Source of the DNA: Methanococcus maripaludis C5
GTDB lineage: Archaea > AGJL01 > Methanococci > Methanococcales > Methanococcaceae
Length of the DNA: 64,000 bases
Reading direction: 5' to 3'
Assembly (NCBI RefSeq): GCF_000016125.1
Contig: NC_009135.1
Coordinates: 744,001-808,000, forward strand
Shown: positions 1 through 64,000 of the stretch, piece by piece
Position numbering within the stretch: position 1 is the first letter of the stretch
Layout: each line of letters opens with the position of its first letter
Made by a program: the position numbers and the translations under genes
The notes under the pieces: model-generated
What the model was told of the DNA's origin: nothing
Database searches by the model: none
What the model saw: only the letters and a program-made list of their open reading frames with translations

Positions 1-906
1 ACAAGCATTGAAACTCGATATAAGCGGAACTATACGCACTTTCCGCTCTTAACTAAAAGAATAACTTGCAAAATAACAAGCATTGAAACTTTTTTTATAC
101 GTTTAGTAACAGGGTTAATTCTGTTTACTAAAAGAATAACTTGCAAAATAACAAGCATTGAAACTTTAATTCCCATTCATGGTTTGGATCTGGAATAAAT
201 GCTAAAAGAATAACTTGCAAAATAACAAGCATTGAAACTTTTGTTCGTGTCTTTTCTTCTCAATAATTCTTTTAAACTAAAAGAATAACTTGCAAAATAA
301 CAAGCATTGAAACTTTTTTTATTGTAATCGGTTATACTGTTGTATTCTGTCTAAAAGAATAACTTGCAAAATAACAAGCATTGAAACACAATTTAGATGT
401 TATAGAGTTTTTAAAACAGAATAAACTAAAAGAATAACTTGCAAAATAACAAGCATTGAAACTACAGAATTTACGTGATTTTAATTATGGTATATATTCT
501 AAAAGAATAACTTGCAAAATAACAAGCATTGAAACTATTGTCGATTTTATTTCGCTTAACTCTGTCGGATTATCTAAAAGAATAACTTGCAAAATAACAA
601 GCATTGAAACTGATGGAGTCAAAAGGTAAGACTGTTAAATTTCCGGCTAAAAGAATAACTTGCAAAATAACAAGCATTGAAACACCTTGAAAATATAACA
701 TATGAGCAAAAAATTGAAATCTAAAAGAATAACTTGCAAAATAACAAGCATTGAAACCCACCGGCGGAGGGCTCTAAAACGAGGGTACTCGAATACTAAA
801 AGAATAACTTGCAAAATAACAAGCATTGAAACCTGATGAAACGAGCGAAACAAACAATAAAAAATCAAGCTAAAAGAATAACTTGCAAAATAACAAGCAT
901 TGAAAC
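1..906 (+). CRISPR. CRISPR array, leader-distal part (12 full repeats plus one cut by the window edge)
   Basis: A 37-nt repeat (begins CTAAAAGAATAACTTG, ends CAAGCATTGAAAC) starts at 53, 128, 202, 277, 351, 426, 499, 574, 647, 721, 796 and 870, each copy identical; a partial copy occupies 1-14. The twelve spacers are 36-38 nt and all different. The repeat end ATTGAAAC is the typical 8-nt 5' tag of type I-B crRNAs, so the array is read on the + strand, the leader and older array lie left of the window, and the degenerate copy at 1726 is the trailing end. No cas genes are in the window. Minus-strand open frames across the array are artefacts of the repeat. Confidence 0.98.
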
Positions 907-1164
907 CGGGGCAAAGAGCAAGTTTAATTTCTAAAACTCTTTTATCTTCTTCGATAGTTCATGTTTTAAAAAAGCAGGGCAGGGATAACGATTATAAAAT
1001 ATACAGACAGATTAACAAAGATGTTGAGCAAAAAATAAGAGAATTTACCAATCAATACTGCATAGCAATTATTAAACAGGGAATTCTACTTGAATTTTTT
1101 AATGATCTGCAAGTTTTATATAATCTGATGATATATTGTATATCATACTGATATAATCTATATC
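907..1164 (+). other. Interrupted last spacer / gene remnant before the toxin-antitoxin pair
   Basis: After the last intact repeat there is no new repeat for about 820 bp. The first 245 bp stay open in one frame (83 codons, from a TTG inside the repeat at 900), with a hydrophilic middle and no recognised family. The frame has no Shine-Dalgarno site and its end runs through the promoter of the next gene, so it looks like a remnant of the DNA that brought in the toxin-antitoxin genes rather than a working gene. Left and right ends of the original spacer could not be identified. Confidence 0.4.
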
Positions 1165-1172
1165 ATGGTGAT
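1115..1172 (+). promoter_or_regulatory. Promoter, two operators and SD of the toxin-antitoxin operon
   Basis: A consensus archaeal TATA box TTTATATA lies at 1115-1122, placing the start of transcription near 1145. Two perfect inverted repeats follow: ATGATATA-TTG-TATATCAT (1128-1146) and TGATATA-ATC-TATATCA (1149-1165), with centres 20 bp apart (about two helical turns). The SD GGTGAT at 1167-1172 serves the ATG at 1177. Twin operators overlapping the start site are what autorepression by a ribbon-helix-helix antitoxin would look like. Confidence 0.75.
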
Positions 1173-1176
1173 ACAT

Positions 1177-1425
1177 ATGGTTCATGTTCAAGTTGATTTA
1201 AGCGATGATTCAAACAGGATTATTGAGATATTCAAGGCTCAACATTCAATCCCTAAAAAATCTATCGCAATAGATATGTTTATTTCACAATTTGCGAGTT
1301 ATGGTAAAGAAGCTTTAGAATATAACCCCGCATTTGTAAAAGAAACAATAGAACATAGTAAAGGTAAGGATTTTATAGATATAACGGATAAAAAATCCAG
1401 AAGAAAACATTTGGGATTAGAATGA
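1177..1425 (+). CDS. RelB-like / DUF2683-type antitoxin
   Basis: An 82-aa protein beginning MVHVQVDLSDDSN, which matches the opening of the archaeal DUF2683 family, small ribbon-helix-helix proteins usually paired with RelE toxins (family call from memory). The N-terminal beta strand and two helices would bind DNA; the charged C-terminal tail (residues 45-82) would bind and neutralise the toxin. An in-frame ATG at 1165 exists, but the SD GGTGAT at 1167-1172 and the family's usual N-terminus favour 1177. The stop overlaps the toxin start by 4 bp (ATGA), the normal arrangement of a type II module. Twin operators upstream suggest autoregulation. Confidence 0.75.
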   Translation: MVHVQVDLSDDSNRIIEIFKAQHSIPKKSIAIDMFISQFASYGKEALEYNPAFVKETIEHSKGKDFIDITDKKSRRKHLGLE

Positions 1426-1724
1426 GTGATATGAAATTAGCAATTCGTGATAAACGGGTTCAGAAAAAACTCCAAAAAATTTTTAAAAAAGATAAAGTTC
1501 ATGCAGATGCTATTGACTCTGCATTTGATAAAATTCTTGAATATCCTAATCGCGGTATTCCAATGACTGGTGAACTCGCCGGTTTTAGGCATTTGCATGT
1601 TTATGATTCTTTTGTTATACTTTATTTCGTTGATGAAGTTGAAAAAATAATATATATCGACAACTACGGCCACCATGATGAAATGTATTCATGGAACGAC
1701 AAGATGAAAAAATCAAAAAAATAA
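1422..1724 (+). CDS. RelE/ParE-family toxin
   Basis: A 100-aa protein with the RelE/ParE fold pattern: helical N-terminus (KLAIRDKRVQKKLQKIF), a central helix, then strands with the hallmark end IIYIDNYGHHDEMY near residues 76-89, like the VxxxGHRxxVY end of RelE mRNA interferases. RelE toxins cut mRNA on the ribosome; ParE relatives poison gyrase, and the sequence alone does not settle which. It is translationally coupled to the antitoxin. Its TAA stop (1722-1724) ends one base before the degenerate CRISPR repeat at 1726, so the module sits inside the array. The frame is intact, so the toxin is probably functional. Confidence 0.8.
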   Translation: MSDMKLAIRDKRVQKKLQKIFKKDKVHADAIDSAFDKILEYPNRGIPMTGELAGFRHLHVYDSFVILYFVDEVEKIIYIDNYGHHDEMYSWNDKMKKSKK

Positions 1725-1725
1725 C

Positions 1726-1762
1726 CTAAAAGAATAACTTGCAAAATAACAAGCATTACAAT
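1726..1762 (+). repeat. Degenerate terminal CRISPR repeat
   Basis: The first 32 nt are identical to the array repeat; the last five (ACAAT instead of GAAAC) have diverged, destroying the 5' tag. A decayed final repeat is typical of the leader-distal end and fixes the array's orientation. It is separated from its nearest neighbour by 819 bp holding the toxin-antitoxin genes. Confidence 0.92.
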
Positions 1763-1868
1763 ATGATAAAATCTAAGCAGTTAAAATTCATTGTCTACGA
1801 TCAATCTGATCCAACCCTTTTATATCCTATCTGACCAACGACCACATGAATCCATAAGAATTTCATCG

Positions 1869-2048
1869 CTTAGGATATTTTCGAGCGAAGCGTCCCGAAA
1901 GGGCGAAAATTCCATATGCGGTGAAATTCGACCTCTTTTAGTGTTTAGGATATAATATCCTAAAAAATAATTCATACCGCCCTAGGCACAAAATGTGCGA
2001 AAGCACCTGCTAAACCGTAGCACGGCACCATCGGTGTCGGGCGTGTAC
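1869..2048 (+). ncRNA. Candidate structured RNA downstream of the CRISPR array
   Basis: A GC-richer island in AT-rich DNA with no usable open frame. Domain 1: ATTTTCG (1878-1884) pairs with CGAAAAT (1904-1910) around CCC-GAAA-GGG. Domain 2: TTTAGGATAT (1944-1953) pairs with ATATCCTAAA (1955-1964). Domain 3 is multibranched: TAC-CGCCC (1975-1982) pairs with GGGCG-T-GTA (2039-2047), enclosing GTGC-GAAA-GCAC (1995-2006), GCTA-AACCG-TAGC (2009-2021) and GGCACC-ATC-GGTGTC (2024-2038). A T-run follows at 2050. A TATA-like TTTTATAT at 1818-1825 could drive it. GC islands in AT-rich archaea often mark non-coding RNAs. I recognise neither RNase P nor SRP motifs; a mobile-element remnant is possible. 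Confidence 0.5.
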
Positions 2049-2260
2049 ATTTTTAAAATTTTAAAAAAACTAACCCTGCGCGTTAGCGCTATTAATTATA
2101 CAAAAAAGTTGTAGCAAGAAAAATGCAACGAGATTAAATCCTGCCGTTTTAATTCTTTAATAATTATAAAAGAGCCAAATTATAGATATTTTTTAAGAAA
2201 CTTCTTAAAAGTTTTGAAATTTTAATTTAACGATATACATCGGGTTTGATGTTAAAAGAA

Positions 2261-2364
2261 CCGCAAAATTTATATATTACTGTCATCATACAACGATGGC
2301 AAACTCAAAATTCACCATATGCTACCGTGGTTACCACTTTGATGTAAAGTTAGTATGGTGTTAA
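2261..2364 (+). other. Strong promoter with a short transcript or 22-aa open frame
   Basis: CGCAAAATTTATATATT (2263-2279) is one of the best BRE/TATA matches in the window. About 25 bp downstream an ATG at 2296 opens a 22-codon frame (MANSKFTICYRGY..., stop 2362-2364) that would be leaderless. The same stretch also folds: CACCATA (2313-2319) pairs with TATGGTG (2354-2360), with GTGG-TTA-CCAC inside. It could be a small RNA, a micro-peptide or the head of a gene cut by the DUF4041 insertion. Nothing else is visible between 2050 and 2473. Confidence 0.3.
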
Positions 2365-2379
2365 TATTTATATAATTAA

Positions 2380-2411
2380 TCTCGAGTTTAAAAAATTTAA
2401 AATGGAAAAAA
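2380..2411 (+). repeat. 32-bp direct repeat, left copy
   Basis: A 32-bp sequence (starts TCTCGAGTTTAAAAAA, ends AATGGAAAAAA) is repeated exactly at 4155-4186. The two copies bracket the broken DUF4041/GIY-YIG gene, so the block between them may have arrived or been duplicated as a unit. Confidence 0.9.
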
Positions 2412-2473
2412 TGACGAAACATTTGAATTTTTAGAAAATAGGCATTTACAAAAATAAAAAAATAATCATGAAA

Positions 2474-4037
2474 TTAAGCTTCTGACTCAAATTTTTCCTT
2501 GTTTTGAATTAATTCATTATTCATTGCAAGCGTTTGACGATACTGCTCAGCTTCAGCAATTTTTGTAAATTCAACGACCTTGTTGTGATTTTCATTAACT
2601 ACTTTTTCAACCTCATGGAGGTTTACCTTAAAGAATTCTTTTTTATTATTGATTTTATTTACCTGTCTTTCTCGGAAATAATTATGAAGTGCAGTTTCGA
2701 GTTTTGGTGCATCTTCACTAAACACCATCGCATGAACATCAAATGGGAATGGAACCGAAGCCCCACTAAGTTCCCTTACCCGGTCAAATGGTTCAAGCCG
2801 TCGAGTCATTCCAATTTTATATACGTCATCCCCCAATGAACCGATATTTGAAATAATATAAACATATCCTGCCCTAGTATTTTGTTCCCTATTGTATACA
2901 TCTTCCTTATCTTTTTCGAGAAGTTTAATTTTTTCTTCGAGTTCCTTTAATTTTTCTTCGTATTTCAATTTTTGAGCTTCCGTTGCATTTTCCATTTTTG
3001 CCTTTAGTCCTTCAACAGCTTGTTTAAAATGAGTTTCTTCTTTTTCAATTTTGGCTTTCATAGTTTCTATTTCTTTTAAAACCCTTGCTTCTTCCCTCAT
3101 TTGTTCTCTTATCCGTGCCTGTTCTTCCTGTTCTTCACGTTTTTTCAGTTCATACTCATATGCGAGATACAATTCTTCTAATTTTAAATTAAGATATTGT
3201 GGAGCAATGGAAATCCTGTTTCTGTTTCCAAGTTTGTTTAAAATTTCGTAAGAAGTCCTAATTCTTTTTTCACTTGCGTCAATATTGTTATATTTGACTT
3301 TGAAAATATTTGCTTCGCATTCATTATTAAAAGAACGGACTATGAGTTTTATGTTATCGTTGGTCATTTTTTGACCTTCTTTTTTACTGCCATTCACGGT
3401 CCAGTCGGGATAATAGTTAACAGCTTCTTTAGATTTAACCATTTCTTTTTGCCGAGCTCTTATTAGAGTAATCTGATTTTTATATGACTCAGACGATGCT
3501 AAATTGTATCTTGGAGAATAAAATCCAAAAGATTGCATTAAAATTTCTTCTTCAAAACAATTATTTTCTTTTCGAGGTCTTTGATTGTATTCAATATGTC
3601 ATTTTTTTGTTTTTTTAAATTTTCTATTTCCAAGTCTGCTTTTTTCCGGAATTCCGTTATTTCAGACTCGATTATTGCTATTTGTTCCTTTTTTCCCGTT
3701 CCATATTTTTAATATTCATTTTAATTTTAGAAATCTTGTTTTGTTTATCGTATTCCAAATTTTCTAAAAATACGTTCACTTCAGTTTCTTTTTCTTTTTT
3801 TAGTTCTTCGAGATTTTCAATTTCTTTTTTTAAATCGAGGTATTTGATCTGTTCGAGATCCGCTTCTTTCTTTTTTAGCTCTCGATTTTCATTTTTTAAG
3901 TCTAAAGAGTTTTTATTCAAAAGTTCGTTTTCCTTTGTTAATTTACCAATATTTTGGTTTAAACGTTCGTTTTCTTTTTTTAGTTCTTCAATTTCTTTTT
4001 TAAATTTTCCAGTGTTAAATATATCGCCAATTCCCAC
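2474..4037 (-). pseudogene. DUF4041 / T5orf172 (GIY-YIG) protein, broken by two frameshifts
   Basis: Three successive frames rebuild one protein of about 520 aa. Residues 1-119 (4037-3678) are coiled coil starting MGIGDIFNTGKF; a middle piece (about 3687-3546) continues KEQIAIIESEITEFRK; the last 354 codons (3538-2474) hold the DUF4041 core (QSFGFYSPRYN, WTVNGSKKEGQKMT, LIVRSFNNECEA), a second coiled coil and a C-terminal GIY-YIG/T5orf172 domain (GYVYIISN, VYKIGMTRR, KEFFKV). Both breaks fit loss of one base in a homopolymer: an A-run near 3688-3695 and a T-run near 3554-3557. Such proteins occur in phage and genomic islands, and GIY-YIG domains are nucleases. The C-terminal part could still be made from the ATG at 3538. 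Homopolymer sequencing errors are the main alternative. Confidence 0.85.
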
Positions 4038-4154
4038 AAAATCACCAGATTCTAATTATTTTGTATGAATCATAATTTTGTTAAGTAGAATATAAAAAAT
4101 TGACGGGTTGTTGGCCGAAGAAACGTCTTATAAAATTAGAATTAGTTGAAAGAT

Positions 4155-4186
4155 TCTCGAGTTTAAAAAATTTAAAATGGAAAAAA
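4155..4186 (+). repeat. 32-bp direct repeat, right copy
   Basis: Exact copy of 2380-2411. It lies just beyond the 3' end of the minus-strand gene at 4189-4662 and about 120 bp upstream of the broken DUF4041 gene. Confidence 0.9.
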
Positions 4187-4188
4187 GA

Positions 4189-4662
4189 TTATAATTCAAT
4201 TAAATCATATTTCATTGCGGTTTTCAAAAAGATATCATTACTTATTTTAATTATATTAGTATGTGGTACTAGGTATGCTGTAACCATATCCCATCTATTA
4301 TCTTCCCTGAATTCCTGCCTGAAATCACTTAATCGGTATTTAATATTTCCATCAGTACTTACCCATACTGAAAATTTCAGATAATTTTTAGGAGATAAAT
4401 CCAAAATTTCATGAGTTTTATACTTTTTTAAAACTGCAACCGTGTTTTTTTCTTCGTAACTTAAATCCATCGATTCTATTTCTTTTTCCATAAGTCGAAA
4501 GACCAGCATATTATGTATCGTGAGTTTTGTATATTTGTAAGGATCAATGTCATATCCCTTTTTCTCAAATTCACCATATTTTATAAAATATTTCAGCAAC
4601 GCCGATGAAATATTTCTCGCGGTTGAATAACATTCTTCAAACCTGTTTGGTTGGTCTTCCAT
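4189..4662 (-). CDS. Hypothetical protein, 157 aa
   Basis: I do not recognise this protein. It begins MEDQPNRFEECYSTARNI; residues 1-75 look helical and residues 90-157 alternate hydrophobic strands and charged turns (LKFSVWVSTDGNIKYRL, DMVTAYLVPHTNIIKIS). It has no cysteine pairs, signal peptide or membrane segment. It reads the same way as the broken DUF4041 gene downstream and may belong to the same accessory block; the right copy of the 32-bp repeat touches its 3' end. The uninterrupted frame and ordinary codon use support a real gene. Confidence 0.6.
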   Translation of the reverse strand: MEDQPNRFEECYSTARNISSALLKYFIKYGEFEKKGYDIDPYKYTKLTIHNMLVFRLMEKEIESMDLSYEEKNTVAVLKKYKTHEILDLSPKNYLKFSVWVSTDGNIKYRLSDFRQEFREDNRWDMVTAYLVPHTNIIKISNDIFLKTAMKYDLIEL

Positions 4663-5217
4663 TCTCTATCCCCGTGTCCAAAATTGCCAAATAAATTTAA
4701 TATTTTTAATCCTTCGGTGAACATTATATTTATTATTTTGGATATTTTAAAATAGCAATATATTATTACAAAAGTAAAATAAATTATCGTATAAGAAAAA
4801 ATTAAGTGTTTTATTTATATACATTTTTTATTTTAGGGTACATTGTTGTTAAATTATGGCTAATTATTTATACTATAATAAATAATCGTAAAATTGGGTC
4901 AGAAGTCTTATCATTTTAGATACAGACTACTGACGAACAGTGTGTATAATTATTAATCATGCTTTGAAAAATTTTAAAATTCATATCTATTATTTTTTCA
5001 ACCCCTGAACATTTGAGCATGATTCATGATTTTTTCTAAAAATCTTAAATAAGCCCCCCAAATTTCTATTTTTTTTAAGTTGATTTTTAATTTTAAAACC
5101 GTTTTTCCAAATGCCATTCCAAAAGCTGAATCTTTATATATTATAGGACAATACTTGGATATTACAGATTTTTTATATTCATTGTTTATTCACTGTTTCA
5201 TGTAATGAGGTGAAATA
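4663..5217 (+). promoter_or_regulatory. Gene-free 555 bp with the sucD promoter
   Basis: Very AT-rich and without open frames worth naming. The last part carries the sucD promoter: TATA box TTTATATA at 5133-5140, expected start near 5165, and SD GAGGTGA at 5207-5213, four bases before the TTG start. I see no other structure in 4663-5120. Confidence 0.6.
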
Positions 5218-6081
5218 TTGATTCTTCTAGACGAAAACACAAGAGCAATTGTTCAAGGGATCACTGGAAATCAGGGCAGATTCCACACAAAAAATATGCT
5301 TGAATGCAATACCAATGTTGTAGCAGGTGTAACTCCTGGAAAAGCGGGCCAAGATGTCTACGGAGTTCCTGTTTATGATACTGTTTTGGAAACCGTTGAA
5401 AAATACGATGCAAACGCGTCTTTAATATTCATACCTGCACCATTTGTAAAAGATGCGGCATACGAAGCAGTAGATGCAGGACTTGACCTCGTTACAATCA
5501 TTACCGAACACATACCAATTCAGGATTCAATGGATATTGTAGCATACGGAAAAAAACACGGCGTAAATATAATCGGACCAAACACTCCAGGTTTAGCATC
5601 TCCAAAGGTAGGAAAACTTGGAATTATCCCGGTGAGCATATTAAAAGAAGGAAATATTGGAATGGTATCAAGAAGTGGCACATTAACTTACGAAATTGCA
5701 AGCCAGCTAACTACCTCAAACTACGGGCAGTCTTCATGTGTTGGAATTGGTGGAGACCCGATAACTGGTTTGAGATACATTGAAGTTTTGGAAATGTTTG
5801 AAAAAGACAGCGAAACTGATGCGGTTGTAATGGTTGGAGAAATCGGTGGAAATGCTGAAGAAGATGCGGCTGAAAAAATGATTTCGAAAATGAAAAAACC
5901 AGTTATTTCATACATTGCAGGACAGTCCGCACCCGAAGGAAAAAGAATGGGTCACGCTGGTGCAATTATCGAAAAAGGAGTCGGAACTGCAAAAAGCAAA
6001 ATGGAAGCACTTGAAAACGCTGGCGCCCATGTTGCAAAAAGAATTTCAGATATACCCTTACTATTAAAAGAAATTATTTAA
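5218..6081 (+). CDS. sucD: Succinyl-CoA synthetase (ADP-forming) alpha subunit
   Basis: A 287-aa protein, full length for the family. The N-terminal CoA-binding Rossmann domain ([19 protein letters not shown], residues 10-28) is followed by the ligase domain with SRSGTLTYE (151-159), GIGGDP (176-181) and the phosphorylated active-site His246 in GHAGAI. With the beta subunit (not in this window) it interconverts succinate and succinyl-CoA in the incomplete tricarboxylic acid pathway by which methanogens make 2-oxoglutarate. It starts at TTG with a strong SD four bases upstream. It is alone on its transcript unless topA, 37-46 bp downstream, is co-transcribed. Confidence 0.95.
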
Positions 6082-6127
6082 ACTGCTTTTTTCAATTATT
6101 TTATTATTAATTTAAAACGTGAAAAAT

Positions 6128-8566
6128 ATGACTGGACTAATTATCTGTGAGAAACCAAACGTTGCTAAAAAAATTGCAGAAGCCCTTGGGAAACCAAAGA
6201 AAAAATCCCACAATTCAGTACCGTACTACGAGTTGGAAAGACAGGGAGAAACCATAGTTGTAGCTTCAGCAGTAGGTCACCTCTATACGCTACAAGAAAA
6301 AACCAAAACTAAATTTGGAGATTACCCTGTTTACGATATTCAATGGGTTCCAGCATCTACGCTCGATGAAAAAAAATACATTCAAAAATACATCGATGCA
6401 CTGAAAAAAGTCTCAAAAGGCGCAAACAAATTTTACGTTGCGACGGACTGGGATATCGAAGGGGAATTAATTGGGTACCATGCATTAAACTTCACATGCG
6501 GTCAAAAAAACGCTCACAGATTAAGATTTTCAAGTTTAACAAAGAAAGAAATTGCAAAAGCTTATGAAAATCCAAATGAAATTGATTTTGGGCTTGTTGA
6601 TGCAGGAGACAGCCGACACAAAATCGACTGGTATTTTGGTATAAATGTTTCAAGAGCACTTATGCAGGCAGTTAGTTCTGTTAAACGATGGAAAACCCTC
6701 AGTACAGGTAGGGTTCAAGGTCCAGCACTTGCTTTTTTAGTAGATAAAGAATTAGAAATTAGAAATTTCGTTCCAACACCGTACTGGGTGCTTGAAGCTC
6801 TCTTGGATAATGAATTAATTGCAATTCACGAGCTTGAAAAATTCTGGGATGAAGAAGAAGCAAATAACGCTTTTGAAAAAGTAAAAGATCAAAAGCAGGC
6901 GACAGTTTCAGATGTTAAAAAAACAATGAAAAGCATTCCCCCAAATCCGCCTTTCGATTTAGGTGCACTCCAAAGAGAAGCACACAATATGTTTAGATTT
7001 TCACCTAAAAGAACGCAGGAAATTGCGCAAAAATTGTATGAAAAAGGATACTGTTCATACCCGAGAACCAGCTCCCAAAAACTTCCTGATGATAAAGCGT
7101 ACATGGACGAAATCCTGAAAAATCTTTCAAAAAATAAAGATTACAAACCATATATTGAAAAAATTTTAAGTGAAAACAGAAAACCAATTTCAGGTAAAAA
7201 AGACGACCCTGCACACCCTGCAGTACACGCAGTGGACGTTCCAAAGGAAAAACTTCCTGATGATGAATTAAAATTGTACGAACTTATTGCAAGACGAACA
7301 ATTGCACTTTACTGGGATAACGCTAAAAGGGAATATTCAAAAATCAACCTCGATATAAACGGCGAAATATTCAAATTAAGTGGTTCAAGAACCGTTGAAG
7401 AAGGATGGCACGAAATATACTACTACACTAAATTTGATGAAGTGGAACTTCCAGAATTGAAGAAAAAAGACGTTATAAATGTAAATAATATTAACTTCGA
7501 AGCAAAAGAGACGAAGCCTCCAAAAAGATACACAATGGCTTCAATTATCAAGGAACTTGAAAAAAGAAAACTTGGGACAAAGGCAACGAGAGCAGACATT
7601 CTTGAAAAACTAACCAAACGTGGTTATGTGATTGAAGATGGTTCTTTAACTGTTACTGATCTTGGAATTGGAGTTACAGAAACTTTGAGAAAGTACTGTC
7701 CTGAAATTGTTGAAGAAACACTTACAAGAGATCTTGAAGATAAATTAGAGCTTATTCAGGATAAAAAAATCAAAAAGGAAGACGTTATAAAAGAAACAGA
7801 AACCAAGCTTACAAAAATCCTTGGAGAATTCCGTTTAAAAGAAAAAGAAATCGGAAACGAACTTGTGGATAAACTCGATTCGACAAACCGGTCTTTACAA
7901 ATCATTGGAAAATGTAAATGTGGCGGAGACATGATTATCATCCGCACAAAGGGTAAAAAAAGATTTGTTGGATGTAGTAATTACCCAGACTGTGACGTTA
8001 CATTCCCACTACCTCAAAAAGGAAGAATTAAAGTTCTAAACGAAGTCTGCGAAAAATGCCAGAATCCAGTAATTGGGCTTGATAGATTAAAAATTTGTGT
8101 AAATCCAGACTGTACCACGAGAATTTCAGAAGAAGATAAAAAAGAAATTGAAAGAGCTGAAAAAGAAGAAAAAATATGTCCAAAATGTGGTGGCAAGCTT
8201 TTAATTAAAAAGGGACCTTATGGAGTTTTCAGAGGCTGCGAAAATTACCCAAAATGTAAATATACGGAAAAATTAAATGGAGAATCCAATGAAAAAGAAA
8301 TCGTTGGAAAATGTCCAAAATGTGGAAGCGACCTCTATAAAAGAAGAGGGCGATTTGGAGAATTTATTGGATGCAGCAATTACCCAAAATGTAGACACAC
8401 TGAAAAAATAGAAAAGAAAAAAGACGATAATGCAAAAGAAACTAAGGCGGAAAAGAAGGAAGAAACAAAACCAAAAACCACGAAGAAAACAGCCCCAAAA
8501 AAGACTACAACTAAAAAAACAGCTGCCAAGAAAGCACCTGCTAAAAAAACAGCGACTAAAAAATAA
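6128..8566 (+). CDS. topA: DNA topoisomerase I (type IA) with zinc fingers and Lys/Ala-rich tail
   Basis: About 812 aa. The Toprim domain opens the protein (GLIICEKPNVAKKIAEAL; acidic motif ATDWDIEGELIG near residue 110). The catalytic tyrosine lies in KGYCSYPRTSS near residue 313. Four C-terminal CxxC zinc fingers follow (for example CKCGGDMI...CSNYPDC, CPKCGGKLL...CENYPKC), then about 45 residues of KKTA/PKK repeats like histone H1 tails, which should bind DNA without sequence preference. It relaxes negative supercoils by single-strand passage. A GTG at 6119 is in frame, but GTGAAA there looks like the SD for the ATG at 6128, which gives the standard N-terminus MTGLIICEKP. Confidence 0.95.
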   Translation: MTGLIICEKPNVAKKIAEALGKPKKKSHNSVPYYELERQGETIVVASAVGHLYTLQEKTKTKFGDYPVYDIQWVPASTLDEKKYIQKYIDALKKVSKGANKFYVATDWDIEGELIGYHALNFTCGQKNAHRLRFSSLTKKEIAKAYENPNEIDFGLVDAGDSRHKIDWYFGINVSRALMQAVSSVKRWKTLSTGRVQGPALAFLVDKELEIRNFVPTPYWVLEALLDNELIAIHELEKFWDEEEANNAFEKVKDQKQATVSDVKKTMKSIPPNPPFDLGALQREAHNMFRFSPKRTQEIAQKLYEKGYCSYPRTSSQKLPDDKAYMDEILKNLSKNKDYKPYIEKILSENRKPISGKKDDPAHPAVHAVDVPKEKLPDDELKLYELIARRTIALYWDNAKREYSKINLDINGEIFKLSGSRTVEEGWHEIYYYTKFDEVELPELKKKDVINVNNINFEAKETKPPKRYTMASIIKELEKRKLGTKATRADILEKLTKRGYVIEDGSLTVTDLGIGVTETLRKYCPEIVEETLTRDLEDKLELIQDKKIKKEDVIKETETKLTKILGEFRLKEKEIGNELVDKLDSTNRSLQIIGKCKCGGDMIIIRTKGKKRFVGCSNYPDCDVTFPLPQKGRIKVLNEVCEKCQNPVIGLDRLKICVNPDCTTRISEEDKKEIERAEKEEKICPKCGGKLLIKKGPYGVFRGCENYPKCKYTEKLNGESNEKEIVGKCPKCGSDLYKRRGRFGEFIGCSNYPKCRHTEKIEKKKDDNAKETKAEKKEETKPKTTKKTAPKKTTTKKTAAKKAPAKKTATKK

Positions 8567-8601
8567 GTCAATATAAAAATTAAAAAATTCTTCAAAAAAT
8601 A

Positions 8602-9507
8602 TTATTCTTTTTGAATGCTACTCAAAGCACCGGTAAATGCAGTGACTCCTTCACCAACTGCCTTTGAAACCTGTAAAATTCCACCCGTAACGTCCCCGCA
8701 GGCATAAATTCCATCCGCACTTGTTTTGCAGTTTTTATCTATTTCTATGAATTTTCTTTTATTAAGTTTTATATCGCTTTTTTCCAAAAATTCCGTATTT
8801 GGAACGTATCCAAAGCTTATAAATATTCCATCCGCGGAAATTATCTCTTTTTTTCCATTTATCGAAACTTTAACGCCTTCTGCTTTTTCTTCTCCAACAA
8901 TCTCGATTGGTTCTGCATTGAGAACTATTTCAAGGTTGTTCATTAAGTTCATTCGGTCTTCCATTATTCGTTCGACTGCCTTTAATTCGGGCCTATCAGT
9001 AACTATCGTTATTTTTTTGGCAATATCTTTTAAATTATATGCTGCCATTATTGCAGAAGTGCCCCTTCCAAGTACGATTACTTCCTTATTTAAAAAGAAG
9101 AAAGCATCACACATTACACAGTAACAGACTCCTTTTCCCATAAAATCGTCTTCATTTAATCCGGGCTTTTTGTAGCGGCTTCCTGACGCAATTACTATCG
9201 ATTTTGCTTCGTACTGTTCGTTTTTCGTAATTACTTTGAATGGTTTTGAAGAAGTATCTATTTTTTCAACTTCTTCGTGGATTATTGGAAGTTCGAATTG
9301 TTTTGCATGTTCTGAAAATTTCTGTGCCAGTTCAAAACCTTTTATTGATTCAAAACCAGGATAATTTTCAACGACCCCTGCTTCTGCAATTTTTCCGCCT
9401 TCATTTTCTTTTTCTAGGCACAAAGTACTTAATTTTGCCCTCATTGCGTATATTCCTGCAGTAAGTCCCGCTGGACCGCCCCCTATAATAATTAAATCGT
9501 ATACCAT
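8602..9507 (-). CDS. trxB: Thioredoxin reductase (FAD-dependent)
   Basis: A 301-aa flavoprotein. The FAD-binding motif [10 protein letters not shown] lies at residues 9-18; the redox-active disulfide is in [11 protein letters not shown] (CVMC rather than the common CATC); the nucleotide-binding segment is [12 protein letters not shown] and the second FAD motif [19 protein letters not shown] is at the C-terminus. It passes electrons from NAD(P)H or reduced F420 (methanococcal homologues vary) to thioredoxin. The start at 9507 is chosen because GGTGGT stands just upstream; a longer frame to 9534 lacks homology. It faces topA tail-to-tail. Confidence 0.93.
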
Positions 9508-9592
9508 CAAACCACCTGTTGTTCTCAATAACAATTTCTCTTTAAAAATATATAAAATAGTATAAAATATTAAATATCGTCTTTAAATCAAT

Positions 9593-10597
9593 TTATGGTT
9601 TGAATGATTCGAGTTTTTCTTTCAAATTGAAAACACAAGTTTCGATGTTTTCGTCGTTACAATTTATCTCGATTTTTGAGATATCGTCAGTATCTAAAAA
9701 TGCAAAGATATTGTATGCGGGACACCCATATTGGGTTTTTTTAGTTTTTGGAAGGCTTAATTTTTTTAATTCTTCTAAAATATTATTGTTTAGATATAAT
9801 ATCTCATTTTCAAGTCCTTCATTCATTATAGGTTTATTATTCAGTGTTTGTGGGCTTCTTGTAATAATTCCGGAAGAATTTGAAAGAATTGATGCATGAA
9901 TCATTCCTTCGATACTTGAAGCAGGCTCAATTATCGTTGATTCATCTTTTTTTATAAATTCTGGAAGAAATGACACTTTAATTCTAAGCCATGTGCTTTC
10001 TTCAGGATTTTCTTTGATAATTTCTTTTGCTTTTTTTGATAAATTTGCGTTATTTAAAAAATATGTTTTAAATTCTGAAGATAATTCTCTCAAACGGGTG
10101 TCTTCCGAATTTTTATGAGTTAAATGATAATTCACAGTATTTGGCAGCTTTTTAGTATAATAACTTATAAGATTCTCGGCTGATTTTTTAGTAAGTTCTA
10201 ATGCATCTTCAAAACTGATTTTTGTTTTATATTCGATTAATTTAGCGTACTCGTAAGTTTCAATTATTACATTAGTTTCAAAATCTTGGTTAGTTTCAAT
10301 GGCAATTGAAACATAGTCCTCAAGTGTCGGGTGTCTCATAAGCATTTTTAAAACTTCTTCTTCAGATGTGTTAGAATTTAAACTTTTAATTTCCTGATGC
10401 GTTAAGAGACATGGCCCTGTTGTGATATTTTTTGAGATAAAATCTCCTAAAATTCCGATAAACCTGTGAGGGGATAAAGTTGTAAATTCATTTGTATTAA
10501 CTGGTTTTAAACCATATTTTTCGATTATACGGTTCCAGTACTGCGGATAGGTATGCTTAAAATATAAATTTGTAAATTCTCTTTGGCAAACTACCAA
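9593..10597 (-). CDS. Hypothetical protein, 334 aa
   Basis: I do not recognise a family. The protein is soluble, with no signal peptide or membrane segment, mixed alpha/beta, and begins with aromatic-rich REFTNLYFKHTYPQYWNRI. A glycine/cysteine segment YGCPAYNIFAFLD lies near residue 290. It starts at TTG with a good SD (GGGTGGT) upstream. It forms a single-gene unit upstream of, and reading the same way as, trxB (85 bp gap), and is divergent from the DUF2193 operon. The long uninterrupted frame makes it a real gene of unknown role. Confidence 0.75.
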   Translation of the reverse strand: MVVCQREFTNLYFKHTYPQYWNRIIEKYGLKPVNTNEFTTLSPHRFIGILGDFISKNITTGPCLLTHQEIKSLNSNTSEEEVLKMLMRHPTLEDYVSIAIETNQDFETNVIIETYEYAKLIEYKTKISFEDALELTKKSAENLISYYTKKLPNTVNYHLTHKNSEDTRLRELSSEFKTYFLNNANLSKKAKEIIKENPEESTWLRIKVSFLPEFIKKDESTIIEPASSIEGMIHASILSNSSGIITRSPQTLNNKPIMNEGLENEILYLNNNILEELKKLSLPKTKKTQYGCPAYNIFAFLDTDDISKIEINCNDENIETCVFNLKEKLESFKP

Positions 10598-10931
10598 ATT
10601 ACCACCCGTGTAAATTCATTTGATTTTGGGTCGAATCATTTTTAAATTTTTGTTATCGATTAAATATTGTTTATTGTAGTGTCTTAATATCACACTACTG
10701 CTATACTATATATATTTTATTATTTTTAAGGCTATGAAAATACGATCAAAATGATCAGTATATTAAAAAATACGGGAAATTATAAGTTTTTTTATTTTCT
10801 TTGAAAAGGCATATAATGGGCTATTTTCATAATTTTATATGGCAAATAATTAGGTGGGGGAGCTTTAAATTTAGTTATCACCTCGATTTAACGCCTAAGC
10901 CTTAATATCCAATCAATGAGGGGGATTTGAT
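10598..10931 (+). promoter_or_regulatory. Divergent regulatory region upstream of the DUF2193 operon
   Basis: A TATA-like AATTTTATAT (10831-10840) predicts a start near 10862, giving a leader of about 70 nt. In it AGGTGG (10852-10857) can pair with CACCT (10880-10884), and the gene's SD GAGGGGGA lies at 10918-10925. An inverted repeat GATCA-AAA-TGATC at 10744-10756 is a possible operator about 90 bp upstream of the TATA box. The left end also carries the promoter of the divergent hypothetical gene. Confidence 0.45.
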
Positions 10932-12431
10932 ATGGAAGAAATATATTCAAAAATGGTTAATGAAGCAATGGCTGCACAATGGGCGGATGTTAACATAATT
11001 AAGGAAAAAAGAGGGCATGATTTTAAGATAAAACATGCTAAAGGATACGTAGATGTTGCAAATAAAATGGAAGCAGTTGGAGATCAGGATCCATCAGTAA
11101 TCGCATTGCATAAAGATTCGATCAATACACACTTCGATGTTTTGTGCGACCTTACAAAAACAGTAAGGCCTGAAGACGATCCATTCGTTGAACACTACCA
11201 GACTCCAGCAATACTTGAAATACTCTACAAAGAAGATCCAGAGTTTAGAAAAAGCGTTGAAAAATTTATTCAAACTATTGAAAAATCAGAAGCACTTATT
11301 GGAAGAGAAGTTCTTCGTAGATACGGTGGTTTTTATGGGCCTACTTGCGTTGTAGACTTTGCATTAATCCCTGGAAGCACGAGTAACATTGTAAACAGGA
11401 TTCTTAAAAATGTAGATATTCCTCTTGAGCATAAACAGGCAATTTTAGCTTCAAAATCTTGGGGAATGAATACATCATATGGGTTTGGGGAAAAATTCGC
11501 GACTGCTGTTGAAGCTGGAAAATCACTAACTGATGCAGTAAATGAAGAAATTGAAATGATAAAATTCATTTACGATAAACCAATTGATGCTCAGGCAAAA
11601 CTTATGGATGGTTTAGGCCATGAAAGTTTTGATGTTAGGAAATACATGGCAGAATACAAAAAGAAAATGGAAAATGCAGTACTTGATGCAATGGACTCAG
11701 AAGTTCACTATGGAAACATTGTAACTGTTCCAGCATACTGCGTTGGAGACATTGCACACCACATTGCACAATCCACATTTAACATGTGTAAAGACGACGT
11801 TATTATGTCAGTAATTGAAGCAGTTTCAAGTGTAATGGATAATACTCTGAAATCCAATGTAAATAACTTCAAAAGTGAATATGAAATATTATCCCTTGCA
11901 ACAGGATCGACTGCGGCTGCAACTGAATGTATACTTGAATTAGACGGATTTAATGCACCAACAGTTGTGGATTTACTGACTAAAAGGTTCCATAACTACG
12001 TACAGCTCTACCCAACAAGGGGGGCTGCTGCAGAACTTCACAACCATGACTTCATGGATATGATATATAGGGGTTGGAAATTAATTGACAAAGCTAGAAG
12101 AGTTAAAAACGGAAGCAATGATCCAATAACTCCAAAAATAGGCAATTTCAAGGTAGATCTTGACCCAATTTTCAAAAATGAAGTCATAATGAACCCGCAA
12201 AGATATGCATACCCTGCATGTGCAATAACAGTTAGATTTTCAGCATTGATGAGGCTTGCAGACTATCCATGCCTGTTAACAAGTGAACCTGTAACTGCAA
12301 CACTCATGACAAACATTATTTCACTACATAAAGAAACTCCTGGAGCACCTGCAAGAGTTTGTAAAGACTGTGCAACAGCATGTTTGGTGGACTTTAGACA
12401 CCAGTACTGCCAGTATAAAGAAGCTATCTAA
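10932..12431 (+). CDS. DUF2193 family protein
   Basis: A 499-aa protein of the methanogen-centred DUF2193 family (recognised from memory); its function is unknown to me. It is soluble, mostly helical, and rich in conserved aromatic/His motifs (HNHDFMDMIYRGWK near residue 375). A Cys-rich C-terminus, VCKDCATACLVDFRHQYCQY, could hold a metal or cluster. It is the first gene of an operon with a DUF2180 zinc protein (33 bp later) and an aquaporin (overlapping), so a role linked to uptake or handling of a small neutral molecule is a reasonable inference. The start has a strong SD, GAGGGGGA. Confidence 0.8.
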   Translation: MEEIYSKMVNEAMAAQWADVNIIKEKRGHDFKIKHAKGYVDVANKMEAVGDQDPSVIALHKDSINTHFDVLCDLTKTVRPEDDPFVEHYQTPAILEILYKEDPEFRKSVEKFIQTIEKSEALIGREVLRRYGGFYGPTCVVDFALIPGSTSNIVNRILKNVDIPLEHKQAILASKSWGMNTSYGFGEKFATAVEAGKSLTDAVNEEIEMIKFIYDKPIDAQAKLMDGLGHESFDVRKYMAEYKKKMENAVLDAMDSEVHYGNIVTVPAYCVGDIAHHIAQSTFNMCKDDVIMSVIEAVSSVMDNTLKSNVNNFKSEYEILSLATGSTAAATECILELDGFNAPTVVDLLTKRFHNYVQLYPTRGAAAELHNHDFMDMIYRGWKLIDKARRVKNGSNDPITPKIGNFKVDLDPIFKNEVIMNPQRYAYPACAITVRFSALMRLADYPCLLTSEPVTATLMTNIISLHKETPGAPARVCKDCATACLVDFRHQYCQYKEAI

Positions 12432-12464
12432 CTATTTATTCTTCATTTTTAAAGGAGGGAAAAA

Positions 12465-12680
12465 ATGAAGTGTTATTTGTGTAAATTGGAAGGAAAAGAT
12501 ACTGATGCAGTTGCCTCATGTATTGTCTGTGGAATGGGAGTTTGTATGAATCATGTAGTACGTGAAGAAATCGACCATTGGGAAGGAGGATATCCATTTC
12601 CAGCTGAAAAGTTGAAAAAAACCATTCCAAGAATGCTCTGTATACCCTGTTATAATGCATTTCAGGAGGGTAAAAAATGA
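12465..12680 (+). CDS. DUF2180 family small zinc-binding protein
   Basis: A 71-aa protein with two Cys pairs plus extra ligands: CYLC (residues 3-6), CIVC (24-27), a Cys/His pair (CMNH) and CIPC near 62. This treble-clef/B-box-like spacing fits the archaeal DUF2180 family, of unknown function. SD AAAGGAGGG is exceptionally good. Its last codons overlap the aquaporin start (ATGA at 12677), so the two are translationally coupled. Confidence 0.8.
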   Translation: MKCYLCKLEGKDTDAVASCIVCGMGVCMNHVVREEIDHWEGGYPFPAEKLKKTIPRMLCIPCYNAFQEGKK

Positions 12681-13396
12681 GCCTATTAAAAAGAATGATT
12701 GCTGAAGGCCTTGGAACAGGTATTTTGGTATTTTTCGGACCCGGTGCTGCTGCAATGACGTTGATGATTGCAAACAGTACTGGGTCGGCCGGAATTGGAC
12801 TACTCGGCGGACTTGGAGATTGGTTTGCAATTGGATTTGCTTTTGCACTTGCTATTGCTGCAGTAATCTATTCTATGGGGCGTGTTTCTGGAGCACACAT
12901 CAACCCAGCAGTAACTGTCGGACTCTGGGCAGTTAAAAAATTCCCTACAAAAGATGTAATTCCGTATATTATCGCCCAGTTAATTGGTGCTGCAATAGGT
13001 TCCATACTGTTCTTTACATGTATTGGACTTGATTCTGTGACGATAGGGGGACTCGGAGCTACCGCGCCATTTGCAGGAATAAGCTACTTTCAGGCAATAC
13101 TTGCAGAATTTATCGGAACATTTCTGTTAATGTTTGTCATACTGGGGGTTGCTGTTGATAAACGGGCTCCGGATGGATTTGCAGGACTCGTAATTGGTTT
13201 AACAGTTGGTGCCATAATTACAACAACAGGAAATATTGCAGGCGCTTCATTAAATCCAGCAAGAACTTTTGGACCATATTTGATAGACAGTATTTATGGA
13301 TTAAATCTATGGTATTATTTCCCGATATATATTATTGGGCCAATTATCGGTGCAATAGTTGCTGCATTCACGTATGAATACTTAAATCGCGAATAA
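12677..13396 (+). CDS. aqpM: Aquaporin / MIP channel, AqpM-type
   Basis: A 239-aa protein with six membrane helices and both pore motifs: NPA at residues 76-78 (GAHINPAVT) and 193-195 (GASLNPARTFGP). This is the expected length for archaeal AqpM, which conducts water and small neutral solutes such as glycerol, CO2 or H2S. The ATGA overlap with the DUF2180 gene and the DUF2193 gene before it place the channel in a three-gene operon rather than a general osmotic setting. The invariant Arg after the second NPA (R196) is present. Confidence 0.93.
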   Translation: MSLLKRMIAEGLGTGILVFFGPGAAAMTLMIANSTGSAGIGLLGGLGDWFAIGFAFALAIAAVIYSMGRVSGAHINPAVTVGLWAVKKFPTKDVIPYIIAQLIGAAIGSILFFTCIGLDSVTIGGLGATAPFAGISYFQAILAEFIGTFLLMFVILGVAVDKRAPDGFAGLVIGLTVGAIITTTGNIAGASLNPARTFGPYLIDSIYGLNLWYYFPIYIIGPIIGAIVAAFTYEYLNRE

Positions 13397-13503
13397 ACCA
13401 TTATTATCTTTTTTTTGAAAAATTAGTGTACTTTTTAAATGATCTAAAAGGTATTAATATTTTAGGTGACAATATATTATTACCATATATCGGGGGAATA
13501 ACT

Positions 13504-13761
13504 ATGGGATCTATTTCAGAGTATTTTCAGATTAAAAAGGAAATTCAAGACTTGAAAGAAGAAGTTAATAAAAAAATCAAGGATTCGAATGAATCTACAA
13601 AATCTCGTTCTGAATCCATTCAATACATAAATAAGAAAATAATTTCAAAAAAGAAAAGATTAAAAAACGCTGAAAATCGAATTATTACAAATTATATATT
13701 TCCGTTGTTTGTTGTTATTTTAATTTTGGCTTATTATTATATAAGACAAAATTTTTTATAA
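13504..13761 (+). CDS. Small coiled-coil protein with a C-terminal membrane anchor
   Basis: An 85-aa protein. Residues 1-60 are a charged coiled coil (KEIQDLKEEVNKKIKDS); residues 63-80 form one membrane helix (YIFPLFVVILILAYYYI), so it is tail-anchored. The start at 13504 has GGGGGA just upstream; the in-frame extension to 13426 lacks an SD. I recognise no family. It may have its own promoter in the 107-bp gap after aqpM. Confidence 0.6.
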   Translation: MGSISEYFQIKKEIQDLKEEVNKKIKDSNESTKSRSESIQYINKKIISKKKRLKNAENRIITNYIFPLFVVILILAYYYIRQNFL

Positions 13762-13812
13762 TATTTCATTAATTTCAAAATTTTTAGAGGAATAAAAAAA
13801 TAAATATATAAT

Positions 13813-14421
13813 TTAATGGACTAATTTTTGGAAACATTCTTTACAGACGATTTTACCATCGATTGTTCGCCCCTTAATTTCCATGAATGTTTCTCCACAG
13901 TTATCACAAGTAAGTGAAGGATAAAGTCTTGCTTTTGATGGTTCTTCAATTTCTACCCAAGTTATGTCAAATAATTCTTCTTCAGGAGCCTCCAAAAGAT
14001 GTTTTATAGCTTCTTTTCTTCGTTCAAACATTTGTTTTTCTTCATCTGCAGTTAAAGTTCCTTCATTGAATTTTTTATTAAATGTTCCAACTTTTTTAGA
14101 AAGATCGTATTTCAAATAAATTCTGAGAGCTTTGTTGTTGTCTCTTGAATAAAAAGTGTAAACGTGCTTTCCGTTATCCCTAAATTTCAAATTTCCTTTT
14201 CCAAAGGTACATCCAAGCATCTGCTGTATTCCATCAATACTGCAAGAGTTATTTTCAACTATTGCAACAAGCTGTTCATCTTCTGATCTAGGGTAGTGAT
14301 CAAGTACATATTTTGAAACCCTGTATCCAATTGTAACCCCTGGGCATTCGTGACCGTGAAATTCAACTGTTTTTTGGTAGTCTTCGTTCAAGTTTTCACC
14401 AGTTATGCTGATAAATTCCAT
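13813..14421 (-). CDS. FmdE-family protein with C-terminal zinc finger
   Basis: A 202-aa protein. The FmdE domain (residues 10-125) has the signature FHGHECPGVTIGYR near 24-37 and NNSCSIDGIQQMLGCTFGKGN near 57-77; a linker leads to a CxxC...CxxC zinc finger (CDNCGETF...CKECF, residues about 173-197). FmdE was named for its place beside the molybdenum formylmethanofuran dehydrogenase genes; its conserved Cys and His residues suggest metal or cofactor handling, but the reaction is not established. It forms a minus-strand pair with cobA. Confidence 0.85.
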   Translation of the reverse strand: MEFISITGENLNEDYQKTVEFHGHECPGVTIGYRVSKYVLDHYPRSEDEQLVAIVENNSCSIDGIQQMLGCTFGKGNLKFRDNGKHVYTFYSRDNNKALRIYLKYDLSKKVGTFNKKFNEGTLTADEEKQMFERRKEAIKHLLEAPEEELFDITWVEIEEPSKARLYPSLTCDNCGETFMEIKGRTIDGKIVCKECFQKLVH

Positions 14422-14455
14422 ATATCGTATTACTTTTTATAAGTTCTTATTATTT

Positions 14456-15175
14456 TTAAAGTACATTTACAACATTTCCAACCAAAATAATTCCTGGAGG
14501 GCATACATTTTCCAATTTTGCTATTTTGACAATGTCTGACAGTGTTCCTTTAACCATTCTTTGATTTTCTCTTGTTCCATCCATTAAAATTGCAACTGGC
14601 GTATTTTCATTTCTTTTTGGATTTTTCAATAATTCTTTTACGTGTTTTTCGAGTGTTGTAATTCCCATAAGTATTACAATTGTATCTGCATTTAATTCGC
14701 TTAATTTAACTTGCATTTCGTTTTCAGTCTTGTCTCCTGCTTCATGACCTGTTACAACAGTAAATGATGTCGCAACTTTTCTGTGAGTTACTGGAATTCC
14801 AAAAATTTCTGGAACTGAAATTGAAGAAGTGATTCCCGGAATCATTTCGTAGTCTATTCCCTCTTCTTTTAAAGCGAGTACTTCTTCACCGCCCCGTCCA
14901 AATACAAAGGAGTCTCCACCTTTAAGTCTTACAACATTTTTGTCTTCTTTTGCTTTATTGACTAAAATTTCGTTTATTTCTTCCTGTTTGTATGAATGTT
15001 TTCCCTTTCTTTTTCCAACATAAATGAGTTCAGAATTCTCTTTAGCGTATTTTAAAAGTTTTTCCCCAATTAAATCATCATAAACAATTACATCGGCATT
15101 TTTTATTGCTTCAACGCCTTTTAATGTAATCAATCCTTCGTCACCAGGACCTGCGCCAACTAAAATAACTTTCAT
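14456..15175 (-). CDS. cobA: Uroporphyrinogen-III C-methyltransferase (SUMT)
   Basis: A 239-aa SAM-dependent methyltransferase. Motifs: VGAGPGDEGLITLKG (residues 5-19), VRLKGGDSFVFGRGGEE (about 83-99) and PGITSSISVPEIFGIPVTHR. It methylates uroporphyrinogen III at C2 and C7 to precorrin-2, the common precursor of sirohaem, cobamides and coenzyme F430. There is no fused HemD domain. The start at 15175 gives the standard N-terminus MKVILVGAGPGD with GGGAAA upstream; the extension to 15226 has no homology. It lies 34 bp upstream of the fmdE-like gene. Confidence 0.95.
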   Translation of the reverse strand: MKVILVGAGPGDEGLITLKGVEAIKNADVIVYDDLIGEKLLKYAKENSELIYVGKRKGKHSYKQEEINEILVNKAKEDKNVVRLKGGDSFVFGRGGEEVLALKEEGIDYEMIPGITSSISVPEIFGIPVTHRKVATSFTVVTGHEAGDKTENEMQVKLSELNADTIVILMGITTLEKHVKELLKNPKRNENTPVAILMDGTRENQRMVKGTLSDIVKIAKLENVCPPGIILVGNVVNVL

Positions 15176-15400
15176 GATTTTTCCCTTTTCTTTAAATTTT
15201 ATACAATGCATGAGATTTAAGTTCAATTTTATATATAAAATTTGATATTTGATGCTAAAAACTTCCAGACATTGATTTATGGAATAGATTTTAAAATAGG
15301 TACTTATAAAAGAAATATAAAGGTATACTAAAATATAACATTATAACTACTCTCAAAATTCAGGTTTTGAATGTTTTTAAAGTAAAACAAGAGCGAAATT

Positions 15401-15832
15401 ATGATAATAAAAGGCATTAGAGATGCAAAGGTCCCTGATGAAATTTTTAAAATGGGCCTTGAATTCCAAATAATAAATGCAGACCTAATAGCTACAAAAA
15501 CACATATTTTGCATAGCATATATCAAGCGAAAACAAAAAATAACATATCAAAAAATATCTGGATGGAAATCTTGCTTCGTGCATCAGGCCAAAAACAAAT
15601 ATCGAATGCGATAAAAGTACTCGGTGCAAGAAAAGGAAATATTTGCGTTGTATGTGGCGATGAAAAAACTTTTGAACAGATTAAAGACATCGTTAAAGGA
15701 TTGGTTGATGACAGCGTTCTTGAATTGAATGATGAAAAAGAAAAAAAGATAAGAGAAGTTTTTGAAATTAACCTTCACGGAAAACTAATTGAACGAGTTT
15801 GTGAAAAAATTGCTCTTATCGAGGTTCAATGA
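15401..15832 (+). CDS. cgi121: KEOPS complex subunit Cgi121
   Basis: A 143-aa protein matching archaeal Cgi121 (MJ0187-like). The middle segment EILLRASGQKQISNAIKVLG (about residues 56-75) is the family's most conserved part. Within KEOPS (Kae1, Bud32, Cgi121, Pcc1), Cgi121 binds the tRNA 3' CCA end and assists N6-threonylcarbamoyladenosine formation at position 37. The other subunits are not here. The gene ends 12 bp before the hisD start and probably shares its transcript. Confidence 0.85.
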   Translation: MIIKGIRDAKVPDEIFKMGLEFQIINADLIATKTHILHSIYQAKTKNNISKNIWMEILLRASGQKQISNAIKVLGARKGNICVVCGDEKTFEQIKDIVKGLVDDSVLELNDEKEKKIREVFEINLHGKLIERVCEKIALIEVQ

Positions 15833-15844
15833 TTGGTGTGGTTT

Positions 15845-17119
15845 ATGATAGTCAAAAAAATATCCGAATTAAACGAAAAAGACCTAGATATTATAATTAA
15901 CAGGAATAAAACAAATATTTCAGGGATTTTACCGACTGTAAGCGAAATTTTAGAAAATGTTCAAAAAAATGGGGATAATGCGATAAAAGAATACACTAAA
16001 AAATTTGACGGCGTAGACATTGATAATTTCAAGGTAACTTCCGAAGAAATTGATAAAGCGTATGAAAAAATCGATTCAAAAATAGTTGAATCCCTCGAAA
16101 AAGCTTACATGAATATTAAAGAATTTCACGAAATTCAATTTAAAAATTTAACTGAATGGGAAGTTGAAAAGGACGGAATTAAAGCGGGACAGATCATCAG
16201 ATCTATTGAAAAGGCTGGATGCTATGTTCCAGGGGGAAGAGCATTTTATCCATCTACCGTTTTAATGACCGTAACCCCTGCAAAAGTTGCGGGTGTAAAA
16301 AAAGTTGTTGTAACATCCCCACCAAATGGAACTGAAGGAAACCCTGCAACGCTTGTTGCTTCAGACATTGCAAAGGTGGATGAAATATACAAAATTGGCG
16401 GTGCACAGGCAATTGGCGCTCTTGCATACGGTACAGAATCTATTCCAAAAGTAGATATTATCGTTGGACCGGGAAATATCTTTGTAACTGCCGCTAAAAA
16501 ATTGGTTTATGGGGAAGTTTCAATAGATTTTCCAGCAGGTCCTTCAGAAGTTCTTATTATGTGTGATGAGTCTTCGAATGAAGAATATGTTGCAATGGAC
16601 TTTTTGGCTCAGGCTGAACATGACCCGAATGCATCATGTATAATAACCGTTACTTCAGAAGAAAAAGCAGAAAAAATTAAAGAAAGAATTTTAATGGAAA
16701 TGAAAACTGCTAAAAGAACGGAAATCATTGAAAAATCAATTTTAAATTCTGCAATCGTTACAGGGTCAATTGAGGAATGTATTAAACTTTCAAATAATTA
16801 CGCTCCAGAGCATTTAGAAATAATGACGAAAAATCCAAGAAAAGTGTTAAATTCAATTGAAAATGCTGGAAGTATCTTTTTAGGAAATTATGCGCCAGTT
16901 CCAGTTGGAGATTATGCAAGTGGCACAAACCACGTTCTTCCAACGTCAGCATGCGCAAAAATGTATTCCGGACTCAGCGTTGAAACATTTATCAAAAAGC
17001 CAACAGTTCAGGAATTAACAAAAGAAGGATTAAATAAAATCGGGGATATAGTAACTACCCTTGCAGAAGCAGAAGGATTATTTAATCATTCTGAAGCCGT
17101 TAAAAGAAGGTTAAATTAA
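15845..17119 (+). CDS. hisD: Histidinol dehydrogenase
   Basis: A 424-aa, full-length HisD. Motifs: [49 protein letters not shown], the zinc-site [10 protein letters not shown], and the C-terminal [18 protein letters not shown]. It oxidises L-histidinol to L-histidine with two NAD+, the last step of histidine synthesis. The start at 15845 is preferred because GGTGTGG precedes it; an upstream TTG (15833) is possible. No other his genes are nearby, as is usual in methanococci, whose his genes are scattered. Confidence 0.95.
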
Positions 17120-17143
17120 AATAATAAAAATCTGTGTGAAAAA

Positions 17144-17563
17144 ATGTTAAAACATCTGAAAATACTTATCTCAGTTTTTGCAGTTTTGATGATAGTGATG
17201 GTTGGAATGAAAACGATTACGGATTCCAAACTACTGGATACTACAGATTCATTTACTGATACTTATTTTGACTATGCGGACTCCACATTAGAACTTTCAG
17301 AAAAAGTTGTAAACAATACTGAAAATATTTCGGGCAATAATTCAAAAGAAGAAGCTATTGAAACAGTTTCTCAGGCTGTTGACGATTTTAGTGATTCTTT
17401 AGATTATGTAATGAATATGGAAAAATATCTAAATGATCCCGATTATTCTAACGAACCTGAAGAAGAAATTCCCCCCGTTACAGGGGAAAATAAGTCAGAA
17501 ACTCCCGAAAAAGAACTGATTGAATCTGAAGACGGAATTGTTATTGAAGTTAATTTAAAATAA
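17144..17563 (+). CDS. Small exported or membrane-anchored acidic protein
   Basis: A 139-aa protein. Residues 6-23 form a hydrophobic signal anchor (LKILISVFAVLMIVMVGM); the rest is acidic, rich in D, E, S, T and N with possible N-glycosylation sites (NNT, NNS), and ends in a Pro/Glu-rich linker and a short strand. No family recognised. It lies between hisD (24 bp) and lig (28 bp) and may be in their transcript. Confidence 0.65.
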   Translation: MLKHLKILISVFAVLMIVMVGMKTITDSKLLDTTDSFTDTYFDYADSTLELSEKVVNNTENISGNNSKEEAIETVSQAVDDFSDSLDYVMNMEKYLNDPDYSNEPEEEIPPVTGENKSETPEKELIESEDGIVIEVNLK

Positions 17564-17591
17564 TTATTTTTTTTACTTTTAAGGTGTAATA

Positions 17592-19313
17592 ATGCTTTTT
17601 AATGATTTTTGTAAAATTCTTGATAAAATTGAAAAAACTACGAAAAGGCTTGAAAAAACAGACTATTTTGTTGAATTAATCGATTTTATCAAAACTAATG
17701 GAAAACCTGAAAATTTAAAACAAGTATCACAAATTACAATTGGAAGAGTTTTTGCGGAATTTGAAAATAAAGAAATCGGAATTGGGCCAAATTTATTACT
17801 TGAAGCAGTGAAAACCACAGGAATTTCTGAAAAAGATTTAAAAGCAGAAATTAAAAAGACTGGAGATATTGGAACTGCTGTTGAAAATTTAAGTTCAAAT
17901 ATAAAACAGGTGTCCTTATTCAGCCAGCCACTAACTCTTGAAGAAATGTACTCCACATTAAAAAAACTCTCAGAAATTGAAGGAAATTCATCTCAAAAAA
18001 AGAAAATAAGAATAATTTCAAATCTACTAATTTTAGCAAATCCTGTTGAATCAAGATATATTTCAAGGCTTATTTTAGAAGATATGAGAATTGGAATGAA
18101 CATTCCAACAATTTTGGCCTCATTTTCAAATTATTTCAATGTTAACAAGGAAAATGTCGAAAAAATATATGCTGTTACAAACGATATCGGACTTTTGGGC
18201 GAAAAGTTGATTTCTGGTTCAGACATTGAAAACGATTCAGAATTACATTTAAAAGTATTCAGGCCAATAAAACCGATGCTTGCACAGTTAACCCCCTCAA
18301 TTGAAGATGCGATAATCGAAACTAAAATACCCCAATTTGAAACAAAATACGATGGTGCAAGAGTTCAAGTGCATAAATCAAATGGCGAAGTAAAGATATA
18401 CAGTAGAAGGCTTGAAGACATTACAAATTCAGTTCCCGAACTCGTTGAAGAGATTAAAAAAATAGATATTGACAACATCATTTTAGAGGGGGAATGTGTT
18501 GCAATGGACTTATCTTCTGGAAAACCAAGGCCTTTTCAGGACATTTTAAGAAGGTTCAGGCGAAAGTACGATATCAACAAAATGGCGGAAAAAATAGCTT
18601 TAAGAATATACTTTTTCGATGTTTTATATTACAACCGAGGTTTAATCGATACCCCACTAAGAAATAGACGAGAAATCTTAGAAAAATTATTTGGAACAAA
18701 TGATTGGGATACTGAACTAGAAAAAATTGAAAAAGAGATTTTGTCCAAAAAAATGCTGTTTTCGTCATTTAAATTAAATAGCGATGATCCAAACCTTGCA
18801 AAAGAATTTTTTAACTGGAGTTTGAGTATTGGACATGAAGGGGTCATGATTAAAAATCCTGATGCACCATATACACCAGGAAGTAGGGTTAAAACAATGT
18901 ATAAAGTTAAACCAACATTGGAAAATCTTGATGTGGTTGTAACTCGTGCAAAAATTGGAATGGGAAAAAGAAAAGACTGGTATGGCTCATATGAAATTTC
19001 TGTAAAAGATGATGAAAGTAATTTACACGTTATTGGAAACGTTGGAAGTGGGCTTACCGAGGACGATCTTGAAAGACTTACAAAAATAGTTAATGAAATA
19101 AAAATTGAAGATTTAGGCGAAGAAGTAATTTTAGAACCTAAAATAGTACTTGAAGTAACATATGAAGAAATTCAAACCTCTGAAAAATACGAAATGGGTT
19201 ATGCCCTACGTTTTCCAAGAGTTGTTCAGATAAGGGAAGACAAATCTATAAATGACATTAATACATTAGATGATGTGAAGAAAATATACGATATAGAACG
19301 AAACAGAAAATAA
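17592..19313 (+). CDS. lig: ATP-dependent DNA ligase
   Basis: A 573-aa archaeal/eukaryal type I ligase: an N-terminal DNA-binding domain (1-210), adenylation domain with the nucleotidyl lysine K252 in FETKYDGARVQVH, motif III-like LRIYFFDVLYYN, motif IV HEGVMIKNPDAPYTPGSR, motif V KTMYKVKP, and an OB domain ending in FPRVVQIREDK. It joins nicks in replication and repair. Length and motif order are normal. The SD AAGGTG lies just upstream and purB follows 23 bp later. Confidence 0.97.
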   Translation: MLFNDFCKILDKIEKTTKRLEKTDYFVELIDFIKTNGKPENLKQVSQITIGRVFAEFENKEIGIGPNLLLEAVKTTGISEKDLKAEIKKTGDIGTAVENLSSNIKQVSLFSQPLTLEEMYSTLKKLSEIEGNSSQKKKIRIISNLLILANPVESRYISRLILEDMRIGMNIPTILASFSNYFNVNKENVEKIYAVTNDIGLLGEKLISGSDIENDSELHLKVFRPIKPMLAQLTPSIEDAIIETKIPQFETKYDGARVQVHKSNGEVKIYSRRLEDITNSVPELVEEIKKIDIDNIILEGECVAMDLSSGKPRPFQDILRRFRRKYDINKMAEKIALRIYFFDVLYYNRGLIDTPLRNRREILEKLFGTNDWDTELEKIEKEILSKKMLFSSFKLNSDDPNLAKEFFNWSLSIGHEGVMIKNPDAPYTPGSRVKTMYKVKPTLENLDVVVTRAKIGMGKRKDWYGSYEISVKDDESNLHVIGNVGSGLTEDDLERLTKIVNEIKIEDLGEEVILEPKIVLEVTYEEIQTSEKYEMGYALRFPRVVQIREDKSINDINTLDDVKKIYDIERNRK

Positions 19314-19336
19314 TTTTTATTATAAAAGGTGATTAT

Positions 19337-20686
19337 ATGGCAATTCACCCTATCGACTTTAGATACGGAACCCCTGAAATGAAAAAAGTATGGGAAGAAG
19401 AAACAAAACTTCAAAAAATGCTTGAAGTTGAAGCGGCCCTTGCTTTAGCAGAAACAGAACTTGGAATGATCCCAAAAGAAGCTGCAGAGGAAATAAACAG
19501 AAAAAAATCAACCGAATTTGTAAAACTTGAAAGAGTAAAAGAAATTGAAATGGCAACGAGACACGATGTTGTTTCAGTTGTAAAAGCTTTTGCTGAACAG
19601 TGCGAAGGAGATGCTGGAGAATATATTCACTTTGGTTCCACTTCAAACGATATTATCGATACTGCACAGTCACTTCAATTTAAAGATGCTTTTGAAGTTT
19701 TAGGGGAAAAATTAAAAACTTTAAGAGGCGAACTCTTAAAAAAAGCAGAAGAACACAAAAACACGGTTTGTATTGGAAGAACACACGGACAGCATGCAGT
19801 TCCAACCACATACGGAATGAAATTTGCATTGTGGGCTTCAGAAATTCAAAGACATGTTGAAAGACTTGATGCATCTAAAAAAAGACTTTGTGTTTCAATG
19901 ATAACTGGCGCAGTTGGAACAATGGCTGCAATAGGTGAAAACGGAATTTTAGTACATAATAGAGTTGGAGAAATTTTAGGACTTGATCCAGTTTTAATTT
20001 CAAACCAGGTTGTTCAAAGGGACAGACATGGAGAATTCATGGCTACTTTAGCATTAATTGCACAGACTTTGAATAAAATTGGAATTACTGTAAGAAGCAT
20101 GCAAAGAAGCGAAATTAAAGAATTAGAAGAAGAATTTGATGCTTCGAAACAGACTGGTTCATCCACAATGCCTCACAAAAGAAATCCAATTACTTTTGAA
20201 CAGATCTGCGGGCTTTCCAGAATTGTAAAGGCAAACGCACTTGCAGAATTTGATAACATTCCACTCTGGGAAGAAAGAGATTTAACAAATTCATCTTCAG
20301 AAAGATGTCTTTTCCCAGAATCCTGCGTAATTTTAGACCATATCTTAAACCTTTCAATAAAAGGAATGAGAAAATTAAGCGTAAATCTTGAAAATGTTAA
20401 CAGAAACCTCGAAATGACGAAAGGACTTATCATGGCAGAAAGAGTCATGATGTTTTTGGCAAACAGTGGAATGGGAAGACAGACTGGTCACGAAACCGTT
20501 AGAAGATGCGCAATGAAAGCTCATGATGAAAGAAAACACTTAAAAGAAGTACTTTTAGAAGAACCCGAAGTCATGAAATACGTTTCAGTTGAAGAAATCG
20601 AAAAAATGTTTGATTATAAAACATATATCGGTTTAGCCCCCGAAATTGTAGAAAATGTACTCAATGAAGCTAAAAATTGGGAATAA
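19337..20686 (+). CDS. purB: Adenylosuccinate lyase
   Basis: A 449-aa fumarase/aspartase-superfamily enzyme. Motifs: TRHDVVSVVKAF (about 74), GSTSNDIIDTA (100-110), GRTHGQHAVPTTYG with general-acid His150, and the signature TGSSTMPHKRNP (273-284) carrying the catalytic Ser. It removes fumarate from SAICAR and from adenylosuccinate in purine synthesis. SD AAAGGTGAT. It is the last gene of the plus-strand run that starts at cgi121. Confidence 0.97.
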   Translation: MAIHPIDFRYGTPEMKKVWEEETKLQKMLEVEAALALAETELGMIPKEAAEEINRKKSTEFVKLERVKEIEMATRHDVVSVVKAFAEQCEGDAGEYIHFGSTSNDIIDTAQSLQFKDAFEVLGEKLKTLRGELLKKAEEHKNTVCIGRTHGQHAVPTTYGMKFALWASEIQRHVERLDASKKRLCVSMITGAVGTMAAIGENGILVHNRVGEILGLDPVLISNQVVQRDRHGEFMATLALIAQTLNKIGITVRSMQRSEIKELEEEFDASKQTGSSTMPHKRNPITFEQICGLSRIVKANALAEFDNIPLWEERDLTNSSSERCLFPESCVILDHILNLSIKGMRKLSVNLENVNRNLEMTKGLIMAERVMMFLANSGMGRQTGHETVRRCAMKAHDERKHLKEVLLEEPEVMKYVSVEEIEKMFDYKTYIGLAPEIVENVLNEAKNWE

Positions 20687-20753
20687 TTTAAAATAAAAAT
20701 TATTTCAATTAAATTATATTCTTTTAGAATTGCAAAATACACGATTTTACAAA

Positions 20754-21167
20754 TTAATTAAAATTGTAGTATACTTTTGAACCAGTTTCTGAAGAATAAA
20801 CTGAAATTAGTTCCGGACCTAGATAATATTTTACAGTAATTACGGAGTTATTTGCAACTATTCCTGAATTTTTAATTGCATCAACAATACATTGGCCATA
20901 GCAGTCAGTATTCCAGTTCGTATTTAGAGTTACTGATCCGATAAAATCATTATTTACCATGACGGTTATTTCAGACCAGCTAGTTTCAGAATTATTTATT
21001 TTCGAAATTTTCCCACCGGAATTCTTTATTATCGAATTAAATACTTTTTCAACATCATCCCTCTGATCTTTGTCATCAGAACTGTAATTTGAGTTAATAC
21101 ATGCACAAAGCGACATCAATATTAAAATAATAAACAAAATTCCGGAAAACAATCTAATCTTCTGCAT
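20754..21167 (-). CDS. Small lipoprotein
   Basis: A 137-aa protein with a signal peptide (residues 5-22, LFSGILFIILILMSLCAC) ending in a lipobox-like LCAC, then an Asp/Ser-rich linker and a domain of about 90 residues with alternating strands (WSEITVMVNNDFIGSVTLNTN, SVITVKYYLGPELISVYSS). No family recognised; it is probably anchored outside the membrane. It is a single gene; the 255 bp upstream hold its promoter and that of the divergent DUF166 gene (TATA-like ACTATATAAT at 21373-21382). Confidence 0.65.
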   Translation of the reverse strand: MQKIRLFSGILFIILILMSLCACINSNYSSDDKDQRDDVEKVFNSIIKNSGGKISKINNSETSWSEITVMVNNDFIGSVTLNTNWNTDCYGQCIVDAIKNSGIVANNSVITVKYYLGPELISVYSSETGSKVYYNFN

Positions 21168-21422
21168 ATAATTACCCCATATCTTAATAGATAATAGTCT
21201 TAAGAAGTATATACTATTTTCTATTAATCGGGATTAAATTATCTTTAAAATAAAATCCATTGGAATCCATAAATGATTAAAGTTCTAAAAAATATGCATT
21301 AATTCGATAAATACCTGCATAAAATTATCCTTTTTAAAAAAGAATTTGATATTAATACTATTGATACCCAAATACTATATAATTAGTAAAATATAATTGG
21401 TTTAAAACGAAATTGTGAAAAA

Positions 21423-22079
21423 ATGAAAGTTGTTGTAGTTTCTGACGGGCCTTTTGGGGAAAGAGCGTACGATACGATCAAAAAGGAATTTGAATGTGAA
21501 TATATTATTTTAGATATAGTAAAAACAGAATCTATTGACGATTTTACAGAATTTCCAAACGAGCAGATTTCAAAAATAAAATCTGCTGACATTTTAATTA
21601 CATACACGCTAAATCCAGACATTACTCTCGACCTCATCGAACAGGTTCATGATAATGTTGGATACGTAATAGTTGGAGCTTGGAAAGGAAAAGGGCTAAA
21701 AAACCAGCTCGAATCTTTTAAAAACGTGATATGTCCCGATATCATGTGCGAGCTCGTTGAAAATGGAAATAAAATTTTTGATGAATTCGTATCAAAATTT
21801 GGAAAGCCGAAAGTTGAAATTAAAGTTGAAAATAACATTGCAACAGAAATAAAAGTTATCAGGGGCTCCCCATGTGGCGGTACAAACTTTGTTGCAAAAG
21901 ATTTACTTGGAAAAAATATTTCAGATATTTCAACAAAGGCGGGGCTTAGAATACAACACTATCCGTGTAGGGCTGGAAGAATCAGACTTTTTTCAGATGA
22001 AGAAAGTGGAAGATATAAGGCTGCAACATTTCATCACGACGCATTTGAAAAAGCATTGAAAAAACAGGTGAATAAATGA
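21423..22079 (+). CDS. DUF166 family protein
   Basis: A 218-aa protein of the archaeal DUF166 family; old annotations call some members thymidylate synthase-like, which is not well supported. A Rossmann-like N-terminus (KVVVVSDGPFGERAYDTI) is followed by two conserved Cys segments, RGSPCGGTNFVAKDL near residue 151 and HYPCRAGRIRLFSDE near 183. It overlaps the CooC-like gene by 4 bp (ATGA at 22076), so the two proteins are probably made together; the Cys residues and a CooC partner suggest metal or CO-dehydrogenase-related work (inference). Confidence 0.8.
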   Translation: MKVVVVSDGPFGERAYDTIKKEFECEYIILDIVKTESIDDFTEFPNEQISKIKSADILITYTLNPDITLDLIEQVHDNVGYVIVGAWKGKGLKNQLESFKNVICPDIMCELVENGNKIFDEFVSKFGKPKVEIKVENNIATEIKVIRGSPCGGTNFVAKDLLGKNISDISTKAGLRIQHYPCRAGRIRLFSDEESGRYKAATFHHDAFEKALKKQVNK

Positions 22080-22858
22080 AGATTGCAATTACTGGAAAAG
22101 GCGGAGTTGGAAAAACAACATTTTCAGGAACTTTAGCCTGTATTTTATCGGAAAAATACAAAGTTTATGCAATAGATGCTGACCCCGACATGAATTTAGC
22201 GTCAAGCCTTGGAATAACTGAAAAAATAACTCCAATTTCAAAAATGAAAGAATTGATAAAAGAAAGAACTGGTGCTGAGCAGAGTTCATCTTTTGGAGAA
22301 GTTTTTAAGATAAATCCAAAAACTAGCGACCTTCCAGAAAAATTATCAGTAAATTACGATGAACAGGGAAATTTAAAAATAATGGTCATGGGGACCGTTG
22401 AAAAAGGAGGAACTGGCTGTGTATGTCCTGCATCTGTTCTTTTAAAAGCGCTTATCAGAAATTTAATTTTGAAAAAGGATGAAGTTGTAATATTAGATAT
22501 GGAAGCTGGAATCGAACATTTAGGCAGAAAAACCGCAGAAGCTGTCGATGTAATGATCATTGTTTCCGAAGCAAGCTCAAAATCTATGGAAACTGTTGAA
22601 AGAATTAAAAAACTTGCAGAAGAAATTGGAATTAAAAAAATCGTTTGCGTATTAAATAAAATTTCAAATGAAACTGAAAAAAGTTTTGCAGAAGAAAATT
22701 TAAACAGAATTGGTCTTGAAATACTCGGATGCATTCCATATGACTCGGAAGTATCTGTTGCAGATATGAAAAGAGAACCACTCGTTAATTACAAAAATTC
22801 AAAAGCGAAAAATGCAATTAAAGAAATTTCGGAAAAAATAATGAAGCTTAAAAATTAA
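22076..22858 (+). CDS. cooC: CooC-like nickel-insertion ATPase (first of two)
   Basis: A 260-aa MinD/NifH-type P-loop ATPase. The Walker A deviant motif GKGGVGKTTFSG lies at residues 7-18, a DADPDMNLA switch at about 38-46, and the CooC CxC motif in GGTGCVCPASVLL near 120. CooC proteins dimerise around nickel through this CxC and load Ni into CO dehydrogenase. It is translationally coupled to DUF166 and faces cooT tail-to-tail; the cdh operon lies just beyond, which supports the nickel role. Confidence 0.85.
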   Translation: MKIAITGKGGVGKTTFSGTLACILSEKYKVYAIDADPDMNLASSLGITEKITPISKMKELIKERTGAEQSSSFGEVFKINPKTSDLPEKLSVNYDEQGNLKIMVMGTVEKGGTGCVCPASVLLKALIRNLILKKDEVVILDMEAGIEHLGRKTAEAVDVMIIVSEASSKSMETVERIKKLAEEIGIKKIVCVLNKISNETEKSFAEENLNRIGLEILGCIPYDSEVSVADMKREPLVNYKNSKAKNAIKEISEKIMKLKN

Positions 22859-22862
22859 AAAA

Positions 22863-23042
22863 TTATAATTCTGTAACAACTATTTTATGTCCTTCCAAAT
22901 CCAAAACATTGAATTTAGCCTTGATTTCTTTTTTATTGTTTAATATGTCGTAAAATTCTAATGTATCGCCATTTACGACTATTTTCATAACATCAGCCAT
23001 TATTACAGTACCATCGTCCAAATAAACTGTTGATTCACACAT
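22863..23042 (-). CDS. cooT: CooT-family nickel-binding protein
   Basis: A 59-aa protein beginning MCESTVYLDDGTVIMADV, the pattern of the small CooT family in which Cys2 at the dimer interface binds Ni(II). The start at 23042 is chosen because GAGGCGAT stands upstream and Cys must be residue 2; the frame extends to 23066 without support. It lies downstream of the cdh operon's ferredoxin gene, on the same strand but 100 bp away with its own TATA-like TTTATAAAA (about 23094-23102). Confidence 0.75.
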   Translation of the reverse strand: MCESTVYLDDGTVIMADVMKIVVNGDTLEFYDILNNKKEIKAKFNVLDLEGHKIVVTEL

Positions 23043-23144
23043 AAATATCGCCTCTGTTATTTTCATTGCCTTTATTATCTATTGATTGGAATACTTTTAT
23101 AAATTGCTAATTTCTTCTGAATTCAATAAAATTAAAAAAAGATA

Positions 23145-23609
23145 TTATTCTTCTCTGTACATTTTTAAGGAATCGATAACGAGATCCATTTGCGATTTTT
23201 CTCTTTTAAGTTCTTCCAAGTCTTCTACAGAGAATAATTTCAAAACATTGCTTTTACATGCTTCGACACATGCTGGAAGCATTAAATCAGTTTCCATACA
23301 AAGCGTACATTTTTGAACCGATTTTTTATTCGGATTTATTGTAAGTGCTCCAATAGGGCATGCAATCATACAAAGCCTGCATAAAATACAGGATTCTTCG
23401 TCAACTACAAGTGCACCATCCAATTCTTCGATAGCATTTACTGGACAAACCTGTTTACATGGCGCTTTGTCAGGATGACACTGTAAACAAAACATTGGGA
23501 TTGATTGAGTTTTAATGGCTCTTGCAACCCCATGCTGTTTTTTGCATGCTTCGATACAGTCATTACATTCCATACATTTTCTTGCGTCAATTACCATTAA
23601 TGATTTCAT
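23145..23609 (-). CDS. Polyferredoxin with four [4Fe-4S] sites (CooF/HycB type)
   Basis: A 154-aa protein with four Cys groups: CMECNDCIEAC, CLQCHPDKAPCKQVC, CILCRLCMIAC and CTLCMETDLMLPACVEAC, the 16-Cys pattern of CooF/HycB/DmsB electron-transfer subunits. It lies 4 bp after cdhE at the end of the ACDS operon, so it probably carries electrons to and from the CO dehydrogenase part of the complex. It is intact, with a short helical C-terminus after the last cluster. Confidence 0.9.
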   Translation of the reverse strand: MKSLMVIDARKCMECNDCIEACKKQHGVARAIKTQSIPMFCLQCHPDKAPCKQVCPVNAIEELDGALVVDEESCILCRLCMIACPIGALTINPNKKSVQKCTLCMETDLMLPACVEACKSNVLKLFSVEDLEELKREKSQMDLVIDSLKMYREE

Positions 23610-23613
23610 GAAA

Positions 23614-24987
23614 TCACCATATCTTTGCTAAGAAAGCAGGGACTTCCGAGGAATCTCTCGTACCAACAATAACTTCCCATCCGGATTGATCTTCTATATC
23701 ACCAGATACAGATGCGGCAAGTCCAGGGATGATTAATTTTTTGTGGTTAACTAATTTTTCGATTCCCGTTTCTTTCATGAGTTCAGCGGCTGCTTTTCCG
23801 TTAAACTGACCACCTGCAACTGCCACGTCAACTGCTTTTCCACCAGTATCAAGTACAAGTAAGTAACAGTTTACTTTTCCAGATTTCAAATCTCCTGCAA
23901 CTGTATAGTAGGTTAATGCAAAGTTTGTTGTCATGATTACAGGTGAATTTTCGTCAACTGTTCCAAATTCGTAGATTTTTGCTTCGACTGACTGTGGTTT
24001 TCTTGGGTCAGTGTACAAACTCTGTCTCAGGGTTAAAACTGGCATCATTTCCCAGATATCTACGCCATGTAAAATCATGGCATCAGCATACCTGTTCATG
24101 AGTGCTGCCGCAGTTGTTGCTTCTTTCATTTTTGTTAATATTTCGTCTTCTTCCGGATTTATCCAGCAAACTGCAGGAACTGCCAAAATTGGGAACCTGA
24201 AATCATCGTCTTTTTCTTCAACTGCAAGCCTTCTTATCATGATGAAGTTGTCCATTGTGTCCCCGATTGCTTCACCAATGCAAGTTCCAGGGTCCAATAC
24301 TATATCCTTAACACCAGACTCTCTCAATTTTCTTGAGAGTTGCTTCATTTTTTCAAGATCGTTTGGAACGAATAATGAAATTGGACAGTTGTGTTTTAAT
24401 GCTAATTCAGACATTTCATTGATATTGTTTTCGGTTGCTGCATAGATTAAAGGTCTTTTTGATCCAATTACATCAAGTGCAGCTTCCATTGCTTTTGGAT
24501 CGAATGAACAGAGAATTACTGGAATTCCTGCATCTTTTAATTTTTCTGCAGCTTTTTTGAATTTTTCTAAATCCCCTGATTTATTTCTCAAAGCTACTGC
24601 ATTCAATTTAAGAATTTCACCGGTTCTTTCAAATTCCAAGTTTTTGATTTCAGATAATTTCTGGTCAAATTCGGAATCATCCATATCGTCGCTTAAATCA
24701 ACTGCCAATGCTGTTGGGTTGTAGTATGTGAGTTCATATCGGTATAATACTTCGTCTCCACCAATTGTTACTGCCCTGTCACCAGTTCCAATCTTAATTT
24801 CTTTTACTGCTGGAGCGAGCATGTTTGTTAATTTTTCAAAGTCAGCACCTTTAAGTTGCGGGCAGTTTGAAAGTTCTGCTTCCTTTTGGGAGAGTTTAGC
24901 TGCGAATGCCATACATGATGCTTCGCCACATTTTCCGCAGTTCGTCCTAGGAAGTAATTTGTAAATATCCATTGCTGTAACTTTCAC
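23614..24987 (-). CDS. cdhE: ACDS complex gamma subunit (corrinoid iron-sulfur protein, large)
   Basis: A 457-aa protein. The N-terminal [4Fe-4S] site is TNCGKCGEASCMAFAAKL...NCPQ (residues 15-42); a TIM-barrel methyl-binding region follows (DIVLDPGTCIGEAIGDT near 225) and the C-terminal corrinoid-binding domain holds GLAASVSGDIED. With CdhD it carries the methyl group from tetrahydrosarcinapterin to the A cluster of CdhC. Spacing to cdhD is 13 bp. Confidence 0.97.
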   Translation of the reverse strand: MKVTAMDIYKLLPRTNCGKCGEASCMAFAAKLSQKEAELSNCPQLKGADFEKLTNMLAPAVKEIKIGTGDRAVTIGGDEVLYRYELTYYNPTALAVDLSDDMDDSEFDQKLSEIKNLEFERTGEILKLNAVALRNKSGDLEKFKKAAEKLKDAGIPVILCSFDPKAMEAALDVIGSKRPLIYAATENNINEMSELALKHNCPISLFVPNDLEKMKQLSRKLRESGVKDIVLDPGTCIGEAIGDTMDNFIMIRRLAVEEKDDDFRFPILAVPAVCWINPEEDEILTKMKEATTAAALMNRYADAMILHGVDIWEMMPVLTLRQSLYTDPRKPQSVEAKIYEFGTVDENSPVIMTTNFALTYYTVAGDLKSGKVNCYLLVLDTGGKAVDVAVAGGQFNGKAAAELMKETGIEKLVNHKKLIIPGLAASVSGDIEDQSGWEVIVGTRDSSEVPAFLAKIW

Positions 24988-25000
24988 TTTTAAAACCCCC

Positions 25001-26155
25001 TTAGAATTTGTTTATCCAGTCGGAAATATCCTGGGATTCTTTTGATTTGTATTCGTAAGTGAGTGTTGTTCCGATTTCTTTCAAGGTTTTAACTGAAAGT
25101 GGGTGCAACATCATGAATATGTCAACTCCACAGAGCATCATTGTAATGCCTGTGACAACTTCCCAAATAGGCCCCCTGTACTTTGTAGGTCCCCATTCGT
25201 CTTTTTTCATCCAAGCTTCTCTTGAACCCCATGCATTAGTGGTTCCAGAAGACATTGGCATCTGCAAAATTTCTTCACCTTTCAATGCTGAAAGTCTGGT
25301 TCTTGTCATAACATCGATTGAAAACTCGATACCATAACCAAGAGCACATGTTGTTGGGTCCATTACAATGTCGTTAGCTGTCAAACCCTCTTTCATTAGT
25401 GCTTTGTTTAAAACTTTCTGCATGTTTACGTCAGAAATTGCCCATGAAAGAACTGCATGGTCGTGTTTGACTGCGGCCTGTGCAATTTTTTGGTAATCGA
25501 GATCAAGGTTTGCTGAAGCCAAAAGACATCTTTCACCGTCTGCAACTTCTGCAGCCATTTCAAGAACAAGCGGGTCTTTTTTAGGGTTACCTGAACCACC
25601 AATCACCAAAGGAACTTTTACAGCCTGTAAAACTTCCTCTAAATCTTTTGCCGCATCTTTTAATGATTTATCCTTAACTTTTGGGTCAGTCCCGATCAAA
25701 TGAAGTGTAATCATGTCTGCGCCAAATTCTTTAACGGCTTTTTCTGCCCATTCTCCAGGGCTGTGCATCACATCTTCAAAATTTTCCTTGATAGGCCTTG
25801 GAAGGCCGTTCATTGGAATATCAAATACATCGAAAGTAACAGTTGGTGCATTTGGTTGAGGTTCTTCAAATCTGTAAAGGCTGGTCTGTCCGCCGAGTTT
25901 AACGGTTTTTCTGTTTTTTCCACCGAGTTTAACTTCGTTTACTTTTCCAGCGTAGTCTTTTACAGGGTATTTAAATTCAATCTGACTTTCGAATTCTTTT
26001 TTAGCTTCGACTTGTTTTTCAACAACTTTTTGAACGAAATTTTGTAGTGTAGGCATTATGGTAAGTTCCAACTCATCTACATCCATTCTAAACTCGTTTA
26101 TTTCGATCGAATCGGTTTTTTCGAGTAATTTTAGAATCTGTGACATCGTATCCAT
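25001..26155 (-). CDS. cdhD: ACDS complex delta subunit (corrinoid protein, small)
   Basis: A 384-aa TIM-barrel protein with the family segments GGQTSLYRFEEPQPNAPTV, DMITLHLIGTDPK, VIGGSGNPKKDP and DIVMDPTTCALGYGIEFSIDVM. It partners CdhE in methyl transfer. Order in the operon (cdhC-cooC-cdhD-cdhE) is the usual methanogen arrangement. It lies 14 bp after the CooC-like gene. Confidence 0.97.
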   Translation of the reverse strand: MDTMSQILKLLEKTDSIEINEFRMDVDELELTIMPTLQNFVQKVVEKQVEAKKEFESQIEFKYPVKDYAGKVNEVKLGGKNRKTVKLGGQTSLYRFEEPQPNAPTVTFDVFDIPMNGLPRPIKENFEDVMHSPGEWAEKAVKEFGADMITLHLIGTDPKVKDKSLKDAAKDLEEVLQAVKVPLVIGGSGNPKKDPLVLEMAAEVADGERCLLASANLDLDYQKIAQAAVKHDHAVLSWAISDVNMQKVLNKALMKEGLTANDIVMDPTTCALGYGIEFSIDVMTRTRLSALKGEEILQMPMSSGTTNAWGSREAWMKKDEWGPTKYRGPIWEVVTGITMMLCGVDIFMMLHPLSVKTLKEIGTTLTYEYKSKESQDISDWINKF

Positions 26156-26169
26156 GATTTCACATCCAG

Positions 26170-26922
26170 TTATCCTAAGATTTTTTCAACGATTTTTGAA
26201 ACGGAATTTACAGTATCTGACTCATCAGGAAGTTCAAATAATGGCTTTCCTTCCATATCATAACTTGCTGTAAGTTCATCGTCGTATATTATTCCAATAA
26301 TGTCTAGACCGAAGTCTTTAACTGTTTCACGAACGCTTTCTTCGTTTTCAGGCTTTATCCTGTTTAATACAAGGTATAAATTTTTAAAGCTGATATCCAG
26401 TTCTTTTGCGAGATCTTTTATTCTGATGGCAGTTAAAATTCCTCTTTTTGATGAATCAGTAACTACAAGTAGAGTATCAACATTTTGAGTAGTTCTTCTG
26501 CTCAAATGTTCAAGTCCTGCTTCTGTATCGATTACTACAATATCATAATTTGAAGAAACCGTTTCAATGATTTTTCTGAGCATGTTATTTACCGCACAGT
26601 AACAGCCACTTCCTTCAGGCCTGCCCATTACAAGAAGATCAAATTCTGGAGTTTCTATAATTGATTCCATGATTTTATAGTCTAAACTATTCCACATATC
26701 CATTTCTGGAGATGCATTTCCAGATTTAACTTCTTTTTTCAGCTCTTCTCTTGCATCTCCAACGGTTTTTGTTACTTCCACTCCAAGAGCTTCAGGGAGA
26801 TTGGAATCCGGATCTGCATCTATTGCCAAGATGTCTTTTCCAGTTTTAGTAAGATTCCTAATTATCAGAGATGAAAGAAGAGTTTTTCCAACTCCGCCTT
26901 TTCCGGTAACTGCAATAATCAT
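26170..26922 (-). CDS. cooC: CooC/AcsF-like ATPase inside the ACDS operon (second copy)
   Basis: A 250-aa MinD-type ATPase: GKGGVGKTLLSS (residues 7-18), DADPDSNLPEALG, the CxC motif in EGSGCYCAVNNML near 130, and VIDTEAGLEHLSRRT. It is 11 bp after cdhC and 14 bp before cdhD, so it probably inserts nickel into the C cluster of CdhA or the A cluster of CdhC. It differs clearly from the copy at 22076-22858, suggesting one per metal centre. Confidence 0.9.
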   Translation of the reverse strand: MIIAVTGKGGVGKTLLSSLIIRNLTKTGKDILAIDADPDSNLPEALGVEVTKTVGDAREELKKEVKSGNASPEMDMWNSLDYKIMESIIETPEFDLLVMGRPEGSGCYCAVNNMLRKIIETVSSNYDIVVIDTEAGLEHLSRRTTQNVDTLLVVTDSSKRGILTAIRIKDLAKELDISFKNLYLVLNRIKPENEESVRETVKDFGLDIIGIIYDDELTASYDMEGKPLFELPDESDTVNSVSKIVEKILG

Positions 26923-26932
26923 TTTTAACAGC

Positions 26933-28306
26933 CTATTTCTTTTTTATGATAATTTTTTCAGCGTAAATTTTCGCATTTTTAAGTATGATTTTAATTCCAC
27001 CAGACGTAGGAATTGCCATTTCAGGAATCTGTGCAAATTGAACGAGTTCTCCCACAGGTTCTGCCTCAGCCTCTTTTACTTGTTCTTCGACAGGTGCTTC
27101 TAATTCAGCAATTCTTTTAAGAACTGGGTGGTTTTTTTCGTTCAGGAATTTTTTCAAGTTGTGAATGCTTGAAACATCCTTTTCTGTTGCAATTTTGTCT
27201 CTTAATTCTTCAGGAATTGATTCGAGAACTTTTTCCTTAATTTCTTTTGGAAGCCAGACGATTCTTTCGTATCCGCCATCGGCCTGCAAGAATTTTGGTG
27301 ATCTCATGTATTCAATACAAAGACCTGCAAATCCTTCAACCTGTTTTCCACCAGAGCACTGTCCTGCCATTGCAGAAAATGGAATTCCCATCGGCGTATC
27401 TTCTTTGAAATCCCTGTGAACAATTCCAATTCCATCTAATTCAGGAATATAAAATGCTACAGCTTCAAAGCAACCGCATGATGTGTGTGGGTGTCCAAAT
27501 ATACTGTGTAAATATACTTTATCAAACGTGCCCTGTGATTTATCAGCAACAGTTGAATTTAATGTAGTATATTCTCCAGTAACTGGATCTAACAAGTCTC
27601 CTTTTGGAACTTCAAAAATTGGACCTTCCGGATCAATTTTTGCAGCAGCCCTACAATCAAACCAGTTAATTCCGCCACATAACGCTGGTCTGTCAGGCGT
27701 GATTATACAGACGTGAGTTGGAGCAAATGATTGACACATGATGCATCCGTAAAATACATCTACATCATCTTCACTCAGATCTCGTGCTTTACTATCTCTT
27801 GTTTGATATTCCAAAACTGCTTTTTCAACAAATTCGTTTACTTTTTCTTCTTCAGTGAATATTGTAATTGATATTGCTTCGATAATTGGGAATTCGTCTT
27901 TAAAGAGTATTGAAAGAGCCTGTCCAAGATGCTTTAATTCAAAACCTTTTGAATGAGAATCTTTGCTTACCCTGCACCAGATTTTGTCTCTTTGGTTTAA
28001 GTGCATGAAACCTTGAACATAGTTACAGATTTCGTGAATCCTTCTTTCGATTACTCCTTCGAGATCTTTTTCAAGTTTTTCTCCAGAAACTTCCATTAAT
28101 AGTCCAAATGGGTAGATTTTTCCCTCTTCCATGTCTTTGAGTTCTGGACCAATAACTTCAACTTTTCCGTCTTCTGCATTGTCAGAAACTAAAACTAGCT
28201 CTGCACCAACTGACTTGGGCCCCGCAAGTTCAATGAACATGTTTGCTGCCCTTATCCTTTCTCCTTCGTACATCGGACTTATTTCAACAGGTATATCTCC
28301 AAACAT
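26933..28306 (-). CDS. cdhC: ACDS complex beta subunit (acetyl-CoA synthase)
   Basis: A 457-aa protein. The A-cluster Cys residues lie in CIMCQSFAPTHVC (about 189-201), RPALCGGINWFDCRAA and HPHTSCGCFEA; it lacks the N-terminal CODH-binding domain of bacterial AcsB, as expected in archaea. The C-terminal tail (about 375-457) is charged and variable. It joins methyl, CO and CoA to acetyl-CoA at a Ni-Ni-[4Fe-4S] centre. It is 11 bp after cdhB. Confidence 0.97.
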   Translation of the reverse strand: MFGDIPVEISPMYEGERIRAANMFIELAGPKSVGAELVLVSDNAEDGKVEVIGPELKDMEEGKIYPFGLLMEVSGEKLEKDLEGVIERRIHEICNYVQGFMHLNQRDKIWCRVSKDSHSKGFELKHLGQALSILFKDEFPIIEAISITIFTEEEKVNEFVEKAVLEYQTRDSKARDLSEDDVDVFYGCIMCQSFAPTHVCIITPDRPALCGGINWFDCRAAAKIDPEGPIFEVPKGDLLDPVTGEYTTLNSTVADKSQGTFDKVYLHSIFGHPHTSCGCFEAVAFYIPELDGIGIVHRDFKEDTPMGIPFSAMAGQCSGGKQVEGFAGLCIEYMRSPKFLQADGGYERIVWLPKEIKEKVLESIPEELRDKIATEKDVSSIHNLKKFLNEKNHPVLKRIAELEAPVEEQVKEAEAEPVGELVQFAQIPEMAIPTSGGIKIILKNAKIYAEKIIIKKK

Positions 28307-28317
28307 GAGTATCTCCC

Positions 28318-28836
28318 TTAAATTTTTGACATTTTATCTAAGTAGTTTGTCCATTCAGAATCAGACATATTCGGGAATGATGCATTTGCATTTGAATGAA
28401 AATATTTACAAAGTGTCAATGTTTTCAAATGCGGTGCAAAATGTTTGAGTGATGAAAGGCCTTGTGATGCAAGGTAGTATGTGACCCCAATAAATAATAC
28501 AAGGTCATGCTGTCCTTCACCATTTACTCCTTTCCATTCTGGATCTTTCAAAAGATTTACGATCTCAATTGTACCGTATCTTTTAGATTTGATGCCATTT
28601 TCAGTTAAAGATTTGTAAATATTTCCAGTAGCCGCTACAGGCAGATTCCAAGCTTCCACAATATCTTTGCATTGTGAAATTAACCCTTCATCATCTTTTA
28701 TAAGAGACCCAATCACAAACAATGGATTTTTAGCCTTTTTTAGCATCATTTTGGCAATTGCGGGAGTTACAAGCATTCCATGTTTTGGGCCTGCAATTAC
28801 GGTTGGTTGCCAGGGGGTAGTTCTTTCTCCATCCAT
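28318..28836 (-). CDS. cdhB: ACDS complex epsilon subunit
   Basis: A 172-aa protein, normal for CdhB, with the family segment [20 protein letters not shown] near the N-terminus and [24 protein letters not shown]. It is a Rossmann-like subunit bound to the CdhA dimer. The SD GGGTGA lies just before its ATG; cdhA ends 9 bp upstream. Confidence 0.95.
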
Positions 28837-28845
28837 ATTTTCACC

Positions 28846-31182
28846 CTATTTCCTCCCTAGTAATGAGGGTTCTTTTGGAGCTTCCCTTGGAGTCCAGTTT
28901 TTACTTGTTAAATCATCCGTCACGTCTTTTTTATAAGTAATTGGAACGTCTCTTTCGTTTCTTACAAATAATTCTAAGTCTGTTGGAAGTTCGCCAAAGT
29001 ATTTTTTGTACAAATCAATATAATGTGAAAGTTTCAACTGCCTTCCTTTAGGCGTATCATTTGGCCTTATACACATTTTTACAGTGCTTACGAGTGCTTC
29101 TTCCATGGTTTCTGCAGCATAAAGCAGATGTTCTGGAGCAGGTTCTCCTTTAACCGTTTCGCCAGTTCTTAAATCGTTGATGTCCCACATATCTTCTTTA
29201 TCGATTCTTCCAAGGTATAGCCTTCTGTATTTTGAACTGTGTGGTCCAAGTACTGCAGGAACTCCCCATCGGTTAAATCCTGATGCAATTGCAGCTGCTT
29301 TTTGTGAAAATGCACCCCAAGCTACACCACAAGCACCAACTCTGTTTAAGATATAATCTGCAACTTCTTCGAAGTTTCCAGAAAGTGGCTTTTTAGCAAA
29401 GATGTTTGCAATTTTTATACAGGCTCCTGAAATATGGGCATTTGAAACACATGAACCGATATTTGCAAGTCCACTAGCATCAAAAATTCCTTCATATTTT
29501 TCATAGAGTGTCTGCCCATCTTCATCGATATATTCTCCAATTGACATTGCAGAACATCCTGTTGCTACAACGATGTATCTTCTTTTTAAGAGCTCTTCTG
29601 CCATTTTAGCAATTTCTATTCCGCCGTTTGGATAGTTGGAACATCCAACAAATGCAACTACTCCAGGAATATCTCCTAAAACGATAGGGCCTCCAACTTT
29701 TCTAATCTCAACATCCTGAACTGGACCTCTTCCTGCCCTTATTTTGAATTTCTGGTCCTTTACAAGATGATCTCCAGCTTTTGTTATGAATGAAACGAGC
29801 GGTAAATTTCTCTCACACTCTTCCTCACATCTTCCGCAGGTGTAGCACATATCGTATTCGTAGAGGTCTGCAAGTTTTTTGAGGTCCCCTTTAGCTGCGG
29901 CAGTTACTGCATCCATTATTGGCCTGTTGTTTGGACAGACTCTAACGCACCAACCGCATTCGGTACATTCTTTTGCAAGTTCAGGAATTTCAGAAATATC
30001 TGGAAGACATTTTAAAGATTCTCTTCTTTTTGCAATTTTTTTAGCAACTTCCACTGCAACTTTTCCTACTTTTTTAGGCTCAAGTATAAGTGCGCCATCG
30101 ATATTTCCGTTAACGAGTTCGTTAATGATTAATTCAGGGTCTTCTTTTGTCATATCTGGAAGTCCAAGACACATTTTGTCAGTTGTTGCAATGACTACTG
30201 CACCATTTTTCTTAGCTTCTTCCAAAACATCTGTTCTGACACACTGCTCATCAACCACAATAACATCTGAAACACCACTCCTGATGAATTTCATCTGTTT
30301 TGATAGCGGACCGATAACTTTTGCAGCTTGGTTGTATCTGGTTATATCTATTGCAGTACAGCAGATACCACAAACTTCAACGTCTTCATAGAGATCGTTA
30401 TCTTCAACATAGTCGAGTATTTCTGCACCAGGTGCTACGTTGTGACCGATACAGAGTACTACTGGTTTATCTTTATCGACGGTTCCAAGACCCAGTTCTA
30501 CAAGTGGTTCGTCACCATCTCCTCTTGGCATGTCATATGCAACAATTTGTGTAATATCTGCTACTTCCCTTGCAAGATCATCCATCATTCCTGCGTGAAG
30601 TGCTTTCGATTCAAAATCAAGAGCATTTCCCTCCTGACCTGTATGGCATGCTGAAAGGAGATGCGATAACTGTTCTTCGACGTAAGATAAAGATTCATCC
30701 AGATCACCTACGGTAACTGGTTTTTTACCAATAATAGTTCTGATTATCGGAGCTTCTATATCGATATTTTTACCCATATCTACTGGGAAATCCTTTCCTT
30801 TCTCTTTGATTACATGGTGAAGCATGTGTCTTCCATGTCCTGCATGAGCTGCAGTTCCGATGCACGATGCTAAAAGAACGGTTCTTGCCTGTTGAGCTTC
30901 TGCATCAATTCCACAAGCGCCCTTTTTACCAAGTAAATCACACTTTCCGTATGTACATAAACAGCACATATCACAGAAAGGCGCGTAGAAAGGCGGGTAT
31001 CGTTTCAATAGTTTGAAATCCCAAGATCTCAAATCTGTAACACTTGGTTTTGGCGTAGGCCCCATTGGTTCGTCCAATTCTTGATTTGACTTGCCTTTGG
31101 ATACCTCACCAAATGATATTGAAAGATTCTTCGTCTTCCAAAAATCGTCGTCAAGTTTTTTATCCATTTTTTTATGTTTCAT
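28846..31182 (-). CDS. cdhA: ACDS complex alpha subunit (CO dehydrogenase)
   Basis: About 778 aa. It holds the B/D-cluster Cys ([21 protein letters not shown] near 73), the C-cluster ligands ([41 protein letters not shown]) and two inserted ferredoxin motifs typical of archaeal CdhA ([25 protein letters not shown]). It reduces CO2 to CO for acetyl-CoA synthesis. The start at 31182 fits the SD GGTGAT at 31187-31192; an upstream GTG at 31191 overlaps that SD. It is the first gene of the seven-gene operon. Confidence 0.97.
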
Positions 31183-31468
31183 GACCATCACCGATTTGTC
31201 ATGATTTATAATGACAGTTTAAAATATAAATAGGTTAGTATGAAATGGCTTAAAATACCAATAATGGTATTTAAAGGTAGGATACCGGATATAATAATAA
31301 ACTTTACTTGAAAATAATATTACTATTTAAATAAATATTTTTAATATGTAATTTTAAAAATCTACGGCGTTTGGGCCATTAAAAAAATATATGTTTATAA
31401 GTTTATTTAATAACATTGGTAATATTACTTATGCCCCTTCATGTTTATTTTATTTCTGCCACATTTTT
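31183..31468 (-). promoter_or_regulatory. Promoter and possible operator of the cdh operon
   Basis: On the minus strand a TATA box TATTTATATT covers 31222-31231, so transcription should start near 31200. Twenty-five bases further upstream is a perfect inverted repeat ATACCA-ATAA-TGGTAT (31255-31270), followed by GGATACCGGATA. This is not the GGAA-N6-TTCC nitrogen operator, so it may bind an ACDS-specific regulator. The remainder up to 31468 is AT-rich with nothing recognisable. Confidence 0.5.
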
Positions 31469-32263
31469 CTAAATTTCATCATACAATAAATTGCTTAAGT
31501 ACCCGATTTTTTCAGGCGAAGTTTTAAACACCCGTTCTGAAAAATCAAACTCACTTTCAACTTTTTCTAAAATTTCTTTTAAATTATCGCGATCAATTTC
31601 AATTTCATGGCTTGAATCAATTAACGCTCGTTTAATTGTTCTATTCCTATGCTGGAACATTGCTTTTAAAACTTTTTTGAAAAATTTTTCGTCTTTAACA
31701 AAATATTTTGGTTCTCTTTTTGTTAATTTCACAATTGCAGAATTTACATCGGGTTTTGGGGAAAATGCACTTGGTGGGACCTTACAAATAAATTCAACGT
31801 CTGCATTATACTGAACTGCAACGCTTAATCTGCTGTATTCCTTGGTATCAGGTTTTCCAGCCATTCTTTTTGCAAATTCATACTGATACATCAAAACAGC
31901 CGTTTCAAAATCCACGTCTAAAAATTTAAATGTTATTGGCGAAGAAATTTGGTAAGGTAAATTTGCAACGATTTTATTAAATCCAAGATTTTTTAAGTCA
32001 ACTTTTAAAGCATCTGACCAAATAATTTCAACATTTTCAAATTCAGATGTTATTTCATCTGCAAAAGGTTTTAATCGTTCATCAAGTTCGATCACATAAA
32101 CTTTTTTTGCAATTTTAGCAAGTTCTTTTGTCAGGGCCCCTTCTCCAAGCCCTAACTCTAAAACGACATCTTTATTAGTTATTTCTGCACGATTAATTGC
32201 TTTTTTAACAAAATTTTTATCTTTTAAAAAACATTGGCCTAATTTTTTAGACTGTCTCATCAT
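31469..32263 (-). CDS. rsmA: 16S rRNA dimethyladenosine transferase (RsmA/KsgA)
   Basis: A 264-aa protein. It starts MMRQSKKLGQCFLKDKNF; SAM motif I is VLELGLGEGALT (about 34-45); motif IV is VANLPYQISSPITFKFL near 108; HRNRTIKRAL lies in the C-terminal domain. It dimethylates the two adjacent adenosines of helix 45 in 16S rRNA. It lies just downstream of the zinc-ribbon methyltransferase gene (7 bp), in one transcript. Confidence 0.95.
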   Translation of the reverse strand: MMRQSKKLGQCFLKDKNFVKKAINRAEITNKDVVLELGLGEGALTKELAKIAKKVYVIELDERLKPFADEITSEFENVEIIWSDALKVDLKNLGFNKIVANLPYQISSPITFKFLDVDFETAVLMYQYEFAKRMAGKPDTKEYSRLSVAVQYNADVEFICKVPPSAFSPKPDVNSAIVKLTKREPKYFVKDEKFFKKVLKAMFQHRNRTIKRALIDSSHEIEIDRDNLKEILEKVESEFDFSERVFKTSPEKIGYLSNLLYDEI

Positions 32264-32270
32264 TTCACGT

Positions 32271-33158
32271 TTAAATAAGTACTACTTGTTTAGAAATTGT
32301 TTTTGCTTTATTTAAAAAAGGTTCTCTGTTCATATGGGGAAATAAATCTACAAAACAGACATCCCCCATGATATCGAGATTCAAAAAGTCTGAATTAATA
32401 ATTTCAATTCTCTCAAACACTTCTTTTGAGAAGTTTAGCTTCAAGTTATATATAACATCTTTTAATGCATGGGAGTTTATGTCTGAAAATATAACCTTTT
32501 TCGCACCTTTTTTTAGTGCTGCAAGTCCCAAAGTACCTGAACCACAGAATCCATCAATCACAACCTTTCCGTTAAGATTTAATCGGTCAATTTTTGCAAT
32601 TTTTGGATTAAATGGCCTTGGAAATTCGATGTGGACTTTTGACTGGTTTTTACATATAACTACGCAATCCATGATTGATTTTAAAACAAAAATATCGCAT
32701 CGAAAATCGTCTCCCGCAATGAGGGAATTTACATCACATGAATCATCTGCACGATTAAGTCCGGTATTTTTTGAATTATTTGAAATAACTCCTTTAACTT
32801 CAGGTATTTTTAATATTTCTTTGGCACATGGTTTTGATACATCTTTCATTACAATTAATTCATCGCTAGACACAACTGGCAGATATTTTAAAGGATATCC
32901 AATTTCTACCAAAGGAGTTCCGGCATCCCTCAAAGTTACAGTGTTTAAATCATTATTTTGAAATTCATCAAATTCAACCATTAAATTTAGTACATCAAGC
33001 ATTACGTCATCTAACTGAGAATTCCCGCATTCACATTTTCTTTTTCGGTTATTAAGTTTTAAGTCAGATATGGAAATTGTTTTAGAAATTGGCCCATTAC
33101 AATTTTTACATGGTTTGTAAGACCGCAATTTGTTGATAACCGCCCCCTTTGATAACAT
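32271..33158 (-). CDS. SAM-dependent methyltransferase with N-terminal zinc ribbon
   Basis: About 295 aa. Two Cys pairs near the N-terminus (CKNCNGP; CECGN) form a zinc ribbon; a middle domain has poor similarity to anything I know; residues about 200-295 are a class I methyltransferase with VVIDGFCGSGTLGLAALKKGAKKVIFSDIN and, later, CFVDLFPHM. The FCGSGT motif resembles RNA methyltransferases of the Trm14/RlmL type, and pairing with rsmA suggests an RNA substrate (inference). The start at 33158 follows the SD GGGGGAT. Confidence 0.75.
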   Translation of the reverse strand: MLSKGAVINKLRSYKPCKNCNGPISKTISISDLKLNNRKRKCECGNSQLDDVMLDVLNLMVEFDEFQNNDLNTVTLRDAGTPLVEIGYPLKYLPVVSSDELIVMKDVSKPCAKEILKIPEVKGVISNNSKNTGLNRADDSCDVNSLIAGDDFRCDIFVLKSIMDCVVICKNQSKVHIEFPRPFNPKIAKIDRLNLNGKVVIDGFCGSGTLGLAALKKGAKKVIFSDINSHALKDVIYNLKLNFSKEVFERIEIINSDFLNLDIMGDVCFVDLFPHMNREPFLNKAKTISKQVVLI

Positions 33159-33287
33159 AAAATCCCCCAAATCGCTTTTATTAAATTATGAAAAAACGAA
33201 TATAATTAATTTTTTAAATGAAATTGGGTGAAATCTTCAAAAATTTAAATTTTAAAAAAAGAATAAAAATAATTTAAAAAAGGGTAA

Positions 33288-35282
33288 TTATCTAAGCAAA
33301 TTTACAACGTTTGCTTCGATTTCTTCCTTAGGCCTTCCAGTAATACTTGCAAGTCCTTCTGCAAAGATTACAGCGTACTTCATAACATATTTTCTCTTCT
33401 GCTCTTCTTCTTTCGCTTTTCTGATTTTTGAAATGTGCTTTTCTAGCTCCCTTGCACAAATCATTAATGACTGCCTTATTTCGTTGAAAATTTCCTCATT
33501 TTCTTCACTGCTTGATGCAATTGCTTGTTTTCCAGCTGAAGTATATGGGATGTGCGTTGAGATAAGGTTTACAAATACTGTAACTGGCGCATCTTCATCG
33601 CTTCTAAGGCCGTATCTTCTCCAGTTAACACTTTTAACCGCATTTGTTAAACCACAACCTGAAGTATCAAATAATAAAGGTACGTGGTTTGAAAATCTCA
33701 TGATTTCCATTTTTTTAGATTCATCCCCACTTCTTCCAGCTTCTCCACCGTATGCAAGACCAACTTCAACTGCGAAAGGAATACCTCCTTTGTAGGTTTT
33801 AGGTTTTCTTGTTAAGGTTTTCAAAAATTCTGGTTCAAGAGTATTGAGTGATTTTTCAATGTTTTCTTCGCCAATTGGTCTTAAACCAACTGTTGACGGT
33901 GCCATGAAGTCCATATCTTGTAAAACATTTACAATAACTTCAGAATCTTTCCATGTCATTTCTTTTGGATTTTTCTTTAAGAGATCTTTAATTATTTTTC
34001 TGTATTTTTCAAGTTCAGTATCTGAAACCATTGCAAGGTCTACAAGAGATTTTACAAACTCTGCCGGAGATTTAGTAATATTTTTTAATTTTCTCCTAAA
34101 TTCATCGAGTAATGATGCATTCAAGTACTTTTTCTCCATGTACTCCATGAAATTCTCAGGTTTTTTCTTGAAGTGGTTTTTAATTTCTTTTATTTCTTCA
34201 TCGTCCAATTTTTGAACCAAGTACTGCGTTACAAGGTACTTCATGCAGTAGGTTTTTAATTCACCCAATCCCTCAGGAAGACCATTTATAAGTTGCTTTA
34301 CATCTTCAATTTCTTTTTTATCGAAATAATGGCCGTAAATATCAAAATATTTCGTGAAATCGAAGTTTAAATAACAGCCCACAATTGTATCCCAAAATAC
34401 ACTCGAACGGTAGTTTTCTAAAAGTGTATCTCTTAAAACGTACTCTTCGAGTTCCTTGATTCTTTTCATTGTAACTCTCGAGAGTTCACTATTTAACATG
34501 CTTGAAACTCTTGAAGAATCAGTTACTCTTGAAATGTGAAGTAATTCATCAGTTGTTAAACCGTATGGGTGTGGTTTCATTACTTCAGGTCTTTCTGGAA
34601 TATCAAATACGGTTCTTTCAAAAATAAGTGTTTCTTCAGGGTCTTCCAATGTAATTTTAGCGTGTGGGGCTGAGAGGCTGATTCTCCTTAAGTATTCGAA
34701 TGGCCCCTGTTCCCTTCTATTGTATGTAACATCCTTAAATTCTCCTTCAACCCTAGTTCCTCTCCAGAATCCTTCTCTGGTTTTGTGTGAAACTACATCC
34801 CCTTCGTTTCTCTCAATACTCATTTTAATTTCCATTTCGTGAATAGTACCGTTTCCTGTGGAAGATGTGATTTTTAATGGCTTTCCTGTCGTCATCTGTG
34901 CAAACAATAAAACACCTGCAGCACCGATACCCTGCTGACCTCTTGATTGAACCAATCTGTGTAATTTTGATCCTGCAAGCATCTTACCAAATACTTTTGG
35001 AACATATTCTGGAGGAATACCTGGACCGTTATCCTCAATATTAACTCCAAATGTTTCAGAACCTATTTTTCTGATTTCAACCACGATTTCCGGAAGAATT
35101 TCAGATTCTTCACACGCATCAAGGCTGTTTGTTACAAGCTCGTGTACAATTGTAGTCATACTTCTTAATCTACCACTGTAACCGAGCATGTGTCTGTTTT
35201 TTCTAAAAAACTCTGAAATTGAGTGTTCTTTAAATTCGTCAAATAAGCTTTCTTCGGCAACCACATTAGTATCTTCAGCCAT
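33288..35282 (-). CDS. top6B: DNA topoisomerase VI subunit B
   Basis: A 664-aa protein, normal for Top6B. A GHKL ATPase fold with [18 protein letters not shown], the Bergerat motifs [25 protein letters not shown] and [21 protein letters not shown], an H2TH insert, and the transducer with the switch-lysine region. It provides ATP-driven strand passage for the type IIB enzyme that decatenates DNA. The cutting subunit Top6A is not adjacent, unlike in many archaea. Confidence 0.97.
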
Positions 35283-35603
35283 TAAATCACCACAGTTTAT
35301 AATTATAACAAATGCAGACTTAAAAAAATCATAATTTACAAATTTACAAATTTAATTTGTGAATTAAATAATATTTCGTTTTAACTATAGAATACGGGGT
35401 ATATATAGAGTATGGATATCAATTTTTTAAAATTTTAACCTAATAACCATTTTAACCTAATTTCATATTTTTAATTGGCATCTTTTAGAGCATCTTTTTA
35501 AATGAATATTATTTGTACAAAATTCGAAAATAAAGAAACTATAAATAGAAAAGTTGGTAATTTTAAGATAACAAAAATTGGCAAATGAATTTAGGCGATT
35601 AAA
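35283..35603. promoter_or_regulatory. Divergent intergenic region, top6B / dtdA
   Basis: 321 AT-rich bases with promoters in both directions: TATA-like CTATAAATAG (35538-35547) for the plus-strand gene, and a second TATA-like stretch GTATATATAG at 35399-35408 that could serve either strand. No open frame or structure otherwise. Confidence 0.4.
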
Positions 35604-36368
35604 ATGGATTACTTATTTATTTCTTCAAAAACCGACCCTGCGAGTCAGAACATTAAAAAACATGTTCAAAATTACGGCTACGACGTATTTGAAATTGAAA
35701 AAAAGTCAACTCAATCAAATTCTTCAGATTTTCCAATATCTGAAATGTACATATTTTTATCAAAACATGCAAGTGAAAGCAAAAAACCAACACTCACAGT
35801 ACACACCCCCGGAAATTTAACTGAAGATAATTCACGTGGAGGAAATTCAGAAGAAATTTCCCCCTGTAACCCGATATTCAATACATTGATGCTCCAAAAT
35901 ATGAATAAATACAATGAAATGGAAGAATATCAAGAATTAGGATTTGATGTGAGTTTTGAAGTGTTACATCACGGCCCAACGGATTTAAAAGCCCCGTCTG
36001 CATTTGTAGAAATTGGAAGCAGTGAAGAACAGTGGCAGATAGATGATGCGGCAGAAATTATTACAAATTCATTGATTGATACATTAAACTCCATTCAAAA
36101 TTCTGAATACGAAAAAAAAGAAAAAATAATCGGAATCGGCGGAGGACACTATTCTCCAAAATTTACGAAACTTGCATTAAAAGAAGAATATTATATTGGT
36201 TATTTAACTCCAAAACATGCAAAACTCTCTGAAAACATATTAAATCAGATGATTTCAAAACAAGACTTTGATTTTGTAGGGATCGACTGGAAAGGGTTGT
36301 ATGGCGAAGATAAAAGAAAATACGTCGAATTTTTCGATGAAAATGATATTTCATGGCAGAGAGTTTAA
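35604..36368 (+). CDS. dtdA: D-aminoacyl-tRNA deacylase (DTD2/GEK1 family)
   Basis: A 254-aa protein of the archaeal/plant DTD2 family. Motifs: LFISSKTDPASQNIKKH at the N-terminus, LSKHASESKKPTLTVHTPGN (about 52-71), FEVLHHGPTDLKAPSAFVEIGS (116-137) and IGIGGGHYSPKFTKL (174-188). It frees D-amino acids from mischarged tRNAs and is not related to bacterial DTD1. It is a single gene with larB 86 bp downstream. Confidence 0.93.
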   Translation: MDYLFISSKTDPASQNIKKHVQNYGYDVFEIEKKSTQSNSSDFPISEMYIFLSKHASESKKPTLTVHTPGNLTEDNSRGGNSEEISPCNPIFNTLMLQNMNKYNEMEEYQELGFDVSFEVLHHGPTDLKAPSAFVEIGSSEEQWQIDDAAEIITNSLIDTLNSIQNSEYEKKEKIIGIGGGHYSPKFTKLALKEEYYIGYLTPKHAKLSENILNQMISKQDFDFVGIDWKGLYGEDKRKYVEFFDENDISWQRV

Positions 36369-36454
36369 TAATTATTTGTTGAAAAATTAAAGATTAAAAA
36401 ATATATATTACAACAGGACATAATTGAGATAGTTTTTAGATTGCAGATGACACT

Positions 36455-37222
36455 ATGAGAGAGATCCTCGAAAAATTTAAAACCGGAAATCTAAGTTTAG
36501 AAGAAGCCGAAAAAAAATTAAAATTAAATTATTTTGATGAATTAGGCGGCTTTTGTAAACTTGATACCAACAGAAAACTCAGAACCGGAATTCCAGAAGT
36601 AATTTACGCTGAAGGGAAACGCTGTGAAGATGTTGCCAAAATTTTAAAAGAATTAGCTTTAAAAAGTAACATTTCTCTTGCAACAAGAATAAATGACATA
36701 GAAAATCTTAAAAAATGCCTTGAAGACGAAACTGACTTAATTTTAGAAATAAATGAACTTGGAAGAACTGCTGTTTTAAAAAAACGAGGTTTTGAAGTTG
36801 AAAAAACTGAAAAGATCGGGATACTTGCAGCAGGAACTTCGGATATTCCCGTAGCAGAAGAAACAGCCGAATCTGCAAAAATAATGGGTTGCGAAGTAAT
36901 AAAAAATTACGATGTAGGTATTGCAGGAATACATAGGTTATTTACTCCAGTCAAATCGATGATTGAAGAGGATGTGTGCTGTATTATCGCGGTTGCAGGA
37001 ATGGAAGGAGCACTTCCATCAGTAATTTCGTCTCTTGTTGATATTCCAGTAATTGGAGTTCCTACTTCTGTTGGATACGGCTATAAACTCACACCACTAC
37101 TTACGATGCTTCATTCATGCAGTCCTGGACTTGTTGTGGTAAATATCGATAATGGATTTGGAGCTGGCGTTTTTGCCGGACTTATTGCTTCAAATATATC
37201 AAAACGAATTAAGAAGGGATAA
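36455..37222 (+). CDS. larB: LarB-type carboxylase (nickel-pincer cofactor pathway) or relative
   Basis: A 255-aa protein with an N-terminal helical part and a PurE-like C-terminal domain: GILAAGTSDIPVAEETAE (about 125-142), AGIHRLF, VAGMEGALPSVISSLVDIPVIGVPTSVGYG (about 180-209) and VVNIDNGFGAGVFAGLIA. LarB carboxylates and hydrolyses nicotinic acid adenine dinucleotide on the way to the Ni-pincer cofactor of lactate racemase-like enzymes. larC and larE are not here, so they must be elsewhere if this pathway is complete. Confidence 0.9.
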   Translation: MREILEKFKTGNLSLEEAEKKLKLNYFDELGGFCKLDTNRKLRTGIPEVIYAEGKRCEDVAKILKELALKSNISLATRINDIENLKKCLEDETDLILEINELGRTAVLKKRGFEVEKTEKIGILAAGTSDIPVAEETAESAKIMGCEVIKNYDVGIAGIHRLFTPVKSMIEEDVCCIIAVAGMEGALPSVISSLVDIPVIGVPTSVGYGYKLTPLLTMLHSCSPGLVVVNIDNGFGAGVFAGLIASNISKRIKKG

Positions 37223-37223
37223 C

Positions 37224-38807
37224 ATGGACATCATAGAAGGAAAATTTGTGAAAATGGGATCGAATTATAAAGAACTTTTTGATGAACTTCCGGATGATTT
37301 TTTAGGGCATATTCGACTCTCCTTGAAAAGTAATGGACAATTTAAAGAAAGTCATCTTTTTTTAAAAGATAAACAAATTATTGGTGGATATTCTGAATAC
37401 GAAGGGGAATTTTTTGGAAATGATGCTATTTTAAATGCCATGAAAATGGCAGATCTTGGTGCCATTGTTGATATTTTTTCCTACACAGATTCTATGTTAT
37501 CTATGATGCAAAGTTCAGATGCAAGATTATTTTATAGCGAAAATCCCGTTAAAAAAATCGCTTTAGAAAAAAAGAAAGTACTTGTGACAAACGATGCAAG
37601 AATATCAATTCCAGAAGGCAGGCCAATAAAATTGGGAGCTTCTGACGATTTTGAAAAATATTTTGGAAGATATACGCTTGTGGAACTCTTCAAAAAGAGT
37701 GATGGAAACTATTTAAGGGGTTATATTGGATATGAAGAACATTCTCCGAATGTTGCAGTTTATCAGGCTGAAAATAAATTAACTTTTGGAATTAGTGCTT
37801 TTGAAATTTTTAATAATCTTGTTGAAGAAGATGACAATGTTGCAATTGATGTTTACGAATACAATAAATCAAAATTGGATTATTTTGTTGAAGAATACCC
37901 TGATTCAGTAATTTCAGCTAAAAAGTCAGAATCTGTAAAAATTCAGCAGAAAGAACCCGAAATTCCAAAATATACTCCAAAAGTTGAAGAAATCGTTGAG
38001 ATCGAAGAAGATTTTGATGAAGTAGACGAAATCGAAGAAGATATTTCAAGAGAAGAATTGATGAAAAAATTGGGTATAAAAACTGTTAACGATGATATGA
38101 TTGAAAATCTTTTAGAAGATGTCTTTGAACCATCAAAAGCCGAAATTAGTGCGATAGAAAGCGAACTTTTAGAAAAAATAAATGATTATCTTGAAGAAAA
38201 TACAGATGTTACGAAATTTGATAGCGAACTTTCAATAGAATATAATGATGAAGGCGAATTTATTGCAGAATGTTTCATAACTACAACGTCAGATAGTGAA
38301 TACGGAGTAAAATCTGCCGTAGATCCAAAAATAATCAAAAAAGAGATTACAGCTATTTTTGACTCATATGTAATTGACATAATTCCGGAAATAACCGTAA
38401 TTAATCAGAAATCAGCAAAATCAGAACCCGATACGTCAATAAATAAATACGAGATAGATCTTGAAAAAGAACTCAATAAAATAAAAGCCAAACATTCTGA
38501 TGAAAAAAGAACCGAATCGGAACAATTGAAAGAAAAAATTGAACGCGGAATACATGAATATTTAGAAAATGTAAACGATATAGCCGAATTTGAAGTTCAT
38601 ATGTCGCTAAATCAAAATGATGGCAATAAATGTAAATGTTCAATAATTCTAGTTCCTAAAAAAATGCTTGGATTTATAAAAAGCAGTTTAAATACTGACA
38701 AAATCAAAAAGGAAATTTCAGATATTTTGACATTGAATAATATCGAAATCGAATTTTTAAATATTGCTGTTGAAAAATTCACTACATCATATAATGGGTA
38801 TAAATAA
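37224..38807 (+). CDS. DUF2226-like protein
   Basis: A 527-aa acidic protein starting MDIIEGKFVKMGSNYKELF one base after larB ends. Residues 1-225 resemble the archaeal DUF2226 domain (GHIRLSLKSNGQFKESHLFLKDKQIIGGYSEYEG), a strand-rich fold also seen near small GTPase-like regulators; family call from memory. Residues 240-310 are Glu/Asp-rich linker; residues about 315-395 and 435-522 look like two copies of one alpha/beta domain (each with a LEEN/LENV motif followed by FDSELSIEYNDEG or FEVHMSLNQNDG). Its start lacks a strong SD and probably depends on larB translation. Confidence 0.65.
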   Translation: MDIIEGKFVKMGSNYKELFDELPDDFLGHIRLSLKSNGQFKESHLFLKDKQIIGGYSEYEGEFFGNDAILNAMKMADLGAIVDIFSYTDSMLSMMQSSDARLFYSENPVKKIALEKKKVLVTNDARISIPEGRPIKLGASDDFEKYFGRYTLVELFKKSDGNYLRGYIGYEEHSPNVAVYQAENKLTFGISAFEIFNNLVEEDDNVAIDVYEYNKSKLDYFVEEYPDSVISAKKSESVKIQQKEPEIPKYTPKVEEIVEIEEDFDEVDEIEEDISREELMKKLGIKTVNDDMIENLLEDVFEPSKAEISAIESELLEKINDYLEENTDVTKFDSELSIEYNDEGEFIAECFITTTSDSEYGVKSAVDPKIIKKEITAIFDSYVIDIIPEITVINQKSAKSEPDTSINKYEIDLEKELNKIKAKHSDEKRTESEQLKEKIERGIHEYLENVNDIAEFEVHMSLNQNDGNKCKCSIILVPKKMLGFIKSSLNTDKIKKEISDILTLNNIEIEFLNIAVEKFTTSYNGYK

Positions 38808-38864
38808 AAACGATTAAATATTTTTGACATTATATTAATACCCATAATTTAACAGAGGGCTTTT

Positions 38865-39023
38865 ATGAATAACACCTACCTGTTCGCAATATCCTTAGGA
38901 ATAGGTTTTATAAGTTCTTTTTCGATTTTAAAATTAACCCTACAAAAAAGGAAGAAAGAAAAAGCTAAAGAATGCGAAGAATTAAAAGATGAAGTAATAA
39001 ATGGACTTCAAAAATTAAAATAA
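38865..39023 (+). CDS. 52-aa membrane micro-protein, truncated paralogue of the next gene
   Basis: The protein starts MNNTYLFAISLGIGFISSFS (one membrane helix, residues 5-22), continues with a Lys/Glu helix and stops right after EVINGLQKLK. The next gene has the same layout and the near-identical EVIEGLQKLK at the same distance, then carries on with a roadblock-like domain. An SD-like AGAGGGC lies at 38854-38860. It is therefore the anchor and stalk of the neighbour without its soluble domain, either a decayed duplicate or a working decoy/partner. Confidence 0.65.
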   Translation: MNNTYLFAISLGIGFISSFSILKLTLQKRKKEKAKECEELKDEVINGLQKLK

Positions 39024-39051
39024 ACGATAAAATATCCAAAGGGGTCTAAGA

Positions 39052-39573
39052 ATGGAAAATTTGAGTTTGTTTACGGTTTCACTCGGTGCAGGATTTTTTG
39101 GTTCATACCATACATTAATTAAAATAAAAAAAGATGAGAAAGATACTAAACAGGAAGCAAAAGATATGCTTGAACTTGAAGTAATCGAAGGACTTCAAAA
39201 ATTAAAAAGCCATGCGGTTTCAAAAAATCCTGAAAAAGCATCCGACACTTACGATCTTTTAGAAATTGCTCTTTCGCACGATCTTTTGGATGTTACGGTA
39301 GTTAATGATGAAGGTTTAACAATCATTTCCACATTAAAAGACCCCGAAGAAGTTGCAGGTCAGTACAGTGGTATTTTTCAAACATTAAACAAAATTATGG
39401 GAAATGTTGAAAAAACAAGCATAAAATCTGGCGAGGAATACATATATATATCAACAATTGAAAAGAACGAAATGCCATTTTACATTATTGCAAATTCGTA
39501 TATCGAAATGGACCCAACTGATGAAAATGAACTTCAAAATGAAGTCATTGGAATTTTAGGGCAGTATATTTAA
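39052..39573 (+). CDS. Membrane-anchored roadblock/LC7-like protein
   Basis: A 173-aa protein. A short N-terminal membrane helix (LFTVSLGAGFFGSYHTLI) and a charged stalk lead to a domain of about 110 residues with the roadblock pattern: helix, strands DVTVVNDEGLTIIST, helix, strands IYISTIEKNEMPFYIIANSY. Roadblock proteins in archaea often act with small GTPases. No GTPase gene is adjacent, but the DUF2226-like gene upstream points the same way. SD AAGGGGTC lies 8 bases before the start. Confidence 0.6.
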   Translation: MENLSLFTVSLGAGFFGSYHTLIKIKKDEKDTKQEAKDMLELEVIEGLQKLKSHAVSKNPEKASDTYDLLEIALSHDLLDVTVVNDEGLTIISTLKDPEEVAGQYSGIFQTLNKIMGNVEKTSIKSGEEYIYISTIEKNEMPFYIIANSYIEMDPTDENELQNEVIGILGQYI

Positions 39574-39581
39574 ACAATTAA

Positions 39582-39644
39582 GGCAAATGATGATGTTATC
39601 CCCGGCTGAACTTGTGATGAGCCACTTTATGATCTGCTGATGCC
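39582..39644 (+). ncRNA. C/D box sRNA guiding 2'-O-methylation of 23S rRNA
   Basis: All four boxes are present: C ATGATGA (39587-39593), D' CTGA (39606-39609), C' GTGATGA (39614-39620), D CTGA (39637-39640), and the ends GGCA (39582-39585) and TGCC (39641-39644) close a terminal stem. The D' guide TGTTATCCCCGG (39594-39605) is perfectly complementary to CCGGGGAUAACA of the 23S peptidyl-transferase loop; the box+5 rule predicts methylation of G2446 (E. coli numbering). The D guide (39621-39636) has no target I recognise. A T-rich terminator follows at 39645. Confidence 0.85.
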
Positions 39645-39693
39645 TTTCTTTTTATTTTAATAATATTTCGATAAACTTTTTTTAACCATTTTT

Positions 39694-39894
39694 TTATTCA
39701 TCATCTTCAAAAATAAACAGCTCATCGATTGTTGTATCCAGCGCTTTTGATATCGAATGGGCAAGTTTTAATGAAGGATTATATTTTCCTTTTTCAAGAA
39801 AACTTATGGTTTCCCTCCTCACTCCAACAATTTTTCCGAGTTCTTCTTGGGTCATGTCGTACTTTGCCCTATATTCCTTTATTCTTGTTTTCAT
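39694..39894 (-). CDS. XRE-family HTH regulator
   Basis: A 66-aa protein that is almost entirely a Cro/C1-type helix-turn-helix: [29 protein letters not shown] (about residues 14-42), as in the YgzD/YozG small regulators. Its start overlaps the stop of the upstream membrane-protein gene by 4 bp, so it is the third gene of a minus-strand operon. Clustered TAAC/GTTA inverted repeats in front of the operon are likely its own operators. Confidence 0.9.
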
Positions 39895-40277
39895 TCAACA
39901 TCGCCCTGTTTTTTAAAGTACTGTTGAAATAAAAGCGCACTTATCAGCATTACAAAATAAATTATTCCAATTACCTGCGAAACAGTTATTTCAAACCAAT
40001 TAATATAATCTACCCAAAATATTAGATTCATTATTAAAAATGTCAAAACCCAAGAATATGCAAGTCCTGCATTTGCAATTTTTCGTATTCTTTCATCTTT
40101 TGATGGAATTTCACGGTATTTTATGTGAAGATATAAATTATAAACTATTAAAATAACCCCTGCATTTACCAAAACTGCAGTTACTAAACTGTTAACCTCA
40201 AATATGTATTCAATAAATATTCCAAAAAGCATTATTAAAAATCCTAAACTAAGTCTATTTTTGAATTTACTGTCCAT
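39891..40277 (-). CDS. DUF2178-like membrane protein
   Basis: A 128-aa protein with four membrane helices (residues about 12-26, 30-48, 70-88, 102-120) and the DUF2178-like segment [19 protein letters not shown] between helices 2 and 3. Such proteins are often encoded with small XRE regulators, as here. It overlaps the regulator gene by 4 bp and follows the upstream membrane protein after 9 bp. Confidence 0.75.
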
Positions 40278-40286
40278 ATAACTCTC

Positions 40287-40718
40287 CTAAATTTCAGATT
40301 TTTCCAGATAATAATTTGAAATCGCTTTTACGATCATTCCACCAAACAAAGCTGCAACTAAAAACCAGTCGACGTAAAAACTTTGATTCAAAGCACTTAT
40401 AATAGATTGATACATTATTCCGGCAACCAAAATTAAAACCATTGCCCATGCAGCATTTCTCTCAGATATTGCTTCTATTTTAAATTCTCGTTCATCTTTA
40501 TCGAGATTAACCATGATATGCCCTACATCAAGAAGTAAAAATAAAAGCCATGCTACTGTAACGTATGTTCTTGTTGTTTCATCCCAATACGGTAGCGATT
40601 GAAATATTATGTATGGTAAAACCATTACCGCGATATAAAGCCATCCCTGCCATGTTTTTGGGCGAACTCCCCAGCCACCAAACTTTCTTCTCTCAAACCA
40701 TTCCGGTTTTCCAAACAT
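40287..40718 (-). CDS. Membrane protein with an XRE/DUF2178 operon
   Basis: A 143-aa protein with about four membrane helices after a basic N-terminus (FERRKFGGWGVRPKTWQGW); it carries LDKDEREFKIEAISERNAAWAMVLI between helices 2 and 3, the same layout as the [11 protein letters not shown] segment of its neighbour, so the two are probably distant paralogues forming one complex. SD GGAGTGAT precedes the ATG. First gene of the operon. Confidence 0.7.
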   Translation of the reverse strand: MFGKPEWFERRKFGGWGVRPKTWQGWLYIAVMVLPYIIFQSLPYWDETTRTYVTVAWLLFLLLDVGHIMVNLDKDEREFKIEAISERNAAWAMVLILVAGIMYQSIISALNQSFYVDWFLVAALFGGMIVKAISNYYLEKSEI

Positions 40719-40739
40719 TCAAAATCACTCCAACTTACT

Positions 40740-40813
40740 GTTATCTATTTCAAACATTATGTTACTTATTTCTAACTCAATGTTAGATATTGTTAACATC
40801 AACCTATATAAAA
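40740..40813 (-). promoter_or_regulatory. Promoter with three clustered operators of the XRE operon
   Basis: The TATA box (minus strand) is TTTTATATAGG at 40803-40813, with transcription expected near 40780. Three inverted repeats sharing the TAACA/TGTTA core lie from the TATA box into the leader: AACAT-T-ATGTT (40753-40763), TAAC-N5-GTTA (40773-40785) and TGTTAACA (40791-40798). Their position would block polymerase or TFB, as expected for a repressor. Confidence 0.65.
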
Positions 40814-40867
40814 CTTGCCAAAATTAGTTCAAAATTGAAAATATAAAAAATTTAAAAATAATAAATA

Positions 40868-41011
40868 TTACATTCCAAGTTTTTCCGGAAGCTCTTTTTT
40901 TGTAATTTCAACGTACGAGTCTTTAGTCATGCATGTTGGACATGGATTTGACGCATTTTTACCTTGATGAATATCCCCGCAAACTTTGCATTCAAAAAAC
41001 TTTTTATCCAT
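40868..41011 (-). CDS. Small rubredoxin-like protein, 47 aa
   Basis: It begins MDKKFFECKVCGDIHQG and has two CxxC pairs (FECKVCGDIH, residues 8 and 11; NPCPTCMT, residues 24 and 27), the iron-binding pattern of rubredoxin-like domains (desulforedoxin/RRM-type zinc or iron knuckles). Strong SD GGGGGT just before the ATG. It follows a small membrane protein and a cupredoxin-like lipoprotein on the same strand, giving a three-gene set of possible redox proteins. Confidence 0.75.
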   Translation of the reverse strand: MDKKFFECKVCGDIHQGKNASNPCPTCMTKDSYVEITKKELPEKLGM

Positions 41012-41015
41012 GATT

Positions 41016-41243
41016 TTACCCCCCATATCTTAATAAGTATACTCCATAAGCGTGAATTGCTATTGAAATTAAAAATAAAACCCAATAATAGCAGTGATAT
41101 TTGAAAATTATTCTATAAATTTTTAGATCAAGTATATATTTGGGCAGAAAATTTCTGCATCTGCAAGATATAAATATTAAAAAAATAAATAAAAAGTTAG
41201 TAAATCCCGTGTAAAAAACCAGTTTAAATGCAGTTTCTGGCAT
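41016..41243 (-). CDS. Small membrane protein, 75 aa
   Basis: Two hydrophobic segments (residues 8-24 and 50-70) around a basic Cys/Arg loop (SCRCRNFLPKY). No family recognised. The ATG overlaps the stop of the cupredoxin-like gene by one base (TAATG), indicating coupled translation, and the rubredoxin-like gene starts 4 bp after its end. Confidence 0.6.
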   Translation of the reverse strand: MPETAFKLVFYTGFTNFLFIFLIFISCRCRNFLPKYILDLKIYRIIFKYHCYYWVLFLISIAIHAYGVYLLRYGG

Positions 41244-41602
41244 TATTTTACCACTTCAACAGTTCCCTTCATGTATGGGTGAGGCATACCGTAGTAATCA
41301 AAATTTCCTGTTTCATTGAACGGGTAATTCCACGAAAAGTCTTTTGAAAGAAGTCCTGAATCAAATATTCCATCATTTGATGTTACAGTATGCCTTACAC
41401 CATCTTTTTGAACCCATGTAACTGTTGTTCCAACCTTCACAGTTATGCTTGCAGGTTTATATGAAAAATCTTCAATCAATACCGTTGCTTCATTTTGACC
41501 TTCGAAACCAGTGGATGTATCAACCGGCGTTTCCATCTGACACCCTGCAAAAATAACTACAAAAATTATAGATATTGCCTCCAGACATTTGTACACAATC
41601 AA
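41243..41602 (-). CDS. Cupredoxin-like lipoprotein lacking the copper Cys
   Basis: A 119-aa protein: a signal peptide with lipobox FAGC (Cys21), then a plastocyanin/pseudoazurin-like domain (VLIEDFSYKPASITVKVGTT, TWVQKDGVRHTVTS). Type 1 copper ligands should be His, Cys, His, Met: His71, His108 and Met111 are there, but the Cys position in YYGMPHPYMKG is Gly105 (codon GGT at 41288-41290, one change from TGT). Copper binding is therefore doubtful, unless as a type 2 site. SD GGAGGGGG upstream. Confidence 0.85.
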   Translation of the reverse strand: MIVYKCLEAISIIFVVIFAGCQMETPVDTSTGFEGQNEATVLIEDFSYKPASITVKVGTTVTWVQKDGVRHTVTSNDGIFDSGLLSKDFSWNYPFNETGNFDYYGMPHPYMKGTVEVVK

Positions 41603-41835
41603 CCCCCTCCAAAAACCCCAAAATGATATTCTTAAACTATTGCATCCAACATATCTATATCCGCCATCAAAAATAGATATTATAATTTTTTCAAAAATAA
41701 CTATAAATACTCTGTGATTGTGAAAAAACGTTTAAAAAGGGTATTTTTTAACTAAATTTATAGAATTATCTAAAGTGTATATTTCGATTACAGTATAATT
41801 AAAATATATAATTTTCAAGTTTTATTATTCCAATA

Positions 41836-42069
41836 TTAAAGTTTAGATAACTCATTCTTAATTTCTTCAACACTTGGAACATTTCCTTCAAATATCACTT
41901 CATCGTCAACGACGAGCCCAGGGGTTGAAATTACGTATTCTGCAATTTTTGCAGCGTCTGTAACTTTTGCTATTTCTGCATCGATTTTTAGTTCTTCTAC
42001 TGCTTTTTTCACGTTTTCATAAACGTCCATACATTTTTTGCATCCCATCCCTAATACGATTATTTTCAT
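41836..42069 (-). CDS. Thioredoxin-like redox-active disulfide protein
   Basis: A 77-aa protein with the thioredoxin fold in its smallest form: CxxC at GMGCKKCMDVYEN (Cys10, Cys13), the cis-Pro loop STPGLVVDDEVIFEGNVPS. This is the archaeal MTH895-like / redox-active disulfide protein 2 family. It lies 43 bp after a permease gene on the same strand; these two families are often neighbours. Confidence 0.88.
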   Translation of the reverse strand: MKIIVLGMGCKKCMDVYENVKKAVEELKIDAEIAKVTDAAKIAEYVISTPGLVVDDEVIFEGNVPSVEEIKNELSKL

Positions 42070-42112
42070 AATTATTACCTCGAAATAATTTTTGATATCA
42101 TTATAATTAAAA

Positions 42113-43069
42113 TTAAAGGAGGATATTGAATAAATATCCTGTAATTACAATTGCAATGCTCGTAATTCCAAAGAATGCAGCTATTAATTTTGGTTTTATT
42201 ACTTTTCTAAGTAAAACTGCTTCTGGGAAGGATAACGCAGTTGTTGCCATCATAAATGCAAGCGCAGTTCCAATTCCTACTCCTTTTCCAATTAACGCTT
42301 CTGCAATAGGGATTGTTCCAAGCGCATTTGAATAAAGAGGTACTGCAATAATTGTTGCAAAAATTACTGCTAAAGGATTATCTGGACCCGCATATTTTGC
42401 AAGAATCGCTTCTGGCGCATAACCGTGTATTATTGCTCCAATTCCAATACCAATCAAGATGTAAAGCCAGACTCTCATTACAATATCTTTTGTATTGTCC
42501 TTTGCAAATTTTAAACGCTTTTTTTGAGTTAATTTCTTTATTTTTCGAGCCCTGCTTCTTATTTCATATACGTATTCTTCGACCTGATCTTCCATTTTAA
42601 GTTTACCAATTATAATTCCGCCAATCACCCCGATAATTACTCCGGAAATTACGTAGAGCATTGCTATTTTCCATCCAAAAGATGCCAAAAGTACTGCAAA
42701 AGCTGCTTCGTTTACTATCGGAGAGGTGATCAAAAACGAAAGGGTAACTCCAAGAGGGATTCCCGCTTCCACGAATCCAATAAATAGTGGAACTGAGGAG
42801 CATGAACAAAATGGTGTTACAATTCCAAGTAATGATGCCATAATGTTTCCAGAAACTCCGGAATACTTTTCGAGTATTTTTTTTGTTTTTTCGGGTGGAA
42901 AATAGCTTCTAATGTATGAAATTGAAAATATCATTATAGAAAGCAAAATTACAATTTTTAAGCTGTCGTATATGAAAAAGTGAACTGATGAGGCAATTGC
43001 AGTTTCCATACTCAAATTTAGGATATTTTCTACAACGTATCTCGCACCATAATCTAACCAACCAAACAT
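42113..43069 (-). CDS. Permease, UPF0718/ArsP type
   Basis: About 318 aa with eight or more membrane helices in two halves, each carrying a conserved loop: TPFCSCSSVPLFIGF (near 88) and VPLYSNALGTIPIAEALIGKG (near 250). UPF0718/DUF318 permeases include the organoarsenical exporter ArsP; the substrate here is unknown. The start at 43069 follows the SD GGTGA. A 22-bp palindrome 105 bp upstream may regulate it and the thioredoxin-like gene. Confidence 0.88.
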   Translation of the reverse strand: MFGWLDYGARYVVENILNLSMETAIASSVHFFIYDSLKIVILLSIMIFSISYIRSYFPPEKTKKILEKYSGVSGNIMASLLGIVTPFCSCSSVPLFIGFVEAGIPLGVTLSFLITSPIVNEAAFAVLLASFGWKIAMLYVISGVIIGVIGGIIIGKLKMEDQVEEYVYEIRSRARKIKKLTQKKRLKFAKDNTKDIVMRVWLYILIGIGIGAIIHGYAPEAILAKYAGPDNPLAVIFATIIAVPLYSNALGTIPIAEALIGKGVGIGTALAFMMATTALSFPEAVLLRKVIKPKLIAAFFGITSIAIVITGYLFNILL

Positions 43070-43172
43070 CTTTTTCACCAAATACTAACATGCATTCTAA
43101 ATTCTAGACGAATTATATGGATATTTATGGAAATCAATATATTATGAAATATATTTATAGTTTTCGATATAC

Positions 43173-43194
43173 CAATATATATCGATATATATTG
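43173..43194. promoter_or_regulatory. Perfect 22-bp palindrome upstream of the permease
   Basis: Half-site CAATATATATC and its exact complement. It lies in 268 bp between the permease and the 3' end of the CobN-like gene, in a run rich in ATATAT. A dyad of this length upstream of a permease/thioredoxin pair fits an ArsR-like regulator, though AT-rich DNA makes chance palindromes more likely. Confidence 0.4.
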
Positions 43195-43337
43195 ATGTAT
43201 TTTAAATATATTTAAATTTATGGATTAATTTAAAAAATCCTGAAAATAACATGTGCTTTGAAAATAAGCCATATAAAATTGCTTCAAACTATAATTTTTT
43301 ACTTTTTTTAATTTAAAAAAATAAAAAAAGAAAATAT

Positions 43338-46300
43338 TTATTTTCTTCTCAAAAGTTTCAGAGCATTTATAATATTTGTAAATACTTCTGGGTTTTGCTT
43401 AAAGTATCCAACACCTACAAGTCCTGTCATTCCAATTGCACCAATAATTGCAATAACTGTTGTTCCAGAAGTTTCAGAAGTTTCTGGTTCATCATTCATC
43501 GTAACTTCGTATGCTTTTTGTGTTTTTGATGTTGAAGATGAGGATGATTCTGAACTTGAGCTCGAACTTGAACTAGTACTACTTCTACCCCCATCAGAAC
43601 CAACACTTGGTGCTGCATCTTCAGTCATTGTAGTGTTTGTTATTACTGTTGCATTCGTTGCATTTACTGCTTCGACTACTGATTCATTTCCAGAATACAC
43701 TTTTGAATATGTGTCTGGTTCAGAGCTTGAATCGGTAACTGTAGTTCCAGTTTCTGAAGAAACGTCTATATCTTTGTATGTAGCTTCTTCGTATAATCTT
43801 TCATATTCTTTTAATGTTTCTTCGTCAAGTGAAGAATGTGCCACTGCCCACTCGTTAAGTTCTAAGTTTCCACACGTGTGGTGACAGCAGGTAACTCCAT
43901 AATCCACTACTGATTGAATGAATTCGTTTGCCAAATTTTCTAAGACTGCATCATCAGCATTCCAGTAATCTTTACGCGCTGTTTCCATCATTCTTGCGGT
44001 CATTGCTTGGAATTGATATGGATTTTCAGTCATTAAAAACTCATCTAATCCCATATCATACTTATCGTTGATATATACGTCGTATACCGTATTCCAGTCG
44101 GCATCGGTAACCATGTCGGGGTTCGTTACATCCCAACCCCATAAATACTCGGTAAATTTCATCATCGAGAAAGCACCGGCATAATCCGCTTCCATCATTC
44201 CTTCTATCCATAATGGATTCAAGTATCTTGAACGTAATTCAGTCCTATATGCTTCGTTCAATGAAATAATCTTCATATCTGCCACATTTTCTAAATTTGC
44301 TATGTACTCTTCAGGAGTTTCTCCAGTAAGTACTCTTACTGTAAGAGCCAAACCTCCTAAATATGCATAGTAATCGTCATTATCAATAATACCATATAAA
44401 TTCGTGGAATCACTGTGAACGCATGCATCGAGGTCCATTAAATTCATTGTAAAGACGTCTTCATATTTATCTCCCCATACATCTGCTCCGTATATGTGGG
44501 ACGTCGTTGATATAAAGAAGTCTGCAAGTTTGGATTCATTTTCCCAAGTGTTACTTGCTTCGATTGCATCGTCCATTCCATTTCCATAGTTACCAGTTGC
44601 TTCACTGAATATTCTACATTTCGAAAGGAAATCAGCTTCTTCTTCAGTATAGTTAAGTTCGAGAAGTTGTGCTTCCATCTGATCAGAATGCATTTTGACA
44701 TAGTTGTCTTCATAGCTTTCATTTAATTCTGCAACCAATCTTATAGCTTTATCGATTGTTTCGAGTTGGAATGGGAACGTATCCCTATATAATCCAGAGG
44801 ATTGGACAAGTACGTCAATTCTCGGGCGACCCAGTTCCTCTACAGGTATTACCGTAAAGTTAACAATTGTGACACCATCACTTACAGGTTTAACCCCGAG
44901 CATTGCATATATTTGCGCTTCCATTACACCATGGTGCCTGAATGTTTCTATTGCCCATAGTGTGTAGGATACTTTGTCAGGGTATGTACCGTGACTAGCA
45001 TTATAAGTGGTAAGCAATTGGCCTGCAAGCTCGTATCCGTATACCATAGTTTCTGCATCAGGGAATTTTCTCTGGTCAAAACCATAGAAGTTTCTACCTG
45101 TTGGCAATGCACTTGGATTTCTTACTGGATCGTTTCCAGGTGCAGGTTCAATGAATTCTGCATTGAGTGCTCGCATAAAGTTGGTAATTTCTTGAGTCGT
45201 GTTTGCTAAATTTGCAGCATATTCTAATCCAGTATTAAGATCAGCCGTAACATTTGTATCGGTTAAGTTAAGAATTTCCATCTGAGCAACTGATACATCT
45301 GTTCCATCAATTACTGTAGCATTTATTAGATCATATGCATATTCATTTGCTAAATCTTCCCGGTCTTCTTCGTCTCCTTCTTCTTCAGGAATTACTGCAT
45401 AAATATGTTCTATAAAGTCATCACGAAGCATTGATTTAATCATGCATATCAGTTCTTCGCCCTCGGGTGCAACTCCGAAAGTATGGACTCCATAAGGCAT
45501 TAGCATCGATTGCAATTCATGCAAATAGTTGTGCACATTGTTGCTCATGAAAAATCCAAAATCTTCATCAGACATGTTTTGAAGTTCTTCAGTGGTTACA
45601 TTAAGGTCGTATTCCATTGAATTATTTTCATACAGTTCTATAAGTGTATCACGGTAAAGAGCAGACATGTTTGTGTTATTATTACTTATTGCATCCTCAT
45701 AGTTATGGATTTTTTCGTGCATATCTGCAAGATCGCCGTATAGTCCCGCTTCTACGATAGCAGGCGTTAAATAATCGACTAAGACTGCGTTACCCCTATG
45801 TTTTGCCTGGCTACCTTCACCAACGTTATCCATGATGTATGGATAGATAACTGGCGTATCTTCTACACATAATGCTGGGTAATCGTATCTCCAAATACCA
45901 ACTTCTTTTCCACCTGACCATTCTTGTGATCCGTGGGTACCGAAGTGAACTATCGCATCTGCATCGAATACGTGGTTAATCCAGAAGTATACTGCTAGAT
46001 ACTGGTGAGTTAATGGTATTGATGTATCGTGGTATATTAACGCTTCACTGGACATGAACGCTTTTGTTGGTTGAGGTATGAAATTAATATTTCCCATTTG
46101 AACTGTTGGTATTACAAAGAACTGTTCTCCTGTTGTATTATTTGTATAAGTCATAATTTCTCCAGGAGCTTCACCCCATGTACCTTCAACCTCGTCTCTT
46201 ACTGATGCTGGCACGTAACTATCATTATTATACCATTCAAGGTAATCATCCAATGGTAAAAGGATAGCGTTACCAGATTCAACGACTTTTTCAAGTTCAC

Positions 46301-48554
46301 CTGGAGCCCATGCCCCAACGTTTCTGCTTGCGATAAATAAGTCGTAGAATTCATCCCCATCAGGAATCGTACTGTTTCCAATATCGTATCCTTCTGCTTG
46401 CATTTCTTCAAGTATTAATGTGAAACTTGAACCAATGTCAAGATACGTAGAACCAATACTTTCTTTTCCACCATCGTGGTTCCAGTATAATATAGTGATT
46501 TTTTTATCAGAATTATTAGTTCTTCCAAGTTCTGCCTGCCCTATCGCACGGTCACATAACCATTCAACCTGTTCTTGAATAGGTTCATAAAGTACTAGCT
46601 CAGAATCGGATGTTTCATTTCTTCCTGCAATGAATATATAATCAATACATCCATCAATTTCAGGCATTGTTACGGACATTGCAAGAGACAGTGGGTCAAC
46701 ACCGTGAGTACTGTTGTAGTATTCGTCCACTGTTGTAAATGAATCCAGTATTCCTTTTAAAACAGGAACATTGTAGTATTTTAGATATTCGACACCCTCT
46801 TCTTGAGGATTACCCAGACTGAATTTAGGTAAAGATATCATTGCGTCAACGAGTACTTCACCATCTTTTGTGAGGTAGTCCACATCTGCCCTACAAACTT
46901 CGTTAGTTGTATATATTACATTACAACCTTGTGATTCAAGATATCTGATTATTGCATCGTCTGTAGCGAACTGTTCTTTCGTTGATTCTATTTCATAGGT
47001 AATAATACCTATTGTAGGTGCATTTTCGTCATATGCATGTCCATCAGTTCTGCTTGAATACCATTCTAAATATTCAGTACTATCAGCAAATATCCTTGGG
47101 AAAGCATCGGGGTGATATATACCGTCAATAGGTATTGCAGGATCCGCTAATGGACCATATTCGATGTAATAGTTTTCAACCTCTGCTCCAATGTAACGAA
47201 CAAGGTTTTCCATGTTTGTAGGCCCATCATTCTCAACATAGTTATATAACACGTTATTAACACTCAAATTGAGGGTGTTTCTTGAATCCTCCGGTGATGC
47301 AACAAAACATATGTCTGTTCCATAATTATCTCTTGCATCTGCAAATACGGGTTCCAAAGAACTGATATCACTGGCCATGTAAAGTATTATTATATCCTGG
47401 TCAGATGCATCTGTAAGGTTTGCTACTGCTTCCTCACTAGTCATCATTCTTATATTGAAATTATCTGTAATTATCGTTCTATTTTCGACAATCTGCTTAA
47501 GGTAAAAGGCCTTACCTGCGCTATCTATTAATGTGATATTTACCTTTTCTTTTACTATTTCAGGTTCAGAAATCTCTTCTTTAGTCCATAAACCTGAGAA
47601 TTTTTGTCCCATAAGTTTAATCATGTTTTCGAGATTCACATCTCCTCCCTGAACCCAGTATCTTTCGATATCAGTATATTCGTCAGATCGAAGATCTATG
47701 TTTGAAATTGAAACATTTGATGATAAATTATACACGATAACATTTGCTCCACCTTTTGCAGCGGATTTTATGCTAAAAGTCCAATCTTCCACCAATGAAA
47801 CAGACTGTGAGTCTATAAAGATCATTCCGTAATCTGAAAAATCAAATCCTTCAGGTACTGGATTATCTTTTGTAAATACAGTAATATTCAAGTTGTTTGC
47901 AATAGTTTCATCCAAAATTGCACTATTTAATGCATCTGTGTTAACGTCACTACCCAGAACAAATACATATTTAGAAGTATCGACTTTTCCACCAGTAATG
48001 GTTACTGTATCAACAAAACCTGGTGCACCTGCTGCTAAGTACGTAAGTAGGTTTTCTGCGTTTTCTAAACCTTCTCCATCGGTTCCCATGTTCTGGTAGT
48101 AATCACATACTGTGTCGTTTCTGTATCCGTCTGAAACGTAATCAAAATAGCTAAAACCGTCAAGACTTGTAGTCATTGGCCTTAAGCAGTACATTTCTGC
48201 TCCATTCTCTTTTGCGCTTCTTAATGAAGCGTCAATTGATGGATCATTAATTGCTAAGTCCATGAATGCATCACAGATGATTACATCCTGTGTTTCGAGG
48301 AATCCTGTTTCTGTTGCATTTAAGATGTCGCTTGTAAGAGCCGAATAATCCGCTGTTAAATAATCGATATATGTGTACTCTATTAGGTCGCTGTAGTCGT
48401 TAGACTCGCTTGCGAGTTCAAGAGCTTCGTTTGGAGTATAACAGAGGTATGTTACTCTAACTTTACCCTCGTCTCCAATATCTGCTGAAACTGCTGTAAG
48501 CGATGATAAAAGCAGCAAGCTTAGTAATATCAAAAATATATTTTTAAACCGCAT
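43338..48554 (-). CDS. cobN: Exported, membrane-anchored CobN-like protein
   Basis: A 1738-aa protein. Signal peptide at residues 1-24 (FKNIFLILLSLLLLSSLTAVSA), a long N-terminal region, then the CobN/ChlH core: VHFGTHGSQEWSGGKEVG near 868, PYIMDNVGEGSQAKHRG, ALPTGRNFYGFD, FRHHGVMEAQIYAMLG, RPRIDVLVQSSGLYRDTFP, and the C-terminal SMMKFTEYLWGWDVTNP. Then a Ser-rich linker (about 1650-1680) and one membrane helix (about 1699-1718) with a short basic tail. The core binds tetrapyrroles and a metal in cytoplasmic chelatases; here it should face outward, where the ATPase partners cannot act. The role may be binding or salvage of cobamide-like compounds (inference). Confidence 0.88.
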   Translation of the reverse strand: MRFKNIFLILLSLLLLSSLTAVSADIGDEGKVRVTYLCYTPNEALELASESNDYSDLIEYTYIDYLTADYSALTSDILNATETGFLETQDVIICDAFMDLAINDPSIDASLRSAKENGAEMYCLRPMTTSLDGFSYFDYVSDGYRNDTVCDYYQNMGTDGEGLENAENLLTYLAAGAPGFVDTVTITGGKVDTSKYVFVLGSDVNTDALNSAILDETIANNLNITVFTKDNPVPEGFDFSDYGMIFIDSQSVSLVEDWTFSIKSAAKGGANVIVYNLSSNVSISNIDLRSDEYTDIERYWVQGGDVNLENMIKLMGQKFSGLWTKEEISEPEIVKEKVNITLIDSAGKAFYLKQIVENRTIITDNFNIRMMTSEEAVANLTDASDQDIIILYMASDISSLEPVFADARDNYGTDICFVASPEDSRNTLNLSVNNVLYNYVENDGPTNMENLVRYIGAEVENYYIEYGPLADPAIPIDGIYHPDAFPRIFADSTEYLEWYSSRTDGHAYDENAPTIGIITYEIESTKEQFATDDAIIRYLESQGCNVIYTTNEVCRADVDYLTKDGEVLVDAMISLPKFSLGNPQEEGVEYLKYYNVPVLKGILDSFTTVDEYYNSTHGVDPLSLAMSVTMPEIDGCIDYIFIAGRNETSDSELVLYEPIQEQVEWLCDRAIGQAELGRTNNSDKKITILYWNHDGGKESIGSTYLDIGSSFTLILEEMQAEGYDIGNSTIPDGDEFYDLFIASRNVGAWAPGELEKVVESGNAILLPLDDYLEWYNNDSYVPASVRDEVEGTWGEAPGEIMTYTNNTTGEQFFVIPTVQMGNINFIPQPTKAFMSSEALIYHDTSIPLTHQYLAVYFWINHVFDADAIVHFGTHGSQEWSGGKEVGIWRYDYPALCVEDTPVIYPYIMDNVGEGSQAKHRGNAVLVDYLTPAIVEAGLYGDLADMHEKIHNYEDAISNNNTNMSALYRDTLIELYENNSMEYDLNVTTEELQNMSDEDFGFFMSNNVHNYLHELQSMLMPYGVHTFGVAPEGEELICMIKSMLRDDFIEHIYAVIPEEEGDEEDREDLANEYAYDLINATVIDGTDVSVAQMEILNLTDTNVTADLNTGLEYAANLANTTQEITNFMRALNAEFIEPAPGNDPVRNPSALPTGRNFYGFDQRKFPDAETMVYGYELAGQLLTTYNASHGTYPDKVSYTLWAIETFRHHGVMEAQIYAMLGVKPVSDGVTIVNFTVIPVEELGRPRIDVLVQSSGLYRDTFPFQLETIDKAIRLVAELNESYEDNYVKMHSDQMEAQLLELNYTEEEADFLSKCRIFSEATGNYGNGMDDAIEASNTWENESKLADFFISTTSHIYGADVWGDKYEDVFTMNLMDLDACVHSDSTNLYGIIDNDDYYAYLGGLALTVRVLTGETPEEYIANLENVADMKIISLNEAYRTELRSRYLNPLWIEGMMEADYAGAFSMMKFTEYLWGWDVTNPDMVTDADWNTVYDVYINDKYDMGLDEFLMTENPYQFQAMTARMMETARKDYWNADDAVLENLANEFIQSVVDYGVTCCHHTCGNLELNEWAVAHSSLDEETLKEYERLYEEATYKDIDVSSETGTTVTDSSSEPDTYSKVYSGNESVVEAVNATNATVITNTTMTEDAAPSVGSDGGRSSTSSSSSSSSESSSSSTSKTQKAYEVTMNDEPETSETSGTTVIAIIGAIGMTGLVGVGYFKQNPEVFTNIINALKLLRRK

Positions 48555-48944
48555 TTGTCCACCTGAATTTTTAAATACGCTTGATTAATATTTTTAAAGG
48601 GATTTCTTTAATTATTTAACGTTTTTTAGATTAAATCGTTAAAATCGATATTAAGTCTTAGAACTTAATTTTAAACATTATTTTAAAAGTTATGTCATTA
48701 AAAATAGTTTTATTTCAATTAACCTGTTTAATTGCCTGTTTTGGGCATTTACGTGCCATTATCCCAAAAAACAACTGAGTTATATTACCTCCAATCAATT
48801 TTAATTTATATAATTACAAGTAAAATTGAATAGCTGGTAATATATATTATTTTCTAGTTATCTTTATCCAAAATAGATTAAAATTTAATAAATTTAAAAA
48901 TAGCCCGACTAAAATATTGAAGTTATGATAAGTTTTTTCTGAAA
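48555..48944. other. Gene-free 390 bp with repeat copy A
   Basis: The first part (48555-48600) is the CobN leader with SD AGGTGGA. 48793-48895 is copy A of an imperfect repeat of about 103 bp found again at 55057-55161; the two share an exact 22-nt core starting AATTACAAGTAAAATTG. No other feature seen. Confidence 0.6.
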
Positions 48945-49781
48945 TTAGTAAAATTCAGCAGCTGTTACATTGAAATAAAATGTTTCAATATAATCATCAT
49001 TTCCGTAGTTCCATCCGACATTCAGTGTTTTAGCAATTTTTAAACCATCTTTTTCTAAATGATCAGAAACAGTTCCGCCAAATGGAATGTATCCATAAGA
49101 TCCATTTTCTAATTTATTCCATCTATTCATGTAAACTTCCTTTAAACTGCCGTTTTCATTAACTTTTAAATTAACTTTTACAGGTTCACCATCAATTTCA
49201 AAAGATACTGAAAAAGTTTCAAAATCAACTTCTTTAAATTTAGTATTTTTATCAGGTATTATTGCCCAAGGGTTCCAAACAATTAACTCTATTGCAAGCC
49301 TTCCACGTGCAGATTTGGTTATATCATTGTTGGATTCTTTTACAACAGGGATTAATCCATAAAGTGCAAAATTTATTTCAGAATTATTTTTAAAATAATA
49401 ATCTGCACCTTTTAGTGTTACAGGCCCACTTTTTAACTGCGCTTTCCATACGAAACCTTCTTTTGAAAGTATTTCTTTAGAATAAATATCATTCCAATGG
49501 GCAGTTTCATCTATTTTAGTCCTCATTTTACCTTCGATATCCAAAATAACAGTATCTGGAATTTTAGTTCCGTTTTTTATCGAATTTTTAATAAATTTTT
49601 TTACAACGGGAGGAATATTCTCATTCAGCAAGTTTTCGTCGAAATAAATCTCCTCCGAGGCATTTTTATCCAATACTGCCCATATGTTTTCAGTATTATT
49701 TTTTGACTTTGTTACAGACATTAACGACATTAAAATAGTTAAAAACACCAATAAACTGATTATTTTTAATAAAATATGCAT
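48945..49781 (-). CDS. Signal-anchored protein, DUF6544-like
   Basis: About 278 aa: an N-terminal hydrophobic segment (residues about 5-24), then a strand-rich domain. PPVVKKFIKNSIKNG and TVILDIEGKMRTK match the opening of DUF6544 (formerly DUF6920) proteins, which continue with a Trp-containing substrate-like pocket (NPWAIIPD, WNYGNDDY); I hold this family call loosely. The start at 49781 follows GGGGTGA. Single gene. Confidence 0.6.
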   Translation of the reverse strand: MHILLKIISLLVFLTILMSLMSVTKSKNNTENIWAVLDKNASEEIYFDENLLNENIPPVVKKFIKNSIKNGTKIPDTVILDIEGKMRTKIDETAHWNDIYSKEILSKEGFVWKAQLKSGPVTLKGADYYFKNNSEINFALYGLIPVVKESNNDITKSARGRLAIELIVWNPWAIIPDKNTKFKEVDFETFSVSFEIDGEPVKVNLKVNENGSLKEVYMNRWNKLENGSYGYIPFGGTVSDHLEKDGLKIAKTLNVGWNYGNDDYIETFYFNVTAAEFY

Positions 49782-49885
49782 GGTAGTCACCCCAATTTAA
49801 CTTAAGATCCATTTTCTGAGTTACAGTTTTTAAATCATAAATTAAGTAATAACTGAATAATTATTTAAAAAAACTGAAGTAATTG

Positions 49886-50560
49886 CTATTCTTCTAAAGT
49901 AGCTGAAAAATAAAGTAAGGAACCGTTTTTAAAATCGTATGGTTTAAATGAAAATCCTTTATTTTCAAAAATATCTTTTAATTCGTTTTCGGAATATAAT
50001 TTTCCCCGAATCGTATTTTTGCGCTTATTTCTGCCCGTTACAGGAACACTGCATATAAATTTACTCCCCGTTTTTAAAACTCTCTTTAATTCGTTAATAA
50101 CACTGTCGAGACCATTGAAGAAATTTAATGAAAGATTGCATACGCAGACGTCGTAAAAATTATCCTTAAAAGGCAGTTCTTCTGCGCCACATAAAAATAA
50201 TTTGGCATTTTTAAAGCCCGCTTTATAAAACTTTTTAAAAGCTATTTTTAACAATCCTTCACTTACATCCACCCCTGAGTATCGATTATCAGTTGGCAAA
50301 AATTGGGATAAATTCCCGCTACCGGTTGCAAGTTCTAAAACTTCCTGATCGTGAATGGACTTCAGCTTATCTTTTAAGAATAATTCATGTTTTTCCATTG
50401 ATGACCCCAAAGTTTTTGGAAACACAGATTTACTCATTATGGGATCATATAAAAAAGAGAAAATACCTGAAAGCCATGATTCGTATTTTTTTCGTTTTCC
50501 ATTTTTGTAAATATAATAAATTCCATTAGTTTCCAAAACTTCATTTTCATTCTTAAGCAT
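49886..50560 (-). CDS. Class I SAM-dependent methyltransferase
   Basis: A 224-aa protein. SAM motif I is VLELATGSGNLSQFLP (about 75-90), motif II YSGVDVSEGLLKIA, motif IV FYDVCVCNLSLNFFNGLD; a helical N-terminus FSFLYDPIMSKSVFP resembles UbiE/Coq5-like and arsenite-methyltransferase-like enzymes. The substrate is unknown. It starts just after a TATA-containing 218-bp gap that it shares with the divergent permease operon. Confidence 0.8.
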   Translation of the reverse strand: MLKNENEVLETNGIYYIYKNGKRKKYESWLSGIFSFLYDPIMSKSVFPKTLGSSMEKHELFLKDKLKSIHDQEVLELATGSGNLSQFLPTDNRYSGVDVSEGLLKIAFKKFYKAGFKNAKLFLCGAEELPFKDNFYDVCVCNLSLNFFNGLDSVINELKRVLKTGSKFICSVPVTGRNKRKNTIRGKLYSENELKDIFENKGFSFKPYDFKNGSLLYFSATLEE

Positions 50561-50778
50561 AATCTTCCCCCACTAGTTAAAATAATTCCTAAAACTTGTA
50601 CAATTATAAATTTAAGTATGACTTAGATATTAAATTTTCGAAAATGTTTTTCCTGAAATTTTGAAAAATGGGTATAATAATTTTAAATTAAAGCTATTTT
50701 AAATCTTATTTTCCATTAATTCTCTTATTCTAGAATTTAAGAAAAGTTTTAAACATTTGAAAAATAATATAATTATAC

Positions 50779-51195
50779 ATGCCACCAAAATCTTCGACTA
50801 AAAAATCAGCAAAATCTTTGTGGAACGCTTTTCCTTTGATAGTGGGAACTATTCTGCTGGTCAGTCTGATTACCACAATAATTCCCAAATCATTTTACTT
50901 AAAAATATTCAGCAAAAGCACATTTTTAGATTCATTTATCGGGAGCCTGATTGGAAGTATATCTGCAGGAAACCCGATAGTCAGTTATGTTTTGGCAGGA
51001 GAATTGTTGAATGAAGGTATCAGTTTGGTTGCAGTAACTGCTTTTTTAGTGTCTTGGGTAACAGTCGGGATTATACAACTTCCTGCAGAGTCCGCAATAC
51101 TCGGGAAAAGATTTACGTTTTTAAGAAACATTACTTCATTTATTTTATCTATAATAGTTGCCGTAATAACTGTATCAATTCTACAGGTAATCTAA
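50779..51195 (+). CDS. Half-size permease, N-terminal half
   Basis: A 138-aa protein with about four membrane helices and the loop SISAGNPIVSYVLAGELLNEG (about 58-78), which matches the first repeat of UPF0718-type permeases (compare TPFCSCSSVP in the full-length gene at 42113). The basic N-terminus PPKSSTKKSAKSLW is cytoplasmic. The next gene, one base later, has the complementary half, so the two together should form one permease. Confidence 0.7.
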   Translation: MPPKSSTKKSAKSLWNAFPLIVGTILLVSLITTIIPKSFYLKIFSKSTFLDSFIGSLIGSISAGNPIVSYVLAGELLNEGISLVAVTAFLVSWVTVGIIQLPAESAILGKRFTFLRNITSFILSIIVAVITVSILQVI

Positions 51196-51196
51196 A

Positions 51197-51709
51197 ATGG
51201 GCTTAAAAAGTAAAATAAGTTCAATCTCCGGATCATGGTATTTTTTGATGGCCGTACTTTTAATATATGTGATTGTGTTTATCTTTTCGCAAGATCTATT
51301 CTTTTCAAGCCTGAAATTTTCTTATAATATAATTTTAAAAATAATTCCCGTCATTATTCTAATATTCATTTTATTGGCGTTATCGGATTACTTTATAACT
51401 CCAAAAGTGGTAACAAAATATCTTGTCGAGAACGGAATTAAAAAATGGATTTTTGTAATTATTGGTGGAATCTTATCAAGTGGCCCAATTTATATGTGGT
51501 ATCCGCTCTTGGCAGATCTAAAAGATAAAGGAATGACACATGGACTCATTGCCTGTTTTTTATACAATAGGGCATTAAAAATACCGCTACTGCCGATTGC
51601 TGTTTTATATTTCGGCTGGAAATATATCGCAATTTTAAGTTTGGTAATGATTTTTATGTCAATTATTCAGGGCATAATAATAGATAAGTTAATGGGGGTA
51701 AAATCATGA
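51197..51709 (+). CDS. Half-size permease, C-terminal half
   Basis: A 170-aa protein with four to five membrane helices and the second-half loop ILSSGPIYMWYPLLADLKDKG (about 93-113). Starts one base after the previous stop and overlaps the next gene by 4 bp. Both halves have clean starts, so the split is not a sequencing break but a real two-gene permease. Confidence 0.7.
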   Translation: MGLKSKISSISGSWYFLMAVLLIYVIVFIFSQDLFFSSLKFSYNIILKIIPVIILIFILLALSDYFITPKVVTKYLVENGIKKWIFVIIGGILSSGPIYMWYPLLADLKDKGMTHGLIACFLYNRALKIPLLPIAVLYFGWKYIAILSLVMIFMSIIQGIIIDKLMGVKS

Positions 51710-52008
51710 GAATAGCCATAGCTTCAGAAGGTAAAGACTCGAACTCAGAAATTAGTTCCGCAGCTGCAAGAGCACCTTATTTTCTTATTTACGAGGATAA
51801 TAAACTTATAGAAGCCATGAAAAATCCTTTTGCAATTGGTGGGGGTGGAGCAGGATGGTCTGTTGCTCACATAATGGCAAAAAATAAAGTTGACCTGTTC
51901 ATAGCAGGAAAAATAGGAGAAAATCTAGAATCTGCCCTAAAGGGAAAGAACATCACATTCAAGGAAGAAAGCGGAAAAAAGGTATCCGATATATTTGAAA
52001 AAATGTAA
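51706..52008 (+). CDS. NifX/NifB-type cofactor-binding domain protein
   Basis: A 100-aa protein, entirely a dinitrogenase iron-molybdenum cofactor biosynthesis domain: MRIAIASEGKDSNSEISSAAARAPYFLIY and NPFAIGGGGAGWSVAHIMAKNKVDLFIAGKIGEN. Stand-alone members bind metal-sulfur clusters or similar anions. Coupled by an ATGA overlap to the split permease, so it may deliver or sense the transported compound. No nif genes are near. Confidence 0.85.
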   Translation: MRIAIASEGKDSNSEISSAAARAPYFLIYEDNKLIEAMKNPFAIGGGGAGWSVAHIMAKNKVDLFIAGKIGENLESALKGKNITFKEESGKKVSDIFEKM

Positions 52009-52318
52009 ATTTAAATGGCAAATTGGAGTTAAAAGAGCTTGAAACTGGAAAATTCAATGTTTGAATGGTATTTTAGTAATTATCTGTTTAAAAAACTAAA
52101 TTTGATTATTTCAATTTTTCAGCCTTATGGTTGTTCAAATCCATATTCCAATAAGTAACCTAGAATTCATCCACATAAATTACATAAAATTCAATATTTT
52201 CTTTTTTAATTTTAACCTGATTATTGTCTTTTTTTTAAATTTTTTAATGCAAGATTATAGAAAAAAATTAATATTTTGGAGGTACAATACACTATAACTT
52301 AGTTTTAAGGGGGATAAT
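52009..52318 (+). promoter_or_regulatory. Gene-free 310 bp with promoter of the PIN-GNAT-EVE gene
   Basis: AT-rich with no open frame. Near its right end GTACAATACACTATAAC and the SD AAGGGGGAT (52307-52315) lead to the TTG start at 52319. Nothing else seen. Confidence 0.4.
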
Positions 52319-53812
52319 TTGAAGGTACTTTTAGATGCAAACATTTTTATCCATGGAAAAGACGATTTTGAAGTTCTAACAATATTAACGGAGTTATTTA
52401 ACCTATTTACTAAAAAAGAGACTATTTTAATACACCCCTCATCTATCAAAGAAATTAAAAACGAGATCAATGAAAAAATTCTTTTAAAATTAGATTCGTA
52501 CTCGTTTTTAGAACAACCCCCTTCCCATTTGCAAGATTTAACGTTTAATTCAATTGTTGGATCATCCAATACTTCAAAAGATAAAATTGAGAATGATATT
52601 TTATATTCTGTTTATAAGGATGCTGTAAACTATCTTGTAACCGAAAATAAGAATATTCATAAAAAATCAGTTCAATTAAATATAAAAGATAGGGTTTTAT
52701 CATTGAATGAAGCTTTAGAGTTCTTTAAAGAATTTTATTCAATTAAAAAGAGATATACACTACCTCAACTCAAACTTATACCCCTATACAAATTGGATGT
52801 AGCTGATTCAATATTTGATTCTTTAAGGGTAAATTATCCAAAATTTAATGATTGGTATTCAAAAAACGCCCTGGAAGGAATGAAATGTTGGTGCTATCAA
52901 AATAATGGTAAAATAGGTGCTATTTTAATATTTTCAAACGATGATTATGAAATAATTGATACTGATCCGCCCTTACCTAAAAAAAGGCGTTTTAAAATAC
53001 ATGTTTTAAAGTTTGATCATGAAGGTTACAATTTAGATGAGGTATTGCTAAAAAAAGCGATAGATTATTGTATTGATAATTCAATTGATGAATTATATTT
53101 AAATCATATTGTTAATTCTAATTATGACCATTTAGTAAATTTGGTAATTGAATATGGGTTTTTTAATATTGGATTGAATAAAGACGGAGAAACCGTATTT
53201 TTCAAAGATTTAAAGCCGGATAAGCGCCAGCTGATGTTTTGCAGCTACGATGATATTTTTAAAAAATATTACCCGATATTCTACGACGGAACGCGCGTTA
53301 AAAAGCTAGTTGTACCGATAAGACCGGAATACCACGAAAAACTTTTTATGGATTATAACAAAAAAACATCAATTACATTGGACGAATATTTTGGAGATCC
53401 GGTTATCAAAGGAGATACCATTAAAAAAGTATTTTTATCCCATAGTCCTGTAAAAAATATTAAAAAGGGAGATATTTTATTATTTTACAGATCCTGCGAT
53501 TATAAAGAGATTACTTCTTTAGGAGTTTTGGATGAGTTTAAAAAAGACTTAACAAGTCCCGAAGAAATTATGAACTTTATTGGAAATAGAACGGTTTATT
53601 CTGCAAAAGAAATCGAAGAAATTGCAAAAAAACCTACAACAGTGTTGATATTTAATATGCACTTTCATTTATCTTCCCCGATATCATTAGATACTTTAAA
53701 AAAGAGAAAAATATTAAAAAGACCGCCTCAGACAATTACTGAACTAACCAATACATGTTATGAAGAAATAATGGATTTAGGCGGATTTAACGGCGATCTT
53801 ACAATTCATTAA
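52319..53812 (+). CDS. PIN-GNAT-EVE/ASCH fusion protein
   Basis: A 497-aa three-domain protein. Residues 1-145: a PIN nuclease-like domain (MKVLLDANIFIHG with Asp6, then HPSSIKEIKNEI and NDILYSVYKDAVNYLVTENK, giving the acidic cluster). Residues 150-290: a GNAT acetyltransferase (GKIGAILIF, FKIHVLKFDHEGYNLDEVLLKKAIDYC, VIEYGFFNIG). Residues 305-497: an EVE/ASCH-type domain (VKKLVVPIRPEYHEKLF, FLSHSPVKNIKKGDILLFYRS, SLGVLDEF) that could bind modified bases. Similar fusions occur in bacterial genomes, often in accessory DNA; the function is not established, but cutting and modifying RNA is likely. TTG start with a strong SD. Confidence 0.88.
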   Translation: MKVLLDANIFIHGKDDFEVLTILTELFNLFTKKETILIHPSSIKEIKNEINEKILLKLDSYSFLEQPPSHLQDLTFNSIVGSSNTSKDKIENDILYSVYKDAVNYLVTENKNIHKKSVQLNIKDRVLSLNEALEFFKEFYSIKKRYTLPQLKLIPLYKLDVADSIFDSLRVNYPKFNDWYSKNALEGMKCWCYQNNGKIGAILIFSNDDYEIIDTDPPLPKKRRFKIHVLKFDHEGYNLDEVLLKKAIDYCIDNSIDELYLNHIVNSNYDHLVNLVIEYGFFNIGLNKDGETVFFKDLKPDKRQLMFCSYDDIFKKYYPIFYDGTRVKKLVVPIRPEYHEKLFMDYNKKTSITLDEYFGDPVIKGDTIKKVFLSHSPVKNIKKGDILLFYRSCDYKEITSLGVLDEFKKDLTSPEEIMNFIGNRTVYSAKEIEEIAKKPTTVLIFNMHFHLSSPISLDTLKKRKILKRPPQTITELTNTCYEEIMDLGGFNGDLTIH

Positions 53813-53825
53813 ATTATAATTTTTT

Positions 53826-54680
53826 TTATTTAATCACTGAATATGCAAAATTTATATATGTAAGCGCGTTTTGCACATCAGTAAACCCCCTTAAATAACG
53901 TTTTTCAATGTCCGACGGACTTAAGTTTTCCAAAAGATTAAATCCCAAGTTTGAAAGATCTTCGCCCAATTCTGAAGGGTAAAAACCCCCTGTTGTTCTT
54001 GGTTCGCCTATTTTTTCAAGATATTTTTTTGATTCTTGTACTTGTTGGGACTTTTTATTTATTTCGATTGCATTAAGGTCCATATAATCAAAAACAATTC
54101 TACTGCCCGATGAAGCAATATTTGCAATAGCAAGAAGTGTTGTTTCCACTTCTTCCCGAGTTAAATAATTAATGACACCAAGCCAGCTAAATAACGTTTT
54201 AGCCTTGGGATCATAATTTGGTGAGTTGGTAAGTTCAGTTTCTAAATCTTGCTTAGTGAAATCTATTGGAATAAACTGTAAATTTTCCGGAATTTTCCAA
54301 CCTAACTTGGTAACTCTTTGAAATTTAAATTCTTGTGTTGCAGGATGATCAATTTCGAAAACTTTCAAATTTTCCATTAAATCCTGTCGCCGAAATGCAA
54401 ATGTATCCATTCCTGCACCAAGAATTACATACTGAGTTACGCCCTGTTGAATAGTTTCTTCCACTATATCTTCAGTATACCGTGCACGGGTGACAATATT
54501 ATTTGTTCCAGGTAAAAAAACTTCATGGATGATCTGTTGTTCAATCTGTTCTCGCACCTCTTTTGGTACCAAATCATAGGCTAGATGGTCGTCAAAGATT
54601 TTGTTGGTAGCATTTTTGCTGTGATAAGCACGCATATATGCAGTCCACAATGAAGTGTTGCTAACACTGTTTTCATCCAT
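53826..54680 (-). CDS. TIGR00027/LCMT-type SAM-dependent methyltransferase
   Basis: A 284-aa protein of the leucine carboxyl methyltransferase-like TIGR00027 family: TSLWTAYMRAYHSKNATNKIFDDHLAYDL at the start, ARYTEDIVEETIQQGVTQYVILGAGMDTFAFR (SAM motif I), FEIDHPATQEFKFQR and FSWLGVINYLTREEVETTL. The family is common in Firmicutes and mycobacteria and rare in methanogens; with codon use somewhat less AT-biased than its neighbours it may be acquired. The substrate is unknown. It converges with the PIN fusion gene (13 bp apart). Confidence 0.88.
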   Translation of the reverse strand: MDENSVSNTSLWTAYMRAYHSKNATNKIFDDHLAYDLVPKEVREQIEQQIIHEVFLPGTNNIVTRARYTEDIVEETIQQGVTQYVILGAGMDTFAFRRQDLMENLKVFEIDHPATQEFKFQRVTKLGWKIPENLQFIPIDFTKQDLETELTNSPNYDPKAKTLFSWLGVINYLTREEVETTLLAIANIASSGSRIVFDYMDLNAIEINKKSQQVQESKKYLEKIGEPRTTGGFYPSELGEDLSNLGFNLLENLSPSDIEKRYLRGFTDVQNALTYINFAYSVIK

Positions 54681-55191
54681 AGTATCACATTTTAGATCAT
54701 TTAAATTTAAAATTCAGTTCCATTTCAGTTTAATATAATAACTCCGATTTTATTTCATAAGTAATTTTTGAATTAAATTTTGTTTTTTATTTTGAATATT
54801 CAACATAGATTGTATCGGTTTTGTTTGAAATACTGGTTCCATTGTTTCATGTATCAACGGAGTTTATAAATTACTTTTTTTAGATTTACTTAAAATTATC
54901 CGAGTATTTACGTCATTTAAATTAAATGTTAACTTAAATTATAATACATTTTAACAATTTAAAAAAAGTTTTATCCTAATTAAATAGATTAATTACTCGT
55001 TTTGATTATTTTGCGTACAATATGAACCCAAAAACTTTTGATTTACATCCGCCCATAATCAATATTAATTTATAAAATTACAAGTAAAATTGAATAGATG
55101 TTAATATATATTATTTTTCAAGTTATATTTAACCATAATAAATTAAAATTTAATAAATTTATTATACTTATTGCTAATTTGGGGAAATATT
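54681..55191 (+). other. Gene-free 511 bp with repeat copy B
   Basis: Contains no open frame of note. 55057-55161 is copy B of the repeat of about 103 bp (copy A at 48793-48895), ending 30 bp before the broken protease gene. GGGG at 55181-55184 is that gene's SD. Confidence 0.6.
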
Positions 55192-55975
55192 ATGATAAGA
55201 AAAACACTTTTGAAGGTTAAAGAAGCTACATTCTGTATTGAATTACCAAATAAAGAGTTAAATAACATGCAGACTCCTGCAGGAACGGGTTTTTTATATC
55301 TCCGGATGGATGGTTTCTACTGCAGCACATATAATTATGGATAAAAATGGCGCTCCAAGAACCGATGTCAATAACGCATTTTTAACAAAAGAGGGAAGTG
55401 TCGATACCCCGGGGTTAATATGCCGATACGTGAGCCTTAGATATATTTTACCTGAATTAGACACTGCACTCTTAAAAGTTGATTTTGAAAAAAATTCTGA
55501 TAATGAATGATTTAATGGAAAAACTGAATTTCCGTTTATAAAAATTTCAACACTGCCTCTTGAGATGGGTGAACCAGTTTATTCTTTTGGATATCCATTA
55601 TCAAGCTATGAAATAAGTAAATCGGGTGATATGGGTTTTGTAAAGTTGAGTCCAAGGGTTACTTCAGCAGTAATTTCTTCAAATTTGGAAACTACCAGTT
55701 TAGCAGTAAGTGAAAATGATCCAAAATACTACGTACTCGATAAAGCACTAAATTATGGAAATAGTGGAGGACCTATTGTTTCGACAAAGACGGGAAATGT
55801 ATATGCAATATGTTCTAGTTTTCAGCCAGTAACCATAAAACAGCCCCATTTAAAAGATAAACTTGGAAAACCCATGAAAATAATAATTCCACGTCTTTAT
55901 GGGGTTGTATCTAGTTTTGACAATAAGGAAATTATTAACTTATTTAAGTCATTAAATGTTACAGTTGAAGAGTAG
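55192..55975 (+). pseudogene. Broken trypsin-like serine protease
   Basis: The reading frame follows the intact protease at 60980-61753 through all its length but with three lesions: one T missing in the run at 55290-55295, one base missing near 55314-55318 (between the TTT and ACTGCA), and a TGG-to-TGA nonsense change at 55508-55510 (Trp105-equivalent). His (STAAHII), Asp (LDTALLKVD) and Ser (NYGNSGGPIV) of the triad are still visible, so the decay is recent. The start has an SD (GGGG). It could only be expressed as fragments. Confidence 0.92.
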
Positions 55976-56902
55976 CTATGCATTACAATATATTTCTTCA
56001 AATTTACTTAGATATTTTGAAAGATTTTTAACTTCGTTTAAGTTCGACATAGAATTTATTTTGAAGGTATTCATGTCAATTTTTTTCTCAATTTTCAAAA
56101 AATCAGAGCGGTTTAACACCTTTAAATTGCAATTTTCATCTTTTAAAAAGTTTGAAAATTTTTTTTAATTTTTTAACGTTTTTTATACCGTAATTTTCAT
56201 AATTTCTGTCTTTTTTGGATAATATGGTGAAATTTTACTGTTTTTATTTTCCCCCATATTAAACACAGTGTCGAATATACTGCTTTAAATCCTATGCAAC
56301 CCAATTTAGTACATGAATACAATATTGAAAAAAGCTGTGTAATGAACAAATGCCATGGTTCGTTTACTCTTTTAAGGCCATTAAATTCTCCTTTGCTCAT
56401 AAAATCACCTGAATTTGTGTTTTTACTTTTTTAATTTTTAACTTCTTTTAAGTTTGACATTGAATCTAGTTCACCTAATTTTTGTTGAGTTTAAAACACC
56501 TAGAACCACTGCCAAACGTCACAGGACACTTCCCACCCTAAATTGTCCCAAAAATAATATTTTAAAATATTTTGAGCTAAAAACTGTCTTTTGGAAAATA
56601 TTTGAAGATTAAAAAAAGTTTTAAAATTAATTTTCTGTTCAAATATAATTTTGCATTATCAAATATTAGAAAAGTTAAAAATCAATATTTCATAAAAATA
56701 ATGGAATGAAAAAGATATTATTCAAAATTACAATTTTTTTATATGGTTTATTCGAGTTATACAATACAATAAATCTTATTTTTAAATTTAAACCTTTTTT
56801 TAAATAATAAAGAATATATAGAAGCTTTTAAAAAACTTATATTGTAAATTACTTAATTTAACAAGCTACTTTTTTAAAATTAACTTTTAGAGGGGGTATT
56901 TA
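55976..56902. other. Long intergenic region, mostly without genes
   Basis: Apart from a doubtful 67-aa gene (56197-56400, listed separately) no coding signal is seen. A short direct repeat occurs: TTAACTTCNTTTAAGTTNGACAT at about 56023 and 56438. The right end holds the promoter of the next gene (TATA-like GAATATATAGAAG at 56812-56824) and SD GAGGGGG (56890-56896). Confidence 0.5.
56197..56400 (-). CDS. Possible 67-aa membrane protein, perhaps frameshifted
   Basis: The ATG has an excellent SD (AGGTGAT, four bases away), which shadows rarely show. The product starts MSKGEFNGLKRVNEPWHLF and has one or two hydrophobic segments; a hydrophilic tail (NMGENKNSKISPYYP) appears in another frame near the 3' end, so a frameshift may have altered the C-terminus. 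No family recognised. Confidence 0.35.
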   Translation of the reverse strand: MSKGEFNGLKRVNEPWHLFITQLFSILYSCTKLGCIGFKAVYSTLCLIWGKIKTVKFHHIIQKRQKL

Positions 56903-58396
56903 ATGAAAAAATCAGCTTTAGTGATAGCTTTAATAATGGTTCTCGCACCTCTTGCATTTGTGCCGAGTGCAACTGCTGCCACAGAAGAAGAAATCGAAGC
57001 TTCAATAGAAGATGGTATCGAATGGCTTGTATCTCAGCAAAATTGTAACGGATCTTGGGGAACTTGCAATTATGAGTTACCGGCGCAAACCGGTCTTGCA
57101 CTTATAAAACTAGTAGATCGGGCACGGGAACTTGGGGTTGATCCTTTTGAACCTGATGAATATGAATATGCTGAAAACGTGATTATGGGATTCAACTGGC
57201 TTGAGACACAAAAAATAGTTGATTCTTCGATTGACGATTCTGGAACAAATAATAATGGACAGGGAATTTTATTTATGGGTTCAGGACATGCCACATATAA
57301 CACAGCAATAGTATTAATGGCATATGCAAACCTCAAAGGATACGATGAATACAATGAAACCATGGTTCAGGACATGGTCGACTGGTTTGTAGCCACGCAA
57401 CATGCAGATGGTGCTTGGAGGTATAAAGCAGAGCCCGACCCTCCAAGTGACAATTCAAATACGGGATATGCTGTAATCGGCCTTGCATATGCTGAAAATG
57501 CTGGAGCAATCGTTCCAGATCCATTGAAAACTGGACTTAGTTCTTGGATAAATTATATTCAAAACGATGTAGATGGAGATTTAAATGATGGTGGTTCGGG
57601 ATACACTACACCAACTGATTGGGTAAATTGTTTGAAAACAGGTAATTTGATACTTGAAATGGGATTTGTTGGCGACACTACTGAAACCAGTAGATTAACT
57701 GATGCAGTGGACTATTTAGTAAGACATTGGAATGATACTAATACCGATCCAGGATGGAGAATCCACTATCAATCAATGTATTGTGTCATGAAAGGTCTTG
57801 AATACATGCAAATTGAAGAAATTGATGGAATAGACTGGTATGACGACTTTGCAACTGCAATAGTAACTACCCAAAATGCAGATGGTTCATGGCCTATCGA
57901 TTATTGGGGAAACCAGATATTATCTACAGAATGGGCTTTATTAACACTTGAAAAAGCTACGGTAGTTAAGGAATTCGTGGTCGGATTTGATGTAAAGCCC
58001 GGAAGCTGTCCAAATCCGATTAACATAAAAAGCAATGGGGTACAGCCTGTAGCAATTGCAGGTTCTGAAGAATTTGATGTATACGACATCGACCCCGCTA
58101 CACTAAAAATAGGAATGTGTGTAGATGGAGAATTTATGGAATTTGAAGGTGTTTCACCTTTAAGATGGGTATATGATGATGTAACCGAAAGTTATATTCC
58201 TGATGAAGATGATACTTGTTGCATCCGTACAAAACCTGATGGAATAACAGACTTTTCAATGAAATACGACACTCAAGAACTTGTTGAAGCAGGTCTTGGT
58301 TGTTACGAGAAAAACGACGAGTTATGCCTTTGTATCAAAGGAAGGACTTACGATGGAGAGCAGTTTGTTGGAAGGGACTGCATCATAATTAAATAA
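56903..58396 (+). CDS. Secreted terpene-cyclase-fold (prenyltransferase-repeat) protein
   Basis: A 497-aa protein. Signal peptide at residues 1-25 (ending SATAA). Residues 30-355 contain five or more QxxxGSW-type repeats (WLVSQQNCNGSWG, WFVATQHADGAWR, AIVTTQNADGSWP), the alpha/alpha-barrel of squalene-hopene cyclases and prenyltransferases. Residues 362-497 hold a second domain starting VGFDVKPGSCPNPINIKSNGVQPVAI with many Cys (CPNP, CC, CYEK, CLCI), likely disulfide-bonded; this module is widespread in secreted proteins of methanogens and planctomycetes. The cyclase Asp motif DxDD is not evident, so it is more likely a binding or structural protein than an enzyme. Strong SD GAGGGGG. Confidence 0.82.
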   Translation: MKKSALVIALIMVLAPLAFVPSATAATEEEIEASIEDGIEWLVSQQNCNGSWGTCNYELPAQTGLALIKLVDRARELGVDPFEPDEYEYAENVIMGFNWLETQKIVDSSIDDSGTNNNGQGILFMGSGHATYNTAIVLMAYANLKGYDEYNETMVQDMVDWFVATQHADGAWRYKAEPDPPSDNSNTGYAVIGLAYAENAGAIVPDPLKTGLSSWINYIQNDVDGDLNDGGSGYTTPTDWVNCLKTGNLILEMGFVGDTTETSRLTDAVDYLVRHWNDTNTDPGWRIHYQSMYCVMKGLEYMQIEEIDGIDWYDDFATAIVTTQNADGSWPIDYWGNQILSTEWALLTLEKATVVKEFVVGFDVKPGSCPNPINIKSNGVQPVAIAGSEEFDVYDIDPATLKIGMCVDGEFMEFEGVSPLRWVYDDVTESYIPDEDDTCCIRTKPDGITDFSMKYDTQELVEAGLGCYEKNDELCLCIKGRTYDGEQFVGRDCIIIK

Positions 58397-58816
58397 AATT
58401 CTTTTTTTATATTTTAAGATTTAATCGATACATTTGGGACATTCTACTAGTAAATCTTTATAAAAGCGAGTTTTATACAGATGAACCTCCAAATATACCT
58501 AAATTTTAAAACTTCATTTTAAAATTTATCAAATATGTATGATACTTACGTTTTGCCAAGTTAATCCAGTTACTACCTGAGTACCCTGTTTTTAAATCTT
58601 GACCCCTTTGTTTTTGATTTAAAGATTCCTTATCCAATATTTTATGAGATCCGTTAGATTTTATGGTCTATTTTGATAAATCTAAATTTTACGCTAAAAT
58701 TACACATTTTAACAGTTAAATTCTTGGGACATTATTTTTTTATTAAAAACACGTTAAGTTATAAATAGCGGATTGATAAATTTAATATAACTAATCTTAT
58801 AAAGGCGTATAAAAAA
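58397..58816. other. Gene-free 420 bp
   Basis: AT-rich with no coding signal on either strand. The right end carries a TATA-like AACTAATCTTATAAAGG (58789-58805) just before the next gene, which may be leaderless. Nothing else supported. Confidence 0.4.
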
Positions 58817-59455
58817 ATGAATAAATTATTGTTAAGGATTGTAACATTTACCTTGGGACTTTTTATTATGGCTTTTGGGGTATCTTTATCAGTTAAGGCC
58901 AATCTAGGAATATCCCCCATATCCTGTGTTCCGTACGTATATAGTTGTAAGTTTCCACTTACCTTGGGCCAAATAACAATCTTATTTAATGCAGTATTAA
59001 TCATGTTGCAAATGATTCTGCTTCGTCGCAACTATCGTTCAATATTGGTACAGTTGCCATTTGTGTTTGTACTTGGCTTATTTATTGATTTAACAATGTA
59101 TATGATTTCTAATCCCTATATTCCCAATTACCTATGGCAGATAGCATTATGCTTACTCAGCTGTATCACAATTGCGTTTGGTGTTTATCCAGAGGTAAAA
59201 GCAAAGATTATTTACCTTCCGGGAGAGGGTTTAGCAATGGCTATTTCCGATACATTTAAGAAAGAATTTGGGAAAGCAAAAATTGGAGTCGATGTTTCAA
59301 TGGTTGCCGTAGGTATCCTTAGTTCTTTCATTTTTTTGCACCAGATACAAGGAATACGTGAGGGAACTCTTATTGCTGCTGTAATGGTGGGTTCTATTGT
59401 AAAATTCTTTAATAATACGCTATCATCCATAATTGGAAATGTAAAATTAATTTAG
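58817..59455 (+). CDS. DUF6198/YczE-family membrane protein
   Basis: A 212-aa protein with five to six membrane helices: RIVTFTLGLFIMAFGVSLSVKANLGISPISCVPYV, the typical opening of YczE/YitT-like DUF6198 proteins (the GISP turn), and YLPGEGLAMAISDTFKKEFGKAKIGVDVSMV. Common in Firmicutes; the function is unknown though the type member is near lipopeptide and bacitracin genes. Its codon use (CTTCGTCGC, TGTATCACA) is less AT-biased than its surroundings, suggesting a bacterial donor. Confidence 0.8.
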   Translation: MNKLLLRIVTFTLGLFIMAFGVSLSVKANLGISPISCVPYVYSCKFPLTLGQITILFNAVLIMLQMILLRRNYRSILVQLPFVFVLGLFIDLTMYMISNPYIPNYLWQIALCLLSCITIAFGVYPEVKAKIIYLPGEGLAMAISDTFKKEFGKAKIGVDVSMVAVGILSSFIFLHQIQGIREGTLIAAVMVGSIVKFFNNTLSSIIGNVKLI

Positions 59456-59533
59456 CTAAAATCTTACCTAATTTTTTAGCGAAAAATAACATTTTCTTTT
59501 TTTATTTTTGAAAATTAGTTTAAAAAAATTAAA

Positions 59534-60082
59534 TTACTCGAATTTTGCAAGTATTGCACCAAACACATCTATTAAAATCCAATCTGCATCCGATTTTAAA
59601 TAATTTAACGCATTTTTTATGTTTGATTTTTCAATTTTTTTGTTTGAAAGTTCTTTTTCAATTATTCTAATATTTCTGACGATTTCAAACTTATTTTCCG
59701 GATCTTTATTATTAATTTTATTGTAAACTTCTTTAAACGGCAGTATTGTAATTAAATGTTCACTACCGATTCCAAAAATAATACTATTATCGCAAATTAT
59801 CGGCTCAAATTTAGGAAATTTATCCTTAAAATACTGTGAATTTTCGATAAATGCAAGACCTGTATTTGAAAGTTTTACGATATAAAAAATACCAACTGAC
59901 GTATGAACTCTTGACTTTATTTCGAGATATCCTCTCGATTTCAAATTTTTAAAGGCATCATCTAAAGTCTGATCATCCTGTTCAATATCTATAAAATCCT
60001 TTCTTTGAAGACTTGAATTTCCTTTTCGGCATTCCAAATACATTTTTTCTAAAATAGAATTTTGAAGTTTATCCATATCCAT
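59534..60082 (-). CDS. Winged-helix-like hypothetical protein
   Basis: About 182 aa. Residues 1-80 look like a winged helix: KLQNSILEKMYLECRKGNSSLQRKDFIDIEQDDQTLDDAFKNLKSRGYLEIKS is abridged here to its key pieces, a helix-turn-helix around SSLQRKDFID and the strand pair YLEIKS/FYIVKLSNTG. The C-terminal half is helical (EKELSNKKIEKSNIKNAL). It starts at 60082 after GGTGTGA. Single gene. Confidence 0.6.
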   Translation of the reverse strand: MDMDKLQNSILEKMYLECRKGNSSLQRKDFIDIEQDDQTLDDAFKNLKSRGYLEIKSRVHTSVGIFYIVKLSNTGLAFIENSQYFKDKFPKFEPIICDNSIIFGIGSEHLITILPFKEVYNKINNKDPENKFEIVRNIRIIEKELSNKKIEKSNIKNALNYLKSDADWILIDVFGAILAKFE

Positions 60083-60310
60083 TTTCACACCAAAATAGTT
60101 CAACGTTCCAAAAATAATAATTATGTCCCAATCAATCTATTTTTAAAAATATATTTAAAAATGTTGGTTATATCCCAATAAGTCTATAATTTTACGACAA
60201 AATCCTATTTAAAATCTTATTATCCCCATTATTTGATTAAATCACAAATAAGATATATATTATAGCCGAAATATACCAGAAAGTTTAAAAAGTTGGGGCA
60301 AAGGATTAAA

Positions 60311-60544
60311 ATGGACGTTGAAACACTAATAAGAAGGTATTTTAAAAAAGACATCTCATACATGCTATTCAATGTTCTTTTAGTAATGTTTTTAGCATCC
60401 GTAGTTTTAACGGTATTTCACAGCTTATTTTGTGGCATTGTTCCGTTTTTGGACGATTTAACTAGTGAAATTCAGGTTTTATTACGTTTTTTCATGGGTG
60501 TTTCAATTATCGGAATTGCGATCATGGAACTTATAATCAAATGA
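60311..60544 (+). CDS. Small membrane protein, 77 aa
   Basis: Two membrane helices (residues about 19-38, 52-75) after a charged start MDVETLIRRYFKKDISY. SD AAAGGAT lies 8 bases before the ATG at 60311; an in-frame TTG at 60293 is less likely. No family recognised. Confidence 0.6.
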   Translation: MDVETLIRRYFKKDISYMLFNVLLVMFLASVVLTVFHSLFCGIVPFLDDLTSEIQVLLRFFMGVSIIGIAIMELIIK

Positions 60545-60979
60545 TTATAATTTTGTTTTAAATTTCTTAATTTTAGATTTTATCATATTAATGCCCATTT
60601 ACACGTCTTTTGGACCGGCGAATATAAAATAGAGTAAATACTTTACCCCATACAACGCAAATAAATAAAATTTTCAGATTTTGTTTTAGATTATTTAAAA
60701 CCATGATTTAATTCCTTAAGATTAACGTTTAAAAAAATAAATCCTCGAAGCCAGATATATTAAAATCATGCCATTCAATTTATCAAATTATATATTCAAA
60801 GATACATCTTGGATAGTGAATATACTATGATATTTGCACTAATTCGCAGATCAGGGCAGATTTTCTGAATTTCTAATTTCCCTCTTTTCAAAAAATTAAA
60901 CTTGCATATATAATTAATTAAAAAAAGTTTTTAAATTTCTATTAAAATAATTAATATCATAGATTACGGGGGCGTAATT
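60545..60979. other. Gene-free 435 bp
   Basis: No open frame. TATA-like GCATATATAATTA (60903-60915) probably drives the protease, with SD GGGGGCG at 60968-60974. No repeat shared with the region before the broken protease copy. Confidence 0.4.
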
Positions 60980-61753
60980 GTGATAAAAAACACACTTTCA
61001 AATGTTATGGCTGCTACTTTTTGTATCGAATTACCCAATACAAAAGTAGGTGGAATGCCAACTCCTGCGGGAACTGGTTTTTTTATATCTCCCGAGGGAT
61101 GGTTTGTAACTGCTGCACATGTGATCCTTGATAAAAATGGATCTACAAGAAAAGATCTTGATAGGGCAGTTTTGATAAAAGAGCAAAATGCACATGACTA
61201 TAAAAAAATATGCCAGCATGTATCGTTAGGGCATATTTTTCCACGATTAGATATAGCTTTGTTAAAAGTGGATTTTGAAAAAAATTCAAACAAGGAATGG
61301 CTTAACAAAAAAACTGAATTTCCATTTATAAAAGTTTCAACAGGGCATCTTGAAATGGGTGACGAAGTTTATTCTTTTGGTTATCCATTATCGAGCTATG
61401 GAATAATCAAACCCGGTGAGCTAGGATATACAAAATTGAGTCCACGAGTTACATCTGCAATAATTTCATCGAATTTTGATACAAATATGGGTGCAGGAGG
61501 TCCAAAGAATTATGTACTGGATAAAGCATTGAATTATGGAAATAGTGGCGGGCCAATTATTGCAACAGAAACAGGCCATGCTCATGCAATCTGTTCCAGA
61601 TTTCAGCCTTTAGTCATTCCACAGCAACATCTTAAGGACAATAATGGTAATCCCATACCAATAATGATTCCAAGCCTTTACGGGGTCGTATCTAGCTTTA
61701 ACGATAAGGAATTTATTGGCGTATTAATGTCTCGAGATATTCCTGTTGACTAA
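60980..61753 (+). CDS. Trypsin-like serine protease, intact copy
   Basis: A 257-aa S1-type peptidase. Catalytic His47 (FVTAAHVIL), Asp91 (LDIALLKVD) and Ser189 (NYGNSGGPII) are all present. No signal peptide, so it should act inside the cell. The central stretch EMGDEVYSFGYPLSSYG is shared with the broken copy at 55192-55975. It starts at GTG after GGGGGCG. The substrate is unknown. Intracellular trypsin-like peptidases of this short type often appear in defence or stress settings (inference). Confidence 0.88.
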   Translation: MIKNTLSNVMAATFCIELPNTKVGGMPTPAGTGFFISPEGWFVTAAHVILDKNGSTRKDLDRAVLIKEQNAHDYKKICQHVSLGHIFPRLDIALLKVDFEKNSNKEWLNKKTEFPFIKVSTGHLEMGDEVYSFGYPLSSYGIIKPGELGYTKLSPRVTSAIISSNFDTNMGAGGPKNYVLDKALNYGNSGGPIIATETGHAHAICSRFQPLVIPQQHLKDNNGNPIPIMIPSLYGVVSSFNDKEFIGVLMSRDIPVD

Positions 61754-62801
61754 TAATTTAAAATTTTAAACATGCTTTTTCCATGCCTACAACTAAATAA
61801 CTATTTTTCATTCTTACAATATTCCTAAGCTTATATCATATCTGAATAACCGAAGAAATAATAAAATAAGCTTTTTATAAAGTACATGATTATTGATCTA
61901 GGGCCATAAAACCCATAAATAAAAAAAAATAAATTATTTAAATTTACATTGATCTTCAAAGAGCTATTCCGTTATATGTTAAATAAAGTCAAAAGACATT
62001 TAAAAATAAATTTACGTTTAAATTATAATAGTTAAACAAATGCAATTTTCGATAACTAAAAAAAGCTTCCCCGAGGATATTTAACTATGTATCTTTACAA
62101 TTTTGAATTTATCCATATAACCCGCCCGGGTAATTTATGGATGTTGCATAATTTTTGAGTCACTGAAACATTCCCAATGTCATTGGGATATACGTATTCA
62201 AAAATAATTTCCAATTAGCACCTTAAAAAGGTAATAACAATAAAAAAATAATGATAAAAATTCCCAAAGATACAGGAATATTTTTGTTAAGGGAGTTACT
62301 AATTTCAACGCCCCAAATAACTCGCATAATAGGCATAATGTATAACAACATTAAATAATACTTTTTTGTATTTTATCGGTATTTCAAATATTTAAAATTG
62401 TTAAAATTCATTGTTTTCATTCAATTACTTTTAAACTTTCTAGAATACATAACCAGATTTTCAGACGTATATGCATATAAGTCGTTCCCTACAATATCTC
62501 CAAATCTTTACAATAATGTTCATAGGTGCATATAATTAAAAGCTATCAACAACGTAATTTCTTATAAAATATTGAATAAAAGAGTTTATAGATTTTAAAA
62601 AAACGCGGAGATCGAGATTTGAAGGTATGTTAAGAAATAAATAACTGGATTGGCAGTCTCATCCTCAAGTTTCACCAACCTGGGCCATAAATTTTGGACA
62701 TTCACCAAAATAATTATTTTTGGAACAAGGCATACTGACGGTGTCCCGTGACTTTAGTGATTGTGCCGTTTGTTTTAAAAGTTAATTAAAAAAATAAAGA
62801 A
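61754..62801. other. Gene-free 1.05 kb
   Basis: The longest stretch without genes. No frame with an SD on either strand. The clearest structure is an inverted repeat TCCCAATG-T-CATTGGGA at 62172-62188, with ACCCGCCCGGGT nearby (62119-62130); 62640-62760 is a little GC-richer. No C/D box sRNA or tRNA pattern found. Confidence 0.5.
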
Positions 62802-63923
62802 TTAAATCATTTCAACAAATGCTTCGATTCTTGTTTTTATCTGTTCATTATCGCTTTCTGAATAATCCGTTTCTATTCTAATTATTGGAATTCCTAAATT
62901 TTTCAGTTCTTTTTCAATTAAAGCGCCTTCCAAGTTAAAGGTATGGCAGTATTGTAATGTGTAATAAACAACTCCATCAGCTTTTTGTTCTTTTACGAGT
63001 TCTTTTATTCTTTCAATTCTGCTGTCATTTTTATATGCGGATGCACAGTTGATTTTAAAGTACCTTTCTGCAAGATCGTCAATTGTGTACCCATTAACTA
63101 AATTATCGAATTTCCTAGTGCCTGTGCATGTTTCTTCGCCAATTACAAGTCCACCAACTTCTTCAATAATATCCACAATTTTAGTATTTCCTGCAACCAT
63201 CGGGCATCCTGCAACCAAAATTCTTTTTCCAGTGTATCCCTCACCGTTTTTAACCCGTTCTTCGAGTTCAGATATTAACTCTTTTAAAGTTGCGATCCTG
63301 TCATTTATATTTAACAAAAATGACCTCTGGAATATCTTCAGTGCATCAGTTCCAGTTATTGGGGAAGGAATATTAGACCTTAATTCGTAAAGCTTGTGTG
63401 ACAGCGTTCTTTCTTCATTTTCTTCGTCAATTGCTTCTTTTAATTTTTCTTCGGTAATTTTATTTCCAGTGAATTTTTCTACGTAATTTTTGAAATCGTA
63501 AACTTCTTTGAGCCATAATCCATACGATCTCTCATCCTTAAAATGAGGAAGATGCATAACATACATTTCTGACATCTCTGCCATGTGTTCAAACATTTTC
63601 TTCTTTCCATCACACGTGGTTTCCCCAACAATAACATCAGCAGCCTCAAAATAAGGGCATTTTTTATCTTTTTTGAACCCATATGAAGATTTGATCAATG
63701 GGCAGATATTTCTCGGTAAATCTTCTTCTGCTGAAGGAATGGTAGACTCTTTTCCGCCACAAAGTCCAACCGGAATTGCATCAGCTGCACATATAATTTC
63801 AGTAGGTACAAATACACAAAATCTACCAAATACTTTCTTTCCTTCGTCTTTTTCTTGATACAATTCATCTTTTCTTTTTGAATAGATTTCGTCGAGTTTT
63901 TTAATACTTTTTAATTCTTCCAA
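62802..63923 (-). CDS. Double-cubane-cluster / 2-hydroxyacyl-CoA dehydratase D-family protein
   Basis: A 373-aa protein of the HgdB/HgdC-like family. Cys positions match cluster ligands: [46 protein letters not shown] (about 85-108), VAGCPMVAG (near 240), EETCTGTR and LQYCHTFN. The single-gene form resembles double-cubane-cluster proteins, ATP-driven low-potential reductases. Such proteins need a small activator ATPase, whose gene is not in the window. The substrate is unknown. The 77 bp after the start codon side (63924-64000) contain its promoter. Confidence 0.88.
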
Positions 63924-64000
63924 AGTTTCACCGATTTTTATAGTTTAAACTATCTTCTAAGAGATTATTTAAATTCTTTTTCATTTTTTATTGTACTCAA

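What the first reader, a model, noticed from the sequence alone, without database searches (positions are those of the whole stretch)
870..1762. Toxin-antitoxin operon sitting inside the CRISPR array
The last identical repeat ends at 906 and the degenerate terminal repeat starts at 1726; between them, instead of a 37-nt spacer, lie 819 bp with a RelB/RelE-like pair reading the same way as the array. The toxin's stop codon ends one base before the terminal repeat. RelBE-type modules near CRISPR loci are known, and CreTA-type RNA modules guard Cas genes, but a protein module bounded by repeats of the array itself is unusual. It could stabilise the array (loss of the array by repeat recombination also loses the antitoxin, killing the cell), or the array may have grown next to it.
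Basis: partly seen in the sequence, partly recalled or inferred. Interest (0 to 1): 0.78.

Follow-up and report, generated by a model that had tools for sequence, protein, structure and literature searches.

The report
Toxin–antitoxin virus fragment between CRISPR repeats
In a methanogenic archaeon, the last slot of a CRISPR memory array holds 819 letters instead of about 37: the tail of a virus DNA-packaging gene plus a complete, conserved toxin–antitoxin pair, so a gene-carrying piece of mobile DNA is lodged exactly where a short virus memory should be.

Summary
Repeat 28 (870-906) and the terminal repeat (1726-1762, 34/37 identical) bound an 819-bp interval; the other 27 spacers are 34-40 nt. 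The interval holds an intact RelE-fold toxin (1422-1724) and DUF2683 antitoxin (1177-1425) with their own TATA box and paired operators.

The toxin–antitoxin homology (92.5% DNA identity to a relative, probably M. vannielii) starts there and runs to the base before the terminal repeat. The relative's copy lies elsewhere with no repeat beside it. So the spacer slot holds foreign mobile-element DNA with a toxin–antitoxin cargo, not a module the array grew beside.

Array, complete I-B cas set and toxin–antitoxin lie on a 17.2-kb integrase-bearing island with 17-bp end repeats and an empty site in a relative.

Capture route: oversized spacer or recombination with an invading element; not decided. 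Array stabilisation is untested and covers only deletions using the terminal repeat. Precedent: an 899-bp plasmid fragment between repeats in Sulfolobus solfataricus. New variant of a known kind.

The parts
870..906 (+). last canonical CRISPR repeat (repeat 28 of 29)
   Evidence: identical to the 27 upstream copies; Rfam CRISPR-DR62
907..1725 (+). 819-bp insert filling the spacer slot
   Evidence: other 27 spacers are 34-40 nt; edges coincide with the repeat borders
907..1103 (+). 3' end of a virus DNA-packaging (HerA/FtsK-like) ATPase gene, C-terminal ~65 codons, in frame and gap-free
   Evidence: 55% identity to residues 127-191 of the 191-aa ATPase in a provirus-like region of G006, E 6e-19; coding-type substitutions 21/13/35 by codon position
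1114..1123 (+). TATA-box-like promoter TTTTATATAA of the toxin-antitoxin operon
   Evidence: read from sequence; identical over TTTTATATA in the G003 copy
1129..1145 (+). operator-like palindrome TGATATA-N3-TATATCA, copy 1
   Evidence: arms identical and middle changed in the G003 copy
1149..1165 (+). operator-like palindrome TGATATA-N3-TATATCA, copy 2
   Evidence: as copy 1
1177..1425 (+). antitoxin gene, DUF2683, 82 aa (GGTGAT ribosome site 1167-1172; longer start at 1165 possible)
   Evidence: Pfam PF10884 E 1.6e-8; 95% aa identity to G003, dN 0.023 / dS 0.405
1422..1724 (+). RelE/ParE-superfamily toxin gene, 100 aa
   Evidence: TIGR02385 36.3 bits over cut-off 27.9; AlphaFold2 model pLDDT 82, best solved matches RelE toxins; dN 0.033 / dS 0.283 against G003
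1726..1762 (+). terminal, 3'-degenerate CRISPR repeat (repeat 29)
   Evidence: 34/37 identical, hairpin kept, Rfam 59 bits
2279..2295 (+). right copy of the 17-bp direct repeat ACTGTCATCATACAACG bounding the 17.2-kb CRISPR-Cas island (left copy outside the window at C1:729099)
   Evidence: single copy at the uninterrupted site in G002

Best explanation
The 819 bp are a piece of foreign mobile-element DNA sitting exactly in the last spacer slot of a subtype I-B CRISPR array: the 3' end of a virus packaging-ATPase gene joined to a self-contained type II toxin-antitoxin operon. SHOWN: virus ATPase homology starts at the border of repeat 28 and ends at the gene's last codon; toxin-antitoxin homology starts there and ends at the border of the terminal repeat; the pair is intact and conserved. 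INFERRED: the segment came in one piece from an invading element in which the pair sat just behind the ATPase gene, and was lodged between repeats by an array-specific event, most likely capture by Cas1-Cas2(-Cas4) of an oversized fragment, or else recombination between the array and the invader. INFERRED: once in, the pair expresses from its own promoter, autoregulates through the two palindromes, and persists because losing it frees a stable mRNA-cutting toxin; it thereby also penalises loss of the integrase-bearing island that carries the CRISPR-Cas system. Cas6b should cut any array read-through transcript in the two flanking repeats, separating toxin-antitoxin mRNA from crRNA precursors.
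For: ATPase tail at the repeat border. It is the end of a full gene in other genomes (191-238 aa open frames in 7 other genomes of 36 in the class), next to a tyrosine integrase and putative structural genes in G006. The fragment still shows coding-type divergence (dN/dS about 0.12, no gap, no stop). The toxin-antitoxin match to G003 covers exactly window 1101-1725 with no repeat beside the G003 copy. Relatives of the pair lie in integrase-bearing elements in G004 and G005. Operators and promoter conserved. Purifying selection. RelE fold. Complete I-B cas set with cas1, cas2, cas4 and cas6b on the same island. Control: the related G003 array has 100 spacers all 32-41 nt and a degenerate terminal repeat after a normal spacer. 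Precedent for mobile-element DNA between repeats: PMC4390879.
Against: No donor was found in which ATPase and toxin-antitoxin are adjacent: none of the ATPase loci in relatives has the pair beside it, and scans of viral, phage, plasmid and genome collections found none. Cas1-Cas2 normally measures spacers of a fixed size, and 819 bp is about 22 times too long. No protospacer motif could be inferred because no spacer of this array has a confident match. Toxicity and expression were not tested.
Confidence: 0.66

Rival explanations
1. Recombination route: an ordinary ~37-nt spacer from the ATPase gene was already at 907-943. A virus or provirus with the matching protospacer recombined into the array through that short homology, and later deletion removed all but the ATPase tail and the toxin-antitoxin pair.
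For: The first ~37 bp after repeat 28 are ATPase sequence, as such a spacer would be. Recombination and deletion of spacers between repeats is documented in Sulfolobus.
Against: The deletion would have had to end exactly at the border of the terminal repeat, one base after the toxin stop. No remnant of a duplicated spacer is seen on the right side.
Confidence: 0.3
2. Two-step origin: a ~194-bp virus fragment came to lie between the repeats first, and a mobile 625-bp toxin-antitoxin cassette later inserted between it and the terminal repeat.
For: The cassette shared with G003 has sharp edges (window 1101 and 1725) while flanks differ completely.
Against: No target-site duplication or transposase. 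The left edge falls at the last codon of the ATPase gene, which a random insertion into a fragment would not predict.
Confidence: 0.2
3. Array guardian: the pair was selected in this position because losing the array through repeat recombination also loses the antitoxin and kills the cell.
For: Both genes conserved; flanking repeats share 32 exact bases and could recombine; toxin-antitoxin pairs in cas cassettes were proposed to maintain CRISPR-Cas (PMC4390879).
Against: Only pairs using the terminal repeat (28 of 406) would remove it; spacers can be lost among the other 28 repeats with no penalty; cas genes are not protected except by island loss. No second case of this arrangement was found in the genomes searched.
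Confidence: 0.12
4. Assembly or annotation artefact.
For: Repeat arrays are prone to misassembly.
Against: Largest contig of a 2-contig, 99.85% complete genome; both junctions run into unique sequence, and insert composition (29.9% GC in both halves) is uniform.
Confidence: 0.03

Closest known systems
899-bp pNOB8-like plasmid fragment between two repeats in CRISPR locus F of Sulfolobus solfataricus (described in PMC4390879, section 4.5)
   Same: a piece of mobile-element DNA of similar length lodged between two array repeats in an archaeon
   Different: the review says nothing of an intact toxin-antitoxin pair in that fragment. It notes the insert equals roughly a whole number of repeat-spacer units; here the fit is 10.6 units.
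Type II toxin-antitoxin modules of the RelBE/ParDE superfamily
   Same: RelE fold, small antitoxin gene first, 4-bp overlap, paired operator palindromes
   Different: antitoxin is DUF2683 rather than a classical RelB; location inside a CRISPR array
vapBC pairs inside cas gene cassettes of Sulfolobales (PMC4390879, section 8)
   Same: toxin-antitoxin pair genetically tied to CRISPR-Cas, proposed to help maintain it
   Different: there among cas genes, here between repeats and arriving with virus DNA
CreTA modules (known to me, no CreTA data used here)
   Same: toxin-antitoxin unit linked to a CRISPR-Cas locus
   Different: CreTA uses an RNA toxin and a crRNA-like antitoxin that needs Cascade; this pair is two proteins with its own promoter
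Methanococcus voltae provirus (MVV) / TKV4-like members of the STIV group (PMC5894146)
   Same: source family proposed for the ATPase tail; G006 carries an integrase, ATPase and structural-like genes in one region
   Different: only the last third of one gene is present here

Membership tests
Subtype I-B CRISPR array | identical direct repeats with size-constrained spacers beside a I-B cas operon | tested here: met
   28 identical repeats plus a degenerate last one, 27 spacers 34-40 nt; Cas6b, Cas8b, Cas7, Cas5, Cas3, Cas1, Cas2, Cas4
Ordinary CRISPR spacer | length within the array's range | tested here: not met
   819 bp against 34-40 nt, 32-41 in the related G003 array
Ordinary CRISPR spacer | DNA from a mobile element, flush with repeats on both sides | tested here: met
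   ATPase homology begins at the left repeat border, toxin-antitoxin homology ends at the right one
Ordinary CRISPR spacer | protospacer flanked by the system's PAM | not testable with these tools
   no donor sequence and no confident protospacer for any other spacer
RelE/ParE type II toxin-antitoxin | toxin of the RelE/ParE fold | tested here: met
   Pfam and NCBIfam over cut-off; fold match to RelE structures, TM up to 0.82
RelE/ParE type II toxin-antitoxin | cognate antitoxin upstream in one operon with autoregulatory operators | tested here: met
   DUF2683 gene overlapping by 4 bp, two conserved palindromes; repression itself not tested
RelE/ParE type II toxin-antitoxin | toxin arrests growth, antitoxin neutralises it | not tested
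   needs expression in a laboratory strain
MVV/TKV4-like virus ATPase | homology to the packaging ATPase of integrated viruses | tested here: met
   55% identity over 65 residues to the G006 gene, itself phrog_2666 head and packaging E 1.5e-22
MVV/TKV4-like virus ATPase | complete gene with Walker motifs next to a double jelly-roll capsid gene | tested here: not met
   only the C-terminal third present; capsid identity of the G006 neighbour not confirmed by sequence search
CreTA | toxin and antitoxin are RNAs, antitoxin crRNA-like | tested here: not met
   two conserved protein-coding genes with dN/dS about 0.06 and 0.12

The most novel reading that the evidence does not exclude
The CRISPR adaptation machinery captured, in one step, an 819-bp gene-carrying segment of a virus genome as a giant 'spacer', so that a working toxin-antitoxin operon was inherited through the immune memory and now behaves as an addiction element for the CRISPR-bearing island.
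Probability: 0.3. Interest if true: 0.78.

Novelty: new variant of a known kind. Interest (0 to 1): 0.55.

Why it matters
If the insert is an oversized spacer, spacer acquisition can on rare occasions move whole genes into an array, a route of gene capture and a failure mode of the size ruler that can be tested in a genetically tractable methanogen. Whatever the route, a two-protein addiction module between repeats makes a long-standing guess, that toxin–antitoxin pairs help cells keep CRISPR-Cas, testable at one defined locus by a single deletion. The locus also shows a complete I-B system travelling on an integrase-bearing island.

Tried and rejected
Chance repeat at 1726: rejected (32 exact bases, 0 matches to the reversed control pattern). 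Independent second array or virus-borne mini-array with the same repeat: no other copy in the genome, in 6 congeners, in 22 family genomes or in IMG/VR. Array grown beside a resident module: rejected (terminal repeat lies beyond; G003 copy has no repeat). Insert as a whole number of repeat-spacer units (idea in PMC4390879): 10.6 units, rejected. Empty-site comparison for the pair in G003: the toxin-side flank match in G002 is a shared promoter-like sequence and not informative. Scans of plasmids, phages, viral and genome contigs for the pair or the ATPase gave no relative; very near records may be left out of these collections. Spacer matches to G006, G003, the 8.3-kb contig and public phages/plasmids: only short AT-rich matches. 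tRNA at the island edge: none. Rfam gave only CRISPR repeats.

Full report
WHAT IS THERE. The window lies at C1:744001-808000 of a 1.78-Mb chromosome with one 8.3-kb extra contig. The array runs from C1:742879 to 745762 with 29 repeats of 37 nt. Twenty-eight are identical; the last (window 1726-1762) differs only in its final five bases (GAAAC to ACAAT). Intervals 1-27 are 34-40 nt and interval 28 is 819. The last copy is a real repeat: it scores 59.0 bits with Rfam CRISPR-DR62, as the others do, keeps the small hairpin, and no reversed-pattern control match occurs in the genome. The related array in G003 (size fits M. vannielii, from memory) has 101 repeats, 100 spacers of 32-41 nt, and also ends in a 3'-degenerate repeat, but directly after a normal spacer. 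So this array has a normal end with an abnormal last interval.

THE TOXIN-ANTITOXIN PAIR. Antitoxin 1177-1425 (DUF2683) and toxin 1422-1724 overlap by 4 bp. The toxin passes the curated cut-offs of ParE_toxin and RelE_StbE; its predicted fold (pLDDT 82) matches RelE toxins best (M. tuberculosis RelE, T. thermophilus RelE, E. coli RelE). A TATA-like box (1114-1123), two perfect TGATATA-N3-TATATCA palindromes (1129-1145, 1149-1165) and a ribosome site precede the start. In the G003 copy the palindrome arms are identical while the three middle bases differ, as expected of operators. Divergence from G003 is mostly synonymous (dN/dS 0.06 and 0.12). DNA identity is 92.5% against about 81% for the neighbouring sucD-topA region, which suggests horizontal transfer.

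Window 906/909-1103 aligns, without gap or stop, to residues 126/127-191 of a 191-aa P-loop ATPase encoded in G006 (55% identity, E 6e-19). That ATPase matches phage head-and-packaging family phrog_2666 (E 1.5e-22) and HerA/Zot-type families, and sits with a tyrosine integrase and other virus-like genes. Full-length relatives occur in other genomes of the class (seven genomes with matches besides this one); only here is it a fragment beside a repeat. The fragment begins within two bases of the repeat border and ends at the gene's last codon. Toxin–antitoxin homology with G003 begins at 1101, in the last ATPase codon, and ends at 1725, the base before the terminal repeat. Codon-position changes in the fragment (21/13/35) are those of a functional gene, so little decay has followed capture. 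Toxin homologues (41-43%) lie in integrase-bearing elements in G004 and G005, so this kind of pair travels on mobile elements in the genus.

SURROUNDINGS. Compared with G002, the array, the complete I-B cas set (cas6b, cas3, cas5, cas7, cas8b, cas1, cas2, cas4), a tyrosine recombinase and several unknown genes form one 17.2-kb insertion, C1:729099 to window 2279, flanked by a 17-bp direct repeat that is single at the uninterrupted site. The pair lies near the right end of this island.

HOW IT MOST LIKELY CAME ABOUT AND WORKS. Flush junctions with both repeats are what integration by the adaptation machinery produces; a random insertion into an existing spacer should leave spacer remnants on both sides, and none are recognisable. 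I therefore favour capture of one foreign segment (ATPase tail plus pair) in the spacer slot, by Cas1-Cas2 taking an oversized fragment or by recombination between a matching spacer and the invader. I cannot separate these without a donor sequence or PAM; searches found neither. The pair has what it needs to run alone, so array transcription is not required. Read-through RNA should be cut by Cas6b in both flanking repeats (inference from the kept hairpin and cleavage-side sequence). Persistence is explained by addiction; protection of the array is at best partial, since 378 of 406 repeat pairs can recombine without touching it, while excision of the island would always remove it.

WHAT IS KNOWN. 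A review of Sulfolobales CRISPR (PMC4390879) reports an 899-bp fragment of a pNOB8-like plasmid between two repeats in S. solfataricus locus F, calls such irregularities very rare, and notes vapBC pairs among cas genes with a proposed maintenance role. Hence a new variant of a known kind: mobile DNA between repeats, here with an intact, conserved toxin–antitoxin operon. I found no report of this in the held literature, but that library lacks most subscription papers and the crRNA study of this organism that I recall.

LIMITS. One genome per species is held, so strain-level empty sites could not be checked. The donor was not found. Toxicity, expression and stability effects are untested. Species names are from memory of genome sizes.

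Noticed in passing
L005:100-17296 (C1:729099-746295), right end at window 2279-2295: The whole I-B CRISPR-Cas locus is a 17.2-kb island with a tyrosine recombinase at its left end and a 17-bp direct repeat at both ends; G002 shows the uninterrupted site and G001 a variant of it.
   Followed up: partly
window 2402-4162: A second insertion relative to G002, carrying a T5orf172/DUF4041 gene (2474-3538, minus strand) with a very strong match to phage family phrog_1847 (E 7e-152).
   Followed up: partly
L070:5249-5357 (G003:C1:188249-188357): A decayed 109-bp remnant of the same virus ATPase tail (73% DNA identity) lies in an intergenic region of G003, 2 kb from topA.
   Followed up: partly
window 15-52 and 833-869, with partners at C1:743718-743754 and C1:743792-743828: Two pairs of spacers in the array are near-copies of each other with differing ends, as if taken from related variants of the same invader.
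   Followed up: no
L135:6749-14116 (G003 array, minus strand): G003 has a 101-repeat array with a related but distinct 37-nt repeat that shares the 3' end ACAAGCATTGAAAC.
   Followed up: partly

Follow-up and report, generated by a model that had tools for sequence, protein, structure and literature searches.

A conserved folded region paired with Rep-like genes on integrated Methanococcus elements, and its possible role as a complementary-strand origin

Integrated plasmid-like elements in four Methanococcus genomes carry a folded region of conserved structure that is paired with a Rep-like gene and lies on the strand of that gene. To our knowledge, the replication of integrated methanogen elements has been little explored. 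The member studied here occupies about 1820-2100 on the plus strand of the window, i.e., the whole 64-kb stretch of DNA that was analysed. We put at about even the chance that this region is a folded complementary-strand (sso-like) origin of integrated elements that replicate by the rolling-circle mode. According to this proposal, the element would excise to form a circle, and the Rep-like protein would presumably nick this circle and drive its rolling-circle replication, by which the displaced rep-sense strand would be set free as single-stranded DNA. The region on the displaced strand would then fold into a fixed set of hairpins, and host proteins may recognise these and prime the complementary strand. 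For rolling-circle plasmids, it is established that conversion of single-stranded DNA by host enzymes starts at the sso (PMC5714925).

The stretch 1815-2060 (+), for which the original prediction proposed stems with complementary arms, folds as RNA at -69.0 kcal/mol (z -4.1, 0 of 200 shuffles as good), and its minus strand reaches z -2.4 (5 of 200 shuffles as good). Folded as DNA, 1816-2102 reaches z -5.2 on the plus and z -3.5 on the minus strand, with 0 of 200 shuffles as good on each. The proposed stems are thus borne out by a strong fold compared with shuffles and by their conservation in relatives. Both GAAA loops are where they were predicted, at 1897-1900 (on CCC/GGG) and 1999-2002 (on GTGC/GCAC), and the GC-richer island is real, with a GC content of 0.38-0.46 in 100-nt intervals starting at 1800-2000, against 0.24 at 1700-1799 and 0.19-0.30 in 100-nt intervals starting at 2050-2150. 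The island was also described as free of open frames, which holds apart from two short listed ORFs of 54 aa (1791-1955, +) and 51 aa (1820-1975, -); the longest stop-free run in the window feature covers 53 of about 94 codons. A minus-strand frame is longer in two homologues (73 of ~91 codons in genome G003 and 112 of ~205 codons in the member G002_a), and coding potential was judged from stop-free runs alone. An 8-mer noted earlier, TAGGATAT, indeed has four copies, two each way, at 1822 (reverse complement), 1871, 1946, and 1955 (reverse complement), and 7 occurrences across the whole 64 kb; the outer arms pair together.

The folded region was divided into domains, for which the labels D0-D6 are our own naming. 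D1 (1820-1955, +) consists of an outer helix (1820-1829/1946-1955), a second helix (1840-1850/1937-1945), and a long helix (1858-1883/1904-1929) whose end forks like a Y into two small hairpins, GCG AAG CGT (1885-1893) and CCC GAAA GGG (1894-1903). D5 (1969-2048, +) comprises an AATTCAT linker and then three hairpins, namely, GCC CTA GGC (1979-1987), GTGC GAAA GCAC (1995-2006), and GTAGC...GCGTGTAC (2017-2048). A closed stem around three hairpins, as predicted for 1975-2047, is found in the RNA minimum-energy fold (z -2.3, 5 of 200 shuffles as good), but its closing helix is not conserved in the homologue. The suggested switch, in which GCAC would pair alternatively with GTGC, was not upheld, as this pairing is not kept in the G003 homologue. 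D6 (2077-2100, +) is formed by the hairpin GCGC (GTTA) GCGC (2078-2089) and a small hairpin TAT...ATA (2090-2100), and it lies beyond 2060, the end initially given. This hairpin pair is conserved and readable in all eight members of the family, and the end of the window feature is therefore placed near 2100.

Among 22 family genomes, a long match to the window region was found in one other genome, G003, with 161 of 189 positions identical (85%) and a fold of z -7.6. The G003 copy lies next to a pair of genes, and the second gene of this pair codes for a Rep-like protein of ~410 aa. A non-coding scan and GC profiles round several Rep-like loci revealed GC-rich, strongly folding stretches, and blastn with two of these against 36 genomes gave six long forms of ~400-625 nt: three in G000, the genome of the window locus (C5_a, C5_c, and C5_d), one in G001, and two in G002 (G002_a and G002_b). 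Together with the two short forms, i.e., the window locus (WIN) and the G003 copy (VAN), these make a family of eight. Four short blastn matches to the long forms in the 36 genomes (20-43 nt, E 0.002-0.007) were taken as chance.

Two covariance models connect the short and the long forms. R1, built from WIN and VAN, locates D1 in C5_d (36.8 bits) and G002_a (23.3 bits), the best two of 13 matches in 15 kb (third, 13.7 bits); in both relatives, the letters of the long D1 arm are wholly different, the layout is the same, and the outer helix matches poorly. R2 was built from D5 of five long forms, with the window locus left out and also without G002_a, the most divergent long form, which scores just 14.5 bits at the expected place. 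The best R2 match in the 64-kb window is 1969-2045 (19.6 bits, E 0.0032; runner-up 12.0 bits), and the G003 copy is matched at 30.7 bits (E 3.1e-6), the E-values of both models being rough. By these matches, the long forms are homologous to the window feature. Over the 36 genomes, R1 found no further member; at the family level, it also matches the reverse strands of the two short loci (27.9 and 21.7 bits). Over the same genomes, R2 returned its five training loci and one match in G017 and missed both short forms, though direct searches find them. The G017 match (21.1 bits, E 0.017) was rejected, as it falls inside a 344-aa open frame. Four long forms also contain what looks like another copy of the R2 module, weakly matched (14.8-17.0 bits) ~260 nt upstream of the one in D5, as if the folded region had grown by internal duplication.

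As the original prediction anticipated for true stems, the helices are kept through compensatory changes in relatives. Between WIN and the G003 copy, the D1-bearing consensus has 52 pairs, of which none is broken, three are changed on both sides (1847/1940, 1867/1920, and 1877/1910), and three on one side. The shuffle control is weak with two sequences, 56 of 500 shuffles reaching this result; with partners slid by 1-3 columns, pairing occurs in 31-48% of the cells of the two-genome alignment. Across seven members, 11 of 18 pairs in D5 are changed on both sides and 93% of cells are paired, figures that lean toward structure because the alignment was fitted to the model. For D6 (eight members, seven distinct), the values are 5 of 7 pairs and 95.7% of cells, the second helix of the window copy being shifted by one column in the alignment; the pair count was reached by 5 of 500 shuffles and the covariation score by 0 of 500. 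In D2-D3 of the six long forms, 13 of 42 pairs are changed on both sides and 95.2% of cells are paired; here, the count of pair types was reached by 50 of 500 shuffles and the score by none. Pairing collapses in the slid-partner controls for D5, D6, and D2-D3 alike. The members are related, so the covariation figures are not probabilities. Of the properties expected of an sso, non-coding sequence (judged by stop-free runs), a strong fold on one strand, and conserved structure are present in the region.

The carrier of the window copy is an integrated element of 17.2 kb, G000:C1:729099-746295 (to window position 2295), with 17-bp att repeats at both ends. Its right end, attR (2279-2295), is the repeat ACTGTCATCATACAACG, which has its partner at G000:C1:729099-729115, outside the window, and occurs once at the empty site in G002. 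The genes flanking the element, which we take to be cobJ-like and sucD-like, are separated by 1.3 kb in G001 and G002 but by 20.3 kb in G000, where part of the spacing is due to another insertion on the right side of attR. The element contains a tyrosine integrase, the Rep-like gene, Cas6, Cas3, Cas5, Cas7, Cas8b, Cas1, Cas4, a CRISPR array, and a ParE-like toxin gene; the cas genes are of type I-B. The folded region is the last feature seen before attR and is present as one copy in its genome (search at E up to 0.001). A transposon end or MITE, for which several near-identical genomic copies are expected, was ruled out on this count. The earlier caveat that the region might belong to a known transposon end therefore fails as regards a multicopy transposon end; the region does sit within an integrated element, ~180 nt from the attachment site. 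The order integrase, Rep-like gene, folded region is found on one strand in seven of the eight elements, and in G003 the order is folded region, Rep-like gene, and then a more distant integrase. Candidate att repeats were found in three more elements, CTCGATGATGATTGT being shared by C5_c and G001 and an AT-rich 17-mer occurring in C5_d; no repeat of at least 12 bp was found in C5_a, G002_a, and G002_b.

The Rep-like protein family comprises 11 loci in 7 of the 22 genomes. A folded region is present at all eight Rep-like loci of G000-G003, on the Rep strand each time. None was found at the three Rep loci of G005, G006, and G009, where R2, run without filters over ~20 kb each on the expected side, gave nothing above 12.2 bits. 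One of the 11 proteins resembles phage/plasmid replication protein II/X (rep_II_X; E 2.1e-5, 23.6 bits vs a curated cut-off of 29), and one of the 11 matches Phage_CRI (E 0.0023). There is no conserved His among the invariant or nearly invariant Rep columns, and thus no HUH motif in the conserved columns; likewise, no common nick-site-like motif was found near Rep under the criteria used. Alignment of Rep against viral contigs, and of the Rep proteins against plasmids and phages, gave no match. The assignment as Rep is a weak one.

Covariation alone cannot separate RNA from folded DNA, and the main argument for DNA is a census of hairpin loops. The plus strands of the eight members have 88 hairpins with 9 C(GNA)G triloops, 12 GNYA and 3 GNRA tetraloops, and 0 UNCG loops; the 88 hairpins of the minus strands have 0, 0, 0, and 2, respectively. 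An rRNA stretch of the same genome, of which the 3.3 kb after the 16S gene were assumed from operon order to hold the 23S gene, has 0, 2, 5, and 3 in 62 hairpins, and the rest of the window (5001-64000) has 1, 2, 3, and 0 in 313 hairpins. A Fisher test of 21:3 vs 2:8 gives p 3e-4, with related hairpins treated as independent. GNA and GNYA loops interchange at homologous places, e.g., GAA, GTTA, and GAAA in the second D5 hairpin and GTTA, GACA, GCA, and GAA in D4; the D6 loops are GTTA, GGCA, GTCA, and GACA. According to PMC4686876, DNA mini-hairpins with GNA or GNNA loops closed by G-C stems are extraordinarily stable. The predicted pairs of the family include 62 G-U among 984; the rRNA pieces have 197 among 1346, and the share in 40 random pieces of the window is 11.0%. 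The loop types (GNA, GNYA) and the scarcity of G-U pairs suggest selection for single-stranded DNA in folded form. A tetraloop-receptor reading of D2 was dropped, as the letters vary across members.

The RNA energy ratio of plus to minus strand is 0.96 in the family, with all eight members at or below 1.01; all 12 rRNA pieces are at or above 1.07, and for random pieces of the window the median is 0.93. The RNA-type signature, i.e., GNRA/UNCG loops, frequent G-U pairs, and a stronger sense strand, is thus absent from the family, by a test that is unvalidated on M13. In the intergenic region of M13, which is a known single-strand origin, 1 of 9 hairpins has a C(GNA)G loop, 17 of 148 pairs are G-U, and the RNA strand ratio is 1.12; this region differs from the family, whose loop and G-U signature is absent there, and is RNA-like by two of these measures. 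Since M13 DNA looks RNA-like, neither the signature test nor the loop census is validated on this one known origin.

The main rival, at clearly less than even odds, is that the region acts as RNA, either as a leader or as a large structured non-coding RNA transcribed from the elements that would work in the manner of GOLLD and ROOL, the ornate RNAs of bacterial prophages. The strong fold and the covariation speak for such an RNA, and the plus strand folds better than the minus strand as RNA (lower z) in seven of the eight members. TATA-like boxes were read by eye upstream of C5_c, G001, and G002_b, with TTTATATCC at the two short forms. The region also adjoins attR; in the excised circle it would lie just upstream of attP and the integrase gene, and a leader could act on integrase expression in the circular state only. 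The D6 tetraloops speak against RNA, being GNYA in all eight members and never GNRA, as do the scarce G-U pairs and the lack of an RNA-type strand asymmetry (though the median ratio of random pieces is 0.93) and the lack of any match in Rfam, also with the E-value limit relaxed to 1. In the more specific form of a new class of large ornate archaeal RNA of the GOLLD/ROOL kind, with exchangeable domains, carried beside att on integrative elements and represented in the window by a compact form, the RNA explanation is likewise less probable than not, at nearly the odds of its general form. For the sso-like origin, the presence at all eight Rep-like loci of G000-G003 on the Rep strand, the loop census, the few G-U pairs, and the likeness to rep_II_X and Phage_CRI are the supporting points; against it stand the sub-cut-off Rep match in one of 11 proteins, the missing HUH and nick-site motifs, the three Rep loci without the region, the unlike M13, and the TATA-like boxes, which are as for RNA.

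Another kind of DNA signal, e.g., a double-strand origin, a signal for transfer or packaging, or a stretch near att to which integrase and accessory proteins bind, is improbable. It would fit the spacing between the D6 end and the att repeat in the four elements with an identified repeat (178 nt in the window element, 237 in C5_c, 243 in G001, and 243 in C5_d). However, the G003 region adjoins Rep, three of the seven elements tried have no repeat of 12 bp or more, and in six of the eight, D6 and att have no common 11-mer with up to one mismatch. Least credible, to the point of being nearly negligible, is an RNA or trailer feature linked to CRISPR, a tie which the original prediction implied by placing the region beside the array. 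The array (1-906, +; Rfam RF01375), with 12 repeats whole in the window, is carried by the same element, and the folded region begins ~50-60 nt past its last, lone repeat, which has an altered 3' end (1726-1762, +; RF01375 and its letters). The usual rule for array orientation puts the folded region on the trailer side, which counts against a CRISPR-linked role. Moreover, six 20-kb stretches round the Rep genes of relatives, three of which contain the folded region, have no CRISPR repeat at the Rfam gathering score. The type I-B cas genes are on the carrier element as well, and the proximity to CRISPR therefore seems incidental. No full-length match was found for 27 spacers at the sister-element loci examined, the longest match being 21 nt with one mismatch. 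In window 907-1762, a toxin-antitoxin-like pair (1165-1724, +; DUF2683 and ParE_toxin in Pfam) separates the last regular repeat from the lone altered one, as if it had been inserted into the trailer end of the array.

In agreement with the original prediction, which could not match the region to a known RNA, Rfam at gathering and permissive thresholds gave CRISPR repeats, one tRNA, and chance matches, and no covariance-model match to GOLLD, ROOL, OLE, or other Rfam families. Blastn of the window region against plasmids and phages gave none, and that of the longest relative gave none in plasmids and one 45-nt match at E 0.2 in phages. Five pattern searches of viral contigs gave 0, 0, 64, 0, and 0 matches, the 64 being taken as chance, as that pattern has 15 fixed bases; one pattern searched in genome contigs gave 0 matches, and the ParE-like toxin as bait in genome contigs gave none. 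No description of the folded region was found in the accessible portions of the open-access literature on Methanococcus, archaeal elements, and structured RNAs.

Rolling-circle plasmids, in their sso, and filamentous phages, in their intergenic region, likewise have a non-coding, hairpin-rich stretch fixed to one strand relative to rep; this family differs in being up to ~625 nt long and multi-domain, and the likeness is one of layout. Vectors derived from Methanosarcina pC2A also go back to a replicon of a methanogen that has a Rep protein and for which a single-strand origin has been proposed; there, however, the SSO is given as short motifs next to a DSO that lies within rep, together with a RepA of the HUH type, and not as a large folded region (PMC9569500). 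GOLLD and ROOL are similarly large and elaborately folded; they are prophage-encoded and of unknown function (PMC12286853). They are bacterial and have known transcripts, whereas the present family is archaeal, is known from DNA sequence, and has no Rfam match. Like the elements studied here, those of the pT26-2 family of Methanococcales are integrated plasmids of the same genus; their predicted origins are intergenic, 12 of 15 near Rep genes, and no conserved ori sequence was reported for them (PMC6972569).

A structural family that, in four genomes, accompanies all elements with one type of Rep provides a handle for finding such elements, and it may be useful for shuttle vectors and for testing archaeal priming of single-stranded circles. 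If the region acts as RNA, ornate RNAs would be extended to archaea. One of the elements bears an array together with cas genes of type I-B, so that adaptive immunity can travel along with this element. G000:C1 has four integrated elements, near 209-220, 729-746, 902-925, and 1212-1244 kb, all with the same Rep-like and integrase families and each with a folded region. Lastly, the second insertion to the right of attR, at window 2384-4186, consists of genes with T5orf172/MUG113 domains between direct repeats CTCGAGTTTAAAAAATTTAAAATGGAAAAAA and is missing from the empty site of G002.
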